Assembly: GCF_012726175.1 (NCBI RefSeq)
Contig: NZ_JAASAD010000013.1
Span: forward strand, 62,001 to 126,000
From: Micromonospora sp. HNM0581
GTDB taxonomy: Bacteria; Actinomycetota; Actinomycetes; Mycobacteriales; Micromonosporaceae
Direction: 5' to 3'
Length of the DNA: 64,000 bases
Part shown: piece after piece, positions 1 through 64,000 of the stretch
Layout of the letters: the number at the start of each line of letters is the position of its first letter
How positions within the stretch are numbered: the stretch's first letter is position 1
The notes under the pieces: model-generated
Database searches by the model: none
What the model saw: the letters and a program-made list of their open reading frames with translations, nothing else
Told to the model about the DNA's origin: nothing
Program-made: the position numbers and the translations under genes

Positions 1-397
1 CGGGACCACGATGGTGTTGGCCGCCACCGACCCGGCCAACCCGTACGGCGCGGCGCTGCCCTGGCCGGAGCGGGCCATCGACTCCGGTGACGTGACGTCG
101 CCACCGACGAGCGGGCACCGGGCGGGCCGTAAGGCGGGAGCGTTGGTCGTGCTGGTGGAGGGTGCTTTGGTGCTCTACGTGGAGCGGGGTGGACGGACGT
201 TGCTCTCCTTCACCGACGATGTCGACGCGTTGGGCGCGGCCGGCAAGGCGCTTGCCGACACCGTCCACGCCGGTGCGCTGGGCCCGATCTCGGTGGAACG
301 CGCCGACGGTGAGTCGGTACGCTCGTCGCCGCTACGCGACGCGCTCACCGCCGCCGGCTTCCGCACCACCCCTCGCGGCCTTCGTCTGCGCGCCTGA
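1..397 (+). CDS. Lhr-type ATP-dependent helicase, C-terminal fragment
   Basis: Only the last 132 or so codons lie in the window; the frame is open to base 2, so the 5' part is missing because of the window edge and not because of damage. The helicase motifs are outside the window. The visible tail matches the C-terminal end of large actinobacterial Lhr-like superfamily 2 helicases (about 1,500 residues), recognised by an ATDPANPYGAALPWP block followed by a strand with ALVLYVERGGRTL. Members of the family unwind DNA or RNA-DNA hybrids and are linked to DNA damage responses. Identification rests on recall of the family tail, so it is good but not certain. Confidence 0.75.
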   Translation, partial: GTTMVLAATDPANPYGAALPWPERAIDSGDVTSPPTSGHRAGRKAGALVVLVEGALVLYVERGGRTLLSFTDDVDALGAAGKALADTVHAGALGPISVERADGESVRSSPLRDALTAAGFRTTPRGLRLRA

Positions 398-471
398 CGT
401 CCACGGTCGGGGTCGATGGTCGCCGACCCGCCTGACCTGGTCGACGAGGCGGGTCGTGACTGCTGCGGTGT

Positions 472-1083
472 TCAGCGGAGCGTGTCGAGGACCTTCTCGT
501 AGCGCGGCCGGTCGGCGGGTGGGGTCGGCGCCTCCAGGTAGTTCAGCACCACGGTGCCGCTGCGGTAGGCGGCTCCGCTCCACCGCTCGGCGAGGTCACC
601 GGCGCTGCTCTCGTCAGGAAAGACGTACACGGCCACGTTGTCGGTCACCACGAGTTCCGAGCAGCCCAGTCCCAACCCGTCCGGCCCACATTCGACGGAC
701 CGGTCCCGGACGTTCGCGGCCTTGAGCCCGGCCGCCCGGAACGCCGCCACGACCTCCCGGCCGGTCGGCTCGCCGGCTTGGCGGGGTGGCAGCACCACCG
801 GCGGTGGGCTCGGGGGGCGCCGCTCGGTGACACCCCCGGCGGTCGGTCCGGAAGTCGGCGGGACGGCGCTTCCCGGGTCGGTGCCGACAGGAGCGGTCTG
901 GCTCGCCCCGCCGGAAGGCGTACCCGTGAGCGCCGCACCGTCCGGTGGGGCTGGGTCGGTCGACGGAACGTCGACGGTCGGGGTCGGCGCCGCTGCGGGC
1001 GACGTGTCCTCGCCCGCACCGCAGGCGGTGAGGGCGCCGGTGACCACGAGCAGAACGGCGGCTGGCAACATCCGGTGATTCAC
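472..1083 (-). CDS. Secreted lipoprotein of unknown function
   Basis: The protein of about 203 residues begins with a short basic stretch and a hydrophobic segment ending in the lipobox LTAC, so it should be exported and lipid-anchored at the Cys about 19 residues in. A long Pro/Thr/Ser/Gly-rich linker of about 80 residues follows, then a compact C-terminal domain with two cysteines (SVECGPDGLGLGCSEL) that could form a disulfide. The GTG at 1083 was chosen because it puts the signal peptide at the N-terminus; an ATG 12 bases inside is an alternative. The longer frame to 1146 would bury the signal peptide and was rejected. The C-terminal domain is not recognised. It is divergent from the CPCC gene, with about 260 bp between them. 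Confidence 0.7.
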   Translation of the reverse strand: MNHRMLPAAVLLVVTGALTACGAGEDTSPAAAPTPTVDVPSTDPAPPDGAALTGTPSGGASQTAPVGTDPGSAVPPTSGPTAGGVTERRPPSPPPVVLPPRQAGEPTGREVVAAFRAAGLKAANVRDRSVECGPDGLGLGCSELVVTDNVAVYVFPDESSAGDLAERWSGAAYRSGTVVLNYLEAPTPPADRPRYEKVLDTLR

Positions 1084-1342
1084 CCACGCAGTCTGTCCAA
1101 CCGGGACCGTGTCCGGCAGTGGCCGGTCGGTCGACCATGCTGTCAACTATCGGGCATCACATCGGAGCGGTGGACCTCGCGGACCGGGGTGGCTACCCGA
1201 ACCGCTGGTGCGCCGGCTGTCGGACGGGTTCGTCGCCGAGGTGTTGACGGTGACACGCCGCCGAACTGCTCGGGTTGGTCCCGGGTACGCTGCTGCGGGT
1301 CGGGGGTTGCCGCGTCGTGGGGAATGCTCCCGGGCAACACGG

Positions 1343-1615
1343 ATGAAAAGTCTACTGTGGAAAGCTGTCAAGGTGGATGATCGCTGGGTTCCCGCCGCCT
1401 GTCCCTGCTGCGCGTACCGGACCGGCGGTGGCACCTGCCCGGTCTGCTTCTGGACAGATGACGGTCAGGGTGACGCCGACGCGGACGTCGAACGCGGCGG
1501 GGCGAACGGGGATCTGAGCCTGTCACACGCCCGCCTCAACTTCGCCGTCTACGGTGCCTGCCACCCTCGGTACCAGGAGCTGGTGCGTGCGCCGAGGCCG
1601 GAGGAGATGCCCTGA
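1343..1615 (+). CDS. Small CPCC-type cysteine-rich protein
   Basis: About 90 residues with the pattern ACPCCAYRT followed by GTCPVCFW, four closely spaced cysteines plus one more, as in the cysteine-rich CPCC family. The spacing CPxC-x8-CPxC suggests a zinc ribbon, although no function is established for the family. After the metal site comes an acidic stretch (DDGQGDADADVE) and the family-like SLSHARLNFAVYG segment. The ATG at 1343 is preferred; a GTG at 1373 with an adjacent AAGG is a plausible shorter start, and the longer frame back to 1109 has low-complexity sequence that looks non-coding. It faces the secreted SH3-like gene tail to tail. Confidence 0.7.
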   Translation: MKSLLWKAVKVDDRWVPAACPCCAYRTGGGTCPVCFWTDDGQGDADADVERGGANGDLSLSHARLNFAVYGACHPRYQELVRAPRPEEMP

Positions 1616-1624
1616 GTCGGTCGG

Positions 1625-1660
1625 CACCGGCGCCCACGTGCCCGGTGAGCCGGGCCGGTG
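1625..1660. terminator. Putative bidirectional terminator
   Basis: An inverted repeat CACCGGC (1625-1631) / GCCGGTG (1654-1660) with a further GCCCGG/CCGG pairing inside lies in the gap between two convergent genes that end at 1615 and 1695. Position and stem strength suggest it ends transcription from both sides; there is no U-tract, as is usual in this group. Confidence 0.45.
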
Positions 1661-1694
1661 TGGGAGGACACCGACCCGGCTCGGGGTGGCGCGC

Positions 1695-2897
1695 TCAGCA
1701 GAGCGGCACCGACCCGCCCCAGACCGTCGAGATGTACGCGTGGCTGACGAACTGCCCACCGGCCAGGCGGTTCCACCGGTTCGTCGTACGGTACGGGCCG
1801 GCTATCGTCTGCCCGGTCACGTAGCACTGGATCGGCACGTTGGCGTACTGGGCGGCCAGTCCGCGGGGCTGGTATCCGGTGCCGGGGCCGGCCCGGACGG
1901 TCAACGGCCCGTCACCGACCACCCCCCGGGGACCGGTGCCGGTCCACAGGTAGGCCACGTCGACCCAGGAGTTCGTGGGCAGTTGCAACCCGTCCCAGAA
2001 CGTGCCGTCGGCGAGGTCGATGCCGGCCGGGTTGAGCACCACCCGACCGAACTGGTCCCGCCCACTGTTGTAACCGTTCTGGTAGGCCGCCTGCGCCTGC
2101 GGCCTGCCCTGCGGCAACGCCTTCCAGTTCTCCCGCACCGCGCTGAGGTTCCAGTAGTCGTCGCGGGTGTTCCACGGGCCGACGTCCCAGACCGGGGCGT
2201 ACTCGCAGCGGCTGCCGGTGACGGTGCAGACCCGCACCGTGTAGTCGCCGGTGCCACGTGGCGACAGTCCCCGACGGGACGGCAACGCGACGAAATGGTC
2301 CCGGGCCCGGACCGTGTGCCCGTTCGCGGTCACTTCGCCGACGAGCCCGATCCGGGTCGCGTACACCCGGTAGGTGAGGCCGGGGGTGGCGGCGGCGACG
2401 GCGACGCCGGTGTCGGCGGTGAGCCGGACGGTGCGGACCTCGGTGCTGGCGCCGGCGGGGCTGCCGGTGAGCACCACCCGCGCCTGCACCCGGCTGACCG
2501 GCCGGTCGAAAACGGCCGCCGGTGCGGCGTCGCGCCACTCGGTCCAGCCGGCTGTCCGCCAGCCGCGGATGTGTACGGCCGCGGTGGCACCTGGCCGGGC
2601 GACGATGGTGGCCTGGGCGCGGACCCGGGTGGCGGGGCGGCTGAGGGTACGTGGTGTGGTCACCAGCATGCCCTCGGCGACGGCACTACGCCGGGCGGGT
2701 ACCCCGGGCGGCCGGGCGTCGGCCAGTCGCAGGCCCGCACGGGTGTACCGCACGTTGACGTCGTCGGCGTCGACGGCCGACAGGTTGGCGCTCCACCTGT
2801 CGGCTCGACCGGCCGAGGAGGCGGAGTGCGGATGGATGGCGACGACGAGGGCGGTGGCCAGGAGGACGGCCAGGACGGCAGTGCGGGGATGAATCAT
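1695..2897 (-). CDS. Secreted protein with C-terminal SH3-like domain, function unknown
   Basis: This 400-residue protein starts with a clear signal peptide (hydrophobic core AVLAVLLATALVVAI, cleavage probably near SASSAG). The middle, about residues 40-220, has alternating beta-strand character with a WRTAGWTEWRDA motif. It is followed by a WDVGPWNTRDDYWN segment and an aromatic stretch with a DGTFWDGLQL motif. The last ~65 residues look like a bacterial SH3 domain (LTVRAGPGTGYQPRG), which often binds cell wall. Two adjacent ATGs exist; the one at 2897 has AGGAG seven bases upstream, whereas the ATG at 2903 is too close to that site. The domain set suggests a wall-associated exported protein, but no catalytic motif was recognised. 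Confidence 0.75.
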   Translation of the reverse strand: MIHPRTAVLAVLLATALVVAIHPHSASSAGRADRWSANLSAVDADDVNVRYTRAGLRLADARPPGVPARRSAVAEGMLVTTPRTLSRPATRVRAQATIVARPGATAAVHIRGWRTAGWTEWRDAAPAAVFDRPVSRVQARVVLTGSPAGASTEVRTVRLTADTGVAVAAATPGLTYRVYATRIGLVGEVTANGHTVRARDHFVALPSRRGLSPRGTGDYTVRVCTVTGSRCEYAPVWDVGPWNTRDDYWNLSAVRENWKALPQGRPQAQAAYQNGYNSGRDQFGRVVLNPAGIDLADGTFWDGLQLPTNSWVDVAYLWTGTGPRGVVGDGPLTVRAGPGTGYQPRGLAAQYANVPIQCYVTGQTIAGPYRTTNRWNRLAGGQFVSHAYISTVWGGSVPLC

Positions 2898-2933
2898 CGG
2901 CATTCTCCTCAGAACTCCCCGATAGTGCCTATA

Positions 2934-2962
2934 TCCGTAGATCGAATAGAAGCACCGTACAA
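2934..2962 (-). promoter_or_regulatory. Candidate promoter for the secreted SH3-like gene
   Basis: On the minus strand TTGTAC (2957-2962) and TACGGA (2934-2939) are separated by 17 bases in an unusually AT-rich pocket between divergent genes. The hexamers only partly match the housekeeping sigma consensus, so the call is tentative. The -10 would lie about 37 bases before the chosen start. Confidence 0.35.
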
Positions 2963-3007
2963 ATAGCGATACATGTGAAATGCGCTCGGGTGAGGGAGAA
3001 TGGTGCC

Positions 3008-3811
3008 GTGCCCGAAGGTGACACCGTCTGGAACACCGCCCGCGTCCTGGAACGCGCGTTGGTCGGCACCCGACTGACCGGCAGCGATTTCCGGGTCCCC
3101 ACGCTCGCCGCCGCCGACCTGACCGGCTGGTCGGTACGCGACAGCGCCAGCCGGGGCAAACACCTGCTGCTCCGGCTGGGCGCCCCCACCGGCACCGGCG
3201 AGTCACGCTGGACGCTGCACTCACACCTGCGGATGGACGGCACCTGGCGGACGTACCCCCCCGGACAGCGGTGGACGGCCCGGCCGGCGCACCTGATCCG
3301 GGTGGTGCTGCGCACCCCGGCCGCCACCGCGGTCGGTTATCACCTCCACGAGCTGGCGCTGGTGCCCACCGCCGACGAGGAGCGGCTCGTCGGCCACCTC
3401 GGCCCCGACCTGCTCGGTGCCGACTGGGATCCGGCCGAGGCGGTCCGTCGGCTCGGCGCCCGCCCGGACACCGCCGTCGGGGTGGCCCTGCTCGACCAGC
3501 GCATCCTGGCCGGAGTCGGCAACCTCTACAAGTGCGAGGTGCTGTTCCTGCGCGGTCTGCACCCCCGCACCCCCGTGCGGGAGGTAACCGACCTCACCGG
3601 CCTGGTCACCCTGGCGCAGAAGTTGCTGGCCGCGAACCGCGGTCGCTGGACACAGAGCACCACGGGCTCGCTGGCACGCGGACGGACGAGCTACGTGTAC
3701 GGGCGCCGGGCGCAGCCGTGCCGGCGCTGCGGCACCGCCATCCGCAAGGAGGAACTGGGTGACCGGGTCACCTACTGGTGCCCCAGCTGCCAGCCGGGTG
3801 CCCTGGCCTGA
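3008..3811 (+). CDS. Nei/Fpg-family DNA glycosylase-AP lyase (endonuclease VIII type)
   Basis: The 267-residue protein should remove oxidised bases and nick the DNA backbone in base-excision repair. The start is the GTG at 3008 because it places the obligatory Pro-Glu at positions 2 and 3 (PEGDTVW), the catalytic N-terminal proline and glutamate of the family. The helix-two-turn-helix region includes LLDQRILAGVGNLYKCEVLF, and the C-terminus carries the Cys4 zinc finger (PCRRCGTAIRKEE, YWCPSCQ). The PEGDT N-terminus and finger fit the actinobacterial Nei branch better than Fpg/MutM, which usually begins PELPEVE. Expression appears monocistronic, divergent from the secreted protein gene. Confidence 0.9.
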   Translation: MPEGDTVWNTARVLERALVGTRLTGSDFRVPTLAAADLTGWSVRDSASRGKHLLLRLGAPTGTGESRWTLHSHLRMDGTWRTYPPGQRWTARPAHLIRVVLRTPAATAVGYHLHELALVPTADEERLVGHLGPDLLGADWDPAEAVRRLGARPDTAVGVALLDQRILAGVGNLYKCEVLFLRGLHPRTPVREVTDLTGLVTLAQKLLAANRGRWTQSTTGSLARGRTSYVYGRRAQPCRRCGTAIRKEELGDRVTYWCPSCQPGALA

Positions 3812-4053
3812 GCCCAACGCATCTTCCACCCGACGGACCGGACAGTGCGGAACCGGTGGACGGCCGGCGTCCAGACCGGCGCGGAGTGGCGGCGGCGACA
3901 CGCCGGCAGCTCGGGAGATTCGCCCGAAAGGGGACTTCCTAACCGGCCACCGCGCATCGCATGCTGCGGTTGAGGGATCACGGAACGTCAGCACGCGCGT
4001 CCGCGCCGCCACGTCGGGGTGGTGGCCGCCGCGCCCCGATCACCGGGAGAGCC

Positions 4054-7000
4054 ATGGCCGTGTTCCGCAGACTCCGGTCGACCTGGCTGGACCGTACCGC
4101 GTCGGGCACGCCGAACGCCGTCCCCGGTGCCCGGTCCGCCCCGAACCAGCAGAACGACACGGGCTCCGATCCCGACGCCGATCCTCCGGCGGGGTCCGAC
4201 GCCCACGGCACCGGCCCGGACGTACCGACCCGGAACCCGGTGCCGCCTTCGCAGGCGGCACCGCCCGGATCGCCCCGCCCAGGGCCGGCCACTCTCGACC
4301 CGGCAGCGCCCCCCCGCTGCTTCGGGCCGGTGCCGAACCACGCCTACAGTCCGCTGCCGGTCCACGACGAGGACGGGCAGGTGGTACCGGGCACCGGGTT
4401 GCGCAGGTTCGTCGACCCGCTGCCCGGCCTCGACCTGCTGGGGGATGATCCGCCCGGCCCCCACCTGCCGGTCGCCGTGCCCGACACCATCACCTATCCC
4501 GGCTGCGACTACTACGAGATCGGGTTGCAGGAATACACCCAACGGCTGCACCGGGACCTACCGGCGACCCGGCTGCGCGGCTACCGTCAGCTCAACCTGG
4601 GCACCAACCCCGACGGGCACAACACCATCGTCCCGCCTCCGCGCCCCTGGCATCTCGGTCCGGTCGTGCTCGCCCGACGCGGCCGACCGGTACGGATCAA
4701 GTTCATCAACCAGCTGCCCACCGGCGACCTCTTCCTACCGGTCGACCCGACCGTGCCCGGCGCCGGCTCCGGGCCCCTCGACGGCCCGGCGCCCTACCCG
4801 CAGAACCGGGCCGTGCCGCATCTCTGCGGTGCGCTCACCGGCTGGATCAGCGCCGGAAACCCATGGCAGTGGTTCACTCCGGCCGGCGAGATCACTCCCT
4901 ATCCCACCGGCACCGGCCTCACCCACGTGCCGGACATGACCCACCCGGGCCAGGGCGCCACCACCCGCTACTACCCGAACGACCAGAGCGGTCGCCTGCT
5001 CTGGTTCCACGACAACACCGTCGGGCTGTCCCGGCTGACCACCTACTCCGGCCAGCTCGCGCTCTACCTGCTCACCGATGACGCGCAGGAACGGTTGATC
5101 GACGACGGGACGTTACCCGCCGACCAGCTACCGCTGGTCTTCGAGGACAAGACGTTCGTGCCGGACGACGCCCAACTCGCCGCCCAGGACCCGACCTGGG
5201 ACCGGGACCGGTGGGGCGCCCGGGGTTCCCTCTGGCACCCGCACGTCTACCAGCCCCGCCAGAACCCGTACCGCCGCGACGGGAGCAACCCGACCGGCCG
5301 GTGGGACTACGGGCCGTGGTCGCGTACGGCCGCAGCCGACCCCGACGCCCCCGCCGCAGCCGTGCCCAACCCGCACCACGACCCCGTCACCGACCCCGAC
5401 GAGCCTCCGGAGGCACCCGGCGTGCCGCACCCGAGCGCCGTCCCCGCCACGTACGGCGACACGGTCCTGGTCAACGGTGCCGCCTACCCGTACCTGCAGG
5501 TGCAGCCGAGGGTCTACCGGTGGCGCATCCTCAATGCCTGCACCGACCGCTGGCTCAACCTCCAGCTGTACCGGGCCGCCTCGAACGCGCCGATGTGGAC
5601 AGCGGAGGGCACCGTCGCCGATCCTGCCGCCGGTGAGGTGCCGATGGTCGACGCGGTACGCGCCCCGGACCGACCGGCCGGCTGGCCCACCGACGGCAGG
5701 CCCGGCGGCGTACCGGACCCGGCGGCGGCCGGCCCGGAGATGATCCGAATCGGCAACGAGAGCGGCCTGCTGCCGGCGCCCGTGGTCGTGCCGAACCGGC
5801 CGATCGGCTTCCGCTACGACCGACGCGACCCGACAGTGCTCAACGTCGACCGCCACGCCCTGCTACTGGCCCCCGGCGAGCGGGCCGACGTGCTCGTGGA
5901 CCTCGCCACCGTGCAACCCGGCAGCACCCTGATCCTCTACAACGACTGCCCCGCCCCGCTGCCCTGCTTCGACGGCCGCTACGACCACCACACCGGCGGC
6001 CCGGACCGCACCGCCGAGGGCGGCGCCCCATCGACCGTGCCCGGGTACGGCCCGAACACTCGTACGTTGATGCAGCTACGGGTGACCGGCGAGCCGACGA
6101 CACCGTACGACATCGACCGGCTACGGGACCGCCTGCCCGGCGCGTACGCGGCCAGCCAACGCCCTCCGGTCGTGCCGCAACCCGCCTACGATGCCTGCTT
6201 CGGCACCACGAGCGCGGCGACCCGGATCCCGGTCCATGCCACCACCGTCGAGTTCACTCCGCCCGGTGGCTCACCGGTGCACCTGCCGCTGACCGTGAGG
6301 TCCGTGTGCCAGGTCTTCGAGCCCGAGTACGGCCGGCTCACCGGCCGCCTCGGTGTGGCGCACCCGTCCGGCGGACCAACCGGGCCGGTCACCCTGCCGC
6401 TCGGCCCGACCGGACCGGCGACCGAGGTACTGTACGCCAGCGACCCGGCCCTGGCCGTCGGCACACCGGGCGACGGCAGCCAGCTCTGGCGGGTACGCGG
6501 CTGCGGGCGGCAGAGCCATCCGGTGCGCTTCGACGGCCTGGACGTTCAGGTGATCGGCCGGGTCGGCCGGGACGGCACGATCAGGCCGCCGCACCCCGGT
6601 GAACTCGGCTGGAAACAGGTGATCCGCGTCGATCCCGGTGAGGACGTGCTGCTCGCGCTGCGCCCCGAGGCACCCGCCCTACCATTCAAGATCGGAGACA
6701 GCGTACGACTGCTCGACCCGACCCGACCGGCGGGCGCCCGGCTCGACACCGCCCCGATCAGCCCCGTCGACGGTCAACCCGCCTCAGTCGTCAACCAACC
6801 GGTCAATCTGGGCTGGGAGTTCCGCTGGGGCAGCGCGGCGGGCGGCCATCGGGACCAGGGTATGAGCCGGCCGCTGGTGATTCGGGTCTCGCCCCTGGCA
6901 CCCACCGGGCTCACCGCCGCGCCGGTCCCCGGCTCAGCGACCGCCCTGCCGGCGATCGCCCTCGCCTGGACCGGCAATGGCAGCCGCCCGCCGGCCACCA

Positions 7001-7764
7001 GCCACCTGCTGCAACGCGCCACCGACGCGACCTTCGCCAACGGGCTGACCACGATCACCGTGGCGGCCACCGCGACCCGCTACACCGACGCCACCGTCAC
7101 CCCCGGGATCACCTACCACTACCGCATCCGCGCCGAGAACGCCGCCAGCTGTTCCACCTGGTCGAACAGCGTTCCCGCGTCGGTGCAGCTGACCGCGCCG
7201 GCCAAGCTGACCGCTGCCATCCCACCCGTCACGCCGCTACGGGTGGCGCTGCGGTGGACCAACAGTTCCTTCGCCACCGGCATCGACGTGCAGCGCGCCA
7301 CCAACCCGACCTTCACCAGCGGGCCCGGCACCACCGCGATCAGCGTCGGCGACAACCACCTGGACCCGGCGGTCGCACCCGACACCACCTACTACTACCG
7401 GGTACGCACCACCTACCTGGGCGCCGCCTCGCCCTGGTCCACCGTGGCGACGGTGACCACCCCGCCGACGCCAGGTACACCGACCTCGGTGAGCGTGGCC
7501 GCCACCGCGCCTGGCCCGGACACCGCCACCGTCGTACTCGGCTGGTCCGTCAGCCCGCCCACCGGACAGGGCGGCGGCTTCACCGTGGAACGGGCCCTGG
7601 ACCCGACGTTCACCCGGGAGGTGGCCACGTTCACCGTCACCGGTCGGGGCTTCACCAACACCGGCCTGGCCCGAGGTGTCACCTACCACTACCGGGTGCG
7701 CTCGTTCAACGTGGTCGGATCCTCCCCGTTCACCGGTCCGATCCCGGTCACCACACCAACCTGA
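4054..7764 (+). CDS. Multicopper-oxidase-like protein lacking copper ligands, with three fibronectin III domains
   Basis: The 1,236-residue protein has a Pro-rich N-terminal segment (about 20-85), a long CotA/bilirubin-oxidase-like cupredoxin region (about 90-945) and three fibronectin type III repeats (about 950-1047, 1048-1137, 1138-1236). Family landmarks are clear: HLxGAxTxWIS, TRYYPNDQSGRLLWFHD, FRYDRRDPTVLN and LGWEFRW. The copper ligands are not intact: the first HxHG is H256-L-C258, HDH is H319-D-N321, the HPVHFH site is HPVRFD (822-827), and the terminal HCHxxxH is GSAAGGH (926-932), so even the type 1 copper cysteine is gone. No signal peptide is seen. GGGAGA precedes the ATG. I infer a non-enzymatic binding or structural protein; catalysis is unlikely. 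Confidence 0.85.
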   Translation: MAVFRRLRSTWLDRTASGTPNAVPGARSAPNQQNDTGSDPDADPPAGSDAHGTGPDVPTRNPVPPSQAAPPGSPRPGPATLDPAAPPRCFGPVPNHAYSPLPVHDEDGQVVPGTGLRRFVDPLPGLDLLGDDPPGPHLPVAVPDTITYPGCDYYEIGLQEYTQRLHRDLPATRLRGYRQLNLGTNPDGHNTIVPPPRPWHLGPVVLARRGRPVRIKFINQLPTGDLFLPVDPTVPGAGSGPLDGPAPYPQNRAVPHLCGALTGWISAGNPWQWFTPAGEITPYPTGTGLTHVPDMTHPGQGATTRYYPNDQSGRLLWFHDNTVGLSRLTTYSGQLALYLLTDDAQERLIDDGTLPADQLPLVFEDKTFVPDDAQLAAQDPTWDRDRWGARGSLWHPHVYQPRQNPYRRDGSNPTGRWDYGPWSRTAAADPDAPAAAVPNPHHDPVTDPDEPPEAPGVPHPSAVPATYGDTVLVNGAAYPYLQVQPRVYRWRILNACTDRWLNLQLYRAASNAPMWTAEGTVADPAAGEVPMVDAVRAPDRPAGWPTDGRPGGVPDPAAAGPEMIRIGNESGLLPAPVVVPNRPIGFRYDRRDPTVLNVDRHALLLAPGERADVLVDLATVQPGSTLILYNDCPAPLPCFDGRYDHHTGGPDRTAEGGAPSTVPGYGPNTRTLMQLRVTGEPTTPYDIDRLRDRLPGAYAASQRPPVVPQPAYDACFGTTSAATRIPVHATTVEFTPPGGSPVHLPLTVRSVCQVFEPEYGRLTGRLGVAHPSGGPTGPVTLPLGPTGPATEVLYASDPALAVGTPGDGSQLWRVRGCGRQSHPVRFDGLDVQVIGRVGRDGTIRPPHPGELGWKQVIRVDPGEDVLLALRPEAPALPFKIGDSVRLLDPTRPAGARLDTAPISPVDGQPASVVNQPVNLGWEFRWGSAAGGHRDQGMSRPLVIRVSPLAPTGLTAAPVPGSATALPAIALAWTGNGSRPPATSHLLQRATDATFANGLTTITVAATATRYTDATVTPGITYHYRIRAENAASCSTWSNSVPASVQLTAPAKLTAAIPPVTPLRVALRWTNSSFATGIDVQRATNPTFTSGPGTTAISVGDNHLDPAVAPDTTYYYRVRTTYLGAASPWSTVATVTTPPTPGTPTSVSVAATAPGPDTATVVLGWSVSPPTGQGGGFTVERALDPTFTREVATFTVTGRGFTNTGLARGVTYHYRVRSFNVVGSSPFTGPIPVTTPT

Positions 7765-8270
7765 TCGATCGTCTCGTCGCCCAGCCGTACGGTGAACAGT
7801 GCCCCCCGGCCGGGTTCGCTGGCCACCTCTATGGTGCCGTCGTGTGCCAGCGCCAACTGGCGGGCGATGGCCAGCCCCAGCCCGCTGCCACCGGTGCTCC
7901 GGCTACGGGACGCATCGGCCCGCCAGAACCGGTCGAAGACCCTCGGCAGATGCTCAGCGGCGATGCCTGCACCGGTGTCCCGCACGGTGATCGTCGTACC
8001 GGTCGCGCCGGCCGTCACCGAACCGCCGGTCGGGGTGTGCCGGATCGCGCTGGCGACCAGGTTGCCGACGAGCTGACGCAACCGCACGGCGTCGCCGGGA
8101 AGCACCGGGTCGTCGCGGACGTCGAGCGTCAGCCGCACACCGGTGCCCTGTGCCGCGCCGAGGTGGGCGTCCACCACCTGGGCCAACACGTCCCCCAGGT
8201 GGACCGGCTCGCGATGCAGGCGCAGCGTACCCGGCCACCGCCAGTCCACGAACTCCGCGCATGACACCAT
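7689..8270 (-). pseudogene. Histidine kinase remnant: ATPase domain without the dimerisation domain
   Basis: The frame encodes about 193 residues holding a complete HATPase_c domain: an N box (LVGNLVASAIRHTP), G1 (DTGAGI), F box (FDRFWRAD) and G2 (GGSGLGLAIARQL). Everything upstream that a sensor kinase needs is missing: no membrane segments, no HAMP and no phospho-accepting H-box. The frame extends only about 20 codons past the ATG before a stop at 8331-8333, and that stretch is not kinase-like. Its 3' end overlaps the convergent oxidase-like gene by 76 bases. No response regulator gene lies beside it. The simplest reading is a decayed two-component gene; a free-standing ATPase domain protein is a less likely alternative. 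Confidence 0.6.
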
Positions 8271-8475
8271 CCCCTGCCGTCGTTCCGGCCCGGGCTGTCC
8301 GAGCCTGGCGAACAGCCTCCCGGGGAGAAGTCAGGACAATGTCAGGCGGGGCTAAGCCGTAGGCCAGGAAGGCGACGAGAAACAGAACGGCGGCGATGAT
8401 CCGCTGGAAGTCGTGGTTGACAGTGCCCACAACCGCCCCTGCTCCACAGTGGTGGGTGGCGGCACAGCCCAGGGA

Positions 8476-9258
8476 TCAGTAGGTGGCCGTCGGGCGGCTC
8501 ACCGTACGCAGTTCGGACAGGGCGGAAGCGAAGCCGTGCAGCAGGTCCGTCGCCTCGGCCAGCCGGGCTGCCGCCGGATGCTCCGTCTCCGGGCGGTACT
8601 CCTCCGCCAGGTAACCGGCGGCGGCCACCACCAGTCGCTCGTACGCCGTCACACCGTTCTCCAACTGCCCGGTGAGCGCCCGGTGAGCCTCGGCCAGTGG
8701 CGGCTTCGCGTCGACCGGGGCGAGCCGGACCGCATGTTCGACGCTGGCGACCCGGCTGGCCAGGTCACGTAAAGACCGTTCAGCGGCGGAGGCCTCCGCG
8801 ACGGCCGGTTCGGCGAGGCCGGTCAGCCGGCCCGCCATGGACGCCATGGTCGCGGCGGCCCGGTCCAGACGCTCCCACGGCTGGGCGGCGGTGGTGCCGC
8901 GCAGCGCGGCCCGGGAGCGGACCCGACGCACCTCGGCCAGCACCCCGGCACCAGCGGGAAGCCGCTCCACGGCGGCGACCAGGCGGGCCCGGTTGCGGGC
9001 GGCCACCTGAGCCGCGTCGAGCGGCGGCGGAGCCGGCTGGGCGGCGAGTACGCGCAGGTCCACCCAGCGCCAAGCGGCCAGCGCGGTGGCCGCGCCCGCC
9101 GCGGCGGCCCAGGCCGCGTCACCGAGACCGAGACCGGCGTACGGGGTCAGCACGGCCGTGGCACCGCCGAGGCCACCGGCCAGGACGCTCCACCGCCGGG
9201 CGGAACCACGCAACCTGCTCAGCCTGCGGAAGTACCGGGTACGCTCGTCCGCCGCCAC
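8476..9258 (-). CDS. pspM: PspM-like membrane protein of the phage shock system
   Basis: The 260-residue protein has two hydrophobic segments near the N-terminus (about residues 23-45 and 47-70), then a long Ala/Arg/Glu-rich helical region. It directly follows pspA and clgR in the order clgR-pspA-pspM, the arrangement known from mycobacteria, where PspM anchors PspA at the membrane during envelope stress. The GTG start has GAGGAGG five bases upstream. Only 42 bases separate it from pspA, so the two are probably co-transcribed. The name rests on context and architecture as much as on sequence. Confidence 0.7.
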   Translation of the reverse strand: MAADERTRYFRRLSRLRGSARRWSVLAGGLGGATAVLTPYAGLGLGDAAWAAAAGAATALAAWRWVDLRVLAAQPAPPPLDAAQVAARNRARLVAAVERLPAGAGVLAEVRRVRSRAALRGTTAAQPWERLDRAAATMASMAGRLTGLAEPAVAEASAAERSLRDLASRVASVEHAVRLAPVDAKPPLAEAHRALTGQLENGVTAYERLVVAAAGYLAEEYRPETEHPAAARLAEATDLLHGFASALSELRTVSRPTATY

Positions 9259-9300
9259 CGTCGCCTCCTCGATTTCTCCGCTCAGCCGGCGATGTCCCGC

Positions 9301-10158
9301 TCAGCCGGCGTTCGTGGTGCCGCCGGTGCCGCGTTCACGGCTCATGCTGGTGCGGATCTCGTCGAGCCGAGCCACCGCCGGGTCAGCTGCGGCTGGCCGG
9401 TCGGCGGCGCCCTGGTCGGTGCCCGCACCGAGCTGCTCACCGGCCATGCTGGCGCGGATCTGGTCCAGCCGGGTGGCACCGGCCGAATCCAGGGCCGCCT
9501 GTTGGATCTCCAGCATCCGGCCCTCCGCCGAGTTGCCGGCCAACTCGGCCCGACCCATGGCGTTCGCGTAGCGGCGTTCGATGCGGTCGCGTACCTCGTC
9601 GAGGGTGGGGGTGCTGCCGGGGGCGGTGAGCGCCGACATCGACTCCAGCGACGCGGCGACGCTCTCCTGCATCTTGGCCTGCTCCAGTTGGCTGAGCAGC
9701 TTGGCGCGCTCGGCGAGCTTCTGCTGGAGGATCATCGAGTTGTTCTCCACCGCCCGGCGGGCCTGCCCGGCGGCGGCCAGCGCCTGGTCGTGCAGGGTCT
9801 TCAGGTCCTCTGCGGACTGCTCGGCGTTCACCAGCTGGGTGGCCAAGGTCTGTGCGGACTGCTCGTAGCGCCCAGCCTCGGTCTCGTCGCCCCTCGCACG
9901 GGCCTGGTCGGCCAGAACCAGTGCCTGGCGGGCATTTGCCTGCAACCGTTCGACGTCAGACATCTGCCGGGACAGCTTCATCTCGAGCTGACGCTGGTTA
10001 CCGATCACCGCGGCGGCCTGCTGAACGAGCGCCTGGTGCTGTCGGTGCGCCTCGTCGATGGCCTGCTGAAGCTGCACCTTCGGGTCGGCGTGCTCGTCGA
10101 TGCGGGCGCCGAAGAGCGCCATCAGGTACTTCCACCCCTTGACGAACGGGTTCGCCAT
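9301..10158 (-). CDS. pspA: PspA/IM30-family envelope stress protein
   Basis: The 285-residue protein opens with the family signature [20 protein letters not shown] followed by [17 protein letters not shown], then continuous alpha-helical coiled coil to about residue 200. Acidic and Gln-rich heptads ([20 protein letters not shown]) are typical. The last ~60 residues are a flexible tail with a repeated RLDQIRASM / RLDEIRTSM motif. Proteins of this family form ESCRT-III-like membrane rods that stabilise damaged membranes; in actinobacteria PspA also binds ClgR and restrains it. The gene sits between clgR and pspM in the same direction. Confidence 0.93.
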
Positions 10159-10341
10159 CTCCGCGGTATCCCCTCAATCACGTCGCTGCGCCTGCGCCAC
10201 CCCCGGGCAACCGGCTGGGTCACCGGCGGTGCTGGCTCCATCGTCCCAGCCAGGCGCCTACACGACATCCGTACCGGCGAGAGGGGCCTTCCGCGATCAA
10301 CCCTACGCGGCGCGAGCTACCGCGACCATCGGCCGCGAAGC

Positions 10342-10800
10342 TCAGGCGGCGCAGACCACGTCCCGGTCGCTGCGGTCGGTGGGCCGGACCCGGGCACTGC
10401 GCAGCGTGGCCTTGAGCGGTGAGTCCTGCCGCACGGAGACCGCGACGTTACCGTCCGAGGTGACCTGCCGTACGCCGCGACCGGTGGCCTTGGACGCCGG
10501 CGCGGCGGTGACCGGCGTCGACCCGGTGGGCTCGTCCTGCACCGGCACCAGCACGCCCGGCATGTGCTCGGCGAGTGCGACGGTGTCGCTGACCTCCCGC
10601 AACAGCTCGGAGAGGCGGGCTCCCAGTGCATCGCAGATCGCCGCGAGCAGTTCGCTTGAGGGCTCTTTCTGGCCGCGTTCGATCTCCGAGAGGTAGCCCA
10701 GGCTGACGTTCGCGGCGGACGAGACCTCACGCAGTGTGCGGTGCTGCCCCTGGCGGCGCGCCCGTAGTGCGTCACCGATCACCCGGCGTAGCAGGACCAT
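10342..10800 (-). CDS. clgR: ClgR-like XRE-family transcriptional regulator
   Basis: The 152-residue protein carries an N-terminal XRE helix-turn-helix at about residues 10-62 ([21 protein letters not shown], helix 3 reading the major groove), followed by a variable tail. The GGGGAGG site five to six bases before the ATG at 10800 fixes the start; the longer frame is spurious. ClgR controls clp protease genes and, in mycobacteria, the psp operon after envelope stress; PspA sequesters it. Position directly upstream of pspA-pspM supports the name. The 240 bp upstream, between clgR and cinA, is non-coding and should contain its promoter. The tail ends DVVCAA: an AA terminus can be a Clp degradation signal, consistent with the ClgR family. 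Confidence 0.88.
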
Positions 10801-11038
10801 CGCACCTCCCCTGAGGGACACAGTTCGTCCGGCCGACCGGCCTGCGGGAGCACCGGCTGTCGGAGCTTTCCCGCAACCGTACCCGCTGTACGCCGCCACG
10901 ACATCCCGCCCCGCCCGGTCATCCCACAGCAGCCGCTCGCCAGTCGACCGTTCCGTGGCGGCGAAGCTGCCCGACCGGCCGGTACGACGGCAACTGGGTA
11001 CGACGACCCGCCGGCACCACACATCGACGGCGGCAAGG

Positions 11039-11548
11039 TCAAGTCGGGTCGGGTGCATCGATCTGACCGGCGAGCAGACGCAGGGCCTCGGTGACGGCCG
11101 CACCGCGAATTTCGTCGCGACCGCCGTCGAGATCGAGCCGTCGCACCTCGGTGCCCTCCGGGCCGGCGACCGCGACGAAGACCAACCCGACCGGCTTACC
11201 GTCCTGGGATCCGGGGCCAGCCACACCGGTGGTGGCCACACCCCAGTCGGCGCCGCAGCGCCGCCGTCCCCCCTCGGCGAGCGCCCTCGCCACGTCGGCG
11301 TCGACCGGCCCGCGCTCCGCCAGCAACTCCGCCGACACGCCGGCCAGCTGTTCCTTCAGCTCCGTGGCGTAGACCACCAGCCCACCCCGGTAGACGACGC
11401 TCGCTCCGGCGATCTCCACGATCGTGGCCGCCAGTAGGCCCCCGGTCAGCGACTCGACGGTGGCGAACGTCTCCTGCCGCTCAGCGAGACGGTGCACCAC
11501 GCCCGCTGCTGCGGCACCCATCGCACCCTCGCCCTCGCGTACCCCCAT
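11039..11548 (-). CDS. CinA C-terminal domain protein (nicotinamide-nucleotide amidohydrolase)
   Basis: About 169 residues, consisting of the CinA/PncC amidase domain alone. Family motifs are the catalytic-serine block [12 protein letters not shown], the [12 protein letters not shown] segment and [11 protein letters not shown]. The domain hydrolyses nicotinamide mononucleotide to nicotinate mononucleotide in pyridine nucleotide recycling; actinobacterial copies upstream of recA/clgR are often annotated competence-damage inducible. Three ATGs are possible (11557, 11548, 11521); the middle one has GGGAAGG at a workable distance, and the last has GAGGG, so the start is uncertain. It follows pgsA by about 55 bases and likely shares its transcript. 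Confidence 0.87.
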
Positions 11549-11602
11549 GATCTGCATCCTTCCCGGGACCGGGCCGGTCCACGCGTCGCAACGCCGGGCG
11601 CC

Positions 11603-12271
11603 TCACCTCGGGGTGCGGCGCAGCCGCGCGGCCTGAGCGACGTAGTCCAGCCCGGTCACCAGGGTGACCGCCACCGCCGCACCCATGAGCCAGGGCCCGA
11701 TCGGAGTCAGGGCGGCCGGCATCGGCCACAGGTACCACGTGATGGCCAGTATCTGGAGCGCGGTCTTGGCCTTCCCACCCCGGCTCGCGGCGATCACGCC
11801 GCGCCGGATCACCCAGAACCTCAGCGCCGTGATCCCGAGCTCCCGGGCGAGGATGACCGCCGTCACCCACCAGGGCAACCGGTCGTACCAGGACAACAGC
11901 AGCAGGGCGGCACCGGTGAGCGCCTTGTCGGCGATCGGGTCGGCCACCTTGCCTACCGCGGTGACAAGCGCGAACCTCCGGGCGATCCACCCGTCGACCA
12001 GATCCGTCACCGAGGCCACCGCGAAGATCACGCAGGCGACGACCTGCCAGCCGGCGTGGATCATCCCGGACACGGCCACCGAGGCGGCGAAGACCGGTAC
12101 GAGCACCAGCCGCAACGCGGTGAGGGCGTTGGCGGCGTTGACCACGGGTACCCGGGCCACCACGGGCACCGGCGGCGACTCCGACGCCCCGGTCATCGGA
12201 TCGCCCTGCTCGACTGACGCCCCCGGCACCGCACCTCGTGCTTCTCCCGCCTCGTCCCGACCCGCCGTCAC
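11603..12271 (-). CDS. pgsA: CDP-diacylglycerol-glycerol-3-phosphate 3-phosphatidyltransferase
   Basis: The 222-residue integral membrane enzyme makes phosphatidylglycerol phosphate, the committed step towards phosphatidylglycerol and cardiolipin. The CDP-alcohol phosphotransferase motif is complete: D90, D93-G94, A97-R98, G107, D111 and D115 ([10 protein letters not shown] then GKVADPIAD). Four to six hydrophobic helices surround it. The first ~40 residues are a Pro/Ala-rich extension. Its ATG overlaps the rimO stop by four bases (ATGA), indicating translational coupling. The rimO-pgsA-cinA-clgR order is common in actinomycetes. Confidence 0.93.
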
Positions 12272-13755
12272 CGCGTCGCGCCGGGCGCGGCGGAGATCAT
12301 CTCATCCGGCACGGCGAGCAGGTCGACGCCCTCGGTACCCGTCACCGTGGCCCGGACCAGGTCGCCAGGACGCAACGCGGCCAGATCGACACCGCCGCCC
12401 TCCGGTACGACCAGGGTGGTCGACCCGTCCACCTCCGGTGCCTGGTGTGCGGCCCGCCCCTCGACGACACCACCGTCGACCGAGTCGACGAGCACCTCCA
12501 CCGTCGAGCCGAGGCGGTCCTCGGCCCGCTGCGAACACAACTCGTCGGCGAGCGCGCTGAGCCGGTCGTACCGACGTTTGACGGTCGCGGCGGAAACCTT
12601 GCCCGACAGACCGGCGGCCTCCGTGCCGTCCTCGTCGCTGTAGTCGAAGACGCCGATCGCGTCGAGCCGGGCCTCGGTGAGGAACCGCACCAGCTCGTCG
12701 ACATCGCCCCGGGTCTCGCCAGGGAACCCGACGATGAAGTTGCTGCGGGCACCCGCCTCCGGCGCCAACCGCCGGGCGGTGGCCAGCAGCTCCAGGAACC
12801 GGTCGGTGGAGCCGAATCGACGCATCCGGCGCAGCACCGGCTCGCTGGAATGCTGAAACGACAGGTCGAAGTAGGGGGCCACCCCCGGCGTGCCGGCGAT
12901 CGCCTCGATCAACCCGGGTCGGGTCTCGGCCGGCTGCAGGTAGCTGGCCCGGACCCGGACGATGCCCTCGACGGCGGCGAGCTGCGGCAGCAGCTTCTCC
13001 AGGGCACGCGGGTCACCCAGGTCCTTGCCGTACGACGTCGAGTTCTCGCTGACCAGCACCAGTTCCCGGACACCACTCTTGGCCAGCCACTCGGCCTCGG
13101 CGAGCAACTCGTCCGGGGTACGGGAGACGAAGGCGCCCCGGAAGGCGGGGATGGCACAGAACGCGCACCGCCTGTCGCAGCCACTCGCCAACTTCAGCGA
13201 GGCCACCGGACCGTTGTCCAACCGGCGACGCAACACCGTACGCAGGTGGGCCGGGGTGTGCTCGTCCACGTCGGCGCCTCGGCCGTGTCCGGGCAGGGAG
13301 ACCGTCGTGTCGCGCCGCGCGACCGGGGTCAACGGCAGCAGCTCACGCCGGTCGCGCGGGGTGTGCGCGGCGACCTCCCGACCGGCGACCACCGCGTCCA
13401 GCCGAGCGGCGATGTCGGGATAGTCGTCGAAGCTGAGCACCGCCTGCGCCTCGGGGAGGCTATCGGCCAACTCCCGGCCGTACCGCTCGGCCATGCAGCC
13501 GGCGGCCACCACCTTCGCGCCGGTGTCCGCGGCAGCCAGCAACGTCTGGATGGAGTCCTGCTTTGCCTTCTCTACGAACCCGCACGTGTTCACGACCACC
13601 ACGTCGGCGCCCTCGCCGTCGGTGGTCACCTGCCAGCCGTCGGCGTGCAGCCGGGCGGCCAGCTCCTCCGAGTCGACCTCGTTGCGGGCACAGCCGAGGG
13701 TCAGCAGCGCGACCCGGCGAGCATCGGGGGAAGGCGAGGAGGTGGCAGACACCAT
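12268..13755 (-). CDS. rimO: Ribosomal protein S12 methylthiotransferase
   Basis: This 495-residue radical SAM enzyme adds a methylthio group to the conserved aspartate of ribosomal protein S12. Domains run in the usual order: UPF0004 N-terminal domain with cluster-binding Cys22, Cys58 and Cys87 ([26 protein letters not shown]), radical SAM core with CDRRCAFC (Cys193, Cys197, Cys200), and a C-terminal TRAM domain (about 430-495). The [10 protein letters not shown] motif distinguishes RimO from MiaB. An insert of about 40 residues between the first two domains (about 125-170) is typical of actinobacteria. The ATG at 13755 is preferred over the frame start at 13803 since the family begins close to the RVALLTLGC strand. 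Confidence 0.94.
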
Positions 13756-13962
13756 CCGAGGGTACCGGGCGACGATGTCCGCACCGGCGACGGCGGTCCG
13801 CACCGGGTCCGGTCAGACCGCCGTGGCGAGGATCTGCACTACCCGGTCGAGCAGGAAGACATCGGCAGCTGAAGTGGACTTCAGGTCCACGTCCGGTGAT
13901 CCGTCTCACCCGGCCGGCCGCCAGCCCGCTGCTACGGTCGGTCGTGGCGGCCCGCGTGGCCG

Positions 13963-14014
13963 CCCCGGACGAGTCGTGGGCGTACCCGGTCAGGCCAAGA
14001 CGCCCCGCACGACG
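13963..14014 (+). promoter_or_regulatory. Guanidine-III riboswitch (ykkC-III)
   Basis: The stretch contains the ykkC-III landmarks in order: CCGGACGAG, then GGCGTACCCGGTCAGG, then CAAGACGCC. A stem forms from TCGTG (13974-13978) with CACGA (14008-14012) and GGCGT (13979-13983) with ACGCC (14000-14004). The 5' CCGG (13965-13968) can pair with CCGG in the hairpin loop to give the pseudoknot that binds guanidinium. It lies about 50 bases upstream of an SMR exporter gene on the same strand, the usual partner of this class. Such class III switches act on translation; a GAGAAGG ribosome site lies a little downstream at about 14050. Confidence 0.85.
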
Positions 14015-14064
14015 ACGTCTCGTCCCGGCTGTGTCGGCCGGGCCACTGCTGAGAAGGTGACCTG

Positions 14065-14379
14065 ATGGCCTGGATCGTGCTGGTGCTCTCCGGACTGTTC
14101 GAAACAGCATGGGCCATCGCCCTGGACCGGTCCGCCGGCTTCACCCGACCCGCCGCTTCCGTCGTTTTCGCGATCACGCTGGTACTGAGCATGGCCGGAC
14201 TGGCGTACGCGCTACGGGAGATCCCGGTCGGCACCGGCTACGCGGTGTGGGTCGGTATCGGCGCGGTAGGCACCGCCGTCGTCGGCATGGTGACGCTCGG
14301 CGAGCCGGCCAACCTGCCTCGGCTGCTCAGCCTGTTGCTCGTGGTGGCCGGCGTGATCGGGCTCAAGCTGTTCCACTGA
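14065..14379 (+). CDS. SMR-family guanidinium exporter (Gdx/SugE type)
   Basis: The 104-residue protein has four transmembrane helices filling almost the whole chain. Glu13 in helix 1 (LSGLFETAWAIAL) is the essential proton/substrate carboxylate, and W16 three residues later plus GTGYAVWVGIGAVGT in helix 3 match the Gdx/SugE subgroup instead of EmrE-like drug pumps. It should work as a dual-topology dimer that exports guanidinium in exchange for protons. The upstream guanidine-III riboswitch independently supports that substrate. AGAAGG lies before the ATG. Confidence 0.93.
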   Translation: MAWIVLVLSGLFETAWAIALDRSAGFTRPAASVVFAITLVLSMAGLAYALREIPVGTGYAVWVGIGAVGTAVVGMVTLGEPANLPRLLSLLLVVAGVIGLKLFH

Positions 14380-14453
14380 CCGGGGGCGTGACGGACGTCC
14401 GTAGTGGGTAGAGATCGAACGGCATACCTGAGACTCACCCAGTGGAGGAAGAA

Positions 14454-14681
14454 ATGGCCACCAGCACCGTCCGCTCGACCAGCGCCGCCCGCATCTGCAC
14501 CATCGTGGGCTTCGTGTGCGCGGTACTCGCCCTGCTACTCAACCCGATCCTCTTCGGAGTCATCGGTCTGGTCCTCGGCGTCGTCGGCGCGGTACTCGGT
14601 GACAAGCCACTCGGCTGGTACGCCGCAGCGGCCAACGTGGTCGCCATGGTGCTGAGCATCCTGGTCCTCAGCGCACTCTGA
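14454..14681 (+). CDS. Small membrane protein, function unknown
   Basis: The 75-residue protein consists of a short polar N-terminus and two or three hydrophobic helices (about 15-35, 36-52, 55-75) rich in Leu, Val and Gly with a GxxGxxxGxxGxxxG-type packing pattern (GVIGLVLGVVGAVLG). GGAGGAAGAA immediately precedes the ATG at 14454. It resembles the DUF4190-like small membrane proteins of actinobacteria in layout, but no function can be assigned. It lies 75 bases after the guanidinium exporter and may be read through from it. A strong terminator follows. Confidence 0.75.
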   Translation: MATSTVRSTSAARICTIVGFVCAVLALLLNPILFGVIGLVLGVVGAVLGDKPLGWYAAAANVVAMVLSILVLSAL

Positions 14682-14692
14682 CCACACGACCT

Positions 14693-14723
14693 GACGGCCC
14701 GCCGCGCCCCGTGGCGGGCCGTC
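14693..14723. terminator. Rho-independent-type terminator hairpin
   Basis: A perfect 11-bp stem, GACGGCCCGCC (14693-14703) and GGCGGGCCGTC (14713-14723), encloses a 9-base loop. It lies between the convergent small membrane gene and ftsK and can serve both strands. Confidence 0.8.
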
Positions 14724-14765
14724 GCCGTACGCGGGAACTGCTCGCCGGTCACCGGGGACACCGGC

Positions 14766-17210
14766 TCAGCCGTCACCACCTCGCAGACCCTCCAGGACCT
14801 CGTCCAGTTCGTCCGGCTTCACCAGCACGTCGCGCGCCTTGGAGCCCTCCGACGGGCCGACCACCCCCCGGGTCTCCATCAGGTCCATCAGCCGGCCGGC
14901 CTTGGCGAAGCCGACCCGCAGCTTGCGTTGCAACATCGAGGTCGAGCCGAACTGCGAGGTGACCACCAGTTCGACCGCCTGCACGAGCAGGTCCAGGTCA
15001 TCGCCGATGTCCTCGTCGATCTTCTTCTTGCTGTCCTGCGCGGGCGTCAGCACGTCCGGACGGAACTCCGGCTCGCGCTGGTCCTTGCAGAACTTCACCA
15101 CGTCGTTGATCTCGCGTTCGGTGACCCAGGCGCCCTGGATCCGCACCGGCTTCGAGGCACCCATCGGCAGGAACAATCCGTCACCCCGACCGAGCAGCTT
15201 CTCCGCGCCCGGCTGGTCGAGGATGACCCGGGAATCCGCCAACGACGAGGTGGCGAATGCCAGCCGGGACGGCACGTTGGCCTTGATCAGGCCGGTCACC
15301 ACGTCGACCGAGGGCCGTTGGGTAGCGAGCACCAGATGAATGCCGGCGGCCCGGGCAAGCTGGGTGATCCGTACGATCGAGTCCTCGACGTCGCGCGGGG
15401 CGACCATCATGAGGTCGGCCAACTCGTCCACGATCACCAGTAGGTACGGGTACGGGCGCAGCTCGCGTTCGCTGCCCGGTGGCGCCTTGATCTCGCCGTT
15501 GCGCACCTTCCGGTTGAAGTCGTCGATGTGCCGGACCCCGTTCGCGGCGAGATCGTCGTAACGCATGTCCATTTCACGGACGACCCACTCCAGCGAGTCG
15601 GCTGCCTTCTTGGCGTTCGTCACGATCGGCGTGACCAGGTGCGGGATCCCCTCGTAACCGGTCATCTCGACCCGCTTCGGGTCGATCAGCAGCAGACGCA
15701 CCTCGTCCGGCGTGGCGCGGGTCAGAATGGACATGAGCAGGCTGTTGAGGCAGCTCGACTTGCCGGCTCCGGTGGCACCCGCGATCAGGATGTGCGGCAT
15801 CTTCGCCAGATTGGCCACCACGTAGCCACCCTCGATGTCCTTACCGAGAGCGACCACCATCGGATGGTGGTCAGCGGTGGCGGAACGCGAGCGCAGCACG
15901 TCCCCCAACGCCACGTTCTCCGGGTCGGTGTTCGGGATCTCCACACCTACGGCACTCTTACCCGGGATCGGGCTGAGGATGCGTACGTCCGGCGACTTCA
16001 CCGCGTACGCGATGTTGCGGGAGAGCTGGGTGATCCGCTCGACCTTGACGCCGTGGCCAAGCTCCACCTCGTACCGGGTGACCGTCGGCCCACGGGTGAA
16101 ACCCGTCACCGCCGCGTCCACGGCGAACTGGTCGAAGACACCGGTGAGTGCGGCGATCACCTCGTCGTTGGCTTTGCTGCGGGTCTTCGGCGCGGCCCCG
16201 CTGCCCAGCATGTTCGACGGCGGCAGCGTGTAGTCGCCGGCCAGCCCGGTCAACGCCAGCTGCTCGGCCCGGGTCGGCGCGGGCGAGTGCTCCGGCGGCT
16301 CGGCGGGCTTGCGGCTGGCCGGCACCCGGGACGGCGCCTTCCGCGGCAGGACCATCGTCTCCTGAAGATCTGCGCCGTCCGGGTCGTCGAACTCGTCCGG
16401 GTCGACCCGAGGGGCCGCCCGCTTGGCGGGACGCCGACGGGTCGGCGTGGACGCCTCCGCCGGCTCCGTCTCGTCCGGCCCGACCACGCCACCGGCCAAC
16501 AACCCGAGCCGCTCGGGGATCTTGTTGATCGGCGTCGCGGTGACCACCAGGAGACCGAACACCAGCAGCAGGACCAGCAGCGGCACCGCCACCCAGGCGG
16601 TGACCGCACGCTCCAGCACGCTGCCCACCCCGGCGCCGACCAGGCCACCGGCGAAGTCCCGCTCACCCGGACCCGCCGGCTGCTGGCCGATGTGCAGCAG
16701 CGCTGCGGTGGCGACCAGCATGGAACCCCAGCCGACCAACCCCCGCCCCCGGTGCTCGGGATCGCCGGGCTCCCGCATCAGCCGCCAGGCACCGATGCCC
16801 AACAGCACCGGCACCACGATGGAGATGGCGCCGAGGAAGAGACGCACCGTGTCGGCCAGCCGGGCACCGACCGGGCCGGCCGCCGAGAACCAGATCGCGC
16901 CGGCACCGAGCAGGGCGAGACCGATGAGCAGTAGACCGGCACCGTCACGGCGGTGCTCCGGGTCGAGGTCGCGGGCGGATGCGGCCTGCCGACCGGCGGC
17001 CCGCACCGCCCAGCCGACCCCGTGGGCCAGGCCCATCCACAGTGCCTGCACGGCACGACCGACGTACCCGGCGAGGCCCGGAGCCTTCGTCGACGTCCGG
17101 CGCCGCACCGGAGCACGGGTCTTCTTGGCCGGCTGGCGGGCACGACTGTTGGCACTGCCACGCGGCGACGCGCCGCGCCGCCGACTCGCCTGAGGGGTAC
17201 GGCCCGCCAT
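14766..17210 (-). CDS. ftsK: DNA translocase FtsK/SpoIIIE
   Basis: The 814-residue protein pumps chromosomal DNA through the division septum. The N-terminus is very basic (ASRRRGASPRGS), then four or five membrane helices occupy about residues 60-235. A Pro/Glu/Arg-rich linker follows (about 240-330). The motor has a Walker A GATGAGKSS with Lys484 and a Walker B with LLVIVDELADLMM. The C-terminal gamma domain (about 745-814) has the winged-helix SMLQRKLRVGFAKAGRLMDLME that reads polar KOPS-like sites. The ATG at 17210 is chosen since the protein begins in the family's basic segment; the longer frame is not plausible. The ribosome site is weak. Confidence 0.94.
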   Translation of the reverse strand: MAGRTPQASRRRGASPRGSANSRARQPAKKTRAPVRRRTSTKAPGLAGYVGRAVQALWMGLAHGVGWAVRAAGRQAASARDLDPEHRRDGAGLLLIGLALLGAGAIWFSAAGPVGARLADTVRLFLGAISIVVPVLLGIGAWRLMREPGDPEHRGRGLVGWGSMLVATAALLHIGQQPAGPGERDFAGGLVGAGVGSVLERAVTAWVAVPLLVLLLVFGLLVVTATPINKIPERLGLLAGGVVGPDETEPAEASTPTRRRPAKRAAPRVDPDEFDDPDGADLQETMVLPRKAPSRVPASRKPAEPPEHSPAPTRAEQLALTGLAGDYTLPPSNMLGSGAAPKTRSKANDEVIAALTGVFDQFAVDAAVTGFTRGPTVTRYEVELGHGVKVERITQLSRNIAYAVKSPDVRILSPIPGKSAVGVEIPNTDPENVALGDVLRSRSATADHHPMVVALGKDIEGGYVVANLAKMPHILIAGATGAGKSSCLNSLLMSILTRATPDEVRLLLIDPKRVEMTGYEGIPHLVTPIVTNAKKAADSLEWVVREMDMRYDDLAANGVRHIDDFNRKVRNGEIKAPPGSERELRPYPYLLVIVDELADLMMVAPRDVEDSIVRITQLARAAGIHLVLATQRPSVDVVTGLIKANVPSRLAFATSSLADSRVILDQPGAEKLLGRGDGLFLPMGASKPVRIQGAWVTEREINDVVKFCKDQREPEFRPDVLTPAQDSKKKIDEDIGDDLDLLVQAVELVVTSQFGSTSMLQRKLRVGFAKAGRLMDLMETRGVVGPSEGSKARDVLVKPDELDEVLEGLRGGDG

Positions 17211-17321
17211 AGCATCACCGTAACGGCGAGCCGGGCGATCCGCCGGCCATCCTGGTCGCTCCGCGTGTCGCAACGCGGCGCTTGCCACCTGCCGTGATAT
17301 TCGCCGTACGAGGGGGTGCCG

Positions 17322-17801
17322 ATGGGTTCGCCGGAAGCCGACGACCGTACCGGCGACCCGTTGGCGGGTCACCCGTCCACGCTGCGGCCATTGACCCGGG
17401 AACTCGTCGCCGCCGTGCTGCGCCACCGCGGGCACACCGTTGCCGGCGGGGCCGACGGCGCGCTGGTCGGCAGGTGGGCGCAGGGACACATCTGGTTCCT
17501 CCGGGCCGGGGACGACGGTGAACTGCTCCAGGTACGCACCGTCGCCGCCCACGCCTTCGCGACCGAGGACGTGCCCTGGCTACACGACTTCTGCAACACC
17601 TGGAACCGCGACCGGTTCTGGCCGAAAGCGTTCGTCCACGTCGACGACGGCGGCCGAGCTCGGGTCTGTGGCGAGGTGACCACCGACCTGGAACGGGGCG
17701 TCACGCCGCACCAGCTGGACCGGCTGCTCGACCGTGGTATTTCGGCTGGCTGCCGGCTGGCTGCCGAGGTCGGCCGGCTGGCCGGGACGAGACGCCGGTG
17801 A
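17322..17801 (+). CDS. YbjN-domain protein
   Basis: The 159-residue protein has a YbjN fold (about residues 25-150), the fold shared with type III secretion chaperones. The landmark is DFCNTWNRDRFWPKAFVHVDD followed by VCGEVTTDLERGVTPHQLDRLL. The ATG at 17322 has GAGGGGG six bases upstream; a GTG six bases earlier is less likely. The 3' end overlaps the next gene by four bases (GTGA), so the two YbjN proteins are translationally coupled. The family's role is unknown; some members affect motility and stress tolerance in other bacteria. Confidence 0.82.
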   Translation: MGSPEADDRTGDPLAGHPSTLRPLTRELVAAVLRHRGHTVAGGADGALVGRWAQGHIWFLRAGDDGELLQVRTVAAHAFATEDVPWLHDFCNTWNRDRFWPKAFVHVDDGGRARVCGEVTTDLERGVTPHQLDRLLDRGISAGCRLAAEVGRLAGTRRR

Positions 17802-19453
17802 CCGGCCCGCTGCCCGGGGGGCGCAGGAACCGCGCCCGAGCACGCGTCGGAAGCCGGGCGGCCGGCGCAGTACGCGCCGACCGGACCGCCGCCGCCCTCG
17901 CCGACGCGAGGGACATGCCCGACGGTGAGCTACGCGTCGACGAACTGGCACGGGTGGCCACCCTCGCCGAGGCGGACGGTGATCACCGGACCGCGATCGA
18001 CGCGTGGTGCGAGCTGGTCGAGGCACACCTGCGCAGCGGCGAGCGGTGGCGGCTGTTCGAGCCCGTGCAACGTTGCCTGCGCACGGCAGCGATGGACGAC
18101 GACACGGCGCGCCGCTATCGGCGGTACGCCGTCGAGGCACTGCTCGGCACCCCACGCATCAGTCTGGACCAGGCCCGCGGCATCTCGGACGGGCTCGCCG
18201 AGACGGACGGGGAGACGACCGGGGCGCTCGTGGCGCAGCTACGTTGCCGGATCGCCGACCATGTGGGCGACGAGCCCGCTGCCCGACACTGGCTGGAACT
18301 CTGGCAGGCCGGGCGGTCCGACCCGGCCGCCGGGTGCCCCGACTGCCTGCCCGTGCGCCAGGCCCAGTTGCTGGCCGGCTGGGGCGACTGGGCCGCGGCG
18401 CTCGACGTGCTCGGCCCGCTGCTGGCCAACCCCACCGGCTGCACCGCCCAGCCGGAGGCGGCCCTGACCGCGGCGCTGCTGCCCTGGCTGCGGGCGGGCC
18501 TACCCGACCGGGCCGGCCAGGCACACGTACGGGCCTACCAGCGGCACCGGACGGAACCCGACGGGTTCGGATACCTCGCCACCCACCTGCGCTTCTGCGC
18601 GTTGGGCGGACACCTCGACCGCGGTGTGGAGATCGTCGTCGAACACCTGCCCCGACTGGACGCACCGCACGAGGATCTGTCCGTGATGGAGTTCGCCACG
18701 GCGGCGGCCCTGGTCTGCGGGCTGGCGGGTGAGGCGAGCGACGACCGGACGGTACGACGACCGGCGTACGGTGGGCAGCCGGCCGCCGAGGTCACGGTGA
18801 CTCAGCTCGGTGCCGAACTGCTCGCCGTCGCGACCACGCTGGCCGGCAGTTTCGACGCGCGGAACGGCACCGGGCACCAGTCGGGTCGGATGGCCGCCTG
18901 GCTTGCCGAACGTCCTTCGGCCCCGGCGGTACCGCTGCCCCCCGACGGGACTTACGAAACGGACGGAGAGTCCGAGCCGGACGGGGAGTTCGGTCCCGAC
19001 GCCCAGCCGGAACCGGACAGGCCGGGTACCGCTTCGGCAGCGGACGAGATCGGGGCACTGACCGTCGCCATGATCACTGATGCGCTGGACCGCCGGGGAG
19101 ACGGCTACAGCCTCGACGCCGCCGGTACGGTGCTGGGACGCTGGGGCGACGCGGTCATCCACTTCCGGCGGGCAGGTGCCCGCCTCGACATCCTGCACGC
19201 CCGGGTGGTGGCCGGGCGGCGACTCACGGCGGACCGGCGCACCGAGGCGTACGCGTTCTGCAACACCTGGAACCGGGACCGACTGCTCCCCAAGGCGTAC
19301 GCCCACGATCCGGGCGACGGCGATCTCGTGCTCGCCGGTGAGGTGACCGTCGACCTGGCGTACGGTGTCACCCCGGATCAGGTCGCGGTGCTCGTCGACG
19401 CGGCAGTCCGGACCGGTGTCGCGTACGCCGAGGCGGTCGCCGCCCTGCCCTGA
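17798..19453 (+). CDS. TPR-like protein with C-terminal YbjN domain
   Basis: The 551-residue protein has an Arg/Ala-rich N-terminus, a helical repeat region (about 40-330) with TPR-like spacing of Trp/Ala/Leu (GDHRTAIDAWCELVEAHL, GWGDWAAALDVLGPLL), an acidic linker (about 380-410) with repeated DGE/EPD motifs, and a C-terminal YbjN domain (about 420-550). That domain carries FCNTWNRDRLLPKAYAHD and GEVTVDLAYGVTPDQ, closely matching the preceding gene, so the pair arose by duplication plus fusion to the repeat region. Partner binding through the repeats is an inference. A strong terminator follows the stop codon directly. Confidence 0.82.
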   Translation: MTGPLPGGRRNRARARVGSRAAGAVRADRTAAALADARDMPDGELRVDELARVATLAEADGDHRTAIDAWCELVEAHLRSGERWRLFEPVQRCLRTAAMDDDTARRYRRYAVEALLGTPRISLDQARGISDGLAETDGETTGALVAQLRCRIADHVGDEPAARHWLELWQAGRSDPAAGCPDCLPVRQAQLLAGWGDWAAALDVLGPLLANPTGCTAQPEAALTAALLPWLRAGLPDRAGQAHVRAYQRHRTEPDGFGYLATHLRFCALGGHLDRGVEIVVEHLPRLDAPHEDLSVMEFATAAALVCGLAGEASDDRTVRRPAYGGQPAAEVTVTQLGAELLAVATTLAGSFDARNGTGHQSGRMAAWLAERPSAPAVPLPPDGTYETDGESEPDGEFGPDAQPEPDRPGTASAADEIGALTVAMITDALDRRGDGYSLDAAGTVLGRWGDAVIHFRRAGARLDILHARVVAGRRLTADRRTEAYAFCNTWNRDRLLPKAYAHDPGDGDLVLAGEVTVDLAYGVTPDQVAVLVDAAVRTGVAYAEAVAALP

Positions 19454-19499
19454 CACCACACGCCCGGCCGGGGCGGTACGGCACCGGCCGGGCGTGGTG
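19454..19499. terminator. Strong bidirectional terminator
   Basis: CACCAC-A-CGCCCGGCCGG (19454-19471) pairs with CCGGCCGGGCG-TGGTG (19484-19499) around a 12-base loop, with a single bulged A. It fills nearly the whole gap between the convergent YbjN and protease genes. Confidence 0.8.
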
Positions 19500-19501
19500 A
19501 G

Positions 19502-20686
19502 TCAGCGCTGGCTGCCCAGGGCGCGGAAGTTCTGCGTGGTGAGCAGAGTCAGGTTGTTGCGTTGGAGGATCTCGTTGACCGGCTGGTAGAACGTGGTGCC
19601 ACCACTGACGCAGTCACCGGAGCCACCGGAGGTCACCCCCTGCGCCTGGTTGCCCGAGATCCACGAGCCACCCGAGTCGCCGGGCTCCGCGCAGACGTTG
19701 GTCCGCACCAGCCCACCCACAAGCCCCTCCGGGTATCGGACGGTGGCGTCGCGGGCCTGGACCGTGCCACAGCTCACGCCGGTGGTCGAGCCGGAGCGGC
19801 AGATCGACGAGCCGACCGGCACCTCCTGCGAACCGGCCACCCGAGCCACCCCGCCGCGGAAGTCGGTCACCTCCGGCAGCATCGTGGTGGTGTTGTCGAC
19901 CTGCACGAAGGCCCAGTCGTCGCCAGGGAAAGACGAGGCCCGGAAGATACCCTGCTGTGCCCGGTCCGCACCGGTGGTCCGGTCACCGACCTGTCCGCAG
20001 TGGCCTGCGGTGACGTAACCACCGACCACCGCGAAGCCGACCGAGCAGCGACCGGTGCCGACGAAGAAGGGCTCCCCGCCACGCACATCGGCGAAGAGTC
20101 GCGGCTGCTCCTCGGTGGTCATCCGCACCGCCTGGCGGGGCACCCCGGCGCGGTCCACGAAGCTCCACCCGGCAGCTTCCGCACCGGGCTCCGCGAGCAC
20201 CACCACGGTGTTCGAGGCGACGTCGACGTACCAGCCGGAAACCTGTTGGGCGCGGGCTGCGGTGCGGTCCATCTGGTCCTTGAGCGTGTCGAGCTGGCTG
20301 ACCCCACGCTCGACCACCTTCGGTGTCGCCCCGGCGGCACGGACCCGCTGTGCCTGTGCCGCGTCGGCGACCGCGACGTTGAGTTCGCTGCCGTCAGCGC
20401 TGAGCCAGCTGCCGCCATACGTCGCACCGAGGTCCGCCCGGAGCTGGTCCACCACCCCGGTGGCCCAGCGTTCAGTTTTGAGGCGCGCGGCCACCTGCGA
20501 ATCGTCGAGCCGCAGGTCCCGCCGCATCGCCTCGACCACGTCCGGGTCGGCGCCCTGCACCGTCACGTTTGTCGGTGCGCCGACCGGTGTGCCACCGTCA
20601 CCGGCGAACGACGGCAGGGCGACTGCCGTCGCCGCGCCCAGAGCCGCCACCACGACACCGATGGCTGTCAATCGTCTGCGGTCCAT
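19502..20686 (-). CDS. Secreted chymotrypsin-like serine protease (S1, streptogrisin type)
   Basis: The 394-residue preproprotein has a signal peptide (core AIGVVVAALGAATAVAL), a propeptide of about 170 residues resembling the alpha-lytic protease foldase domain, and a mature S1 protease. The catalytic triad is His229 (TAGHC), Asp257 (GDDWAFV) and Ser338 (GDSGGS). Six cysteines in the mature part fit three disulfides as in streptogrisins (214-230, 296-306, 332-359). The ATG at 20686 has GGAGGAG nine bases upstream, and the long frame to 20752 is spurious. It should be exported and self-processed. The S1 pocket region (SGGSGDC) suggests preference for medium or large neutral side chains, which is an inference. 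Confidence 0.93.
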   Translation of the reverse strand: MDRRRLTAIGVVVAALGAATAVALPSFAGDGGTPVGAPTNVTVQGADPDVVEAMRRDLRLDDSQVAARLKTERWATGVVDQLRADLGATYGGSWLSADGSELNVAVADAAQAQRVRAAGATPKVVERGVSQLDTLKDQMDRTAARAQQVSGWYVDVASNTVVVLAEPGAEAAGWSFVDRAGVPRQAVRMTTEEQPRLFADVRGGEPFFVGTGRCSVGFAVVGGYVTAGHCGQVGDRTTGADRAQQGIFRASSFPGDDWAFVQVDNTTTMLPEVTDFRGGVARVAGSQEVPVGSSICRSGSTTGVSCGTVQARDATVRYPEGLVGGLVRTNVCAEPGDSGGSWISGNQAQGVTSGGSGDCVSGGTTFYQPVNEILQRNNLTLLTTQNFRALGSQR

Positions 20687-20851
20687 CCGCCATGCTCCTC
20701 CCGGCCGGCGTGGGTACGCCTGCCGGCTCGGAGTACGGACGAAAGCCCTCACCGGTTGAGTGTGACCATCGACTGATCAATCAGCTGACACCGATGGCCA
20801 CCTGCCACCAGATTCAGTGACTCGACGTACCAAGTTGACCACTTTGAGCGT

Positions 20852-22543
20852 TCAGACCTCGACCACCGTCGGGACGATCATCGGACGACGACGGTAGGCG
20901 TCGTTGACCCAGCGGCCCACGGTACGCCGGACGATCTGCTGCAGTTGGTGCGGATCGGTGATCCCGTCCCCGGCGGCCCGGTTGAGCGCCTCGGTCACCA
21001 GCGGGATCACCGCGTTGAACGCCGCCGGGTCCTCCGAGAAGCCCTTGGCCGAGACGGTCGGCCCCGCCACCACCTTGCCGGTCACCGAGTCCACCACGAC
21101 GGTCGCGGCGATGAAGCCACCGTCGCCGAGGATGCGCCGTTCGGTGAGCAACGACTCGCTGACGTCGCCGACGGCCAACCCGTCCACGTAGACGTACCGG
21201 CTCTTGACGTGACCCACCAGACTGGCCCGCCCCTCCACCAGGTCGACCACGTCGCCGTCCTCGCAGAGCACCACCCGGTCGGCGGCCACGCCGGACTCGA
21301 TGCCCAGCCGGGCGTGTGCGCGCAGGTGCCGCCACTCGCCGTGCACCGGCATCAGGTTGCTGGGCCGGACCACGTTGAGCAGGTAGAGCAGTTCGCCGGC
21401 CGGGGCGTGGCCGGAGACGTGCACCTTCGCCACGTCCTTGTGGACGACCACCGCACCGGCCCGGGCCAGCCGGTTGATCACCCGGTAGACGGAGGTCTCG
21501 TTCCCCGGTACCAGCGAGGAGGCGAGCACCACCGTGTCACCGGGGGCGATGGTGATGTGCCGGTGGTCGCCGCTGGCCATCCGCCCCAGGGCGCTCATCG
21601 GCTCGCCCTGCGAGCCGGTGGACATCAGCACGATCTGCTCGGGCGGCATCGAGGTGGCCTCGTCCAGACCGACGACCAGGCCAGGTGGGATGTTCAACAG
21701 GCCCAGATCCCGCGCGATGCCCATGTTGCGGACCATCGACCGGCCGATCAGGGCCACCTTGCGGCCGTGCTCGACAGCCGAGTCGAACACCTGCTGCACC
21801 CGGTGCACGTGGGAGGCGAACGAGGCAACGATGATCCGACCCCGCGCCTTGGCGAAGATCGAGTCGAGGACCGGACCGATCTCCCGCTCCGGCGTGACGA
21901 AACCCGGGATCTCCGCGTTCGTGGAGTCCGACAGCAGCAGGTCGACGCCCTCGGCACCGAGTCGCGCGAAGCCGGCCAGGTCGGTGATACGACCGTCCAG
22001 CGGCAGCTGGTCCATCTTGAAGTCGCCGGTGTGCAACACCAGCCCGGCCGGGGTCCGGATGGCGACCGCGAGTGCGTCAGGAATCGAGTGGTTCACGGCG
22101 AAGAACTCGCACTCGAACGGGCCGAGCCGCTCCCGGCCACCTTCCCGCACCGTCAGGGTGTACGGCTGGATCCGCCGCTCGGCCAGCTTCGCCTCCACCA
22201 GCGCGAGGGTGAACTGGGAACCGACCAGCGGGATGTCGGGCTTGTGCGCGAGCAGATAGGGCACCGCACCGATGTGGTCCTCGTGGCCGTGCGTCAGCAC
22301 GATCGCCTGAATGTCGTTCAGGCGGTCGAGGATCGGGCCGAAGTCCGGCAGGATCAGGTCGACGCCGGGCTGCTCCACGTCCGGGAAGAGCACTCCGCAG
22401 TCGACCACCAGCAGCTTGCCGTCGTACTCGAAGACGGTCATGTTCCGGCCGATGGCGCCGAGCCCGCCGAGCGGAATGATCCGCAGTCCGCCCTCCGGCA
22501 GCGGCGGTGGAAGTTGGGCCTCCTCGTTGTGCGCCTCGGTCAC
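20852..22543 (-). CDS. rnj: Ribonuclease J
   Basis: The 563-residue metallo-beta-lactamase fold nuclease acts in mRNA decay and rRNA maturation with 5'-3' exonuclease and endonuclease activity. The metal-binding motif is HGHEDHIG (His85, His87, Asp89, His90), followed by motif-rich LHTGDFKMD and LLSDSTNAE segments and the beta-CASP signatures ASFASHVHRV and STGSQGEPMSAL. The GTG start has GAGGTG upstream. The gene is followed by dapA on its upstream side (22596) in the order dapA-rnj, as in mycobacteria. Confidence 0.96.
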   Translation of the reverse strand: MTEAHNEEAQLPPPLPEGGLRIIPLGGLGAIGRNMTVFEYDGKLLVVDCGVLFPDVEQPGVDLILPDFGPILDRLNDIQAIVLTHGHEDHIGAVPYLLAHKPDIPLVGSQFTLALVEAKLAERRIQPYTLTVREGGRERLGPFECEFFAVNHSIPDALAVAIRTPAGLVLHTGDFKMDQLPLDGRITDLAGFARLGAEGVDLLLSDSTNAEIPGFVTPEREIGPVLDSIFAKARGRIIVASFASHVHRVQQVFDSAVEHGRKVALIGRSMVRNMGIARDLGLLNIPPGLVVGLDEATSMPPEQIVLMSTGSQGEPMSALGRMASGDHRHITIAPGDTVVLASSLVPGNETSVYRVINRLARAGAVVVHKDVAKVHVSGHAPAGELLYLLNVVRPSNLMPVHGEWRHLRAHARLGIESGVAADRVVLCEDGDVVDLVEGRASLVGHVKSRYVYVDGLAVGDVSESLLTERRILGDGGFIAATVVVDSVTGKVVAGPTVSAKGFSEDPAAFNAVIPLVTEALNRAAGDGITDPHQLQQIVRRTVGRWVNDAYRRRPMIVPTVVEV

Positions 22544-22595
22544 GCGTTCACCTCATTCTGCGACGCCGTCACGCGGCGTCTGTCGTATCGTTTGA

Positions 22596-23522
22596 TCATT
22601 CAGGGAGGGGCAGGCCCGCCGCCACGCAGTCGGCGCGCAGCTGGGCGATCTCACCGTCGGTGGCGTCCACAAGCGGCGGCCGGACCGGCCCCCCGGGCAG
22701 GCCCTGCGCCGCAAGGCCAGCCTTCACCAGGATCACACCCTGGGCACGGAAGATCCCCGTAAACAGTGGCAGCAGACGGCGGTGCAGCGCCAACGCGGTC
22801 GCCGTGTCCCCCGTGTCGTACGCCTCGATCATCTGCTTGGTCTCGGCGCCGGTGAAGTGCGTGGAGGTGCCAACGACACCGACACAGCCGACGGCGAGCG
22901 CGGGCAGGGTGAGCGAGTCCTCGCCGCTGTAGTAGGCCAGCTCCGCCCGACTGGTCACCCAACTCGTCGCCGTCAGGTCGCTCTTGGCGTCCTTCACCGC
23001 GACGATCCGGCCGTGCTCGGCGAGCTGGACCAGGGTTTCCGTCTCGATCGCCACACCCGAGCGGTGCGGGATGTCGTAGAGCATCACCGGCAGGCCGGTG
23101 GCATCGGCCACGGCGGTGAAGTGACGCAGCAGACCGGTCTGCGGCGGCTTGTTGTAGTACGGCGTGACCACCAGCAGCCCGTGTGCACCGGCCTTCTCCG
23201 CCGAGGTGGCCAGCTCGATGGTGTGCCGGGTGTCGTTGGTGCCGACGCCCGCAACCACCCGCGCCCGGTCGCCGACAGCCTCCACCACGGCCCGGATCAG
23301 GCGTTCCTTCTCGACGTCGGTGGTGGTCGGCGACTCACCGGTGGTGCCGTTGACCACCAGCGCGTCGTTACCCTGCTGGGTGACCAGATGATCCGCCAGC
23401 CGCGCCGCGCCGTCGAGGTCGAGCGCCCCGTCGGCGGTGAACGGGGTCACCATGGCCGTGAGCACCCGGCCGAACGGACGGGAGGCCGCTCGAACCGGAG
23501 CATCCAGGTGGTCGTGCGTCAT
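22596..23522 (-). CDS. dapA: 4-hydroxy-tetrahydrodipicolinate synthase
   Basis: The 308-residue TIM-barrel aldolase condenses pyruvate with aspartate semialdehyde in lysine and diaminopimelate synthesis. The Schiff-base lysine is Lys177 (IVAVKDAK), the catalytic tyrosine is Tyr149 (VMLYDIPHRSG), and the Thr60-Thr61 pair lies in NGTTGESPT. Length and motifs are typical. It is 52 bases upstream of rnj and probably co-transcribed. A second pathway gene, dapB, lies at 28.7 kb. Confidence 0.96.
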   Translation of the reverse strand: MTHDHLDAPVRAASRPFGRVLTAMVTPFTADGALDLDGAARLADHLVTQQGNDALVVNGTTGESPTTTDVEKERLIRAVVEAVGDRARVVAGVGTNDTRHTIELATSAEKAGAHGLLVVTPYYNKPPQTGLLRHFTAVADATGLPVMLYDIPHRSGVAIETETLVQLAEHGRIVAVKDAKSDLTATSWVTSRAELAYYSGEDSLTLPALAVGCVGVVGTSTHFTGAETKQMIEAYDTGDTATALALHRRLLPLFTGIFRAQGVILVKAGLAAQGLPGGPVRPPLVDATDGEIAQLRADCVAAGLPLPE

Positions 23523-23601
23523 GGTGACAACCTATCGGACGGCCGACGGGAGGCCACCGGGGAAGGGCTCACCACCACCGGGTCGGCGGGCTGAGGTCCG
23601 C

Positions 23602-24354
23602 TCAGGATGTCTGGGCGTACGGGCTGTGCGCCACCTCCGTGCCGTCGGGCAGCGCCGAGATGGTGAAGTCGGCGAAGACGTTCGGCGCGACCCGCTGCAA
23701 CTGTCGCAGGCACTCCACGGCCAGCTCACGGATCTCCACGTCGGCGTGCTCGGTGGCACGCATATCGATGAAGTGCCGCCAGGCCCGATAGTTGCCGGTC
23801 ACCACGATGCGGGTCTCGGTGGCGTTGGGCAACACCGCCCGGGCAGCCTGGCGTGCCTGCTTGCGCCGCAGGGTCGGGTTCGCCACATCGGCGAAGCGCC
23901 GCTCCAGCCCCTCCAGCAGCTCGTTGTAGGCCCTTACGCTCGCCTCGGCCGCCTCGACGAACCGTTTGTGCAGCTCGGGATCCTCGGCGATCACCGTCGG
24001 CTCCACCATGGCGGCGTCCCGCTCCGGCACGTACCGCTGCGACAGCTGGGAGTAGGAGAAGTGCCGATGCCGGATCAGCTCGTGGGTGAACGAACGGGAC
24101 ACCCCGGTGAAGTAGAAGCTCACCGAGCCGTGCTCGAGCACCGAGAGGTGACCGACCTCCAGGATGTGCGCCAGGTAACCGGCGTTCGTCGCCGTCGCCG
24201 GGTTGGGCTTCTGCCAGCTCTGGTAACAGGCCCGCCCGGCGAACTCCGCCAACGCCTGCCCGCCGTCAGCATCGGTCGACCACGGCACGTCCTCCGGCGG
24301 GTCGAACTGGGTCCACGCGATCAGCTTGACCTGGGGCTGCACCATTTCCGGCAT
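23602..24354 (-). CDS. thyX: Flavin-dependent thymidylate synthase
   Basis: The 250-residue enzyme makes dTMP from dUMP using FAD, NADPH and methylene-tetrahydrofolate. The ThyX motif RHRxxSxxxxSxR is present as [13 protein letters not shown] (residues 95-107), with the flanking [19 protein letters not shown]. The two possible starts, ATG at 24354 and ATG at 24345, differ by three codons. It is located just upstream of dapA, as in mycobacteria; the intervening 80 bases are non-coding. Confidence 0.96.
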
Positions 24355-24398
24355 TCCTGGGACTGTAGCGGACCGGGCAGCAGGCAGCGGGCAGCGGC

Positions 24399-24965
24399 CT
24401 AGACGTAGAGCGCGGTGAAGGGTGGCCAGGGGAAGTTGCGGACCACCGAGAAGGCCAGCCAAGCGGCGAGGAAACCGCCGATCAGCTTCGGGCCCACCCG
24501 CAGGTCGGGCAACCGCCAACCGAACGCCTGCCGACCCGCCCAGGCGACGAAGAGATACGCCAGGAAGGGCAGCGCGAAGACGAAGAGGAAATGGTGCCGG
24601 GCGGCGGCCGGCAGATCGGCGTGCAGCACGTACCACAGGGCGCGGGTGGCACCGCAACCCGGGCAGTCCAGCCCCGTGGTCATCTTGAGCAGGCACGTCG
24701 GCAGTGCGTCGGGCGCCGAGCGGGTCGGATCGCTGAGCAGCGTGTAGCCGATGCCCGCGGCAACGCAACCGACCGCGGCCAGGGGCACCACCCAGCGTGG
24801 CGTGCGGGCGTGCATCCGGATCACGAACCGGGTGAGTCGATCGGACTCAGCCACCGGATAACCGGCCGGGTGACCGGCGTCCGATCCACCAGGTGGATGC
24901 CCCCACTGCAGATCAGGCTGCGGCTGGGTAGCGTCCGGTCGGTCAACGCTCGTCACGAACCTCAC
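24399..24965 (-). CDS. DUF2752 membrane protein
   Basis: The 188-residue protein has a polar N-terminus of about 50 residues and three membrane helices. The DUF2752 signature [18 protein letters not shown] lies near residue 100, with a loop containing the CPxCGxTR motif typical of the family. No function is established. The GTG start overlaps the stop of the YcaQ-like gene by four bases (GTGA), which supports this start and indicates coupling; the internal Met about 50 codons in is the alternative. Confidence 0.83.
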
Positions 24966-26191
24966 CGTACACCGGCGACGTCCACCAACGCGGCGGCCAG
25001 CGGCGCCGCGAGGTCACCGGAGGCCGGCGGTGCCACCGTGTCCAGCCCGAGCCAGCCGGCCAGGCGGTACAGCTCCACGGCGAGGGCGGCAGCCGTCTCG
25101 ACCGGGTCGACGCCCGGCTCCACCCAGGCGGCCGGCACCAGCAGCACCCCGGACCGACGATCCGCCTTCAGGTCGACCCGGGCCGTGAAGCGCTCGCCCT
25201 GCCGGAACGGCAGCACGTAGTAGCCGTACACACGTTGCGGTGCCGGCACGTAGATCTCGATGCGGTAGCTGAAACCGAACAGCCGCTCGGTACGGGCACG
25301 TTCCCAGACCAGCGGGTCGAAGGGACTCACCAGGCCGTCGCCGCGTACCCAGCGGGGCAGCCGCGCCTCGGCGTGCAGCCAGGCCGGCTGCCGCCACCCC
25401 TGCACCGCGACTTGTCGCAACTCCCCCGACTCGGCCAGCTCGGCGATGGCCTGCCGGGCGCCGGCCACCGGCAGCCGGAAATAGTCGCGCAGCTCCGGCT
25501 CCGCGGCCACCCCCAGCGAGCGGGCCGCGATGCCCACCAGGGTGCGGTACGCCTGCGCCTCGGTAGGCGTCGGCATGTCCAGCACGTCAGCCGGTAGCAC
25601 CCGTTGCGGCACGTCGTACCGGCGGGCGAAAGAAGGCGTACGCTGCGCAGCGCACACCTCGCCGGCCCAGAAAAGGTATTCCAGGGCCTGTTTGACCGCA
25701 GACCAGTTCCACCCCCAGTTGCCGCTGCGGCGGGGCGCGTCGTGCTCGATCTCGGCGACGGTCAGCGGCCCCCGGGCGGCCACCTCGTCGCGTACCCAGG
25801 ACACCAGAGCGGGCTGCTCGGCGACGATGCGGCGCATCCCACCCCAGGCGTCGCTGTGCGCCCGGGCCATCCGCCAGCGCAGCGCCGGATGCAGGGCGAC
25901 CGGCACCAACGACGCCTCGTGGCCCCAGTACTCGAACAACTCGCGGGGCCGGCGGTAGGCGGCGGAGTCGAGCAGGGCGGTGGGATAGGGCCCGAGCCGG
26001 CTGTAGAGCGGCAGGTAGTGCGCACGCTGCAGGACGTTCACCGAATCCATCTGGATCAGCCCGATCCGGTCGAGCACCCGACGCAGATGCCGGCGGGTGG
26101 GCGCCCCGGTCGGCGTCGGATCGGCGAAGCCCTGCGCCGCCAACGCGACGCGGCGGGCCTGGGCGAGCGAGAGCGGTTCCGGTGCGACCAT
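24962..26191 (-). CDS. YcaQ-like DNA glycosylase (winged-helix family)
   Basis: The 409-residue protein belongs to the HTH_42/AlkZ-YcaQ family, some members of which unhook interstrand crosslinks. It has three winged-helix domains; the QMDSVNV motif near residue 48 holds the catalytic QxD pair. Other family marks are YWGHEASLVP and LVSPFDPLVWERART. The ATG at 26191 leads into LSLAQARRVALAAQGF, the common family start. It is coupled to the DUF2752 gene by a four-base overlap, and divergent from the GNAT gene across 78 bases. Confidence 0.87.
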   Translation of the reverse strand: MVAPEPLSLAQARRVALAAQGFADPTPTGAPTRRHLRRVLDRIGLIQMDSVNVLQRAHYLPLYSRLGPYPTALLDSAAYRRPRELFEYWGHEASLVPVALHPALRWRMARAHSDAWGGMRRIVAEQPALVSWVRDEVAARGPLTVAEIEHDAPRRSGNWGWNWSAVKQALEYLFWAGEVCAAQRTPSFARRYDVPQRVLPADVLDMPTPTEAQAYRTLVGIAARSLGVAAEPELRDYFRLPVAGARQAIAELAESGELRQVAVQGWRQPAWLHAEARLPRWVRGDGLVSPFDPLVWERARTERLFGFSYRIEIYVPAPQRVYGYYVLPFRQGERFTARVDLKADRRSGVLLVPAAWVEPGVDPVETAAALAVELYRLAGWLGLDTVAPPASGDLAAPLAAALVDVAGVR

Positions 26192-26269
26192 CGTCCGCAG
26201 GCTACGGCAGGCATACGACACCGGTGCGGACGCTGGACCTGCCCGCCCTCACGGCCTAGAACTGTCTGC

Positions 26270-26824
26270 ATGCCCAGCATCCGCCACGAGCAGCCGGACG
26301 ACGCCGACGCGGTGGCCCGGGTGCATGTCCGTGGCTGGCAGGCTGGCTACGCCGGGATCATGCCGGACGAGGTGCTCAACCGGCTCAACCCCGTCGCCTG
26401 GGCACAGCGCCGCCGCGCCCTCGGCACCGCCGACCCGGACCACCCGTTCACCACGTTGCTCGCCGAGGAGTATGGCACGCTCGTCGGGTTCACCACCTTC
26501 GGGCCGTACCGCAACATCCAGGACCGGGACGACCTCGACCCGGCGTACGGCGAGGTCGTGAGCCTCTACGTCATCCCCGAGAACTGGGGCGACGGCACCG
26601 CCCGGGCACTGCTCGCGGCGGCGCGGGCGGGCCTGCGTGAATCCGGCCGGGCGGAGTACCGACTCTGGGTGCTGGCGGACAATGGCCGGGCCCGACGGTT
26701 CTACGCGCGGGCCGGGCTGTCAGCGGACGGTGAGCGGTCGACCTATCCGGTGCCGTTGTCCGGCGGGCGACCCGCGATCGGGCTCGTCGAACTGCGGTAC
26801 ACCGGCCGACTCGACGACGGCTGA
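26270..26824 (+). CDS. GNAT-family N-acetyltransferase
   Basis: The 184-residue protein shows the GNAT fold: N-terminal IRHEQPDDADAVARVH, the acceptor region VRGWQAGYAGIMP and an acetyl-CoA loop after VSLYVIPENWGDGTARALL, in which the usual Q/RxxGxG/A is weak. The substrate is unknown. The last 105 bases overlap the convergent GT87 gene, and the C-terminal coding of one of the two is therefore constrained by the other. A second GNAT protein of the same subfamily lies at 28.0 kb on the other side of the GT87 gene. Confidence 0.88.
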   Translation: MPSIRHEQPDDADAVARVHVRGWQAGYAGIMPDEVLNRLNPVAWAQRRRALGTADPDHPFTTLLAEEYGTLVGFTTFGPYRNIQDRDDLDPAYGEVVSLYVIPENWGDGTARALLAAARAGLRESGRAEYRLWVLADNGRARRFYARAGLSADGERSTYPVPLSGGRPAIGLVELRYTGRLDDG

Positions 26825-27997
26825 ACACGACGACGACCGGGCAGCCACCGGAAGCAGGCCCAGCATGGCCAGGCTGATCCAGACATAGGTGTTACTGAAC
26901 AGGAAACCGTCGAGACCGGTGAAGTCCTTCTCCCACGCCCAGACGATCCGGCTGGTCAGGAACGCGTACCCGATGGCTGCGGTAGCCAGCAGGAGCCGAC
27001 GACGGCGACCGCCCGGCGGGGCGGCCATCCCCCGGTCCACCAGCAGCAACAGACCCGGCAGCAGCCAGACCAGGTGATGCACCCAGGTGACCGGGCTGAC
27101 CAGGCACATCACCGCGCCGGTGAGGGCCAGCCCGGTGGCCTCGTCGCCGACGGACGCCGCGACCCGGGACCGCCAGGCCCAGAGCACGAGGGTCGCGGCG
27201 ACCAGCAGCAGCCAGCCCAGCGTGCCGGGGTTCTGCGGGTCGAGCCGGGCCAGCACGCCGCGCAGCGACTGGTTGGAGACGAAAGTCAGCTCGCCGACAC
27301 GCCCGGTGTTCCACAGTGCGCTGGTCCAGAACTCCCGGGAGGCGTCCGGGAACAACGCTGCGGCGAGGACGGTCGCGGCGGTCGCGGTGCCCGACGCGGT
27401 CACCGCCGCCCGCCACCGTCGGGTCACCAGGAGGTAGACGATGAAGATGCCGGGCGTGAGCTTGATCGCGGTGGCCAGGCCGACGCCGACCCCGGCCCAT
27501 CTGCTGCCGCCCGGCAACAGCCGGAGCAGATCCACCGCGACCAGAAAGAGCAACAGGGTGTTGACCTGGCCGAAGTTGATCGTCTCGCGCATCGGTTCGA
27601 AGGCGGCAACCAGACACAGAGCCACCGCGAAGACGAACCAACGGGTCCAACCGGCGCGCCGGGACACCGGATCGAGCAGCCACCAGATCAGCACCGCGCT
27701 GGTGGCCACACCGGCGGCCACGCTCACCACGATCGCCGCGTGCCACGACAGGTACGCCATCGGCAGCATCAGCAGAGCGGCGAAGGGCGGGTACGTGAAG
27801 CCGTACTGGGTGCCGGGCTTGAGATAGTCGTATATCTCTCCGCCGTCGTGCACCCACCAGACCAGAGCCCCCCGGTACACCTGCAGGTCGAAGAAGCCGT
27901 GCCGGACGGCCGCCACGGACAGGAACCCGGTCACCGCCACGGCGAGGACGATCACGAAGGCGACCTGTCCGACCGTCCGCCTGGCACCCTGCGCCAC
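26720..27997 (-). CDS. GT87-family polyprenol-phosphate-dependent mannosyltransferase
   Basis: The 425-residue integral membrane glycosyltransferase has about ten helices and the GT-C layout. The first extracytoplasmic loop carries the acidic residue of the family (GFFDLQVYRGALVW), and later segments include GFTYPPFAALLMLP and LKPGTQYG. Relatives (PimE, DUF2029) add alpha-1,2-mannose to lipoglycans from polyprenyl-phosphate-mannose. The GTG at 27997 follows GGGAGG by five bases and is chosen over the longer frame. Only 35 bases separate this start from the divergent GNAT gene. The last ~35 residues lie in the overlap with the other GNAT gene and look unstructured. Confidence 0.86.
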   Translation of the reverse strand: MAQGARRTVGQVAFVIVLAVAVTGFLSVAAVRHGFFDLQVYRGALVWWVHDGGEIYDYLKPGTQYGFTYPPFAALLMLPMAYLSWHAAIVVSVAAGVATSAVLIWWLLDPVSRRAGWTRWFVFAVALCLVAAFEPMRETINFGQVNTLLLFLVAVDLLRLLPGGSRWAGVGVGLATAIKLTPGIFIVYLLVTRRWRAAVTASGTATAATVLAAALFPDASREFWTSALWNTGRVGELTFVSNQSLRGVLARLDPQNPGTLGWLLLVAATLVLWAWRSRVAASVGDEATGLALTGAVMCLVSPVTWVHHLVWLLPGLLLLVDRGMAAPPGGRRRRLLLATAAIGYAFLTSRIVWAWEKDFTGLDGFLFSNTYVWISLAMLGLLPVAARSSSCSAVVESAGVPQFDEPDRGSPAGQRHRIGRPLTVR

Positions 27998-28032
27998 CGT
28001 CGCCTCCCTCGCCCTGCGTAGGCTGTCGTGCC

Positions 28033-28614
28033 ATGAGTCTCGGGTACGTCCGCCCGGCGCGTCCGGAGGACGCCGCCGAGATCGCCCGCATCCAGCTCGC
28101 CACCTGGCGGGTCGCCTACCGGCGGCTGCTACCCCGGGAGGTGCTGGAAAGCCTCGACGAGGAGTCGCTGGCCGAGCGTTGGGACGCCTCGGTGCGTCAG
28201 CCACCCGGCGACACCCACCGGGTGCTCGTCGCCGTCGAACAGGCCGAGCAATCATATCTGGTGGGGTTTGCCGCATCCGGCCCGGCCGACGCGGAGGCGC
28301 TGGCCCCGAACGAACCGGCCGACGCTCTCGGCGCCGACGTGGTGGCGGTGACCGATCTGCTCGTCGAACCGCGTTGGGGCCGGCGCGGTCACGGCTCGCG
28401 GCTGCTCGCCGCCAGCGTCGACCTGTGGCGGGAGTCCCGCTTCGACCGGGCGGTGGCGTGGGTGTTCGAAGGTGACCAGGCGTCGCGGAAGTTCCTCACC
28501 ACCGCCGGCTGGGAGTTCGACGGGGCGGGCCGCGCGCTGGACGTCGACGACATGTTGGTCCCCCAACTTCGTCTGCACGTCGCCGTCCCCACCGCAACGC
28601 CCCAGGCCGGCTGA
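28033..28614 (+). CDS. GNAT-family N-acetyltransferase
   Basis: The 193-residue protein has a GNAT fold; the start MSLGYVRPARPEDAAEIARI is characteristic. The motif A region reads VTDLLVEPRWGRRGHGSRLLAA, giving a proper RxxGxG acetyl-CoA loop (RRGHGS). The substrate is unknown. It shares its N-terminal pattern (ATWRVAYRRLLPREVL versus GWQAGYAGIMPDEVL) with the GNAT gene at 26.27 kb, so the two are probably paralogues flanking the GT87 gene. The promoter must overlap that of the divergent GT87 gene. Confidence 0.87.
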   Translation: MSLGYVRPARPEDAAEIARIQLATWRVAYRRLLPREVLESLDEESLAERWDASVRQPPGDTHRVLVAVEQAEQSYLVGFAASGPADAEALAPNEPADALGADVVAVTDLLVEPRWGRRGHGSRLLAASVDLWRESRFDRAVAWVFEGDQASRKFLTTAGWEFDGAGRALDVDDMLVPQLRLHVAVPTATPQAG

Positions 28615-28628
28615 CCGGCCCCGGTCAG
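28611..28628. terminator. Short palindromic terminator candidate
   Basis: CTGACCGG and CCGGTCAG flank two bases and include the stop codon of the GNAT gene. The element lies between convergent genes (GNAT and dapB), so it may act in both directions, although the loop is small. Confidence 0.4.
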
Positions 28629-28703
28629 TGGCCGGCGCCGACGATGGCCAGCCCCCGACGACGGCCGGCCGCCGAGTCGCGCCCGGCTGGTCAACCGGCC
28701 ACC

Positions 28704-29531
<828 letters not shown>

Positions 29532-29545
29532 TCAGCCGGAGGGGC

Positions 29546-30961
29546 TCAGAGACGGAAGTCCCGGCCGACGAACGGGCCGACGACGGCGAGGGACATCGGC
29601 CGGTCCAGCAGTTCGGCGGCGAGGGAGTTGACGTCGTCGAGGGTGACCGCGTCGACCCGGTCGAGCAGCTCGTTGACCGGCACCAGGTCCCCGTAGAGCA
29701 GTTCACCCTTGGCCAGCCGGCCCATCCGGGAACCGGTGTCCTCCAGACCGAGCACGAACGACCCCTTGCTCATCCCCTTGCCTCTGGCCAGTTCCGCCTC
29801 GGTGATACCGTGCGCGGCGGTACGCGCCAACTCGACGCGGGTCAGCTCCAGCACCTCGTCGACCCGACCCGGGGTGCAGCCGGCGTAGACGCCGAACAGG
29901 CCACTGTCGGCGTACTGGCTGGCGTAGGAGTAGACGGAGTAGGCGAGGCCACGGCGCTCACGGATCTCCTGGAACAGCCGGCTGGACATGCCTCCACCGA
30001 GCACGTTGTTGAGCACGCCCAGAGCGAAGCGACGCCCGTCGCGCCGGTCGATTCCCGGGCAGCCCAGCACGATGTGCGCCTGCTCGGTCTCCTTCTCCTG
30101 CACCACAGCGGCGGCGGCCCGGTTGCGTACGCGGGGGGTCGCCGGTCGCTGCGGCGCGGGCGGAGCCGGGTCGGTGTCCAGCGGGGTGTCCCGCAGCGCC
30201 TGTCGGACCAGTCGGACCACGGCGGTGTGGTCGAGGTTGCCGGCGGCGGCGACGACGATCTGGGGTGCCACGTAACGTCGACGGTAGAAGCTCTGGATCT
30301 GCCGGCGGGACATCGCGGTGACGGTGTCCTCGGTGCCGGAGATCAGCCGGCCCAGCGGGTGGTCACCGTAGATGGCCTGGGCCAGCAGGTCGTGCACCTC
30401 GTCGCCGGGCTCGTCGTCGTGCATGGCGATCTCTTCGAGGATGACGCCCCGCTCGGTCTCCACGTCGGCCGGCTCCAGCACCGAGTCGGCAACGAGATCA
30501 CACATGACGTCGATGGCCAGGGGCAGGTCCTCGTCGAGCACCCGGGCGTAGTAGCAGGTGTACTCCTTCGTGGTGAAAGCGTTGGTTTCCCCGCCCACAG
30601 CCTCGATCGCCGAGGAGATCTCCAGAGCGTCCCGCTTGTGGGTTCCCTTGAACAGCAGGTGTTCCAGGAAGTGTGCGGCACCGGCCTGCGGGCCGGTCTC
30701 GTCCCGTGAACCGACCGCCACCCAGATGCCGAACGAGACGCTGCGCATCGCCGGAATCGCCTCGGTCAGCACCCGCAACCCGTTCGGCAGCACGGTGCGG
30801 CGGGCCGTGCCGCCCAGCGGATCGTCGCTCAGGGTCCGGGTCACCGCCCGGGGCGACCCACCGGCATCCCGGGCGGTGGCGGTGGCCTGCCGACCCGTGC
30901 GCGGGGTCGACCACGGTCGGGCCCCGATAGGGGACGAATGCCGGGTCCGGTTCACGGCCAC
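29546..30961 (-). CDS. M16-family zinc metallopeptidase (PepR/mitochondrial processing peptidase-like)
   Basis: The 471-residue protein contains two M16 repeats. The inverted zinc motif HxxEH is His97-Phe-Leu-Glu100-His101 (AAHFLEHLLFKGT), with the third ligand Glu in ETERGVILEEI. The second half has the typical RRGLAYSVYSY segment and no zinc site. Orthologues lie next to pnp in other actinomycetes (Rv2782c-like). The first ~40 residues are poorly conserved and the start could be the GTG six bases further in. A strong terminator separates it from pnp. Substrate unknown. Confidence 0.92.
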   Translation of the reverse strand: MAVNRTRHSSPIGARPWSTPRTGRQATATARDAGGSPRAVTRTLSDDPLGGTARRTVLPNGLRVLTEAIPAMRSVSFGIWVAVGSRDETGPQAGAAHFLEHLLFKGTHKRDALEISSAIEAVGGETNAFTTKEYTCYYARVLDEDLPLAIDVMCDLVADSVLEPADVETERGVILEEIAMHDDEPGDEVHDLLAQAIYGDHPLGRLISGTEDTVTAMSRRQIQSFYRRRYVAPQIVVAAAGNLDHTAVVRLVRQALRDTPLDTDPAPPAPQRPATPRVRNRAAAAVVQEKETEQAHIVLGCPGIDRRDGRRFALGVLNNVLGGGMSSRLFQEIRERRGLAYSVYSYASQYADSGLFGVYAGCTPGRVDEVLELTRVELARTAAHGITEAELARGKGMSKGSFVLGLEDTGSRMGRLAKGELLYGDLVPVNELLDRVDAVTLDDVNSLAAELLDRPMSLAVVGPFVGRDFRL

Positions 30962-30999
30962 CTGCTTCCAGTACGGCGAGTGCGTGGGTGAGTTGACGA

Positions 31000-31030
31000 A
31001 CCGGCCGGGCGACGGTGTCGCCCGGCCGGT
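31000..31030 (-). terminator. Terminator downstream of pnp
   Basis: A perfect 14-bp stem ACCGGCCGGGCGAC (31000-31013) and GTCGCCCGGCCGGT (31017-31030) has a 3-base loop. It lies 15 bases after the pnp stop, before the M16 peptidase gene on the same strand, and should end the pnp transcript. Confidence 0.8.
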
Positions 31031-31044
31031 GAACGGTTCAGCTG

Positions 31045-33411
31045 TCAGCTGTGTCGGGTACGGCGCCGGGGACGGTTGTCGCCGCCGCCCTCGCCACCTT
31101 CGCCACGCTCGGGGCCGCGTCCGCCCCGGTCGGCACCGCGCTCGCGGTCGCCCCGGTCACGCGGGCCCCGGTCGCCGCCCCGGTCCCGTCCGGCGGGCCG
31201 TTCTGCGTCGGCCTCGGCGGCCGGCGCCTCGGCGCCCTCCGGGCGGACCTTGTCCAGGTAGATCTTGCCGCGCTGGTCGATGTCGGCGATCTCGACCTCC
31301 ACGCGATCACCGACGTTGAGGAAGTCCTCGACCTTCTCGACCCGCTTGCCGTCGCCGACCTTGGAGATGTGCAGCAGGCCGTCCCGGCCCGGCAGCAGCG
31401 ACACGAACGCACCGAACGGGGCGGTCTTCACCACCGTGCCGAGGAAGCGGTCGCCGACCTTGGGCAGGGTCGGGTTGGCGATCGCGTTGATCCGCTCGAC
31501 CGCGGCCTGCGCCGACGGTCCGTTGGTCGCGCCGACGTAGATGGTGCCGTCGTCCTCGATGGAGATCTCAGCGCCGGTCTCGTCCTGGATGGCGTTGATG
31601 GTCTGCCCCTTCGGACCGATCACCATGCCGATCTTGTCGACCGGGATCTTGACCGTGGTGACCCGCGGCGCGTAGTCGGACATCTCTGCCGGCGTCTCGA
31701 TCGCCCGCTGCATCACGTCGAGGATGGTCTGCCGGGCCTCGTGGGCCTGTTGGAGCGCGGCGGCCAGCACGTCCGACGGGATGCCGTCGAGCTTGGTGTC
31801 GAGCTGCAACGCGGTGACGAAGTCGCGGGTGCCGGCGACCTTGAAGTCCATGTCACCGAAGGCGTCCTCGGCACCGAGAATGTCGGTGAGCGTGACGTAC
31901 TGGGTCTTGCCGTCGACCTCGTCGGAGATCAGGCCCATCGCGATGCCCGCGACCGGCGCCTTCAACGGCACACCGGCGCTGAGCAGGCCCAGCGTCGATG
32001 CGCAGACCGAGCCCATCGAGGTGGAACCGTTGGAGCCGAGCGCCTCGGAGACCTGCCGGATGGCGTACGGGAACTCCTCCCGCGAGGGCAGCACCGGGAT
32101 CAGCGCCCGCTCGGCCAGGGCGCCGTGCCCGATCTCGCGGCGCTTCGGCGAGCCGACCCGACCGGTCTCACCGGTGGAGTACGGCGGGAAGTTGTAGTTG
32201 TGCATGTAGCGCTTGGACTTCTCCGGGGACAGGGTGTCCAGCGCCTGCTCCATACGCAGCATGTTCAGCGTGGTGACGCCGAGGATCTGGGTTTCGCCGC
32301 GCTCGAACAGCGCCGAGCCGTGCACCCGGGGCAGCACGCCGACCTCGGCGCTCAGCGGACGGATGTCACGCGGGCCCCGGCCGTCGATGCGGACCTGCTC
32401 CCGCAGCACCCGGCTACGCACCTCGGACTTGGTGAGTGAACGGAAAGCGGCGGAGAGTTCCTTCTCCCGGCCCTCGAAACGCGGGCCGAGTTCCTCCTGC
32501 ATGCGCGCCTTGACCGCGTCCAAGGCCTCCTCACGCTCCGCCTTGCCGGCGATCTGCAACGCCTCGGCGACGTCGGCGCGGGCCAACTCGGCGACCGCGT
32601 CGTACGCGTCGTCGGAGTAGTCGAGGAAGACCGGGAACTCGGCGACCGGCTTGGCTGCGACCTCGGCCAGCTCGCTCTGCGCCCGGCACAGTTCACGGAT
32701 GGCGGGCTTGGCGGCCTCCAGACCGCTGGCCACAACCTCCTCGGTCGGAGCGGGTGCCCCGCCGGCGACCAGTTTCACGGTGTGTTCGGTGGCCTCCGCC
32801 TCGACCATCATGATCGCGACGTCGCCGTCGGCCAGGGAACGGCCGGCGACCACCATGTCGAAGGTTGCCCGGGTCAGCTCCTCGTGGGTCGGGAACGCGA
32901 CCCACTGGCCGTCGACGTGGGCCATCCGGGTTGCCCCGATCGGGCCGGAGAACGGAAGACCGGACAGCTTGGTCGACATCGACGCGGCGTTGATCGCGAC
33001 AACGTCGTACGGGTGCTGCGGATCGAGCGCGAGGATCGTCTCGACGACCTGGACCTCGTTGCGCAGTCCCTTGACGAACGACGGGCGCAGCGGCCGGTCG
33101 ATCAGGCGGCAGGTGAGGATGGCGTCCTCGCTGGGCCGGCCCTCACGGCGGAAGAACGAGCCGGGGATGCGACCCGCGGCGTACATCCGCTCCTCGACGT
33201 CGACGGTCAGCGGGAAGAAGTCGAACTGCTCCTTCGGCTGCTTGCCGGCGGTGGTGGCGGAGAGGACGACCGTCTCGCCCAGCTGGGCCGTGACGGAACC
33301 GGCGGCCTGCCGGGCCAGCCGACCGGTGGAGAAGGTGATCTCACGGGTGCCGAACGACCCGTTGTCGATCACGGCGGTGCGGGTTTCGGTGCCGAGTCTG
33401 GTCTCGGTCAT
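31045..33411 (-). CDS. pnp: Polyribonucleotide nucleotidyltransferase (PNPase)
   Basis: The 788-residue enzyme degrades RNA 3'-5' by phosphorolysis, in actinobacteria also making poly(A)-like tails. It has two RNase PH domains separated by the helical linker, then a KH domain ([20 protein letters not shown]) and an S1 domain ([23 protein letters not shown]) in the usual order. The catalytic-domain motifs [20 protein letters not shown] and [12 protein letters not shown] are intact. The C-terminal ~60 residues are an Arg/Gly/Asp-rich tail with repeats such as [16 protein letters not shown], longer than in enterobacteria and likely an RNA-binding tail. The ATG at 33411 has GGAAA upstream. Confidence 0.96.
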
Positions 33412-33594
33412 GCTGTTTCCATGCTCCTTCGCATCGGGGGCCACGACGCGGGAGCGGTGCGGACGGCCGGTCTTCGATCGAAGCGCCCGGGACCACCGGC
33501 AGGATGCCAGGGTGCCCGGAGGCCACTACCGGAGACCGGTACGCCGACGCTCCCTTGTCTGGGTGGTCGTGGCCCGTTTCTCGGGTGGGACGCC

Positions 33595-33629
33595 GACGGG
33601 GGAGTGACCTGGTGGGCCACTCCCCCGTC
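33595..33629 (-). terminator. Terminator/attenuator between rpsO and pnp
   Basis: GACGGGGGAGTG (33595-33606) pairs perfectly with CACTCCCCCGTC (33618-33629) around 11 bases. It begins three bases after the rpsO stop. It should end most rpsO transcripts and reduce readthrough into pnp. Confidence 0.8.
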
Positions 33630-33632
33630 CCG

Positions 33633-33902
33633 TCACCGACGCAGGCCGAGCCGCTCGATGAGCGACCGGTAGCGGTTGATGTCCTTCTTCTGGACGTAGT
33701 TCAGCAACCGACGGCGACGACCGACGAGCAGCAGCAGCCCACGGCGGCTGTGGTGGTCGTGCTTGTGCACCTTCAGGTGCTCGGTGAGATCGGCGATCCG
33801 CTTGGTGAGGACCGCGACCTGCACCTCGGGCGAGCCGGTGTCGCCCTCTGCGGTCGCGTACTCCTCGCGGATCTTGGCCTTGGACTGCTGGTCGAGCGCC
33901 AT
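33633..33902 (-). CDS. rpsO: Small ribosomal subunit protein uS15
   Basis: The 89-residue protein is full-length uS15, a primary binder of 16S rRNA helix 22. Signature segments are [37 protein letters not shown] and [18 protein letters not shown] precedes the ATG. It lies between ribF and pnp, the common rpsO-pnp arrangement. A strong hairpin lies directly after its stop codon. Confidence 0.97.
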
Positions 33903-34095
33903 GTTCTCCCTGTTCTGGTGGGTTGTCTCGATGCTTGTCCGTCGGGCCGGGCTACGGCACCGGTGACGGACGACCCTCGCCCCCGCGGCGTCGAGCAGGC
34001 AGGCGAGGCCCCACGTCGGTCAGCCGACGTTTCCGCCAGACTACCAGCACCTACCCGACCCGGCCGGTCAAGGGCACCGGCGGGTCGGTGACCGG

Positions 34096-35025
34096 TCAGC
34101 CCAGCACCCGGCGGGTCTGCTCGACGTCCTGGGCGATCTGAGCGACGAGCGACTCGATCGAGTCGTAGCGGGCCTGGCCGCGCAGATGCGCCACGAAGTC
34201 GAGCGCCAACCGCTCACCGTAAAGGTCACCGTCGAAGTCCAGCGCGTACGCCTCGACCCGGCGTTCCCGGCCGGAGAAGGTGGGGTTGGTGCCGATCGAC
34301 ACGGCGGCGGCCAGCGGCTGCTGCTCCCCACGTCGCACCATCCGGGCAGCGTAGATCCCGTCGGCCGGGACCGCCGCGTAGCGGTGACAGAGCAGGTTCG
34401 CCGTCGGGTAGCCGAGCTCCCGCCCGCGCTGGTCACCGCGGACGACCACTCCCTCGAGCCGATGGGCGCGACCCAGCGCCTCAGCCGCCGCGGCCACGTC
34501 ACCGGCGTCGACACAGGACCGGATGTACGTCGAGGAGAAGACGGTACCCGACTCGGCCACCAGCGGAGCCCCCTCGACGGCGAAGCCGAACGTGTGGCCG
34601 AGCCGTTCCAGCAGCGCCACGTCGCCGGCGGCCCGGTGACCGAACCGGAAGTTGCCGCCCACCACCACGAGTGCGGCATGCAGGTGCTCCACCAGCACGT
34701 CGTGCACGAACGCCTCGGCCGACAACCGGGACACCTCGGGTGTGAACGGTATGACGCAGAGCACGTCCGCACCGAGTGCCTCGATCAACTCCGCCTTGCG
34801 GTGCGGCTCGGTCAGCACCGCCGGATGGCTACCGGGTCGCACGACCTCGGCCGGATGCGGATCGAAGGTGAGCACCACCGACTTGAAGCCGAGTTCCCGG
34901 GCTCGTGCCACGGCGTGCCCGATCGCCGCCTGGTGCCCCTTGTGCACCCCGTCGAAGACGCCGATGGTGACCACCGACCGCCCCCAGCCACCGGGCGCCG
35001 CCTCGTACCCCCGCCACCGCTGCAT
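34096..35025 (-). CDS. ribF: Bifunctional riboflavin kinase/FAD synthetase
   Basis: The 309-residue enzyme converts riboflavin to FMN and then FAD. The N-terminal FAD synthetase half has GVFDGVHKGHQA (HxGH-like) and the FSSTYIRS nucleotidyltransferase motif. The C-terminal flavokinase half has GRELGYPTANL, the canonical kinase motif, and GTNPTF. GGAGGAGCAGA precedes the ATG. It lies between truB and rpsO in the order truB-ribF-rpsO-pnp. Length is typical. Confidence 0.96.
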   Translation of the reverse strand: MQRWRGYEAAPGGWGRSVVTIGVFDGVHKGHQAAIGHAVARARELGFKSVVLTFDPHPAEVVRPGSHPAVLTEPHRKAELIEALGADVLCVIPFTPEVSRLSAEAFVHDVLVEHLHAALVVVGGNFRFGHRAAGDVALLERLGHTFGFAVEGAPLVAESGTVFSSTYIRSCVDAGDVAAAAEALGRAHRLEGVVVRGDQRGRELGYPTANLLCHRYAAVPADGIYAARMVRRGEQQPLAAAVSIGTNPTFSGRERRVEAYALDFDGDLYGERLALDFVAHLRGQARYDSIESLVAQIAQDVEQTRRVLG

Positions 35026-35053
35026 TCTGCTCCTCCGCTGTCGTTGGCCCGCA

Positions 35054-35102
35054 CCGTCGGCGATTGGCCGTCGGCGATTGGCCGTCGGCGATTGGCCGTC
35101 GG
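35054..35102. repeat. 14-bp tandem repeat, 3.5 copies
   Basis: The unit CCGTCGGCGATTGG is repeated exactly at 35054-35067, 35068-35081 and 35082-35095, with a half copy at 35096-35102. It occupies the short gap between the truB stop and the ribF start. No reading frame, terminator or known element explains it; slipped-strand expansion is likely. Confidence 0.9.
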
Positions 35103-35110
35103 TGCCGGCG

Positions 35111-35995
35111 TCAGGCCGGAGCGAACACGATCTCCGCTCGGGCCCGGCCGGCCCGCTCGCTGACGATAGCGATCAGCCCGCCGGCCGGATCGAAGACCGC
35201 ATACGGCCCGGTCCGGCCGACCGGGTCCAACGGACCGCCGTGGGAAAGCACCTTCGTCTCCTCGGCGGTGGCGTCCCGGCGGGGGAAGAACCGCTCAGCG
35301 GCGACCGTCAGCGGCAGGTTCACCACAGCCGGGGCGCGGTGCGCCAGCTCGTCGAGGGTGCCGGCCTCCGCCAGGGTGAATCCCCCCACGGCGGTACGGC
35401 GCAGTGCGCTCAGGTGGCCGCCGACCCCGAGGAGCTGGCCTGCGTCCCGGGCGATCGCCCGGATGTACGTCCCGGTCGAGCAGGCCACCTCGATGTCGAC
35501 ATCGACCACGTCAGGCAGGTCTCGCCGGATCGCCAGCACGTCGAGCCGAGACACGGTCACCCGACGGGCCGGCAGCTCGACGCTCTCCCCCTCACGGACC
35601 CGCTTGTACGCCCGCTGCCCGTTGATTTTGATGGCGCTCACCGCGCTCGGCACCTGGTCGATCTCCCCGGTCAACCCGGCCAGGGCATCCCGGACCGCCC
35701 CGTCGGTGAGCGGCCCGACCGGGGTGGTGGCGATCACGTCGCCCTCCGCGTCGTCGGTGACGGTGGCCTGGCCGAGTCGGATCGTCGCCGCGTAGCTCTT
35801 GTCCGCGCCGATCACGTACGTCAGCAGCCGGGTGGCCCGGCCGACCCCGATCACCAGGACCCCGGTGGCCATCGGGTCGAGCGTGCCGCCGTGACCGACC
35901 CGACGGGTCCCGGCCAGCCGGCGGATCCGGGCGACCACGTCGTGCGAGGTCATGCCACCGGACTTGTCCACCACGATCAGACCGTCTGTGCTCAC
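35111..35995 (-). CDS. truB: tRNA pseudouridine(55) synthase
   Basis: The 294-residue enzyme makes pseudouridine 55 in the T loop of tRNAs. The catalytic aspartate is Asp40 in GHGGTLDPMATGVL, with the YxK-like region KSYAATIRLGQAT and the RAYKRVREGE strand also present. The C-terminal ~60 residues form a PUA-like extension. The GTG at 35995 is chosen because it starts right before GLIVVDKSGGMTSHDV, the family N-terminus; a TTG nine bases upstream is possible. Confidence 0.95.
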   Translation of the reverse strand: MSTDGLIVVDKSGGMTSHDVVARIRRLAGTRRVGHGGTLDPMATGVLVIGVGRATRLLTYVIGADKSYAATIRLGQATVTDDAEGDVIATTPVGPLTDGAVRDALAGLTGEIDQVPSAVSAIKINGQRAYKRVREGESVELPARRVTVSRLDVLAIRRDLPDVVDVDIEVACSTGTYIRAIARDAGQLLGVGGHLSALRRTAVGGFTLAEAGTLDELAHRAPAVVNLPLTVAAERFFPRRDATAEETKVLSHGGPLDPVGRTGPYAVFDPAGGLIAIVSERAGRARAEIVFAPA

Positions 35996-36138
35996 GACGT
36001 GCAAGCCTGCCAGATCGCCCCGTCGACGTGAGCATCGGACGGGCCGCCGAAAATCAGGTGTCCGGGTCGCGATCCCCTTGGCACCATCGACGCATCGGCA
36101 ACGGCCAGTACCGCACCGGCAGGCCACGGGGAGACGAG

Positions 36139-36459
36139 ATGACGACGGAACACGGTCCCGACCGGACGCACCAGCCCGACGACCCGGTCTGCCTCCAGAC
36201 GTCACAGCAACCCAGCGCCCTACCGGACTGGATGTTGAATCCACCGCCCGCGAGGCGCACGTTCGGTGTCCGGATCGGCGAAAGGGTGACCACCCTGCCC
36301 GGTGCCGGGGTGATCCGTCGCCGCTGGTGGGCCTGGCAGCGGCGGCAGCCGCTGCGGGAGCGCTACCCCAACACGGTGAAAGTCATCGCGTTGTTCGCCT
36401 GCTTCGTGGTCAGCCTGGCTCTGATGCTCGCCATCTACTCGCTGTACGGTCGGGCCTGA
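36139..36459 (+). CDS. Small protein with one C-terminal transmembrane helix
   Basis: The 106-residue protein has a polar N-terminus, a basic segment (RRRWWAWQRRQPLRERY) and one membrane helix at about residues 80-103 (VIALFACFVVSLALMLAIYSL). It is probably a tail-anchored or single-pass membrane protein with a cytoplasmic N-terminus by the positive-inside rule. The GGGGAGACG before the ATG at 36139 decides the start. It is divergent from truB. Function unknown. Confidence 0.7.
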   Translation: MTTEHGPDRTHQPDDPVCLQTSQQPSALPDWMLNPPPARRTFGVRIGERVTTLPGAGVIRRRWWAWQRRQPLRERYPNTVKVIALFACFVVSLALMLAIYSLYGRA

Positions 36460-36527
36460 TCAAGCGGGAACGCGCTCCTCGCCGCCCACCAGGCCGGGTC
36501 CAGCCCGACGGCACCTGCGGACGTTCG

Positions 36528-36575
36528 GACCGGCGGTGACGTCGTACGCGTAGCAGCCGGTCGTCACCGCCGGTC
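36528..36575. terminator. Bidirectional terminator
   Basis: A perfect 13-bp inverted repeat, GACCGGCGGTGAC (36528-36540) and GTCACCGCCGGTC (36563-36575), lies between the convergent membrane-protein gene and the 29-codon gene. Confidence 0.75.
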
Positions 36576-36583
36576 GGACACCG

Positions 36584-36673
36584 TCACTGACGGGTGTCCA
36601 TGGAGGTCTGCAGGGCACGACGGGCCTGCTCGCGGGCCTCGTCAGTGGTCTCGGACGCGGGCTTGGCAGCCAT
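36584..36673 (-). CDS. Small 29-residue protein candidate
   Basis: A short open frame begins with ATG at 36673, preceded by GGAAGGGAA about 5-13 bases upstream, and ends with TGA at 36584-36586. The peptide begins MAAKPASETTDEAREQARRA and ends LQTSMDTRQ: a polar, amphipathic helix rich in Ala, Glu and Arg with no membrane segment. It ends just before a 13-bp terminator. The good ribosome site, clean stop and terminator favour a real gene; the 29-codon length makes chance possible. No known function. Confidence 0.5.
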   Translation of the reverse strand: MAAKPASETTDEAREQARRALQTSMDTRQ

Positions 36674-36939
36674 AACGGTTCCCTTCCAGGACACGCGTCA
36701 CCGATCCCGGCGACACGTCACGGGCGGTGCGGGGACTGTCGCCCGGAACCGGGTTCCGGGGTCGCCGGAACGGCGGTGGGCGGCCTGGTGGCCCGGGTCG
36801 GTGAACCCTGGAGCAGGAGCGACACCGGGTACGGCTTCGCCCCTGACCTGCGCCGAAGCGACGCCGATCGTTTCCCAAGTTATCGTTCAGGTCCACATGG
36901 TGCGTGCTGTTCCCGCGATCTGGACAGAGCGGCTGCTCG

Positions 36940-37152
36940 TCAACGAGCCAGGAAATGCCAGCCGATCCACCACCAGAAGCCGAACAGCCCGATCCGGCCC
37001 ACCGGCACCGGGCCCACCTCGTACCGCATGACGTACGCGCAGAGTTCACCGAGAGTCGGAATCCGCGAACCCTCCCGGCGGGCCAGCCACTCGATCAGCC
37101 CGAACAGCGCCAACCCGAACAGGAAACCGCCGATCGCCAGTGCCCGCATCAT
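36940..37152 (-). CDS. Small two-helix membrane protein
   Basis: The 70-residue protein has an N-terminal hydrophobic helix (LAIGGFLFGLALFGLIEWLA) and a C-terminal Trp-rich one (IGLFGFWWWIGWHFLA), with a polar RREGSRIPTLGEL loop between them. The ATG overlaps the stop of the gene upstream by four bases (ATGATG), so the two are translationally coupled. The family resembles DUF6186-type actinobacterial proteins, which have no known function; this naming is tentative. Expression follows the nrnA-side operon by proximity. Confidence 0.72.
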   Translation of the reverse strand: MMRALAIGGFLFGLALFGLIEWLARREGSRIPTLGELCAYVMRYEVGPVPVGRIGLFGFWWWIGWHFLAR

Positions 37153-37559
37153 CGCCGCACCAGTCCCCAGAAGGCCGACAGCCACACCAGCCAGGCCGCG
37201 GAACGAACCAGACGGTCCTCCAGCAGCGGATCGGCCAGCAGTGAGAAGGTGGGGAAGTCGTCGCCGGACGCCGCGACGAAGGTGGCGCCCTCGAAGATCC
37301 CGAACACCACCACCGGCAGGGTCCACCAGACCGCGCCGGATCGCAGTCGTTCAGGCGCCGGACGAGCCTGCACCCGCTTGGTGAGGCCGAGCCAGATCAG
37401 CACCCCACCCGCACCGAACACATAGACGTTAGCCTCAGTCGAGAAGGACGGGAAGCGGCCACCCACCAGGGAGAGGGCGACGAGCACCGGTACACAGACG
37501 ACCGGCCGCTCCCAGGTGCGTGGAGTGTCGACGGTGAGATCGTGGGGCTGCTCCATCAT
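37149..37559 (-). CDS. Membrane protein, four predicted helices, function unknown
   Basis: The 136-residue protein has an N-terminal cytoplasmic segment of about 18 residues and four hydrophobic stretches (about 20-35, 45-60, 75-95, 115-134). GGAGAG precedes the double ATG. It is coupled to the small membrane protein gene that follows by a four-base overlap. The two proteins probably act together in the membrane; nothing in the sequence names the role. It lies 60 bases after nrnA. Confidence 0.72.
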   Translation of the reverse strand: MMEQPHDLTVDTPRTWERPVVCVPVLVALSLVGGRFPSFSTEANVYVFGAGGVLIWLGLTKRVQARPAPERLRSGAVWWTLPVVVFGIFEGATFVAASGDDFPTFSLLADPLLEDRLVRSAAWLVWLSAFWGLVRR

Positions 37560-37619
37560 CCGATTCTCTCCGCCCTGTCCAGGTGCCGGAACCCTGACGC
37601 CCCGGAGCCGACCCTGAAA

Positions 37620-38765
37620 TCACCCCTGCTGGTCGGTACCGCTCCCCTCGTCGTACGCCCGCAACTGCGTGCGAATCCGCTCGATGACCTCGTCCACCGT
37701 GCCACCACCGGTGAAACCGGCGGCCAGCCGATGCCCGCCACCGCCCAACGCGACCGCCACCCGACTCACGTCGGTCGCGCCTTTGCTGCGCAGAGAGACC
37801 GCCCACACGGCCGGCGCGGTCTGCTTGACCACACAGCTGACGTCGGCCTCGGCGGTGCAGCGCACCGGATCGATCAGTGCTTCCAGCACGTACGGCCGCT
37901 GCTCGTGACGGGCCAGGTCGTCCAGGGTCGCGTACGTCCAGACCAGGCCCTGCCCGCCGGCCTCCTCGGGCTCCAGCCGGGCCCGGCCGAGGACCTCACC
38001 GAAGAGCCGCACCGCTCCGAACGGCCGGCTGTCGAACACCCGCCGCGAGATGTCACCCGGCCGGATTCCGGTAGCCAGCATCCGGGCCGCCATCTCGTGC
38101 ACCGCCGGGGTCGTCGCGTCGAATCGGAACGAGCCGGTGTCGGTGCTCAGCGCCACGTACAGACATTCGGCTATGCCGGCGTCCAGCGGCACGCCGAGCC
38201 GATCCAGCAACTGCTCGACAAGCACGGAGGTCGCCGCCGCAGCCGGGTCGACCAGATTCACGTCACCGAAGCCACGGTTCGAGGCATGGTGGTCGAGCAC
38301 CAGTGCGGTGCCCTTGCCGGCCAACCGGTCGGCCAGGTCCCCCAGCCGTGACTCGCTGGCCGCGTCGAAGCAGACGACCAAATCCGGCTCGGGTTCCGCC
38401 TCCGTCTCCGTGACCAGCAGTTCCAGACCGGGCAGACCGCGCAGCGGCTCGGGCACCTCCGGTGGCCCGGGAAAGGTGGCCTGCAACCGGCGTACGCCGA
38501 GTCGCCGCAACCCGAGCGCGAAGCCGAGCATGCTGCCCAACGCGTCGCCGTCCGGGTTGACGTGGCAGATCAGCAGCACCCGGCCGTCGGCGGGCAACTG
38601 GCGGACCGCCGCCACCGCAGCACCCCAGTCAGCTTCGGTCGGCCCGGCGTCGACCGTCACCGAGGCCGACTCACCGTCGGCGGTCGCACCGGCCCGACCG
38701 GTACCGGGCTGCTTCCGCACGGCAGGATCCGGCTCGGTCGCGGCGCCACCGGCGGGAGCGGTCAC
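37620..38765 (-). CDS. nrnA: DHH-family phosphoesterase (NrnA-like oligoribonuclease/pAp phosphatase)
   Basis: The 381-residue protein has a long disordered N-terminus (about 45 residues), a DHH domain with CHVNPDGDALGS (His68, Asp72, Asp74), VVCFDAA and LVLDHHASN (Asp158-His159-His160), and a C-terminal DHHA1 domain with GGGGHRLAAGF. Such enzymes degrade nanoRNAs and dephosphorylate pAp, and in mycobacteria also cyclic-di-AMP breakdown products. The ATG overlaps the rbfA stop by four bases, a conserved rbfA-nrnA coupling in actinobacteria. Confidence 0.92.
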   Translation of the reverse strand: MTAPAGGAATEPDPAVRKQPGTGRAGATADGESASVTVDAGPTEADWGAAVAAVRQLPADGRVLLICHVNPDGDALGSMLGFALGLRRLGVRRLQATFPGPPEVPEPLRGLPGLELLVTETEAEPEPDLVVCFDAASESRLGDLADRLAGKGTALVLDHHASNRGFGDVNLVDPAAAATSVLVEQLLDRLGVPLDAGIAECLYVALSTDTGSFRFDATTPAVHEMAARMLATGIRPGDISRRVFDSRPFGAVRLFGEVLGRARLEPEEAGGQGLVWTYATLDDLARHEQRPYVLEALIDPVRCTAEADVSCVVKQTAPAVWAVSLRSKGATDVSRVAVALGGGGHRLAAGFTGGGTVDEVIERIRTQLRAYDEGSGTDQQG

Positions 38766-39253
38766 CGACGGTCCCCGCCCCTGGTGTCTCCGGTGCTTTC
38801 GTCTGGCTCGTCCTCGTCGTCGGCGCCGTCCTCGTCGTCGTCGAGACGGTACGGCTGTGCCTCACCGGCGTACTCGGCTCGGGCGGCCAGGCGCTGCACC
38901 TCGGCATCGGCGTTGCGGGCGGCAGCGAGCAGATCGTCGATGTGCTTGACCTGATCCTGCACATCGTCCAGCACGAACGTGAGCGTCGGCGAGTGGCGTA
39001 GCCCGAGAGCCTTGCCGACGGTGCTGCGCAGCATGCCCTTGGCGCTGTCCAGCGCGGCGGCGGTGCCCGCCTGGGCCGCCGCGTCACCGAGCACGGTGTA
39101 GAACACAGTGGCGTCACGCAGATCGGCAGTGATCCGGGCGTCGGTGATAGTGACCATCCCGAGTCGGGGGTCCTTGATCTGACTCCGCACCACCGACGCG
39201 ACCAGCTCGCGAACCCGTTCCGCGTGCCGGCGTACCTTGGCCGCATCCGTCAT
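38762..39253 (-). CDS. rbfA: 30S ribosome-binding factor A
   Basis: The 163-residue protein is a KH-fold factor for late 30S maturation. The N-terminal VRRHAERVRELVASVV and KDPRLGMVTITDARIT are diagnostic, and the RHSPTLTFVLDD strand closes the fold. A C-terminal tail of about 40 residues is strongly acidic (DDDEDGADDEDEPDE). The ATG at 39253 follows GGAGGTGGCGGAG, giving a strong ribosome site. It is coupled to nrnA. Confidence 0.95.
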   Translation of the reverse strand: MTDAAKVRRHAERVRELVASVVRSQIKDPRLGMVTITDARITADLRDATVFYTVLGDAAAQAGTAAALDSAKGMLRSTVGKALGLRHSPTLTFVLDDVQDQVKHIDDLLAAARNADAEVQRLAARAEYAGEAQPYRLDDDEDGADDEDEPDESTGDTRGGDRR

Positions 39254-39376
39254 CTCCGCCACCTCCACGGCATACCCCTACCGGCCGGACCGGCGACGCC
39301 GGATCCCGGACCGACCCCAACACCCGAACCCTACCCGCGCCATCCGCCGCGACGTGCCGGGGCGGACGCCCACGAC

Positions 39377-39670
39377 TCAGTCGTCCTTGCCGTACAACCG
39401 GCGACGCACCGACAGCAGTTCGACCTCCGGACGACCCGCCACCAGCCGCTCGCAGGAGTCGAGCACCTCGCGGGCGTGGGCCGCCTCGGCGGCCACCACC
39501 GCCACTGCTATCTCCGCCCTCCCGTGCAGGTCGAGCGCCCCCACCTCGGCGGCCGACACGTCGAACCGGCGAAGCGCCGCGACGATCGGTCGCACATAGG
39601 ACCTCTTGGCCTTCAGCGACCGGGAATCCCCCGGCAGCAGCAGGTCGAATACTGCGGTTGCGGTGTACAT
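39377..39670 (-). CDS. DUF503 (YlxP-like) protein
   Basis: The 97-residue protein matches the YlxP/DUF503 family, found between infB and rbfA in Gram-positive genomes. Signature segments are SLKAKRSYVRPIVAALRRFDVSAAE (residues about 18-42) and VAVVAAEAAHAREVLDS. It is a small ferredoxin-like fold thought to assist ribosome biogenesis or RNA binding. A 15-bp palindrome lies 40 bases upstream. Confidence 0.9.
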   Translation of the reverse strand: MYTATAVFDLLLPGDSRSLKAKRSYVRPIVAALRRFDVSAAEVGALDLHGRAEIAVAVVAAEAAHAREVLDSCERLVAGRPEVELLSVRRRLYGKDD

Positions 39671-39709
39671 CGTCTGAGGACACTACCCCCACCCGGCCCC
39701 ACATGATCA

Positions 39710-39739
39710 AGGGGTTTACGCCGGCCGGCGTAAACCCCT
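39710..39739. terminator. Perfect 30-bp palindrome after infB
   Basis: AGGGGTTTACGCCGG (39710-39724) is followed directly by its reverse complement (39725-39739), with outer GATC pairs on both sides. It is most likely the infB terminator, lying 22 bases after the infB stop on the minus strand, but the lack of a loop would also suit a dimeric repressor site for the DUF503 gene. Confidence 0.6.
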
Positions 39740-39761
39740 CGATCAGTGCGTCACCGCAGGA

Positions 39762-42740
39762 TCAGGTGCGGACCTTCTCCCGCATCTCGAAGGTCTCGAT
39801 CACGTCGCCGACCTGGACGTTGTTGTAACCACCCAGGGTCAGACCACACTCGAAGCCCTCCCGGACCTCCGTCGCGTCATCCTTGAACCGCTTCAGCGAG
39901 CTGATCGTGAGGTTGTCCGCCACGACCGTGCCGTCGCGCAGCAGGCGCGCCTTCGCGTTCCGTCGGATGACACCCGACCGGACGATACAACCGGAGATGT
40001 TGCCGATCTTGGACGAGCGGAACACGTCGCGGATCTCCGCAGTACCGAGCTCGACCTCCTCGTACTCCGGCTTGAGCAGGCCCTTGAGCGCCGCCTCGAT
40101 CTCCTCGATGGCCTGGTAGATGACGGTGTAGTACCGGATCTCCACGCCTTCGCGGTCGGCCATCTCACGGACCTTGTTGGAGGCCCGCACGTTGAAGCCG
40201 ATGATCGTGACCGGCTCGGACGAGGCGCTCGCGAGCATGACGTTGCTCTCGGTGATCGCGCCGACGCCCCGGTCGAGGACCTTGAGCTGGACCTCCTCGG
40301 GAATGTCGAGGTTGAACAGCGCGTCCTCCAACGCCTCCACCGAACCGGAGACGTCGCCCTTGAGGATGAGGTTGAGCGAAGTCTTCTCACCCTCCTTGAG
40401 CTGCTCCATGAGCGTCTCGAGAGTGGCCCGGCCACGGGAGTTGGCGAATGCCGCCGCTCGCCGACGAGCCTGCCGCTGCTCGGCGATCTGCCGCACCGTA
40501 CGGTCGTCCGCCGCAGCGAGGAAGGTGTCGCCGGCTCCCGGCACCGCGGTCAACCCGAGGACCATGACCGGACGCGCCGGACCTGCCTCGTTGACCTGGT
40601 TACCGTTCTCGTCGAGCATCGCCCGGACCCGGCCGTGCGCCCCACCGGCGACGATCGAGTCGCCGGCCCGCAGGGTGCCCTTCTGCACCAGCACCGTCGC
40701 CACCGCACCGCGGCCCTTGTCCAGGTGTGCCTCGATGGCCACACCCTGCGCGGGGCCGTCGGTCGGAGCGGTCAGCTCCAGCGACGCGTCGGCGGTGAGC
40801 AGCACCGCTTCGAGCAGTTCCTCGATACCGGTGCCCGGCTTCGCGGCCACGTTCACGAACATGGTCTCGCCGCCGTACTCCTCGGCAACCAGGCCGTACT
40901 CGGTCAGCTGCTGGCGGACCTTGTCCGGGTTCGCCTCCGGCTTGTCGACCTTGTTGACCGCGACCACGATCGGCACCTCGGCCGCCTTGGCGTGGTTCAA
41001 CGCCTCGATGGTCTGCGGCATGACACCGTCGTCGGCCGCGACCACCAGGATCACGATGTCGGTCACCTGGGCACCACGGGCACGCATCGCGGTGAACGCC
41101 TCGTGACCCGGGGTGTCGATGAACGTCACCGCACGGTCTTCGCCTTCGTGCGGCACGTGCACCTGGTAGGCACCGATGTGCTGGGTGATGCCACCGGCCT
41201 CCCCGGCAACGACGTTCGCCTTACGGATCGCGTCGAGCAGCTTGGTCTTACCGTGGTCGACGTGACCCATGACGGTCACCACCGGGGCCCGGCTGACCAG
41301 GCGGTCCTCCGCGACCTCGGCGTCGAGGTCGATGTTGAACTGCGCGAGCAGCTCCCGATCCTCGTCCTCCGGGCTGACGATCTGCACGTTGAAGCCGAGG
41401 TGCTCACCCAGCAGCAGCAACGTGTCATCGGAGCACGACTGGGTAGCGGTCACCATCTCGCCCAGGTTGAACATCTCCTGGACCAGCGAACCCGGGTTGG
41501 CGTTGATCTTGTCTGCGAAGTCCGAGAGCGAGGCGCCCCGGGACAGACGCACCGTCTGCCCCGAACCACGCGGGGCACCCGAACTCATGGTCGGAGCCGA
41601 CAGGTTGTCGAACTCCTGTCTGCGCTGCTTCTTCGACTTGCGACCACGGGTCGGCTTACCACCCGGACGCCCGAAGGCACCTGCGGCACCACCGCCACGG
41701 CCACGGCCACCGCCACCGGGGCGACCGCCGCCACCGGCCGGCGCACCCGGACGGAATCCACCGCCACCGCCGCCGCCGCCGGGACCACCACGGTAGCCAC
41801 CGCCACCGCCGCCGCCACCGGGACCACCACGGTAGCCACCGCCACCGCCGCCGCCACCGGGACCACCACGGTAGCCACCGCCACCGCCGCCGCCACCGGG
41901 ACGGCCGGCGCCCCCACCGGCACGACCGGCACCCGGTCCACCCGGACGACCCGGACGCTGGCTCGGCATCGACGCCGGGCTGGGACGCGGCGGCATCGAC
42001 GCCGGACTGGGACGCGGCGGCATCGACGCCGGGCTGGGACGGGAACCGCCACCGCCACCGGCAGGTGGCCGCTGCTGGCTTCCCTGGATACCGAAGGGGT
42101 TGTTGCCGGCACCACGCGCCGGCGGTCGACCCTGCCGACCACCCGGCCCCGGGTTGGTCGGGCCGGGACGACCCGCAGCCGGGGAACCCGGTCGAGGCGG
42201 CATCGTACCGGGACCGGGTCGCGGACCCGGACGGGCACCACCGTCGGCCGGAGGCTCCCGGCGGACGTTCTCCCGCTGCTGCTGGCGGGCGGCCTGGGCG
42301 GCCTTGACCGCAGCCTCCTGCTCAGCCTTCAGCGCGGCAGCGCGCGCCTCGGCGGCGGCCACCTCGATGTCGTGAGCACTCGCCGGCTTGGCTACCGGGG
42401 CCGCCGCAGGCGGCGGACCGGGTACCGGACCCTTCGGCTTCGGACCGGGCACCGCCGGACGCCGTGGCGGCGCCGGCTTGGCGGTGACCCGAGGCTCGCC
42501 GGGAGTCGGCGACGGGGTCGGTGTCGCTGTCGGAGCCGGCGCGGCCGGCGGGGCAGCCGGCGGCGCACCAGCGCCGCCCGAGGCGACGAAGGCGTTGCGC
42601 AGCCGTCGGGCGACAGGCGCCTCGACGGTGCTGGACGCAGACTTGACGAACTCGCCCATCTCCTTGAGCTTGGCGAGTACGGTCTTGCTCTCGACCCCGA
42701 GCTCTTTTGCAAGCTCGTGTACGCGGGCCTTACCTGCCAC
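39762..42740 (-). CDS. infB: Translation initiation factor IF-2
   Basis: The 992-residue GTPase places initiator tRNA on the 30S subunit. It has an N-terminal helical IF2_N subdomain ([19 protein letters not shown]), a Pro/Ala/Gly-rich region of about 380 residues, a second IF2_N domain ([18 protein letters not shown]), the GTPase (G1 GHVDHGKT, G3 DTPGHE, G4 NKVD), and C-terminal beta-barrel and IF2 domains. The GTG at 42740 with GAGGAGTGCA is chosen over a Met four codons upstream. The low-complexity region contains two in-frame DNA repeats. Confidence 0.96.
41781..41897 (-). repeat. Three 39-bp tandem repeats inside infB
   Basis: Three perfect 39-bp units (41781-41819, 41820-41858, 41859-41897) encode a 13-residue Gly-rich motif built around [10 protein letters not shown]. 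They lie in the disordered linker of IF-2 and keep the reading frame, with degenerate copies on both sides. Confidence 0.95.
41965..42040 (-). repeat. 27-bp tandem repeats inside infB
   Basis: Nearly three 27-bp units (41965-41991, 41992-42018, 42019-42040) encode repeated SPASMPPRP motifs. One unit differs by a single base. They lie just N-terminal of the Gly-rich repeats in the IF-2 linker. Confidence 0.9.
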
Positions 42741-42855
42741 TGCACTCCTCACTCCGAGGTCGTGCGGGCAGCACCCGCAGCGACCTCACTCGTGCACTTG
42801 AAGCCTGATCATTTCTGGGACTTCATCGTGTGCTCATGTCGGTCGTCCTACCTTG

Positions 42856-43164
42856 CTAGCGGCCCTCGTCCGGTCGGGTGACCGAACGTGGTGGTTGACG
42901 CGTCAGGAACTCCGCGAGAGTCCCTTCATCCGGAACCCCGGCGACGCGCAGCGCGCGCCCGAAGGCACGACGCCGCACTGCCTGCGCGAAGCAGGCCGGA
43001 TCCGGGTGCATGTTCGCTCCCCGACCCGGCATCCTGCGGGCCGGATCGGGTCGGAGACTGAAACCAGCCCCGTCGCCGATCGCGACGATCCGCAGCAGTT
43101 CACTGGCCGGCGCACGCCGTCGACAGCCCACACAGGTGCGCTCCGGCAGCGCGCGTCGTGCCAC
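42856..43164 (-). CDS. ylxR: YlxR (DUF448) RNA-binding protein
   Basis: The 102-residue protein carries the YlxR signature ERTCVGCRRRAPASELLRIV, with Cys and Arg-rich sequence forming an RNA-binding face, plus GRGANMHPDPACFAQA. The family is encoded between nusA and infB and, in some bacteria, regulates RNase P activity or its own operon. The GTG at 43164 starts 16 bases after the nusA stop, so the pair is co-transcribed. Start weakly supported by ribosome site. Confidence 0.9.
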   Translation of the reverse strand: MARRALPERTCVGCRRRAPASELLRIVAIGDGAGFSLRPDPARRMPGRGANMHPDPACFAQAVRRRAFGRALRVAGVPDEGTLAEFLTRQPPRSVTRPDEGR

Positions 43165-43180
43165 TGGTGAAAGTCTACCC

Positions 43181-44224
43181 CTAGCTGCCCGACACCGCTC
43201 CGCCCGGTTCCCGGACGTGATCAGCTCCGGCTCGTCCGGCAGGGGCGGCCTGCTCGGCGTCGGACCGGATGTCGATCCGCCAACCGGTCAATCGGGCAGC
43301 GAGTCGGGCATTCTGCCCCTCACGCCCGATCGCGAGCGACAGCTGGAAATCCGGAACGGTCACCCGCGCCGCCCGGTTGCCCAGGTCGACCACCTCGACC
43401 CGCAGCGCCTTGGCCGGGGAGAGCGCGTTTCCGACGAAGGTCGCCGGATCGTCCGACCAGTCGATGATGTCGATTTTTTCTCCGTGGAGCTCGCTCATCA
43501 CCGCCCGGACCCGCTGACCCATCGGACCGATACAGGCACCCTTGGCGTTGACCCCGGCGGCGGTGGAACGCACCGCAATCTTCGTACGGTGACCCGCCTC
43601 ACGGGCGATCGCCCCGATCTCCACCGTGCCGTCGGCGATCTCGGGCACCTCCAGGGCGAAGAGCTTCTTCACCAGATTCGGGTGCGACCGGGACAACGTC
43701 ACCTGTGGGCCACGCATCCCCTTGGCCACGTGCACCACCACGCAGCGGATCCGCTCGCCGTGGGTGTACCGCTCGCCGGGCACCTGCTCCGACTGCGGCA
43801 GCACCCCCTCCAGCTTGCCGAGGTCGACGGTGACGATGCCCTTCTCGGACCGGGCCTCGTGCGCCTGCACCACCCCGGTCACCAGATCACCGTCGCGGCC
43901 GACGTACTCGCCGAAGTGCGCCTCGTCGGTGGCCTCCCGCAGCCGCTGGAGGATCACCTGCTTGGCAGTCATGGCAGCGATCCGGCCGAAGTCGTGCGGG
44001 GTGTCGTCCCACTCCCGCTCCACGGTGCCCTCGGCGTCCAGCTCCTGGGCGTAGACGAGCGCCGCACCGGTCTTACGGTCGATCTCCACCCGGGCGTGCG
44101 GCTCAGCACCGTCGGTGTGCCGGTACGCGGTAAGCAGCGCGGTCTCGATCGCCGCGAGGATCGTGTCGAACGGGATCTCCCGCTCGCGCTCCAGTGCACG
44201 CAGCGCCGCGAGGTCGATGTTCAC
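43181..44224 (-). CDS. nusA: Transcription termination/antitermination factor NusA
   Basis: The 347-residue protein has the N-terminal RNA polymerase-binding domain, an S1 domain ([25 protein letters not shown]) and two KH domains ([46 protein letters not shown]). It lacks the acidic C-terminal repeats of E. coli NusA, as usual in actinobacteria. The ATG overlaps the rimP stop by four bases. Together with rimP, ylxR and infB it forms the classic transcription-translation operon. Confidence 0.96.
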
Positions 44225-44862
44225 CTCTCCTCGTCCTCCACATCGTCATCGTCGTCGACGTCTTCTGATTCGGCCAGCTCGTCGAGGCGGGTGAACTCGA
44301 CCTGCACCCGACCCGGCCCGAGGTTGGCGTAGGGGCACTCTTCGCGGGCGACGTCGGTCTCCAGCACCACACGTTCGGTGTCGGCGTCGACCACCCGGCC
44401 AGTGACCTGACGGTCGCCTCCGGGCTGCCCCGAGGCCGGGTCGGCGCGCACCGTCACCCGGACCAACCGCCCCACGTTGCGGCGCCAGTGCCGGGGCAGC
44501 GTCAACGGGCGATCCACGCCCGGCGAACTGACCTCGAGCTGGTACTCCCCCGCGACGATGTCGCCGTCGCGCTCCTCCGCCGCGTCCAGGGCGGCGGACA
44601 CTGCTCGCGACACGTCGGCCACCGCGTCCAGGTTGATCCCACCGTCGGCGTCGACGATCACGCGCACCACGTGCCGGCGGCCGGCTCGGGAGACGGTGAG
44701 GTCCTCCAGGTCGTAGCCGGCGGCGTGGACCACGGGGGCGATCACCGAGCGCAGCCGCTCACGGCGGGCGGCGAGATCACCTCGGGCGATCTGACCCGCA
44801 CGCGCAGCCTGCCCACCGCGGGGTCGACCCGTCGTCCTGGTGGCCCGGCCACGCTGCGTCAT
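44221..44862 (-). CDS. rimP: Ribosome maturation factor RimP
   Basis: The 213-residue protein assists 30S assembly. Its N-terminal domain has [16 protein letters not shown] and the central SPGVDRPLT motif, followed by an SH3-like domain. The C-terminus is acidic ([15 protein letters not shown]). The first 25 or so residues are Arg/Gly-rich. AAGGGG seven bases before the ATG at 44862 sets the start; the longer frame is spurious. It heads the rimP-nusA-ylxR-infB operon. Confidence 0.93.
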
Positions 44863-44943
44863 CCGAAGCCCCTTCTGCTGCTCGCCGACATCATGCCGGC
44901 ACGCCCCCGGTACGGACGCACCGGCGGCTGCGCAGAGCGTAAC

Positions 44944-44973
44944 GCGCCGCCCGGACGATGGCCCGGGCGGCGC
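44944..44973. promoter_or_regulatory. Strong hairpin upstream of rimP, possible attenuator
   Basis: GCGCCGCCCGG (44944-44954) pairs with CCGGGCGGCGC (44963-44973) around eight bases. It lies about 80 bases before rimP on the minus strand, between divergent genes, where a terminator has no gene to end. It could be part of a leader that attenuates the nusA operon; this is inference. Confidence 0.45.
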
Positions 44974-45029
44974 ACCGACGCCACCGCCGGACACGCGTGC
45001 CGGCGATGGTGTTGACTTGTCCGGTGGCG

Positions 45030-45542
45030 ATGGGCAGAACGACTCGGCAGGACGTTTCGTCCGAGCTTTCCCGACGCGGCCTCCTCCGGGCCGGTGTGCT
45101 GCTGGCGCTCGGCGGGGCCGCCGCTCCGCTCGCCGGGTGCGGCCTGCTGGACCGCGACGGACAACCGCCGCAACCCGATCCGCTCGCGCCGCTGTTGAAC
45201 GAGTCGCTCCAGCTCGCGGCCGGTCTACGCGCGACCGTCGACGTCCACCCCGACCTGGCCGACCGGCTACTCCCGCTTGCCGAGTCGCACGAGGCGCACG
45301 CTGCGGAACTGGCCCGGCTCACCGGTGTGGCGACCGCCCCCGCCACCCCCACGGTCAGCCCGTCGGGCTCTCCGACGGCGGGACCGACGGACCGCTCGGC
45401 CGCCATGGCGGCCCTGCGGGAATCCGAACGCGTCGGTCGGGAATCCGCACTCCAGGCCTGCGCCGCGGCGCCCGCCGAACGCGTCGCGCTGCTCGGCTCG
45501 GTCGCCGCCGCCCGCGCCACCCACGTGGAGGCGCTGCGATGA
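45030..45542 (+). CDS. Tat-type secreted lipoprotein, function unknown
   Basis: The 170-residue protein has an N-terminus with [16 protein letters not shown] and ends in a lipobox LAGC, a twin-arginine signal joined to a lipoprotein site. The mature part is an acidic, helical region of about 120 residues with repeated HEAHAAELA-like patterns, and a Ser/Thr/Pro linker ([14 protein letters not shown]). The ATG at 45030 puts the signal at the N-terminus. Its stop overlaps the DUF4439 gene by four bases (ATGA). The helical mature region resembles the ferritin-like fold of its partner, and the two may act together. Confidence 0.77.
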
Positions 45543-45988
45543 GCCGGCGCATCGCCACGACCGGATCCGCCACGGCGCTCGCCGACGCCCTCACCGCCGA
45601 GTACGCCGCGATCTGGGCCTACGGCCCCGTCGGAGTGCGGCTCAGCGGCGCGGAACGCGAGGCCGCGGTGGAGGCGGAAGCCGCCCACCGGGCCCGCCGG
45701 GATGCCCTGGTCGTGCAGTTGAGCACCGGCGGCGGCAGCGTACCGCCGGACCGGCCCGGGTACGCGATGCCCTTCCCGGTGACCGATCGGGCCAGCGCCC
45801 TGCGTCTCGCCGTGCAGGTGGAGGAACGAACCGCGGCCTTCTGGCGGGCGACGTTGCCGGTCAGCACCGGCGCCGAGCGGGATCGCGCTCTGGCGGCCCT
45901 GGTGGAGTACGCCGTGCGGGCCACCCGCTGGCGGCGCAGCGCCGAGATCACCCCCCTGACCGTGCCGTTCCCGGGTCGCCCCGGCTGA
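45539..45988 (+). CDS. DUF4439 ferritin-like protein
   Basis: The 149-residue protein is helical with ALADALTAEYAAIWAYGPVG near the start and EAAHRARRDAL in the second helix, the DUF4439 (ferritin-like) pattern. Glu and His residues on these helices could bind a di-iron centre, but the set was not verified. The gene is coupled to the lipoprotein gene upstream by a four-base overlap. No function is established. Confidence 0.85.
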   Translation: MSRRIATTGSATALADALTAEYAAIWAYGPVGVRLSGAEREAAVEAEAAHRARRDALVVQLSTGGGSVPPDRPGYAMPFPVTDRASALRLAVQVEERTAAFWRATLPVSTGAERDRALAALVEYAVRATRWRRSAEITPLTVPFPGRPG

Positions 45989-46024
45989 TCGGACCCGGCG
46001 TCCACGGACTCGCGTCCGGTCCGG

Positions 46025-46053
46025 TTGCGATCGACATACCAGGTATGCATACT
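46025..46053 (+). promoter_or_regulatory. PadR operon promoter with palindromic operator in the spacer
   Basis: TTGCGA (46025-46030) and CATACT (46048-46053) are separated by 17 bases. The spacer contains ATACC-A-GGTAT (46036-46046), a perfect palindrome centred on one base, suited to an auto-repressing PadR dimer. The ATG of padR lies eight bases after the -10 element, so the transcript is probably leaderless. Confidence 0.6.
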
Positions 46054-46061
46054 CCGTTGCC

Positions 46062-46643
46062 ATGTCCATCCGTCACGGCCTGCTCGCCCTGCTCGAACGC
46101 GGGCAGATGTACGGCTACCAGCTCCGGGCCGCCTTCGAGGAGTCGACCGGCGCCACCTGGCCGCTGAACATCGGACAGGTCTACACCACCCTGTCCCGGC
46201 TGGAGCGGGACGGTCTGGTCAGGTCACTTCCGGAGAGCGAGGCCGGACAGCGGCCGTACGAGATCACCGACGCCGGGCGGGCGGACCTGACCCTGTGGTT
46301 CGCCACCCCGATCAGCCGCAGCGACCGCCCGCGCGACGAACTGTCGATCAAGTTGGCGCTGGCGTTGACCACCCCGGGCGTGGATGTCCGGGCAGTGGTC
46401 CAGACGCAACGGACCGCCACCATGCGCACGTTGCAGGAGTTGACCCGGCTGAAGTACTCAGGTGACGGTCCGGCGGACCTGCCGTGGCGGCTGGTGCTGG
46501 ACGCGATGGTGTTCCAGGCCGAGGCCGAAGTGCGCTGGCTCGACCACTGCGAGAGCAGTCTGACAAGGCACCGCCCGCCGGCCACCGGCCCGACACCCCT
46601 TGCCGAGGCGGTGGACCACAGGGATGAGGAGGCACGACGGTGA
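46062..46643 (+). CDS. PadR-family transcriptional regulator
   Basis: The 193-residue regulator has the PadR winged helix ([20 protein letters not shown], then [17 protein letters not shown] and RPYEITDAG) at about residues 5-85 and a helical C-terminal dimerisation domain. It sits first in an operon with an ABC transporter, with a four-base GTGA overlap into the ATPase gene. By analogy with similar operons it should repress the transporter until a ligand binds. The start ATG lies just after a likely -10 box. Confidence 0.9.
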
Positions 46644-47446
46644 CCACCCCCGACGGACAGGTGCCGGCCGCCCCCGGACCGCCGCCCGGGTCGCCCGCTG
46701 GCGCAGCCGGCCCCGGCCCGGCCGCCGACACCGTACTCGACCTGCGCGACGTGCACCGTACGCACGGCAGCGGTCCGGCGGCGGTACACGCCCTGCGCGG
46801 GGTGAGCCTCACCGTGTGCCCCGGCGAACTGGTCGCCGTGATGGGCCCCTCCGGCTCCGGCAAGTCCACCCTGCTCACCCTGGCCGGTGGACTGGACAGC
46901 CCGACCGCCGGCGAGGTGCACGTCGAAGGACAACCACTGCACGCGCTGGACCGGCGTGGGCTGGCCCGGCTGCGCCGCCGCCGCATCGGGTACATCTTCC
47001 AGAACCTCAACCTCGTCGGCAGCCTCACCGCCGCGGAGAACGTCGCGCTCCCCCTCGAACTGGACGGCACCGGGGTACGCACGGCCCGGCGGCTGGCGCT
47101 CGACGCGCTCACCGATGTCGGTCTGTCGGAGTTGGGTGACCGGTTCCCGGACCAGCTCTCCGGTGGCCAGCAGCAGCGCGTGGCCATCGCTCGGGCCCTT
47201 GTCGGGCAGCGACGCCTCGTCCTGGCCGACGAGCCGACCGGGGCGCTGGACTCGCAGACCGGGGAGGCGGTGCTGCGGCTGCTGCGTCACCGGGTCGACG
47301 CGGGGGCCGCCGGCATCCTGGTGACCCACGAGGCCCGCCACGCCGCCTGGGCCGACCGGGTGATGTTCCTGCGCGACGGCGTGGCTGTCGACTCGACGGC
47401 CCCGTTGGCCGGCGTCGATGCCCTGCTCAGCGGCAGCGGCCGGTGA
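46640..47446 (+). CDS. ABC transporter ATP-binding protein (MacB/LolD-like)
   Basis: The 268-residue ATPase has Walker [11 protein letters not shown]-loop [16 protein letters not shown], signature [15 protein letters not shown], and Walker [14 protein letters not shown]. The first ~35 residues are a Pro/Ala-rich extension. The GTG start has AGGAGG seven bases upstream. It overlaps both neighbours by four bases, so padR-ATPase-permease form one operon. The MacB-like class drives mechanotransmission or export of peptides, antibiotics or lipoproteins; the substrate is unknown. Confidence 0.93.
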
Positions 47447-50172
47447 CCGGCCTGGCGCCAGGGTCGATCAGCGGCGCCCGGCTGGCCGAGACCCTCGGGT
47501 CGTGGCGGGCCGCGTTGCGCATCGCCCGCCGCGAGGCGAGACGGGCCAGTGGACGCACCTCCCTGGTCCTGGCGATGATCATCCTGCCGGTGCTGGCGTT
47601 GAGCTACATCGCGGTGAGCTTCGACATGTCCCGGCTGACCCCGGGCGAACAGTTGGAACGCCGGCTCGGCGACGCCGATGCGGAACTTCGGGTGGTCGGG
47701 CACGGCCCAGTCGAGCAGAGCCCCGACGGCAGAGGCTGGACCGCCGGCGACCAGAACCGACGGCTCACCTCACCGGTCACCGCGGAGTACGTCACCGCGC
47801 TGCTACCCGAGGGCAGCCGGGTGCTGCCGGTACGGCGCTGGGTGCCGTACAGCGCCTGGCTGGGTGACCGGCCCCCGGCGGACATGGTCGCCACGGTGGT
47901 CGACCTGACCGACCCGCTCGGGGGCGGCATCGCCCGGGTCCACCAGGGCAGGCCACCGGCCGCCGCCGACGAGATCGCGGTGAACCTGGCCGCCCGACGC
48001 GAACTGGGCGTCGACATCGGGGACCGGGTCGTCGCAGGTGACCGAACCCGCACCTGGACCGTCGTCGGCCTGGCCGAACTCCCCGAGCAGTTGACCGCGA
48101 TGGTCATCCTGCACCCGGCCGGCGCGCCGACGACGACCCACCCCGACGAGGTGTTCCTGGCCGACCTGCCCGGCCCGCCCACCGACGACGTTTTCCGGCA
48201 CCTCAACGGCCACGGCGTCGTGGTCACCGCCCGGGTACCCGCCCCGGCCGGGAAGCTGTTGCAGCAGAACGAATCTCGGATCGGCGCGATGGACCTGGAA
48301 GAGGTCGGCACCGTCGTGCTGGTCGGCGGGCTCGGCCTGCTCGAGGTCGTGCTGCTGGTCGGGCCGGCGTTCGCCGTCGGGGTGCGCCGTCGGCGGCGGG
48401 AGCTGGCCCTGGTGGCGGTCGCCGGTGGTGACGCCGCGCAGCTGCGCCGGGTGGTGCTCGCCGACGGTGTGGTGCTCGGCGCCACCGGCGCCATGACCGG
48501 AATCACACTCGGCGTGGCTGCCGCCTTCGCCGGCCGACCCCTCGTCGAAGAGTTCGTCTTTCAGCACCGGTTCGGCGGCTACCGCCTCTGGCCCGCAGCC
48601 CTGGTCGTGATCGCGCTGGTCGCGGTGCTGGCCGGGCTCCTGGCCGCGCTGGTACCGGCGTGGACGGCCGCCCGGCAGGACGTGGTGGCCGGGCTCGCCG
48701 GACGGCGCACCCCGCCCGGCCACCGACGCCGGTGGTTGGCCGTCGGCGTCACGCTGACCGTCAGCGGCACCGTGGTGGCCGCGATCGGCGCGGTGGTCAC
48801 CTCGCAGTCGGTGATCCTCGCCGGGCTGGTCCTGGGCGAACTGGGACTGGTCTTCGCCACCCCGACACTCGTGGGGCTGCTGGCCCGGCTCGGCCGTTTC
48901 CTGCCCCTGGCGCCCCGGATCGCGGTACGCGACGCCAGCCGCAACCGCGCGTCGGCTGCGCCGGCCATCTCCGCCGTGATGGCCGCGGTGGCCGGTAGCG
49001 TCGCCCTCGGCCTCTTCCAGGCCAGCGACGACGTGCGCGCCGACCGGCACCACCAGCCGCTGCTTCCGGAACGCACCGTCCTGGTCACCGCCGCCGGCGA
49101 TCCCGTGTCGGGCCGCCCGCCCACCCTCGACACGATCGACGGCCCGGTGCGGGCACTGATCGACGCCGGCACGATCGCCCCGCTGGTGGTGGCCGGCTGC
49201 TCGCCGGACTTCTACGCCTGCACGATCACCGCGACGATGCCGCCCGAGCGGGTCTGCCCCTGGCAGCCGTACTCGCCGCTCAGCGCCACCGACCAGCGGC
49301 GGGCCCGCGCCGACCCCCGCTGCCGGCACACCGGAGACGGCCCCGAGGGGCCGTACCTGCGGGTTCTCGTGGACGACGGCGGGACGCTGAGGCTACTCAC
49401 CGGAGGAGCACCAGCGGACGTGGCGGAGGCCGCCGCAACGTTGCGCGCGGGTGGCGCAGTGGTCACCGACGCCCGTTTCCTGCGTGACGGCCACCTGGAC
49501 CTGAGGGTCGAACACCACACCGACACGCTGCCGCCGGACATCGCCACCGTGCCCGGGTACGCCCTGCACACCGGGCTGGGTCAGCACTGGCTGCTGCTGT
49601 CCAACGCCGCCGCCGACCGGCTCGGGCTCGTGAGAGGGCAGACCGGCTGGGCGTTGGAAGCGCAGCAGCCACCGGATCAGCACCACCAGAACGAACTCGC
49701 CGCCGCGCTCCGCCCGCTCGCCCCTGCGGGGATCGCGGTGGAGGGAGGCCGGAGCCACGACGACGACACCCGACCAAGGCTGTTGTTGCTGGCGCTGGTC
49801 TCCGCGGTGGTGACCGTCGGCGCCGCCGGCATCGCCACCGGCCTGGCCGCCGCCGAGGGGCGGACAGATCTGTCCACCCTGGCCGCCATCGGCGCGGGAC
49901 CGGATGTACGCCGTCTGCTGTCGCTCTGCCAGGCCGGAGTGATCGCGGTGCTCGGCTCGGTACTGGGTATCGTCGCCGGACTCGTCTCGGTTCTGATCGT
50001 GCTGGCCTTCACCAACAGGCGGTACGCCCACAGCTGGCCCGTCGAACCGCCCTACCCGCTGGTGATGCCCTGGCTCACGCTCGGCGTGCTGGTGGTGGTA
50101 CCGCTTGTGGCGATGCTCGGCGCGGCGCTGTTCACCCGGTCTCGGCTACCCGTGGAACGCCGGCTGGACTGA
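47443..50172 (+). CDS. FtsX-like ABC transporter permease
   Basis: The 909-residue protein has an N-terminal helix, a periplasmic-type extracytoplasmic domain (about 65-285), then three helices (about 290-430) forming the first FtsX domain, further hydrophobic segments (about 430-530), a second extracytoplasmic domain (about 540-775) and a final FtsX domain of three helices (about 780-900). The second outer domain has four cysteines (GCSPDFYACT, VCPW, PRCR) that may pair. The start overlaps the ATPase stop by four bases. It forms the transporter with the preceding ATPase. Confidence 0.9.
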   Translation: MTGLAPGSISGARLAETLGSWRAALRIARREARRASGRTSLVLAMIILPVLALSYIAVSFDMSRLTPGEQLERRLGDADAELRVVGHGPVEQSPDGRGWTAGDQNRRLTSPVTAEYVTALLPEGSRVLPVRRWVPYSAWLGDRPPADMVATVVDLTDPLGGGIARVHQGRPPAAADEIAVNLAARRELGVDIGDRVVAGDRTRTWTVVGLAELPEQLTAMVILHPAGAPTTTHPDEVFLADLPGPPTDDVFRHLNGHGVVVTARVPAPAGKLLQQNESRIGAMDLEEVGTVVLVGGLGLLEVVLLVGPAFAVGVRRRRRELALVAVAGGDAAQLRRVVLADGVVLGATGAMTGITLGVAAAFAGRPLVEEFVFQHRFGGYRLWPAALVVIALVAVLAGLLAALVPAWTAARQDVVAGLAGRRTPPGHRRRWLAVGVTLTVSGTVVAAIGAVVTSQSVILAGLVLGELGLVFATPTLVGLLARLGRFLPLAPRIAVRDASRNRASAAPAISAVMAAVAGSVALGLFQASDDVRADRHHQPLLPERTVLVTAAGDPVSGRPPTLDTIDGPVRALIDAGTIAPLVVAGCSPDFYACTITATMPPERVCPWQPYSPLSATDQRRARADPRCRHTGDGPEGPYLRVLVDDGGTLRLLTGGAPADVAEAAATLRAGGAVVTDARFLRDGHLDLRVEHHTDTLPPDIATVPGYALHTGLGQHWLLLSNAAADRLGLVRGQTGWALEAQQPPDQHHQNELAAALRPLAPAGIAVEGGRSHDDDTRPRLLLLALVSAVVTVGAAGIATGLAAAEGRTDLSTLAAIGAGPDVRRLLSLCQAGVIAVLGSVLGIVAGLVSVLIVLAFTNRRYAHSWPVEPPYPLVMPWLTLGVLVVVPLVAMLGAALFTRSRLPVERRLD

Positions 50173-50311
50173 CCGGCGCCGCGGGCCCAGACGGGGCGAA
50201 TAGTGCCCTGCCTACGAGACGTACGTGCAACGGGCCGGTGGTCGGGAGATCAGGATCTTCCAGCTGGTACCCGACCACGGTCACCGCAGCCGACCGACGA
50301 CCTGACCATCG

Positions 50312-51169
50312 TCACGGCAGTGTGAGGATCTCGTGGCCGTCCTCGGTCACCAGCACGGTGTGCTCGAACTGTGCGGTCCATTTCCGGTCCTTGGTGACCA
50401 CCGTCCAGCCGTCGTCCCAGAGATCGTACTGGTACGTGCCGAGAGTGATCATCGGCTCGATGGTGAAGGTCATTCCCGGCTCCATCACGTCGGTGGGGCG
50501 CGGGCTGTCGTAGTGCGGCACGTAAAGCCCGCTGTGGAAGGCTTCGCCGATGCCGTGGCCGGTGAAGTCGCGGACGACGCCGTACCCGAAACGCTTGGCG
50601 TACGACTCGATGACCCGACCGATCACGTTGATCTGCCGCCCCGGAGCGACCGCCCGGATGCCCCGCATCGTCGCCTCGCGGGTCCGCTCGACCAGCAGCC
50701 GATTCTCCTCGGCGACCTCGCCGACGCAGAATGTCGCGTTCGTGTCGCCGTGCACGCCACCGATGTACGCGGTGACGTCGACGTTGACGATGTCGGCGTC
50801 GACAAGAGTGGTCGAGTCGGGGATGCCGTGGCAGATCACCTCGTTGAGGCTGGTGCAGCAGGACTTCGGGAAGCCCCGGTAGCCCAGGGTCGACGGGTAC
50901 GCCCCGTTGTCGACGAGAAAGTCGTGCACCACCCGGTCGATCTCGTCGGTGGTCACACCGGGCTTGCAGTGCTCGCCCGCCAACTGCACCGCCTGGGCGG
51001 CGATCCGGCCTGCCAGACGCATCTTCTCGATGGTCTCCGGCGGTTGCACGTGTGACCCCTGCCAGGGGCGGGGGGCCTTCTTGCCGACGTACTCGGGTCG
51101 GACGATGTGGGCGGGCACCGGCCGCCACGGAGAGAGCGTGCCGGGGGTCAGCGGCGCACGGACGGTCAT
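50312..51169 (-). CDS. map: Methionine aminopeptidase, type I
   Basis: The 285-residue enzyme removes N-terminal methionine. Metal ligands are seen in [22 protein letters not shown] (two Asp), [10 protein letters not shown] (His), FTIEPMI (Glu) and QFEHTVLV (Glu). The N-terminal extension of about 40 residues with [13 protein letters not shown] resembles the MapB/Rv2861c group, which carries a Pro-rich SH3-binding segment. The ATG at 51169 is well placed. Convergent with the ABC permease gene. Confidence 0.95.
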
Positions 51170-51264
51170 GCGGCAAGCCTATCGCCGCCCGAGCGGTCCC
51201 CCTCCGCCGCCGGCAGCTCCGAGTGGTTGTTGCCCTACCACAGACGCTGTGTCAAGGTGTCTGC

Positions 51265-51579
51265 GTGGATCAAGGGGGCGCACCTCCCATCTTCTCCGCC
51301 GACGCGGAGACCGATGGTGATCACGTCAGTGTGGTGGTCACCGGTGAGGTCGACATGGCGACCGCCGACACCATGCTGCAGACCGTGCTGCGTACGCTGG
51401 CCCGCCGGGTCACCCTCGACCTGCGCGCGGTCACCTTCTTCGACTCGGCGGCCATCCACGCGGTGGTCCAGCTCGCCGATCGTTACCCGGACGCCCTGAC
51501 GGTCCTGCCGTCCCGACAGGTCAGTCGGGTGCTAGAGATCGCCGGTCTGGGCAGCCAACCCTGGCTGCAGCCGACCTGA
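51265..51579 (+). CDS. STAS-domain anti-anti-sigma factor
   Basis: The 104-residue protein is a single STAS domain (SpoIIAA/RsbV type). The phosphorylatable serine is Ser61 in VTFFDSAAIHAVV. AAGGTG lies seven bases before the GTG. It ends 26 bases from the convergent gene for a protein with PP2C and RsbW-like domains, which supplies both phosphatase and kinase activities for such a serine; a partner-switch pair is likely. The GTG start places the first strand of the domain correctly. Confidence 0.9.
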   Translation: MDQGGAPPIFSADAETDGDHVSVVVTGEVDMATADTMLQTVLRTLARRVTLDLRAVTFFDSAAIHAVVQLADRYPDALTVLPSRQVSRVLEIAGLGSQPWLQPT

Positions 51580-51605
51580 CCAGGCTGATCGTGTCGACCG
51601 GGCGG

Positions 51606-54600
51606 CTACCCGGTCAACTCGCGGCGCAACGTGACCCTGGTCCCCTCCGGGGTGTGCTCGACCGCGAGGTCCCCGAGCGCCCGGATCAGCGACAGCCCGC
51701 GCCCCCGGAAGCCCGCCCCCGTCGACTCCCGCCACCGTCCGCTGTCAGTTACCGTCGCCACCACGGTGCGGTCCTCGACCCGCACCTCGACGTCCACCAC
51801 CGGCTCCACCGGGTCGACCGGGTGTTCGATGGCGTTCGCCGCCGCTTCGGACACCGCCACGGTCAGGTCGAACAGGTCCGTCTCGCCCACCCGATGCGCC
51901 ACGAGGAAGTCCTCCAGCCGCTTGCGTAGCACACTGAGCCGGGTCGGGTCGGCGGGCAGCCGCAGCGCGAACCGGTTGAGTTCGACAGCCTCCAGGGCCA
52001 GCACCGCGACGTCGTCCCGCCGGGGTCGGCTGGCGACCCGCGCCACCACCGCCTCGATCAGGTCCTCGACGTGCTCGCCTGAGCCGTTTGCGTCGGCACG
52101 TAGCAGGGCCAGTGAGTCGTCGATGCCGACCCGCCGGTCCTCGATCAGGCCGTCGGTGTAGAGCAGTAGCCGTTCACCGGCCCGCAGCTCGCCGGAGACG
52201 GTTTCGTAGTCGGTGCCCGCGATGGCACCGACCGGCGGGCCGAGCGCCCGGCCGTGCAGGAACGCCACCTCGGCGCCGCGGATCAGCAGGGGTGACGGAT
52301 GCCCGGCGCTGGCATAGCGCATGCGACCCGTCCGAGGGCTGAACCACAGGCAGAAAACCGTCGCGAACGAACGTGACTCGGTGGAACCCACCAGCCGGTT
52401 CAGCCGGGTCAACGACTCGCCGGGATCGAAACCCTCAAGAACGTACGCCCGCAGCGCGTTGCGTAGCTGGCCCATTGCCGCAGCTGCCGGCACCCCCTTG
52501 CCGACCACGTCACCGATGACGAGCACGAGTTCGTCGTCGTCCCGGGCCACCACGTCGTACCAGTCGCCGCCCACCTCCACGTCGGCGCTGCCCGGCAGGT
52601 ACCGGCTGGCCACCACGGCTCCGGGCAGTTGGGGCAGGCTGCGCGGCAACAGGCTGTGCTGGAGGGTGGTGGCGATGCGGTGCTCGGCCTCGTAGAGCTG
52701 GGCGTTCTCCATTCGCGCTCCGACCAGGCGGGCGAGCTGCGTCAACGCGGCCTCGTCGGCGTCGGCGCTCTCAGCGGTCGGATGCCACACGCTCAGCTCG
52801 CCGAGCGGCTGGTCGGCCGCACCGGTCAAGGGCAGGACGAAGGACGGATCGACGCTGCTGGCCCCACCGGCGTCGGCCTCGTAGCGGGTGCCACCGGCGG
52901 AGACCACCACCCGCACGGCCTCGGCGAGGTTCAACGCGTGGTGGGCGGCGACCCGGAGCACGTCGCCGGTGGACCGGGCGGTGTTGACCGCGACCGCAGC
53001 GTCAGCTAGCGCACGCAACCGGCGGATGATCTGGTTGCGCAGCTGACCGAGGGCCATGTTGGCGCGGACCCGGGCGATCAGTTCCTGTCCCGAGAAGGGT
53101 TTGGTGAGATAGTCGTCCGCACCCACCGACAACCCGGCCACCTCCTCGGCCGAGCCGGCACGGGCGGAGAGCAGCACGATCGGCACGTACCGGGTACGCG
53201 CATCCGCGCGCAGTGCGGCGACCAGACCGAATCCGTCCAGGCGCGGCATCATCACGTCGGTGAGCACCAGGTCGAAGGCCTGCTCGGTGGCGAGCCGCAG
53301 CGCCTCCACCCCGTCGGTGGCGGTGCTCACCTCCCAGGTGGGTACGAGCAACCGGGTGACGTGTTCGCGTAGATCGGGATTGTCGTCGACGACGAGCACC
53401 CGTCCGGCGGGTACTGCGGGCGGGGACTGCCCTTCCCGCACCGCCGACCGCTCGGCCTCCGGCCCGGTGGAGGCGGCCGACGGGTGGGACGCGGCCGTAC
53501 CCGGACCGGCGGTCCACTGAACGGTTTCGGCGACGAAGAGCGGAGCCTGCCGCGGCTCGCGGGCGGTGGGGTCGTTGTCGGCCACCCGGTCGGCCGGCAG
53601 GTGCCCGGTACCGAACGGCACGGTGACCACGAAGGTGCTGCCCTGGTCGACCTGACTCGTGGCACCGACCTGCCCGCCGTGCATCTCCACCAGCTCCCGC
53701 ACCAGGGCCAGACCGATCCCGGTGCCCTCGTGGCTACGGGAACGTACGCCCGGTACCCGATGGAACCGCTCGAACACGTGTGGCAGTTCCCTGGCGTCGA
53801 TGCCCACCCCGGTGTCGACCACCTCCAACCGGGCGACACCGTCGACTGCGCGGACCCGGACCCTGACCTCCCCCTCGAAAGTGAACTTGAGGGCGTTCGA
53901 CACCAAATTGAGGACGATCTTTTCCCACATGTCAGGGTCGACGAAGACCGGTTCCGGCAGCGGCGGGCAGTCCACCAGCAGCCGCAGCCCGGCTCGCTCA
54001 CTGGCGGAGCGGAACGTGCTGGCCAGTCGGGAGGTGTAACCGGCGAGGTCGGTGGGCTCGTAGTGGGCCACCAACCGACCGGACTCCAGCCGGGAAAAGT
54101 CGAGCACCGTGTTCACCAGCTTCAGCAACCGCAACGCGTTACGGTGCATCACGGTCAACCGTTGCGTGTGGTCCTCGCCGATCGCCGGATCGGCGAGCAG
54201 GTCCTCCAACGGGCCCAGTACCAGGGTCAACGGGGTGCGGAACTCGTGACTCACGTTGGCGAAGAAGTTGGTCTTGGCGAGGTCCAGGGCGGCCAGCTCG
54301 GCGGCCCTGGCCCGTTCCTGCTCGTACGCCCGCTGTTTGCCCACCGCCCGGGAGATCTGCGCCGCGACCAACTCGAAGAACGTGCGGTACTCCTCGGTCA
54401 GCGGTAGGCGGCGGGCCACTCCCAGGACCAGGGTCCCGGCCGCCTCGTTGGTCGCGCTGATCGGCAGCACCACCGCCTCGTCGGCGGTGTCCGCCGGCAC
54501 CTGACCGAGCAGGTCCGCCGTGGCGACGACCCCGCTGTCACCGGCAGCCGCCAGCTCGACCAGACGGGCGGACACCTCGGCGGCGACCGCCTCGCCGCTG

Positions 54601-55310
54601 CCGATTCCCGTCCGGCACAGGTGCCCGTCGGCGTCGGTCAGGTAGAGCAGCCCGAAGGGGACGTCGTCGCGATACCGGTCGAGCACCGCCGCAGCGGCCC
54701 GGCCGAGTTCTTCGCTGCTCACCGGGTCGGCCAGTGCCGAGCCAAGTTCGGCGAGGGCTCGCAGTCGTCGCTCACCCAGCACGCGGCCGGTGGTCTCGCT
54801 GCAGATGCAGAGCACCCCGCTGATCGTGCCGTCGGAGTCACGGATCGGGTCGTAGGAGACGTCGAAGTAGACATCCTCCACGAAGCCGTGCCGATCGAGC
54901 AGGAAGTGATGATCCTGGGCCTGGTACGACTCGCCGCCGCGTAGTACCCCGGTGAGCAGCGGCTCCAGCACGTCCCAGGTCTCGGCCCAGTGTTCCCGGG
55001 CAGGCTCGCCGAGCACTGCGGGATGCTTGTCACCGATGGTCGGCCGGTAGGCGTCGTTGTAGAAGGCCCGCAGATCGTCGCCCCAGAACATGGCGATCTG
55101 CGCCTTGGAGGCGAGCATCGTGCTGAGGGCGTTGCCCAGCGAGGTCGGCCAGTGGCTCGGTGGACCGAGTGGGTGAGTCGACCAGTCGCGGTCGCGCAGC
55201 AGCGCACCCATCTCACCGCCGCCCGCGAACGCTGCCGCGAGCAGCGCGGGCGTCTCGTCTCCCGCTGCGGACGGCTGGCCACCGTCCACGCCCCCCTGGG
55301 CCGATCTCAT
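51606..55310 (-). CDS. Hybrid kinase fused to receiver, PP2C phosphatase and RsbW-like domains
   Basis: The 1,234-residue protein combines, in order, a PAS-like N-terminal domain (about 30-180), GAF (about 185-330), a histidine kinase with H-box His355 (VSHEFRTP) and ATPase (about 455-570), a receiver (about 635-755; Asp642, Asp643, phospho-acceptor Asp685, Lys737), a second GAF (about 770-875), a SpoIIE/PP2C phosphatase (about 900-1105; GGDWYD 914-919, GDV 933, TDG 1052-1054, RRDD 1097-1100) and an RsbW-like ATPase (about 1112-1234; N box SEAAANAIEHP). All key residues appear intact. It probably controls a sigma factor, with the convergent STAS protein as substrate. Soluble; no membrane helices. 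Confidence 0.94.
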   Translation of the reverse strand: MRSAQGGVDGGQPSAAGDETPALLAAAFAGGGEMGALLRDRDWSTHPLGPPSHWPTSLGNALSTMLASKAQIAMFWGDDLRAFYNDAYRPTIGDKHPAVLGEPAREHWAETWDVLEPLLTGVLRGGESYQAQDHHFLLDRHGFVEDVYFDVSYDPIRDSDGTISGVLCICSETTGRVLGERRLRALAELGSALADPVSSEELGRAAAAVLDRYRDDVPFGLLYLTDADGHLCRTGIGSGEAVAAEVSARLVELAAAGDSGVVATADLLGQVPADTADEAVVLPISATNEAAGTLVLGVARRLPLTEEYRTFFELVAAQISRAVGKQRAYEQERARAAELAALDLAKTNFFANVSHEFRTPLTLVLGPLEDLLADPAIGEDHTQRLTVMHRNALRLLKLVNTVLDFSRLESGRLVAHYEPTDLAGYTSRLASTFRSASERAGLRLLVDCPPLPEPVFVDPDMWEKIVLNLVSNALKFTFEGEVRVRVRAVDGVARLEVVDTGVGIDARELPHVFERFHRVPGVRSRSHEGTGIGLALVRELVEMHGGQVGATSQVDQGSTFVVTVPFGTGHLPADRVADNDPTAREPRQAPLFVAETVQWTAGPGTAASHPSAASTGPEAERSAVREGQSPPAVPAGRVLVVDDNPDLREHVTRLLVPTWEVSTATDGVEALRLATEQAFDLVLTDVMMPRLDGFGLVAALRADARTRYVPIVLLSARAGSAEEVAGLSVGADDYLTKPFSGQELIARVRANMALGQLRNQIIRRLRALADAAVAVNTARSTGDVLRVAAHHALNLAEAVRVVVSAGGTRYEADAGGASSVDPSFVLPLTGAADQPLGELSVWHPTAESADADEAALTQLARLVGARMENAQLYEAEHRIATTLQHSLLPRSLPQLPGAVVASRYLPGSADVEVGGDWYDVVARDDDELVLVIGDVVGKGVPAAAAMGQLRNALRAYVLEGFDPGESLTRLNRLVGSTESRSFATVFCLWFSPRTGRMRYASAGHPSPLLIRGAEVAFLHGRALGPPVGAIAGTDYETVSGELRAGERLLLYTDGLIEDRRVGIDDSLALLRADANGSGEHVEDLIEAVVARVASRPRRDDVAVLALEAVELNRFALRLPADPTRLSVLRKRLEDFLVAHRVGETDLFDLTVAVSEAAANAIEHPVDPVEPVVDVEVRVEDRTVVATVTDSGRWRESTGAGFRGRGLSLIRALGDLAVEHTPEGTRVTLRRELTG

Positions 55311-55480
55311 GCAGCCTCCCTGGGCGCGCCCGCACCGCTCCCGATCATCAAAGCCCTGACCCGCCTTCTACCCAGGCGGATCAGCAACGTAACGCACCCG
55401 AGTCGTCGGAGGCTGCTCGGCATCGGGCGGACCGGTGGGCTTCTCCACCACCCGACACCCCGCGGAGGGCGTGGCCGAGA

Positions 55481-56248
55481 TCACAACGGGGTGACGTACG
55501 CCCCGGTGATGCCCCCGTCGACGACGAACTGTGCGGCAGTCATGAAGGAGGAATCGTCGCTGGCCAGGAAGGCCACCGCAGCGGCGATCTCGGTCGGCTC
55601 ACCGAACCTGCCCATCGGCACGTGCACCAGCCGGCGGGCAGCGCGCTCCGGATCGGCGGCGAACAACTCCCGGAGCAGTGGCGTGGCCACCGGACCCGGA
55701 CAGAGGGCGTTGACCCGGATGCCGTCCCGGGCGAACTGCACACCCAGTTCCCGGGTGAGCGCCAGCACTCCGCCCTTGCTGGCGGTGTAAGCGATCTGGG
55801 ATGTCGCCGCGCCCATCAACGCCACGAAGGAGGCGGTGTTGATGATCGAGCCTCGGCCCTGCCGCCGCATGTGCGGGATGACGTGCCTACAGCACAGGTA
55901 GACACTCGTCGTGTTGACCCGCAGTACCCGTTCCCACGCGTCCAGCCGGGTGTCCAGGATGGAGTCGTCGTCCGGTGGGGAGATGCCGGCGTTGTTGAAC
56001 GCCACATCCACCCGCCCGTACCGGTCGACGACCCCGTCGAACAGGTCGCGTACCGCCGACTCGTCGGCCACGTCGGCCGCTACGAAACTGCCACCCACCT
56101 CGTCGGCTGCCCGCTGCCCGCCCTCGATGTCGACGTCCACGCAGACCACCCGGGCACCCTCCGCGGCGAACCGCCGCACCGTGGCCAACCCGATTCCGCT
56201 GGCCGCCCCGGTCACCACGGCCACCCGGTCCCGCAACCGTCCCTGCAT
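55481..56248 (-). CDS. Short-chain dehydrogenase/reductase
   Basis: The 255-residue enzyme has the SDR Rossmann motif TGAASGIG, the NNAG motif (AFNNAGIS) and the catalytic Tyr-Lys in IAYTASKGG with Ser in NTASFVALMG. The FabG-like sequence suits an NAD(P)-dependent oxidoreductase of small alcohols or ketones; the substrate is unknown. GAGGAG precedes the ATG at 56248. It follows the aldehyde dehydrogenase by two bases and a ligase gene further upstream, suggesting a shared catabolic operon. Confidence 0.92.
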   Translation of the reverse strand: MQGRLRDRVAVVTGAASGIGLATVRRFAAEGARVVCVDVDIEGGQRAADEVGGSFVAADVADESAVRDLFDGVVDRYGRVDVAFNNAGISPPDDDSILDTRLDAWERVLRVNTTSVYLCCRHVIPHMRRQGRGSIINTASFVALMGAATSQIAYTASKGGVLALTRELGVQFARDGIRVNALCPGPVATPLLRELFAADPERAARRLVHVPMGRFGEPTEIAAAVAFLASDDSSFMTAAQFVVDGGITGAYVTPL

Positions 56249-56250
56249 GA

Positions 56251-57606
56251 TCACTCCTCGGTGCTGACGAAGACGTTCTTGACGTCGGTGAACGCGTGCA
56301 GGGCGTCCGGCCCCAGTTCCCGTCCCAGACCGGAGCGCTTCATGCCGCCGAACGGCGTCCAGTACCGCACCGAGGAGTGCGAGTTGACGCTCAGGTTGCC
56401 GGCCTCCACCGCCCGAGCCACCCGCAACGCCCGGCCCACGTCCCGGGTCCAGATCGAGCCGGACAGCCCGTACTCGGTGTCGTTGGCCAGCCGGACGGCG
56501 TCGGCCTCGTCGTCGAACGGGAGCACCGAGACGACCGGGCCGAAAATCTCCTCCCGCCAGTGGCGGTCGCGCGGTGAGTCGGCGAGCAGCACGGTCGGGG
56601 CGTACCAGTAGCCGGGGCCGTCGGGCCGTGAGCCGGTGAACGCCACCCGCGAACCGTCGACGTACCCGTCGACCCGGTCCCGCTGCCCGGCCGAGATCAG
56701 CGGTCCCATCTCGGTGCTCTCGTCGGCCGGATCACCCACCCGGAAGGCGTGTACCGCCGGTTCGAGCAGTTCGAGGAAGCGGTCGTACACCCGGCGCTGC
56801 ACCAGCAACCGGGACCGGGCGCAGCAGTCCTGGCCGGCGTTGTCGAAGACCGCGTACGGCGCGGCGGCGGCGGCCCGTTCCAGGTCGGCGTCGGCGAAGA
56901 CAACGTTCGCCGACTTGCCACCCAGTTCCAGGGTCAGCCGCTTCACCTGGCTCGCGCAGCCGGCCATGATCCTGGTGCCGACCTCGGTGGAGCCGGTGAA
57001 GCAGATCTTGCGTACTGCGGGGTGGCTGACGAACCGTTCGCCGACCACCTCGCCCCGCCCGGGCAGCACGGTGAACACCCCCTCGGGTAGTCCGGCCTGC
57101 TCCGCCAACTCGGCCAACCGCAGCGCGGTCAGCGGCGTCAACTCGGCCGGCTTGAGCACGACCGTGTTACCGGCGGCGAGGGCCGGAGCGAAACCCCAGG
57201 CGGCGATGGGCATGGGGAAGTTCCACGGCACGATCACCCCGACCACGCCGAGTGGTTCGTGGAAGGTCACGTCCAATCCGCCCGGCACCGGGATCTGCCG
57301 CCCGGTGAGCCGCTCCGGCGCCCCCGCGTAGAAGTCCAGCACGTCCCTGACGTTGCCCGCCTCCCACCGCGCGTTGCCGATGGTGTGGCCGGCGTTCGCC
57401 ACCTCCAGCCGGGCCAACTCCTCAAGGTGATCGTCCACCACCGCCGCGAACCGCCGCAGCAGCCGTCCCCGCTCCCCCGCGCTGACCCCCCGCCACCGCT
57501 CGTAGGCCCGCCCTGCCCGCTCGACCGCCGCGTCCACCTGTCCGACCGAACTGTCGGCCACCTCCCGCAGCACCGTCCCCCGCGCCGGATCCCACACCTC
57601 ACCCAC
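56251..57606 (-). CDS. Aldehyde dehydrogenase
   Basis: The 451-residue NAD(P)-dependent enzyme has the catalytic Cys261 (NAGQDCCARSR) and Glu227 (TLELGGKS), with the cofactor motif FTGSTEVGTRI and the C-terminal NSHSSVRYWTPFGGMKRSG. The N-terminal ~20 residues typical of the family are slightly short. Genes for a glutamine-synthetase-like ligase and an SDR in the same direction suggest oxidation of an aminoaldehyde such as gamma-glutamyl-aminobutyraldehyde. The GTG at 57606 follows a purine-rich stretch. Confidence 0.93.
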   Translation of the reverse strand: MGEVWDPARGTVLREVADSSVGQVDAAVERAGRAYERWRGVSAGERGRLLRRFAAVVDDHLEELARLEVANAGHTIGNARWEAGNVRDVLDFYAGAPERLTGRQIPVPGGLDVTFHEPLGVVGVIVPWNFPMPIAAWGFAPALAAGNTVVLKPAELTPLTALRLAELAEQAGLPEGVFTVLPGRGEVVGERFVSHPAVRKICFTGSTEVGTRIMAGCASQVKRLTLELGGKSANVVFADADLERAAAAAPYAVFDNAGQDCCARSRLLVQRRVYDRFLELLEPAVHAFRVGDPADESTEMGPLISAGQRDRVDGYVDGSRVAFTGSRPDGPGYWYAPTVLLADSPRDRHWREEIFGPVVSVLPFDDEADAVRLANDTEYGLSGSIWTRDVGRALRVARAVEAGNLSVNSHSSVRYWTPFGGMKRSGLGRELGPDALHAFTDVKNVFVSTEE

Positions 57607-57716
57607 CGACCCTCACCCCCACCTCTCTGCGACGATCATGCAGTTGTAGCGTCTGGAGTACGCAGGTATGCGCGATCCGTCACGGGCCACAATCGCATGA
57701 TCGCTACGGATGCGGA

Positions 57717-59081
57717 TCAGAGGCGTTCGAAGCCACGGGTCAGTTCCCAGTCGGTGACGGCGGCGTCGAAGGCAGTCAACTCGACGCGGGCCATGTTGGC
57801 GTAGTGGGCGACCACCTCCTCGCCGAAAGCGGCGTGGGCCACCGTCGAACCCTCCCAGAGGGTCAGGGCGTCGCGGAGAGTGCCGGGAACATGCTCCGCG
57901 GTCGCGTCGTCGTACGCGTTGCCGGTGCACTCCTCGGCCAACTCCAACTCGTTCTCGATGCCGTGCAGAGCACCCGCCACCAACGCCGCGATCGCCAGGT
58001 ACGCATTGACGTCGGCACCCGGCACCCGGTTCTCCACCCGCATCCCCTGACCGTGCCCCACCACCCGCAGCGCGCAGGTGCGGTTGTCGGTGCCCCACCG
58101 CAACACGGTCGGCGCGAACGAACCCGGCTGGTAACGCTTGTAGGAGTTGATGTTCGGGGCGAAGAGCAGGCTCAACTCGCGCATGGTGGCGAGCAGCCCG
58201 GCGAGCACCCGCTGCCCGGTCGGACTCAGCTGCGCCGGCCCGTCACCGAGCATCGCCGAGCCGCCGGATGCGTCCCGAAGTGAGAAGTGGATGTGACAGG
58301 AGTTGCCCTCCCGCTCGTTGGGCTTAGCCATGAAGGTGATCGACATGCCCTCCTGGGCGGCGATCTCCTTTGCCCCGTTCTTGTAGATCACATGGTGGTC
58401 GGCGCAGGCCACCGCCTCGTCGTAGCGGAAGGCGATCTCGTGCTGGCCGAGGTTGCACTCCCCCTTGGCGCTCTCCGGAACCAGCCCCGCGCCAGCCATC
58501 TCGGTGCGGATCCGGCGCAGCAGCGGCTCCACCCGAGCGGTGCCGAGCAGCGAATAATCCACGTTGTACTGGTTGGCCGGGGTCAGCTCCCGGTAGCCGC
58601 GCCGCCACGCCTGCTCGTACGAGTCACGGAACAGCACGAACTCCAACTCGGTGCCGGCGTACGCGGTCAGCCCGTACGCGGCCAACCGGTCCAGCTGGCG
58701 GCGCAGGATCTGCCGGGGCGAGGCGATCACCGGACCGGAGCCGTCCAACCACTCCAGGTCGGCCAGGAGCAGGGCCGTCCCGGGCTGCCACGGTACCCGG
58801 CGCAGGGTGCCGAAGTCCGGTTTCATCGCGAAGTCGCCGTAGCCACGTTCCCAACTCGACATGGCGTACCCGTCGACGGTGTTCATGTCCACGTCGACGG
58901 CGAGCAGGTAGTTGCATCCTTCACTGCCGTGCGCGACGACCTGGTCGATGAAGTACGGGGCGTGGAACCGTTTGCCCTGCAACCGACCCTGCATGTCGAC
59001 AAGGGCCAGGGCCACCGTGTCGATCTCGCCCTCGGTGACGGCGACCCGAAGTTGTTCCAACGTGAGCGGCGGTTGTCTCAT
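57717..59081 (-). CDS. Glutamine-synthetase-family gamma-glutamyl-amine ligase
   Basis: The 454-residue protein has the glutamine synthetase fold: N-terminal beta-Grasp domain (ALVDMQGRLQGKRF), the catalytic NxxCxxH-type and HEIAFRYD region with GECNLGQHE, SCHIHFSL, and NSYKRYQPGSFAPT. The sequence matches the GlnA3/GlnA4/PuuA branch and not housekeeping GlnA, since it lacks the usual tail adenylylation context and is linked to an aldehyde dehydrogenase. It probably glutamylates putrescine, ethanolamine or a related amine. The ATG at 59081 has GGAGG eight bases upstream; the longer frame is rejected. Confidence 0.9.
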   Translation of the reverse strand: MRQPPLTLEQLRVAVTEGEIDTVALALVDMQGRLQGKRFHAPYFIDQVVAHGSEGCNYLLAVDVDMNTVDGYAMSSWERGYGDFAMKPDFGTLRRVPWQPGTALLLADLEWLDGSGPVIASPRQILRRQLDRLAAYGLTAYAGTELEFVLFRDSYEQAWRRGYRELTPANQYNVDYSLLGTARVEPLLRRIRTEMAGAGLVPESAKGECNLGQHEIAFRYDEAVACADHHVIYKNGAKEIAAQEGMSITFMAKPNEREGNSCHIHFSLRDASGGSAMLGDGPAQLSPTGQRVLAGLLATMRELSLLFAPNINSYKRYQPGSFAPTVLRWGTDNRTCALRVVGHGQGMRVENRVPGADVNAYLAIAALVAGALHGIENELELAEECTGNAYDDATAEHVPGTLRDALTLWEGSTVAHAAFGEEVVAHYANMARVELTAFDAAVTDWELTRGFERL

Positions 59082-59421
59082 CCACGAGCCTCCATCACCA
59101 AGGTCTACCGGGCACAGCCGATCACCGTCAATGGGCCGCACCGCTGGTACCCGCCGAGCCGAGCCGGGCAACCCGGCCGGCATCAGGTGACCGCAGGGGG
59201 CACACGCTGCCGGTGGGCCACTATTGCGTTGCCGGCACAGCCCGCGTACCCCATCCTTGAGGGTGTGACCAGGCCCGATCGCGACGGGCCGGCCGCCGGG
59301 CCCTCGGAACGGCCCGGCCTCCGCGGCGGCGCGGGAACACGTCACCTCTCTCGGGCACGGCGACGTCCCGTGCCCCGACTCCACCCCGCGCCGCCCCGGT
59401 AGGCAGCCACGCCCAGACCGG
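59082..59421. other. 340-bp intergenic region with two hairpins
   Basis: No coding frame with normal codon bias is present. It holds the presumed promoter of the ligase gene at its low end. Two inverted repeats follow: GCCGGGCC/GGCCCGGC (59295-59318) and GGGCACGG/CCGTGCCC (59353-59375), the latter 47 bases after the DUF456 stop and a likely terminator. Nothing else was recognised. Confidence 0.6.
59353..59375 (-). terminator. Terminator after the DUF456 gene
   Basis: An 8-bp perfect stem (GGGCACGG, 59353-59360; CCGTGCCC, 59368-59375) with a 7-base loop lies downstream of the minus-strand GGDEF-EAL/DUF456 genes. Confidence 0.5.
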
Positions 59422-59946
59422 TCAGGTCATCACCAGACCGGCCACCCACAGGGCGCCGATCACCAGCCCGGAGAGAAACTCGACAAGCATCGACAGCCCC
59501 GTCGCGGCGACGGCCTGCCTCGTCGCCGGCCAGGCGAGTCGGGTGTCGCCGAGCCGCAGACGCTCCATCGCGAAGATTCCGCCGACGAAACCGATGACCA
59601 GCCCGACCACTGGAATCACGAAGAAGCCGACCAGGCCGAGCAGTACACCGGCCAGCAGCGACGCGGTGGGCACCCCGGCCCGTTTCAGGTTGCGCCCGGG
59701 CCAGGCGTACTTGACGACGGTGCCGGCCACGGCGACGAGCGTGGCGGCGACGAGCACCAGCCACCGCCCAGGCCCGGCGCCGCCGAACAGGCTCCACACC
59801 AGTACGCCACCCCAACACAGCGGCAGCGCCGGCAGACCGGGCACCACCACCCCGGCCAGCCCCGCGAGGATGGCCAGTGCGGCGACGACCGACGCCACCG
59901 CTGCCGTCTCGGTCAGCCCCACGTTGACTCCCGGTTGCTCGTGCAC
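59422..59946 (-). CDS. DUF456 membrane protein
   Basis: The protein of about 174 residues has four or five membrane helices and the DUF456 hallmarks: GLAGVVVPGLPALPLCWGG near the start, GTVVKYAWPGRNLKRAG, and GFFVIPVVGLVIGFVGG. The start is uncertain. A frame continues to a TTG at 59973 inside a repeat element and is not credible; the GTG at 59946 is listed, and a GTG at 59922, preceded by CGGGAG, is a strong alternative. No function is known for the family. Confidence 0.8.
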   Translation of the reverse strand: MHEQPGVNVGLTETAAVASVVAALAILAGLAGVVVPGLPALPLCWGGVLVWSLFGGAGPGRWLVLVAATLVAVAGTVVKYAWPGRNLKRAGVPTASLLAGVLLGLVGFFVIPVVGLVIGFVGGIFAMERLRLGDTRLAWPATRQAVAATGLSMLVEFLSGLVIGALWVAGLVMT

Positions 59947-59949
59947 ATC

Positions 59950-59999
59950 AGTCAGGAAGGGACCTTTCCTCAACCGGAGGCGTCAACAGGACGCCCTTC
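59950..59999. repeat. Palindromic repeat element, likely interspersed family
   Basis: The element has a near-perfect palindrome AGGAAGGGACCTTTCCT (59954-59970), a short spacer with CCGGAGGCGTC, and GACGCCCTTCC at the far end. Read on the minus strand it matches in layout the GGAAGGG...TTGACGCC...AGGAAAGGTCCC elements that I recall as abundant in Micromonospora and Salinispora. It includes the stop codon of the GGDEF-EAL gene and the end of that protein. Family membership is from memory only. Confidence 0.5.
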
Positions 60000-62151
60000 C
60001 CAGCTTCGGATCGCGTAGCCGGGCCACGATTGTCTCCGCCGGACCCGGCGGGGCGAACAGCCGCCCCTGCGCGGTGTCGCACCGCAGCGCCCGCAGCCGC
60101 TGCGCCTGCGCCTCGGTTTCCACCGCCTCCGCGGTGACCCACAGCTCCAACGCGTGTGCCAGCCGCACCAGCGCATCGACGATACGTTCGTCCCGGTGGT
60201 CGGCGTCGGCCGGCTCGGCGCCCCGGATCCCCTCCACGAACGGGCCCGCCAGTTTCAGGCAGGTGATCGGCAACCGGCGTAGGTACGCCAGGTTGGAGTA
60301 CCCGGTGCCGAAATCGTCCACGGCCAGCCGTACGCCCAGCGCGGCTAGCCGGTGCAGCGTCCGCAGCGGCTCACCGGCCGACCCCATCACCGCGCTCTCG
60401 GTCAACTCCAGTTGCAGAAGTTCCGCAGGCAGTCCGCTACTGGCCAGCGCATCGGCCACGGTGTCCACGATCGCCGGACGGTCGGCCTGGCGGGCTGCCA
60501 GGTTGACGCTCACCACCAGCCCGGCGTCCGGGAAGTCGGTGTGCCACCGCTGGGCGTCACGGCACGCCTGCCGCAGCACCCACTCACCGAGCCGGACGAT
60601 CAGGCCGGTCTCCTCGGCGAGCCCGATGAACCGGTCCGGGCCGATCAGCCCCAGTTCCGGGTGCTGCCAGCGGACGAGCGCCTCGACAGCAAGCATGCGT
60701 CCGTCGAGCAGCGACACGATCGGCTGGTAGTGCAACACGAACTCGCCCCGGTCCAGGGCCGCGGGCAACCCGGCGGCCAGCGCCGAGCGGGCGTTGTCCC
60801 GGGCGCTGCGCTCGGGATCGTAGACCGCCCACCGGTCGCGGCCCTCCGCCTTCGCCCAGTAGAGCGAGGCGTCGGCAGCCTTCATCAGCTCCGCGACGCT
60901 GGTGCCGGCGACCTCCGAGTCGACGATGCCGATGCTGGCCGAGACCGCGAGTTGCTGGTCGCCGACGCACACCGGCGCGGCGACGGCGGCCAGCGCCGAC
61001 TCGGCCACGGCGATCACGTCCTGGATGGCGGCGACCCCGTCGACCAGGATGACGAACTCGTCGCCTCCCATCCGGGCGACCAGATAGCCCTGTTCGGCCA
61101 CACAGTCGGCCAGCCGTCGGGCGATCATCACCAGCAGCTGGTCACCGAGGGCGTGCCCGAGACTGTCGTTGATCGTCTTGAACCCGTCCAGGTCGAGGAA
61201 GCAGACACCGACCCGGCCCGGCGGGTCGGGCTGCTCCACCAAGCTGGCCAGCCTGTCGAAGAACAGCGTCCGGTTCGGCAGTCCGGTCAGCGGGTCGTGC
61301 AACGCCTGGAAGCGCAGCCGCTGCTGCAGTGCGTACCGCTCGGTGATGTCCTCGACCACGGCGACGGTGAAACGGGGCCGGCCGTCGTCGTGGCGGATCA
61401 GCGAGACGGCCAGGTCCGTCCAGACGGCGCTGCCGTCCTTCCGGTAGTAGCGTTTCTCGACCCGGACCGCGTCGTGTTTGCCCTCGATCAACTCCTGGTA
61501 CAGCTCCCACATGCCGGCCGCGTCGTCGGGGTGGAAAAGCGACGCCACGTCGAGTTGTCGCAGCTCCTCGACCGAGTAGCCCAACATGTCGGCGAAAGCG
61601 GAGTTGACGTCGATGATCGTTCCGTCGACCTCGGCGAGGCCGATGCCGATGGCCGCACCGTCGAACACCGCCCGGAAGCGGGCCTCGCTGTCGCGCAGCG
61701 CCTGCTCGGCGTCGTCCCGCGCCTGCCACATGGCGCGAGCTATCCCCTCCTGCTGAACGAAGGTCCGCTCACGCAACGCGCGGGCGAAGCCGGCCGCCAA
61801 CCCGGCCTGGATGGCGGCGATCCGCGTGTCGAGCTCAGGGCGGCCGGCGGCGAGCACGTCGCTCCGGAACCGTTCGCCCAGCGTACGCACCGACCATTCG
61901 ACGACGCCCGGTTCGGCGAGGTGCGCGTCGACCAGTGACCGCCCGACCTCCTGCGCCGCCGGTTCCGGCGCATCAGCGGAGAGCAGCACCTCCGCCAGTC
62001 GGAGAGTGTGCCGGAGCAGCAGCTGCTCGGTCTCGGCGGCGCTCAGCGGCACGAAACCGAGCCGACGGACAGCCCCCGCCCAGTCGGCTGCGTACCGCTG
62101 CGCGCCGGCCAGGTCGACGGTGTCACCGCCGGAAGCGCCCACGGCGGCCAT
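59983..62151 (-). CDS. Cyclic-di-GMP cyclase/phosphodiesterase (PAS-GGDEF-EAL)
   Basis: The 722-residue soluble protein has an N-terminal helical domain (about 10-150), PAS (about 155-275), GGDEF (about 280-445; motif Gly362-Phe366) and EAL (about 460-710). EAL residues include Glu490, Asn550, Glu582, Asp612-Asp613, Lys633, Glu675 and Gln695, all in place, although flanking motifs read KLAGPFV and AEAVET. No RxxD inhibition site lies before GGDEF. Both activities are therefore plausible. The start is a GTG/ATG choice; ATG at 62151 lies just after the methyltransferase stop at 62156. The C-terminal residues derive from a repeat element. Confidence 0.88.
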   Translation of the reverse strand: MAAVGASGGDTVDLAGAQRYAADWAGAVRRLGFVPLSAAETEQLLLRHTLRLAEVLLSADAPEPAAQEVGRSLVDAHLAEPGVVEWSVRTLGERFRSDVLAAGRPELDTRIAAIQAGLAAGFARALRERTFVQQEGIARAMWQARDDAEQALRDSEARFRAVFDGAAIGIGLAEVDGTIIDVNSAFADMLGYSVEELRQLDVASLFHPDDAAGMWELYQELIEGKHDAVRVEKRYYRKDGSAVWTDLAVSLIRHDDGRPRFTVAVVEDITERYALQQRLRFQALHDPLTGLPNRTLFFDRLASLVEQPDPPGRVGVCFLDLDGFKTINDSLGHALGDQLLVMIARRLADCVAEQGYLVARMGGDEFVILVDGVAAIQDVIAVAESALAAVAAPVCVGDQQLAVSASIGIVDSEVAGTSVAELMKAADASLYWAKAEGRDRWAVYDPERSARDNARSALAAGLPAALDRGEFVLHYQPIVSLLDGRMLAVEALVRWQHPELGLIGPDRFIGLAEETGLIVRLGEWVLRQACRDAQRWHTDFPDAGLVVSVNLAARQADRPAIVDTVADALASSGLPAELLQLELTESAVMGSAGEPLRTLHRLAALGVRLAVDDFGTGYSNLAYLRRLPITCLKLAGPFVEGIRGAEPADADHRDERIVDALVRLAHALELWVTAEAVETEAQAQRLRALRCDTAQGRLFAPPGPAETIVARLRDPKLGRASC

Positions 62152-62155
62152 CGGA

Positions 62156-62983
62156 TCAGCCGGCGGACCGGTCGTTGCGGGCGACGCCACCGAAGGCACC
62201 GAAGCGCTGACCGTCGACGGTGACCTCGGACGGGGAGTCGGCCCGCCACAGCTCCATGTGCACCACGCCGGGCTCCAGGAGGGTCCAGTCGCCGAAGAAC
62301 GCGGTGATCTCGGCCCGCGAACGGAGGGTGATCTCGGTGGCGGTACGTGCCGACAACCGCTGCGCGTCCAGCATTTCCTGTGGCTGGTCCTCGAAGGTGG
62401 AGTGCGAGATCACCAGGTGGCTGCCGGGAGCTGCGGTGGCGCGGAGGGTGGCCAGGACGTCACCGGGGCGGTCGGTGTCCGGGACGAAGTGCACCACCCC
62501 GGCGAGCAGGATGCCCACCGGCTGGTCGAAGTCGAGCAGGTCGAGCCGCCGGGCCTCGGACAGGATCCGGTCCGGGTCCCGCAGGTCGCCGTGGATGACG
62601 CCGGTCGTATCGTTGCCGGCGAGCAGGTCCCGGCTGTGTGCCACCGCGACCGGATCGATGTCGACGTAGATCACCCGAGCCTTCGGGTTCGTGGCTTGGG
62701 CTACCTCGTGCACGTTGCCGACCGTGGGGATGCCGGAGCCGATGTCGAGGAACTGGTCGATGCCGGCGTCGAGCAGGACCCGCACGGCGCGGCGGAGGAA
62801 CTCCCGCCCGGCCCGCATGGTCGCCGGCAGGTTCGGTGTCATGGCCGCGATCTGCGCGGCGAGTTGCCGGTCGATGTCGAAGTTGTGGGCGCCGCCGAGA
62901 AAGTAGTCATACACCCGTGCCGCGCTGGGCCGGGAAAGGTCGATCTCGGCGGGAAGTCCGTCCGGCTGCTGCACTGGTTGCAC
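62156..62983 (-). CDS. SAM-dependent methyltransferase (Methyltransf_19 type)
   Basis: The 275-residue protein has the PF04672-like pattern of actinobacteria: AEIDLSRPSAARVYDYFLGGAHNFDID near the start, then SAM-binding LDIGSGIPTVGNV and VDIDPVAVAHSRDLL. Many such genes occur in actinomycete genomes, often beside regulatory genes; substrates are unknown. The stop lies 4 bases before the GGDEF-EAL start, so the two may form one unit. GTG start; a second GTG 9 bases on has a better-spaced GAGG site. Confidence 0.88.
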   Translation of the reverse strand: MQPVQQPDGLPAEIDLSRPSAARVYDYFLGGAHNFDIDRQLAAQIAAMTPNLPATMRAGREFLRRAVRVLLDAGIDQFLDIGSGIPTVGNVHEVAQATNPKARVIYVDIDPVAVAHSRDLLAGNDTTGVIHGDLRDPDRILSEARRLDLLDFDQPVGILLAGVVHFVPDTDRPGDVLATLRATAAPGSHLVISHSTFEDQPQEMLDAQRLSARTATEITLRSRAEITAFFGDWTLLEPGVVHMELWRADSPSEVTVDGQRFGAFGGVARNDRSAG

Positions 62984-63090
62984 CTCGTGTTGTCGCCCTG
63001 GATCGTGATGCTGACCACTCTAGGCCGGTCCGCGGCACGGGGGGAGATCCACAAGGTTCTTTCCTACCCGAAAATGGTTCATCTGGCAGG

Positions 63091-64000
63091 TCAGGCGGCC
63101 TCCAGTAGCAGTGCGATGCCCTGACCCACCCCGATGCACATGGTGGCCAGCGCCCGCCGCCCGCCCCGTCGGCGCAGTTCCAGGGCAGCGGTCAGTGCGA
63201 GCCGGGCACCGCTGGCACCGAGCGGGTGGCCCAGTGCGATGGCACCCCCGTTCGGGTTGACGTGCTCGGCGTCCTCGGGAAGCCCGAGTTCGCGCAGCAC
63301 CGCGACGGACTGGGCGGCGAAGGCCTCGTTGAGCTCGATCACGTCGATGTCGGTGACGGCCAACCCGTGCCGGTCCAGCAGCCGCCGGGTCGCGGGAACC
63401 GGCCCGATGCCCATGACCCGGGGCGGCACACCGGCTGCCGCCGTGCCGGTGACCCGGGCCAGCGGAGTCAGACCGTACGCGGCGACGGCCGCCTCCGAGG
63501 CGACGAGCAGGGCGACCGCGCCGTCGTTGACACCCGAGGAGTTGCCGGCGGTGACCGTGCCGCCGTCGCGGAACGGGGTGGGCAGCACGGCCAGCTTCTC
63601 CAGCGAGGTCTGCCGGGGATGTTCGTCGACCTCGACCAGCCGGGTTTCCCGCCGGCCCGCCGGCACAGTCACCGGCACGATCTCCTCGGCCAACCGTCCG
63701 TCGGCCTGCGCCTTGGCGACCCGCAGCTGCGAGCGGTACGCGAACTCGTCCTGCGCCGCCCGGTCGACACCGTAGTCGGCGGCCACGTTCTCGGCCGTCT
63801 CGGGCATCGAGTCGACGCCCCAGCCGCGTTCCATGAGGGGGTTCACCAGCCGCCAGCCGATGGTGGTGTCGTACACCTCGGCAGATCGGGCGAACGCGGT
63901 GGCCGCCTTCGGCATCACGAACGGCGCCCGGCTCATGCTCTCCACCCCACCGGCGACGACCAGGTCCGCCTCCCCGGCCACGATCGACCGGGCGGCGGTG
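63091..64000 (-). CDS. Thiolase (PcaF-like acetyl-CoA acyltransferase), C-terminal part
   Basis: About 303 residues are visible; the frame continues past the window edge. The nucleophilic Cys of the N-terminal domain lies outside the window. The visible segment has VVAGGVESMSRAPFVMPKA and DTTIGWRLVNPLM, close to 3-oxoadipyl-CoA thiolase, then the C-terminal thiolase motifs NEAFAAQSVAVL (general base region), NPNGGAIALGHPLGASGAR and CIGVGQG with the second Cys. PcaF (aromatic catabolism) is more likely than a housekeeping thiolase, but the difference is not certain. No operon partner is visible in the window. Confidence 0.88.
   Translation of the reverse strand, partial: TAARSIVAGEADLVVAGGVESMSRAPFVMPKAATAFARSAEVYDTTIGWRLVNPLMERGWGVDSMPETAENVAADYGVDRAAQDEFAYRSQLRVAKAQADGRLAEEIVPVTVPAGRRETRLVEVDEHPRQTSLEKLAVLPTPFRDGGTVTAGNSSGVNDGAVALLVASEAAVAAYGLTPLARVTGTAAAGVPPRVMGIGPVPATRRLLDRHGLAVTDIDVIELNEAFAAQSVAVLRELGLPEDAEHVNPNGGAIALGHPLGASGARLALTAALELRRRGGRRALATMCIGVGQGIALLLEAA

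Follow-up and report, generated by a model that had tools for sequence, protein, structure and literature searches.

A CotA-Type, Fn3-Tailed Multicopper Oxidase Homolog of Micromonospora That Has Lost Most of Its Copper Ligands and Is Probably Kept for a Binding or Structural Role

Locus and domain organization

A pseudo multicopper oxidase gene encoding 1,236 amino acids lies at positions 4054 to 7764 (+) of the window, the whole 64,000-nucleotide stretch of Micromonospora DNA that was analyzed. The open frame spans 3961 to 7764 (+), with an in-frame upstream ATG at 3961; conservation places the start of the gene at the ATG at 4054. The protein begins with a conserved basic peptide, MAVFRRLR (residues 1 to 8; 4054 to 4077, +), which stands in the place of a signal peptide. 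A Pro/Ala/Thr-rich variable linker (residues 16 to 79; 4099 to 4290, +) leads to a CotA-type region of three cupredoxin domains (residues 83 to 940; 4300 to 6873, +), recognized by phmmer, a family profile, and Foldseek, and then to three fibronectin type III (Fn3) modules (residues 945 to 1236; 6886 to 7761, +), recognized from Pfam, AlphaFold, and three-Fn3 chains. No record in plasmid and phage collections covered 80% of the query.

In most loci the gene sits between nei and psp genes. Its conserved upstream neighbor is a nei/fpg-type DNA glycosylase gene (2975 to 3811, +; Pfam), and a nei-type gene occurs within 2.6 kb upstream in 69 of 75 loci. On the other side lie a convergent Rv2743c/PspM-family gene (8476 to 9258, −; Pfam) and pspA (9301 to 10158, −; PF04012, 4.1e-39); among the 61 loci that extend this far, 59 have both a PspM-family gene and pspA downstream. 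The position that clgR takes in the psp cluster is filled by an HTH regulator (HTH_3; 10342 to 11241, −), in an open frame that is probably longer than the gene, and the gene order suggests that this regulator may be ClgR. The psp genes adjoin convergently and do not form an operon with the pseudo-oxidase gene.

Upstream of the gene is a conserved DNA element, TCGCATGCTGCGGTTGA (3957 to 3973, +), which in 64 of 72 loci lies 93 to 103 nucleotides ahead of the start codon and which has one exact copy in the genome. A second conserved block with the consensus ACGATTGGGTAaTTCCTAAC (3924 to 3943, +) has diverged in the window, where its copy fails a four-mismatch scan; the alignment used here includes L029 at a wrong start, a row that should be disregarded. 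No Rfam leader was found in the element at E values of up to 1. It might be read as CGC-N5-GCG, a possible ClgR site; a scan of 459 bases upstream from the HTH frame gave no match to this pattern. A genome-wide regulon was rejected, as TCGCATGCTGCGGTTGA gave 13 matches at up to three mismatches versus 21 for a reversed-pattern control.

The preliminary description of this DNA had proposed a fold like that of CotA and bilirubin oxidase, and the searches agree. The protein matched 1gsk in phmmer (4.9e-35), and the family profile matched 2wsd (2.4e-50) with all four copper motifs in register, the alignment pieces that hold motifs 3 and 4 being not significant alone (0.62 and 28). The best Foldseek match in the PDB was also 2wsd (5.5e-20, from a low-confidence model). 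At the level of sequence, homology to CotA is certain. Structure prediction, proposed earlier, served for the tail, which is confident, and was poor for the oxidase part, where the mean pLDDT is 57; no statement about a refilled cavity is therefore based on structure, and a comparison of dead and live copies was dropped because both models were too poor (means of 57 and 48). pLDDT is below 50 at model residues 1 to 88 (protein residues 37 to 124), and about 6% of columns 16 to 70 are conserved at 95% or more in 71 aligned rows. Automatic annotation could easily label this protein an oxidase: most of its PDB sequence matches and two of its three NCBIfam matches carry oxidase names, the NCBIfam scores being far below the cutoffs.

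The three Fn3 domains reported earlier were also recovered, one of them above the Pfam cutoff and all three by alignment of the confident AlphaFold tail (about residues 943 to 1236) with three-Fn3 chains. The accompanying proposal that they were gained together with the loss of the ligands was rejected, because ligand-complete relatives carry the tail. Pfam fn3 matches are present in ligand-complete L132 and L133 and in L064, which keeps 10 of 11 ligands; L132 to L136 align with the window protein through the whole tail, and BLAST alignments of L132 to L136, L058, and L060 reach query residue 1235 at 53 to 58% identity. The C-terminal tails of the outgroup look alike by eye.

Copper ligands and catalytic acids

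The four copper motifs are altered just as first described. The former HxH site 1 now reads H-L-C (residues 256 to 258; 4819 to 4827, +), the former HxH site 2 reads H-D-N (319 to 321; 5008 to 5016, +; N321 at 99% in 71 rows), the former HxxHxH site 3 reads HPVRFD (822 to 827; 6517 to 6534, +), and the former HCHxxxHxxxxM site 4 reads GSAAGGHRDQGM (926 to 937; 6829 to 6864, +). In CotA numbering, the protein keeps H105, H153, H419, and H497, along with the axial Met502, and lacks H107, H155, H422, H424, H491, C492, and H493, the type 1 Cys being replaced by Ser. The earlier wording that the protein "has lost its copper ligands" thus holds for 7 of 11 positions and overstates the case for this copy, which by sequence retains the other 4. 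Two catalytic acids are also replaced. The equivalent of CotA D116 is Ala267 (4852 to 4854, +) and that of E498 is Arg933 (6850 to 6852, +); Ala and Arg occur in 71/71 rows, and Asp and Glu in 23/23 ligand-complete rows.

The losses are common to relatives. The type 1 Cys is absent from all 71 Micromonospora/Salinispora-type rows, and because all 71 have the key changes, sequencing error can be ruled out. Ten further Micromonosporaceae rows retain 2 to 10 ligands, so that the loss is graded. Across 80 rows of the clade, 1 to 3 ligands are kept in 20, 4 in 37, 5 or 6 in 15, and 8 to 10 in 8; the type 1 Cys is kept in 6, the equivalents of H105, H153, and Met502 in 75, 74, and 66, respectively, and three rows (L045, L067, and L081) retain a single ligand. 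On a 50-row tree, 37 changes are placed over the 11 ligands, partly in parallel. Outside the clade, all 23 readable rows have all 11 ligands and both acids, and 5 of the 120 genomes with a match also have a ligand-complete paralog elsewhere. These counts leave out partial rows (L070, L073, L074, and L078), ordinary oxidases (L089 and L090), and antisense frames; L129 was placed in neither class because only its C-terminal half is recognizable, and of 17 distant genomes with a match, 16 were included; G342, which a contig end truncates, was left out.

Conservation and selection

The remainder of the protein is conserved. Of 219 columns that are invariant in 18 ligand-complete rows, 177 are kept at 80% or more in 80 degenerate rows, and dN/dS ranged from 0.17 to 0.31 in 13 pairs, which upholds the earlier remark that the scaffold is well kept. 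Counting Met, there are 12 ligand columns, and in the same 80 rows 8 of these rank at the 79th to 96th percentile of variability, with unlike residues substituted in sister clades. Eight columns have switched and been re-fixed, including H155 to N321, D116 to A267, and E498 to R933, a count inflated because the 71 rows are more closely related among themselves than the 23. Among 121 genomes of the genus, 120 have a match to the gene (the exception is G359), with no internal stop among the matches listed. Of 77 loci, 71 have one open frame over at least 1,050 query residues, and four of the remaining six are partial at contig ends. The L061 copy looks broken (residues 935 to 1146 are absent and the frame changes), as probably is that of genome G367, where the match splits into two frames. 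Taken together, the shared ligand losses, the kept scaffold, and the purifying selection support the suggestion made at the outset that selection maintains the protein for a function outside copper redox chemistry.

N terminus and export

A MAVFRRLR-type motif is found in 81 of 84 rows with a degenerate copper site versus 0 of 23 ligand-complete rows; of the three scored as lacking it, L081 and L085 show the motif in their true frames, and the third is L046. F4, R5, and R8 are each conserved at 98% or more in 71 rows. An amphipathic membrane helix was not supported, since none of 77 rows (first 14 residues) reached a shuffle P value of <0.1 (median, 0.30).

A simple hydropathy scan, as opposed to a trained predictor, found no signal-peptide-like stretch in the window protein, and no Tat/Sec export signal was seen in 77 rows scanned in this way (highest 12-residue mean, 1.62; window protein, 0.20). 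The absence of a signal peptide noted earlier is therefore real by this measure but not distinctive, as the ligand-complete paralogs L132 to L136 and L077 lack one too. In the outgroup, a signal-peptide-like stretch is seen in 13 of 17 rows, with L088 included; these counts are rough, as the dividing line was a visual choice (2.25 and above for the 13 rows, 1.62 and below for the rest) and the outgroup scan covered the first 150 residues of stop-to-stop frames versus 75 residues from the start in the other groups. The sister clade without a signal peptide keeps 11/11 ligands, on a branch with support of 92/97 that is not starred, which suggests that the loss of export probably preceded that of copper. 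The preliminary description suggested a binding or display role; display on the outside of the cell is unsupported because no export signal was seen. L132 to L136 show that a copper-type protein can persist in this state, so that export by an unrecognized route is possible.

Interpretation

The stepwise loss of the copper site and acids from an otherwise conserved protein suggests a dead enzyme that is probably kept for a binding or structural job. We consider it likely that the protein is a copper-free pseudo-oxidase, most plausibly working as a rigid binding scaffold. Its ancestor would have been a CotA-type multicopper oxidase of Actinomycetota that was secreted and carried an Fn3 tail, and whose export signal disappeared along the line leading to Micromonosporaceae. 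A descendant with a short basic N-terminal peptide may then have settled between the nei and psp genes and subsequently lost its copper ligands and the two acids in steps, partly in parallel, with purifying selection maintaining the Fn3 tail and the remainder of the fold. The resulting protein would have neither copper nor activity and would reside inside the cell, where the cupredoxin block and Fn3 arms may hold partners and the peptide on its flexible linker may address it. A more elaborate version, in which an unexported former laccase is a genus-wide core cytoplasmic scaffold, with the trinuclear cavity rebuilt around Asn321/Arg933 and with the N-terminal peptide and Fn3 arms tethering it to the ClgR-PspA-PspM envelope stress machinery, is speculative, and we regard it as doubtful.

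It is conceivable, though we think it unlikely, that the protein is associated with the spore or wall, as CotA is, being released by lysis or by an unrecognized route with the Fn3 arms serving for display. CotA is a spore coat protein and is likewise made without a signal peptide, and the Fn3 tail would suit such a role; however, nothing specific to it appeared in the Micromonospora or Micromonosporaceae/Salinispora copper oxidase literature, among the matches listed, where the family itself is not named. With four His and the Met in the window copy, and up to 10 ligands in a few rows, some metal binding is possible. The remaining His residues (equivalents of 105, 153, 419, and 497) might bind another metal or fewer coppers for a different redox or hydrolytic reaction, consistent with the retention of H105, H153, and Met502 in most rows. 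This seems improbable given the variability of eight ligand columns, with their unlike residues in sister clades, the rows with a single ligand, and the replacement of both acids throughout the 71 rows.

A gene under relaxed constraint after relocation, without current function and heading for loss, would fit the graded and partly parallel ligand loss, the broken copies in L061 and probably G367, and the genome without a match. Against such decay, which we judge very unlikely, stand the near-universal presence of the gene without internal stops among the matches listed, its long open frames, the low dN/dS, and the conservation of both the upstream element and the N-terminal peptide. The layout of peptide plus linker, along with two BMC shell genes in the same genome, could also suggest cargo of a microcompartment or encapsulin. 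Microcompartment cargo was rejected by distribution, as BMC shell genes occur in 7 of 61 genus genomes versus 120 of 121 for the gene, and PF04454, the one encapsulin family searched, is absent from the genome; shell cargo of either kind is extremely improbable.

If the protein is indeed a copper-free scaffold, the death of a copper enzyme is visible at several stages within one bacterial family, at 11, 10, 9, 8, 6, and then 5 to 1 of 11 ligands. Intact paralogs in some of the same genomes make it possible to test directly whether export disappears before the metal site does, and the series also allows one to ask which function maintains a dead oxidase in the core genome.

Comparison with known systems

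Plant SKU5/SKS proteins are multicopper oxidase relatives without copper ligands that are secreted or glycosylphosphatidylinositol anchored, and by description they resemble the pseudo-oxidase in that loss. FtsP/SufI of Escherichia coli, as described in its structural report, has a multicopper oxidase fold with 2 of 12 ligands kept, a crystal structure without metal, and a proposed scaffold role; it is a substrate of the Tat pathway, and its nearest relative in structure is CueO (PMC2661564). FtsP also belongs to the septal ring and has a part in cell division. The window protein likewise combines this fold with lost ligands, a loss read from its primary structure only, but it is CotA-like and Fn3 tailed, has no export signal that we could see, and matches SufI in the PDB over a short stretch only. 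The pseudo-oxidase most likely works in the way proposed for FtsP, but with a separate origin.

The Bacillus laccase CotA (spore coat protein A) is the best match in the PDB by both sequence and Foldseek. It is an active copper enzyme that has D116 and E498 (PMC2944330); these acids, both replaced in the pseudo-oxidase, serve dioxygen reduction in CotA. CotA differs in being a 513-residue chain without an Fn3 tail. OmpB of Geobacter, which belongs to the same superfamily, is exported and, by its description, a copper enzyme. Secreted Fn3-tailed multicopper oxidases of other Actinomycetota (L076, L115 to L128, and L130) and the paralogs L132 to L136 are members of the same family; they share about 35 to 60% identity and an Fn3-like tail with the window protein but, unlike it, keep the 11 ligands and both acids.

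Copper ligands of a CotA-type homolog

The gene at 4054-7764 on the forward strand encodes a CotA-type multicopper-oxidase homolog of 1,236 amino acids, and 7 of the 11 copper ligands in CotA numbering, including the type-1 cysteine, are gone from it. Parts of residues 151-876 matched CotA and related oxidases in sequence searches, and all four ligand motifs were in register with CotA in the profile alignment, the two C-terminal pieces being weak alone. In the AlphaFold model the last 290 residues adopt an Fn3 fold, and they can be aligned to chains that contain three Fn3 domains. Because the model is of low confidence over the oxidase part, our conclusions about the fold there are based on sequence homology, with which the CotA hits of a Foldseek search using that model agree. 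The gene was the sole match at an E value of ≤0.001 in its own genome. That genome belongs to a Micromonospora, judging from its nearest named relatives, which by best-segment protein identity are Verrucosispora sediminis (88%), V. sioxanthis (87%), Micromonospora sp. C95 (86%), and M. lutea (85%).

In a survey of 99 family members, all 18 readable sequences outside this clade had 11 of 11 ligands, and 80 sequences within it kept 1 to 10; L129, only half recognizable, was left unclassified. A second match (55 to 56%) was found in 5 of 121 Micromonospora genomes, all five copies with complete ligands. A published study (PMC2944330) discusses two acidic residues of CotA by name, D116 and E498. 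Both are present in 23/23 ligand-complete sequences (the 18 plus the five Micromonospora copies), and Ala and Arg replace them in 71/71 Micromonospora/Salinispora-type sequences. At least one is missing from each of the 10 remaining clade members, which come from Plantactinospora, from other genera of Micromonosporaceae, and from a strain designated Micromonospora sp. HM5-17.

Beyond the genus the gene is patchy. Of 61 genomes sampled across the bacterial family, 10 had a strong match, three of them Micromonospora itself and one (L088) carrying a secreted ligand-complete copy; the search threshold alone gives 12, but L089 and L090 among these are ordinary oxidases. Actinomycetota with 1.3- to 3.9-Mb genomes also encode large secreted multicopper oxidases that have an Fn3 tail and complete ligands (L115 to L128; frames of 1,312 to 1,925 amino acids), some with FAEGTCRPNFDPYITIQNPG-type inserts and two (L120 and L121) with other repeats at the end.

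Graded ligand loss and probable loss of export

A tree of 50 sequences, built after the ligand columns were removed, placed the ligand-complete outgroup on one side (100/100) and the ligand-complete, signal-less Micromonospora paralogs in a single clade (100/100). This clade is sister to the degenerate one (92/97, not starred; a single group in 90% of 200 bootstrap trees). Within the degenerate clade, Plantactinospora-like sequences keep 8 to 10 ligands and the cysteine, L082 and L083 lack the cysteine and keep 8 to 9 ligands, L084 has 6, and all others have 1 to 6. The minimum over the 11 ligands is 37 changes, a count that gives no direction; 10 ligands need at least two changes each and the cysteine needs one. 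Early branches differ in which ligands they lost, a pattern that fits relaxed constraint following one shared event.

Loss of export is the obvious candidate for that event, since a signal-peptide-like hydrophobic stretch was found in 13/17 outgroup sequences and in none of the 6 paralogs or 77 degenerate sequences examined. Multicopper oxidases usually acquire copper outside the cytoplasm, so export loss followed by ligand loss would be a simple mechanism: secretion may have been lost first, after which constraint on the copper ligands would have relaxed and different ligands dropped out in different branches. A short basic MxxFRRLR-like peptide followed by a variable linker begins 81/84 degenerate versus 0/23 ligand-complete sequences; its amphipathicity was not beyond chance. 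Separately, the paralog in L133 adjoins a subtilase S8 gene (L133:9784-11505; Pfam). A gene of similar length, judged on length only, occupies that position in L132, L135, L136, and L077; none was found beside the paralog in L134.

Constraint on the gene and its locus

Decay of the gene is unlikely. dN/dS was 0.17 to 0.31 over 13 pairs, and of 219 columns invariant in the 18 ligand-complete sequences, 177 are still at least 80% conserved in the 80 degenerate ones. When the 71 Micromonospora/Salinispora-type sequences were compared with the 23 ligand-complete ones over 835 columns, both sets were fixed for one and the same residue at 188 columns and for differing residues at 8. A further 68 columns vary in the 23 but are fixed at ≥98% in the 71, a count inflated by the closer kinship of the 71. 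Conservation is similar in the Fn3 modules and the oxidase part, with 48%, 58%, and 39% of columns at ≥95% in the three modules versus 50% in the oxidase part. Scored as a match, the gene was present in 120 of the 121 Micromonospora genomes, with no internal stop in the matches listed. Against an intact gene everywhere, the 3' part is shortened and frame-changed in L061, and the match in genome G367 is split over two frames.

The locus is mostly fixed. Of 75 loci reaching far enough, 69 have nei upstream at a distance of up to 2.6 kb (missing from L046, L048, L064, L075, L076, and L077), and convergent pspM and pspA lie downstream in 59 of 61 (missing from L076 and the paralog locus L077). In 64 of 72 loci, a 17-base element with no Rfam match lies 93 to 103 nucleotides ahead of the start; it has a single exact copy in its own genome, being gene specific there. 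This element is one of two upstream DNA blocks at near-constant spacing (3924-3973) that are conserved across Micromonospora and Salinispora. At 7692-8270 (reverse strand), between the gene and pspM and overlapping the gene's 3' end, is a truncated histidine kinase ATPase piece (PF02518); it occurs in 0/77 comparison loci and so is probably an insertion or remnant peculiar to this strain. The reading frame at 8476-9258 (reverse strand) matches the Rv2743c family (PspM; PF25587), with relatives in 59/61 loci; PspM is described in PMC11237479 as confined to mycobacteria and corynebacteria. Elsewhere in this genome (C45:104759-105302; L139 and L140, surroundings in L142) are two BMC microcompartment shell genes; such genes occur in 7 of 61 Micromonospora genomes.

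Possible function

The best reading is that the protein is a copper-free scaffold. It may retain residual metal binding, and it may be located at the spore or wall. It may also be functionally linked to psp: the actinobacterial operon clgR-pspA-pspM-pspN serves envelope stress, according to PMC11237479, but the psp/nei neighborhood by itself does not show shared function.

Proteins of this kind are already known, since copper-less multicopper-oxidase relatives exist; titles and abstract openings in literature listings, several of them incomplete and with few subscription papers, yielded no description of the family, of the graded ligand loss, or of conservation throughout the genus. FtsP, as presented in PMC2661564, keeps 2 of 12 ligands, crystallized without metal, and has a proposed scaffold role. 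It is a precedent for a multicopper-oxidase fold working without copper, and a copper-free scaffold in Micromonospora would work likewise. By the tests made here the Micromonospora protein does not belong to the FtsP family: it has no export signal, is CotA-like, and carries an Fn3 tail.
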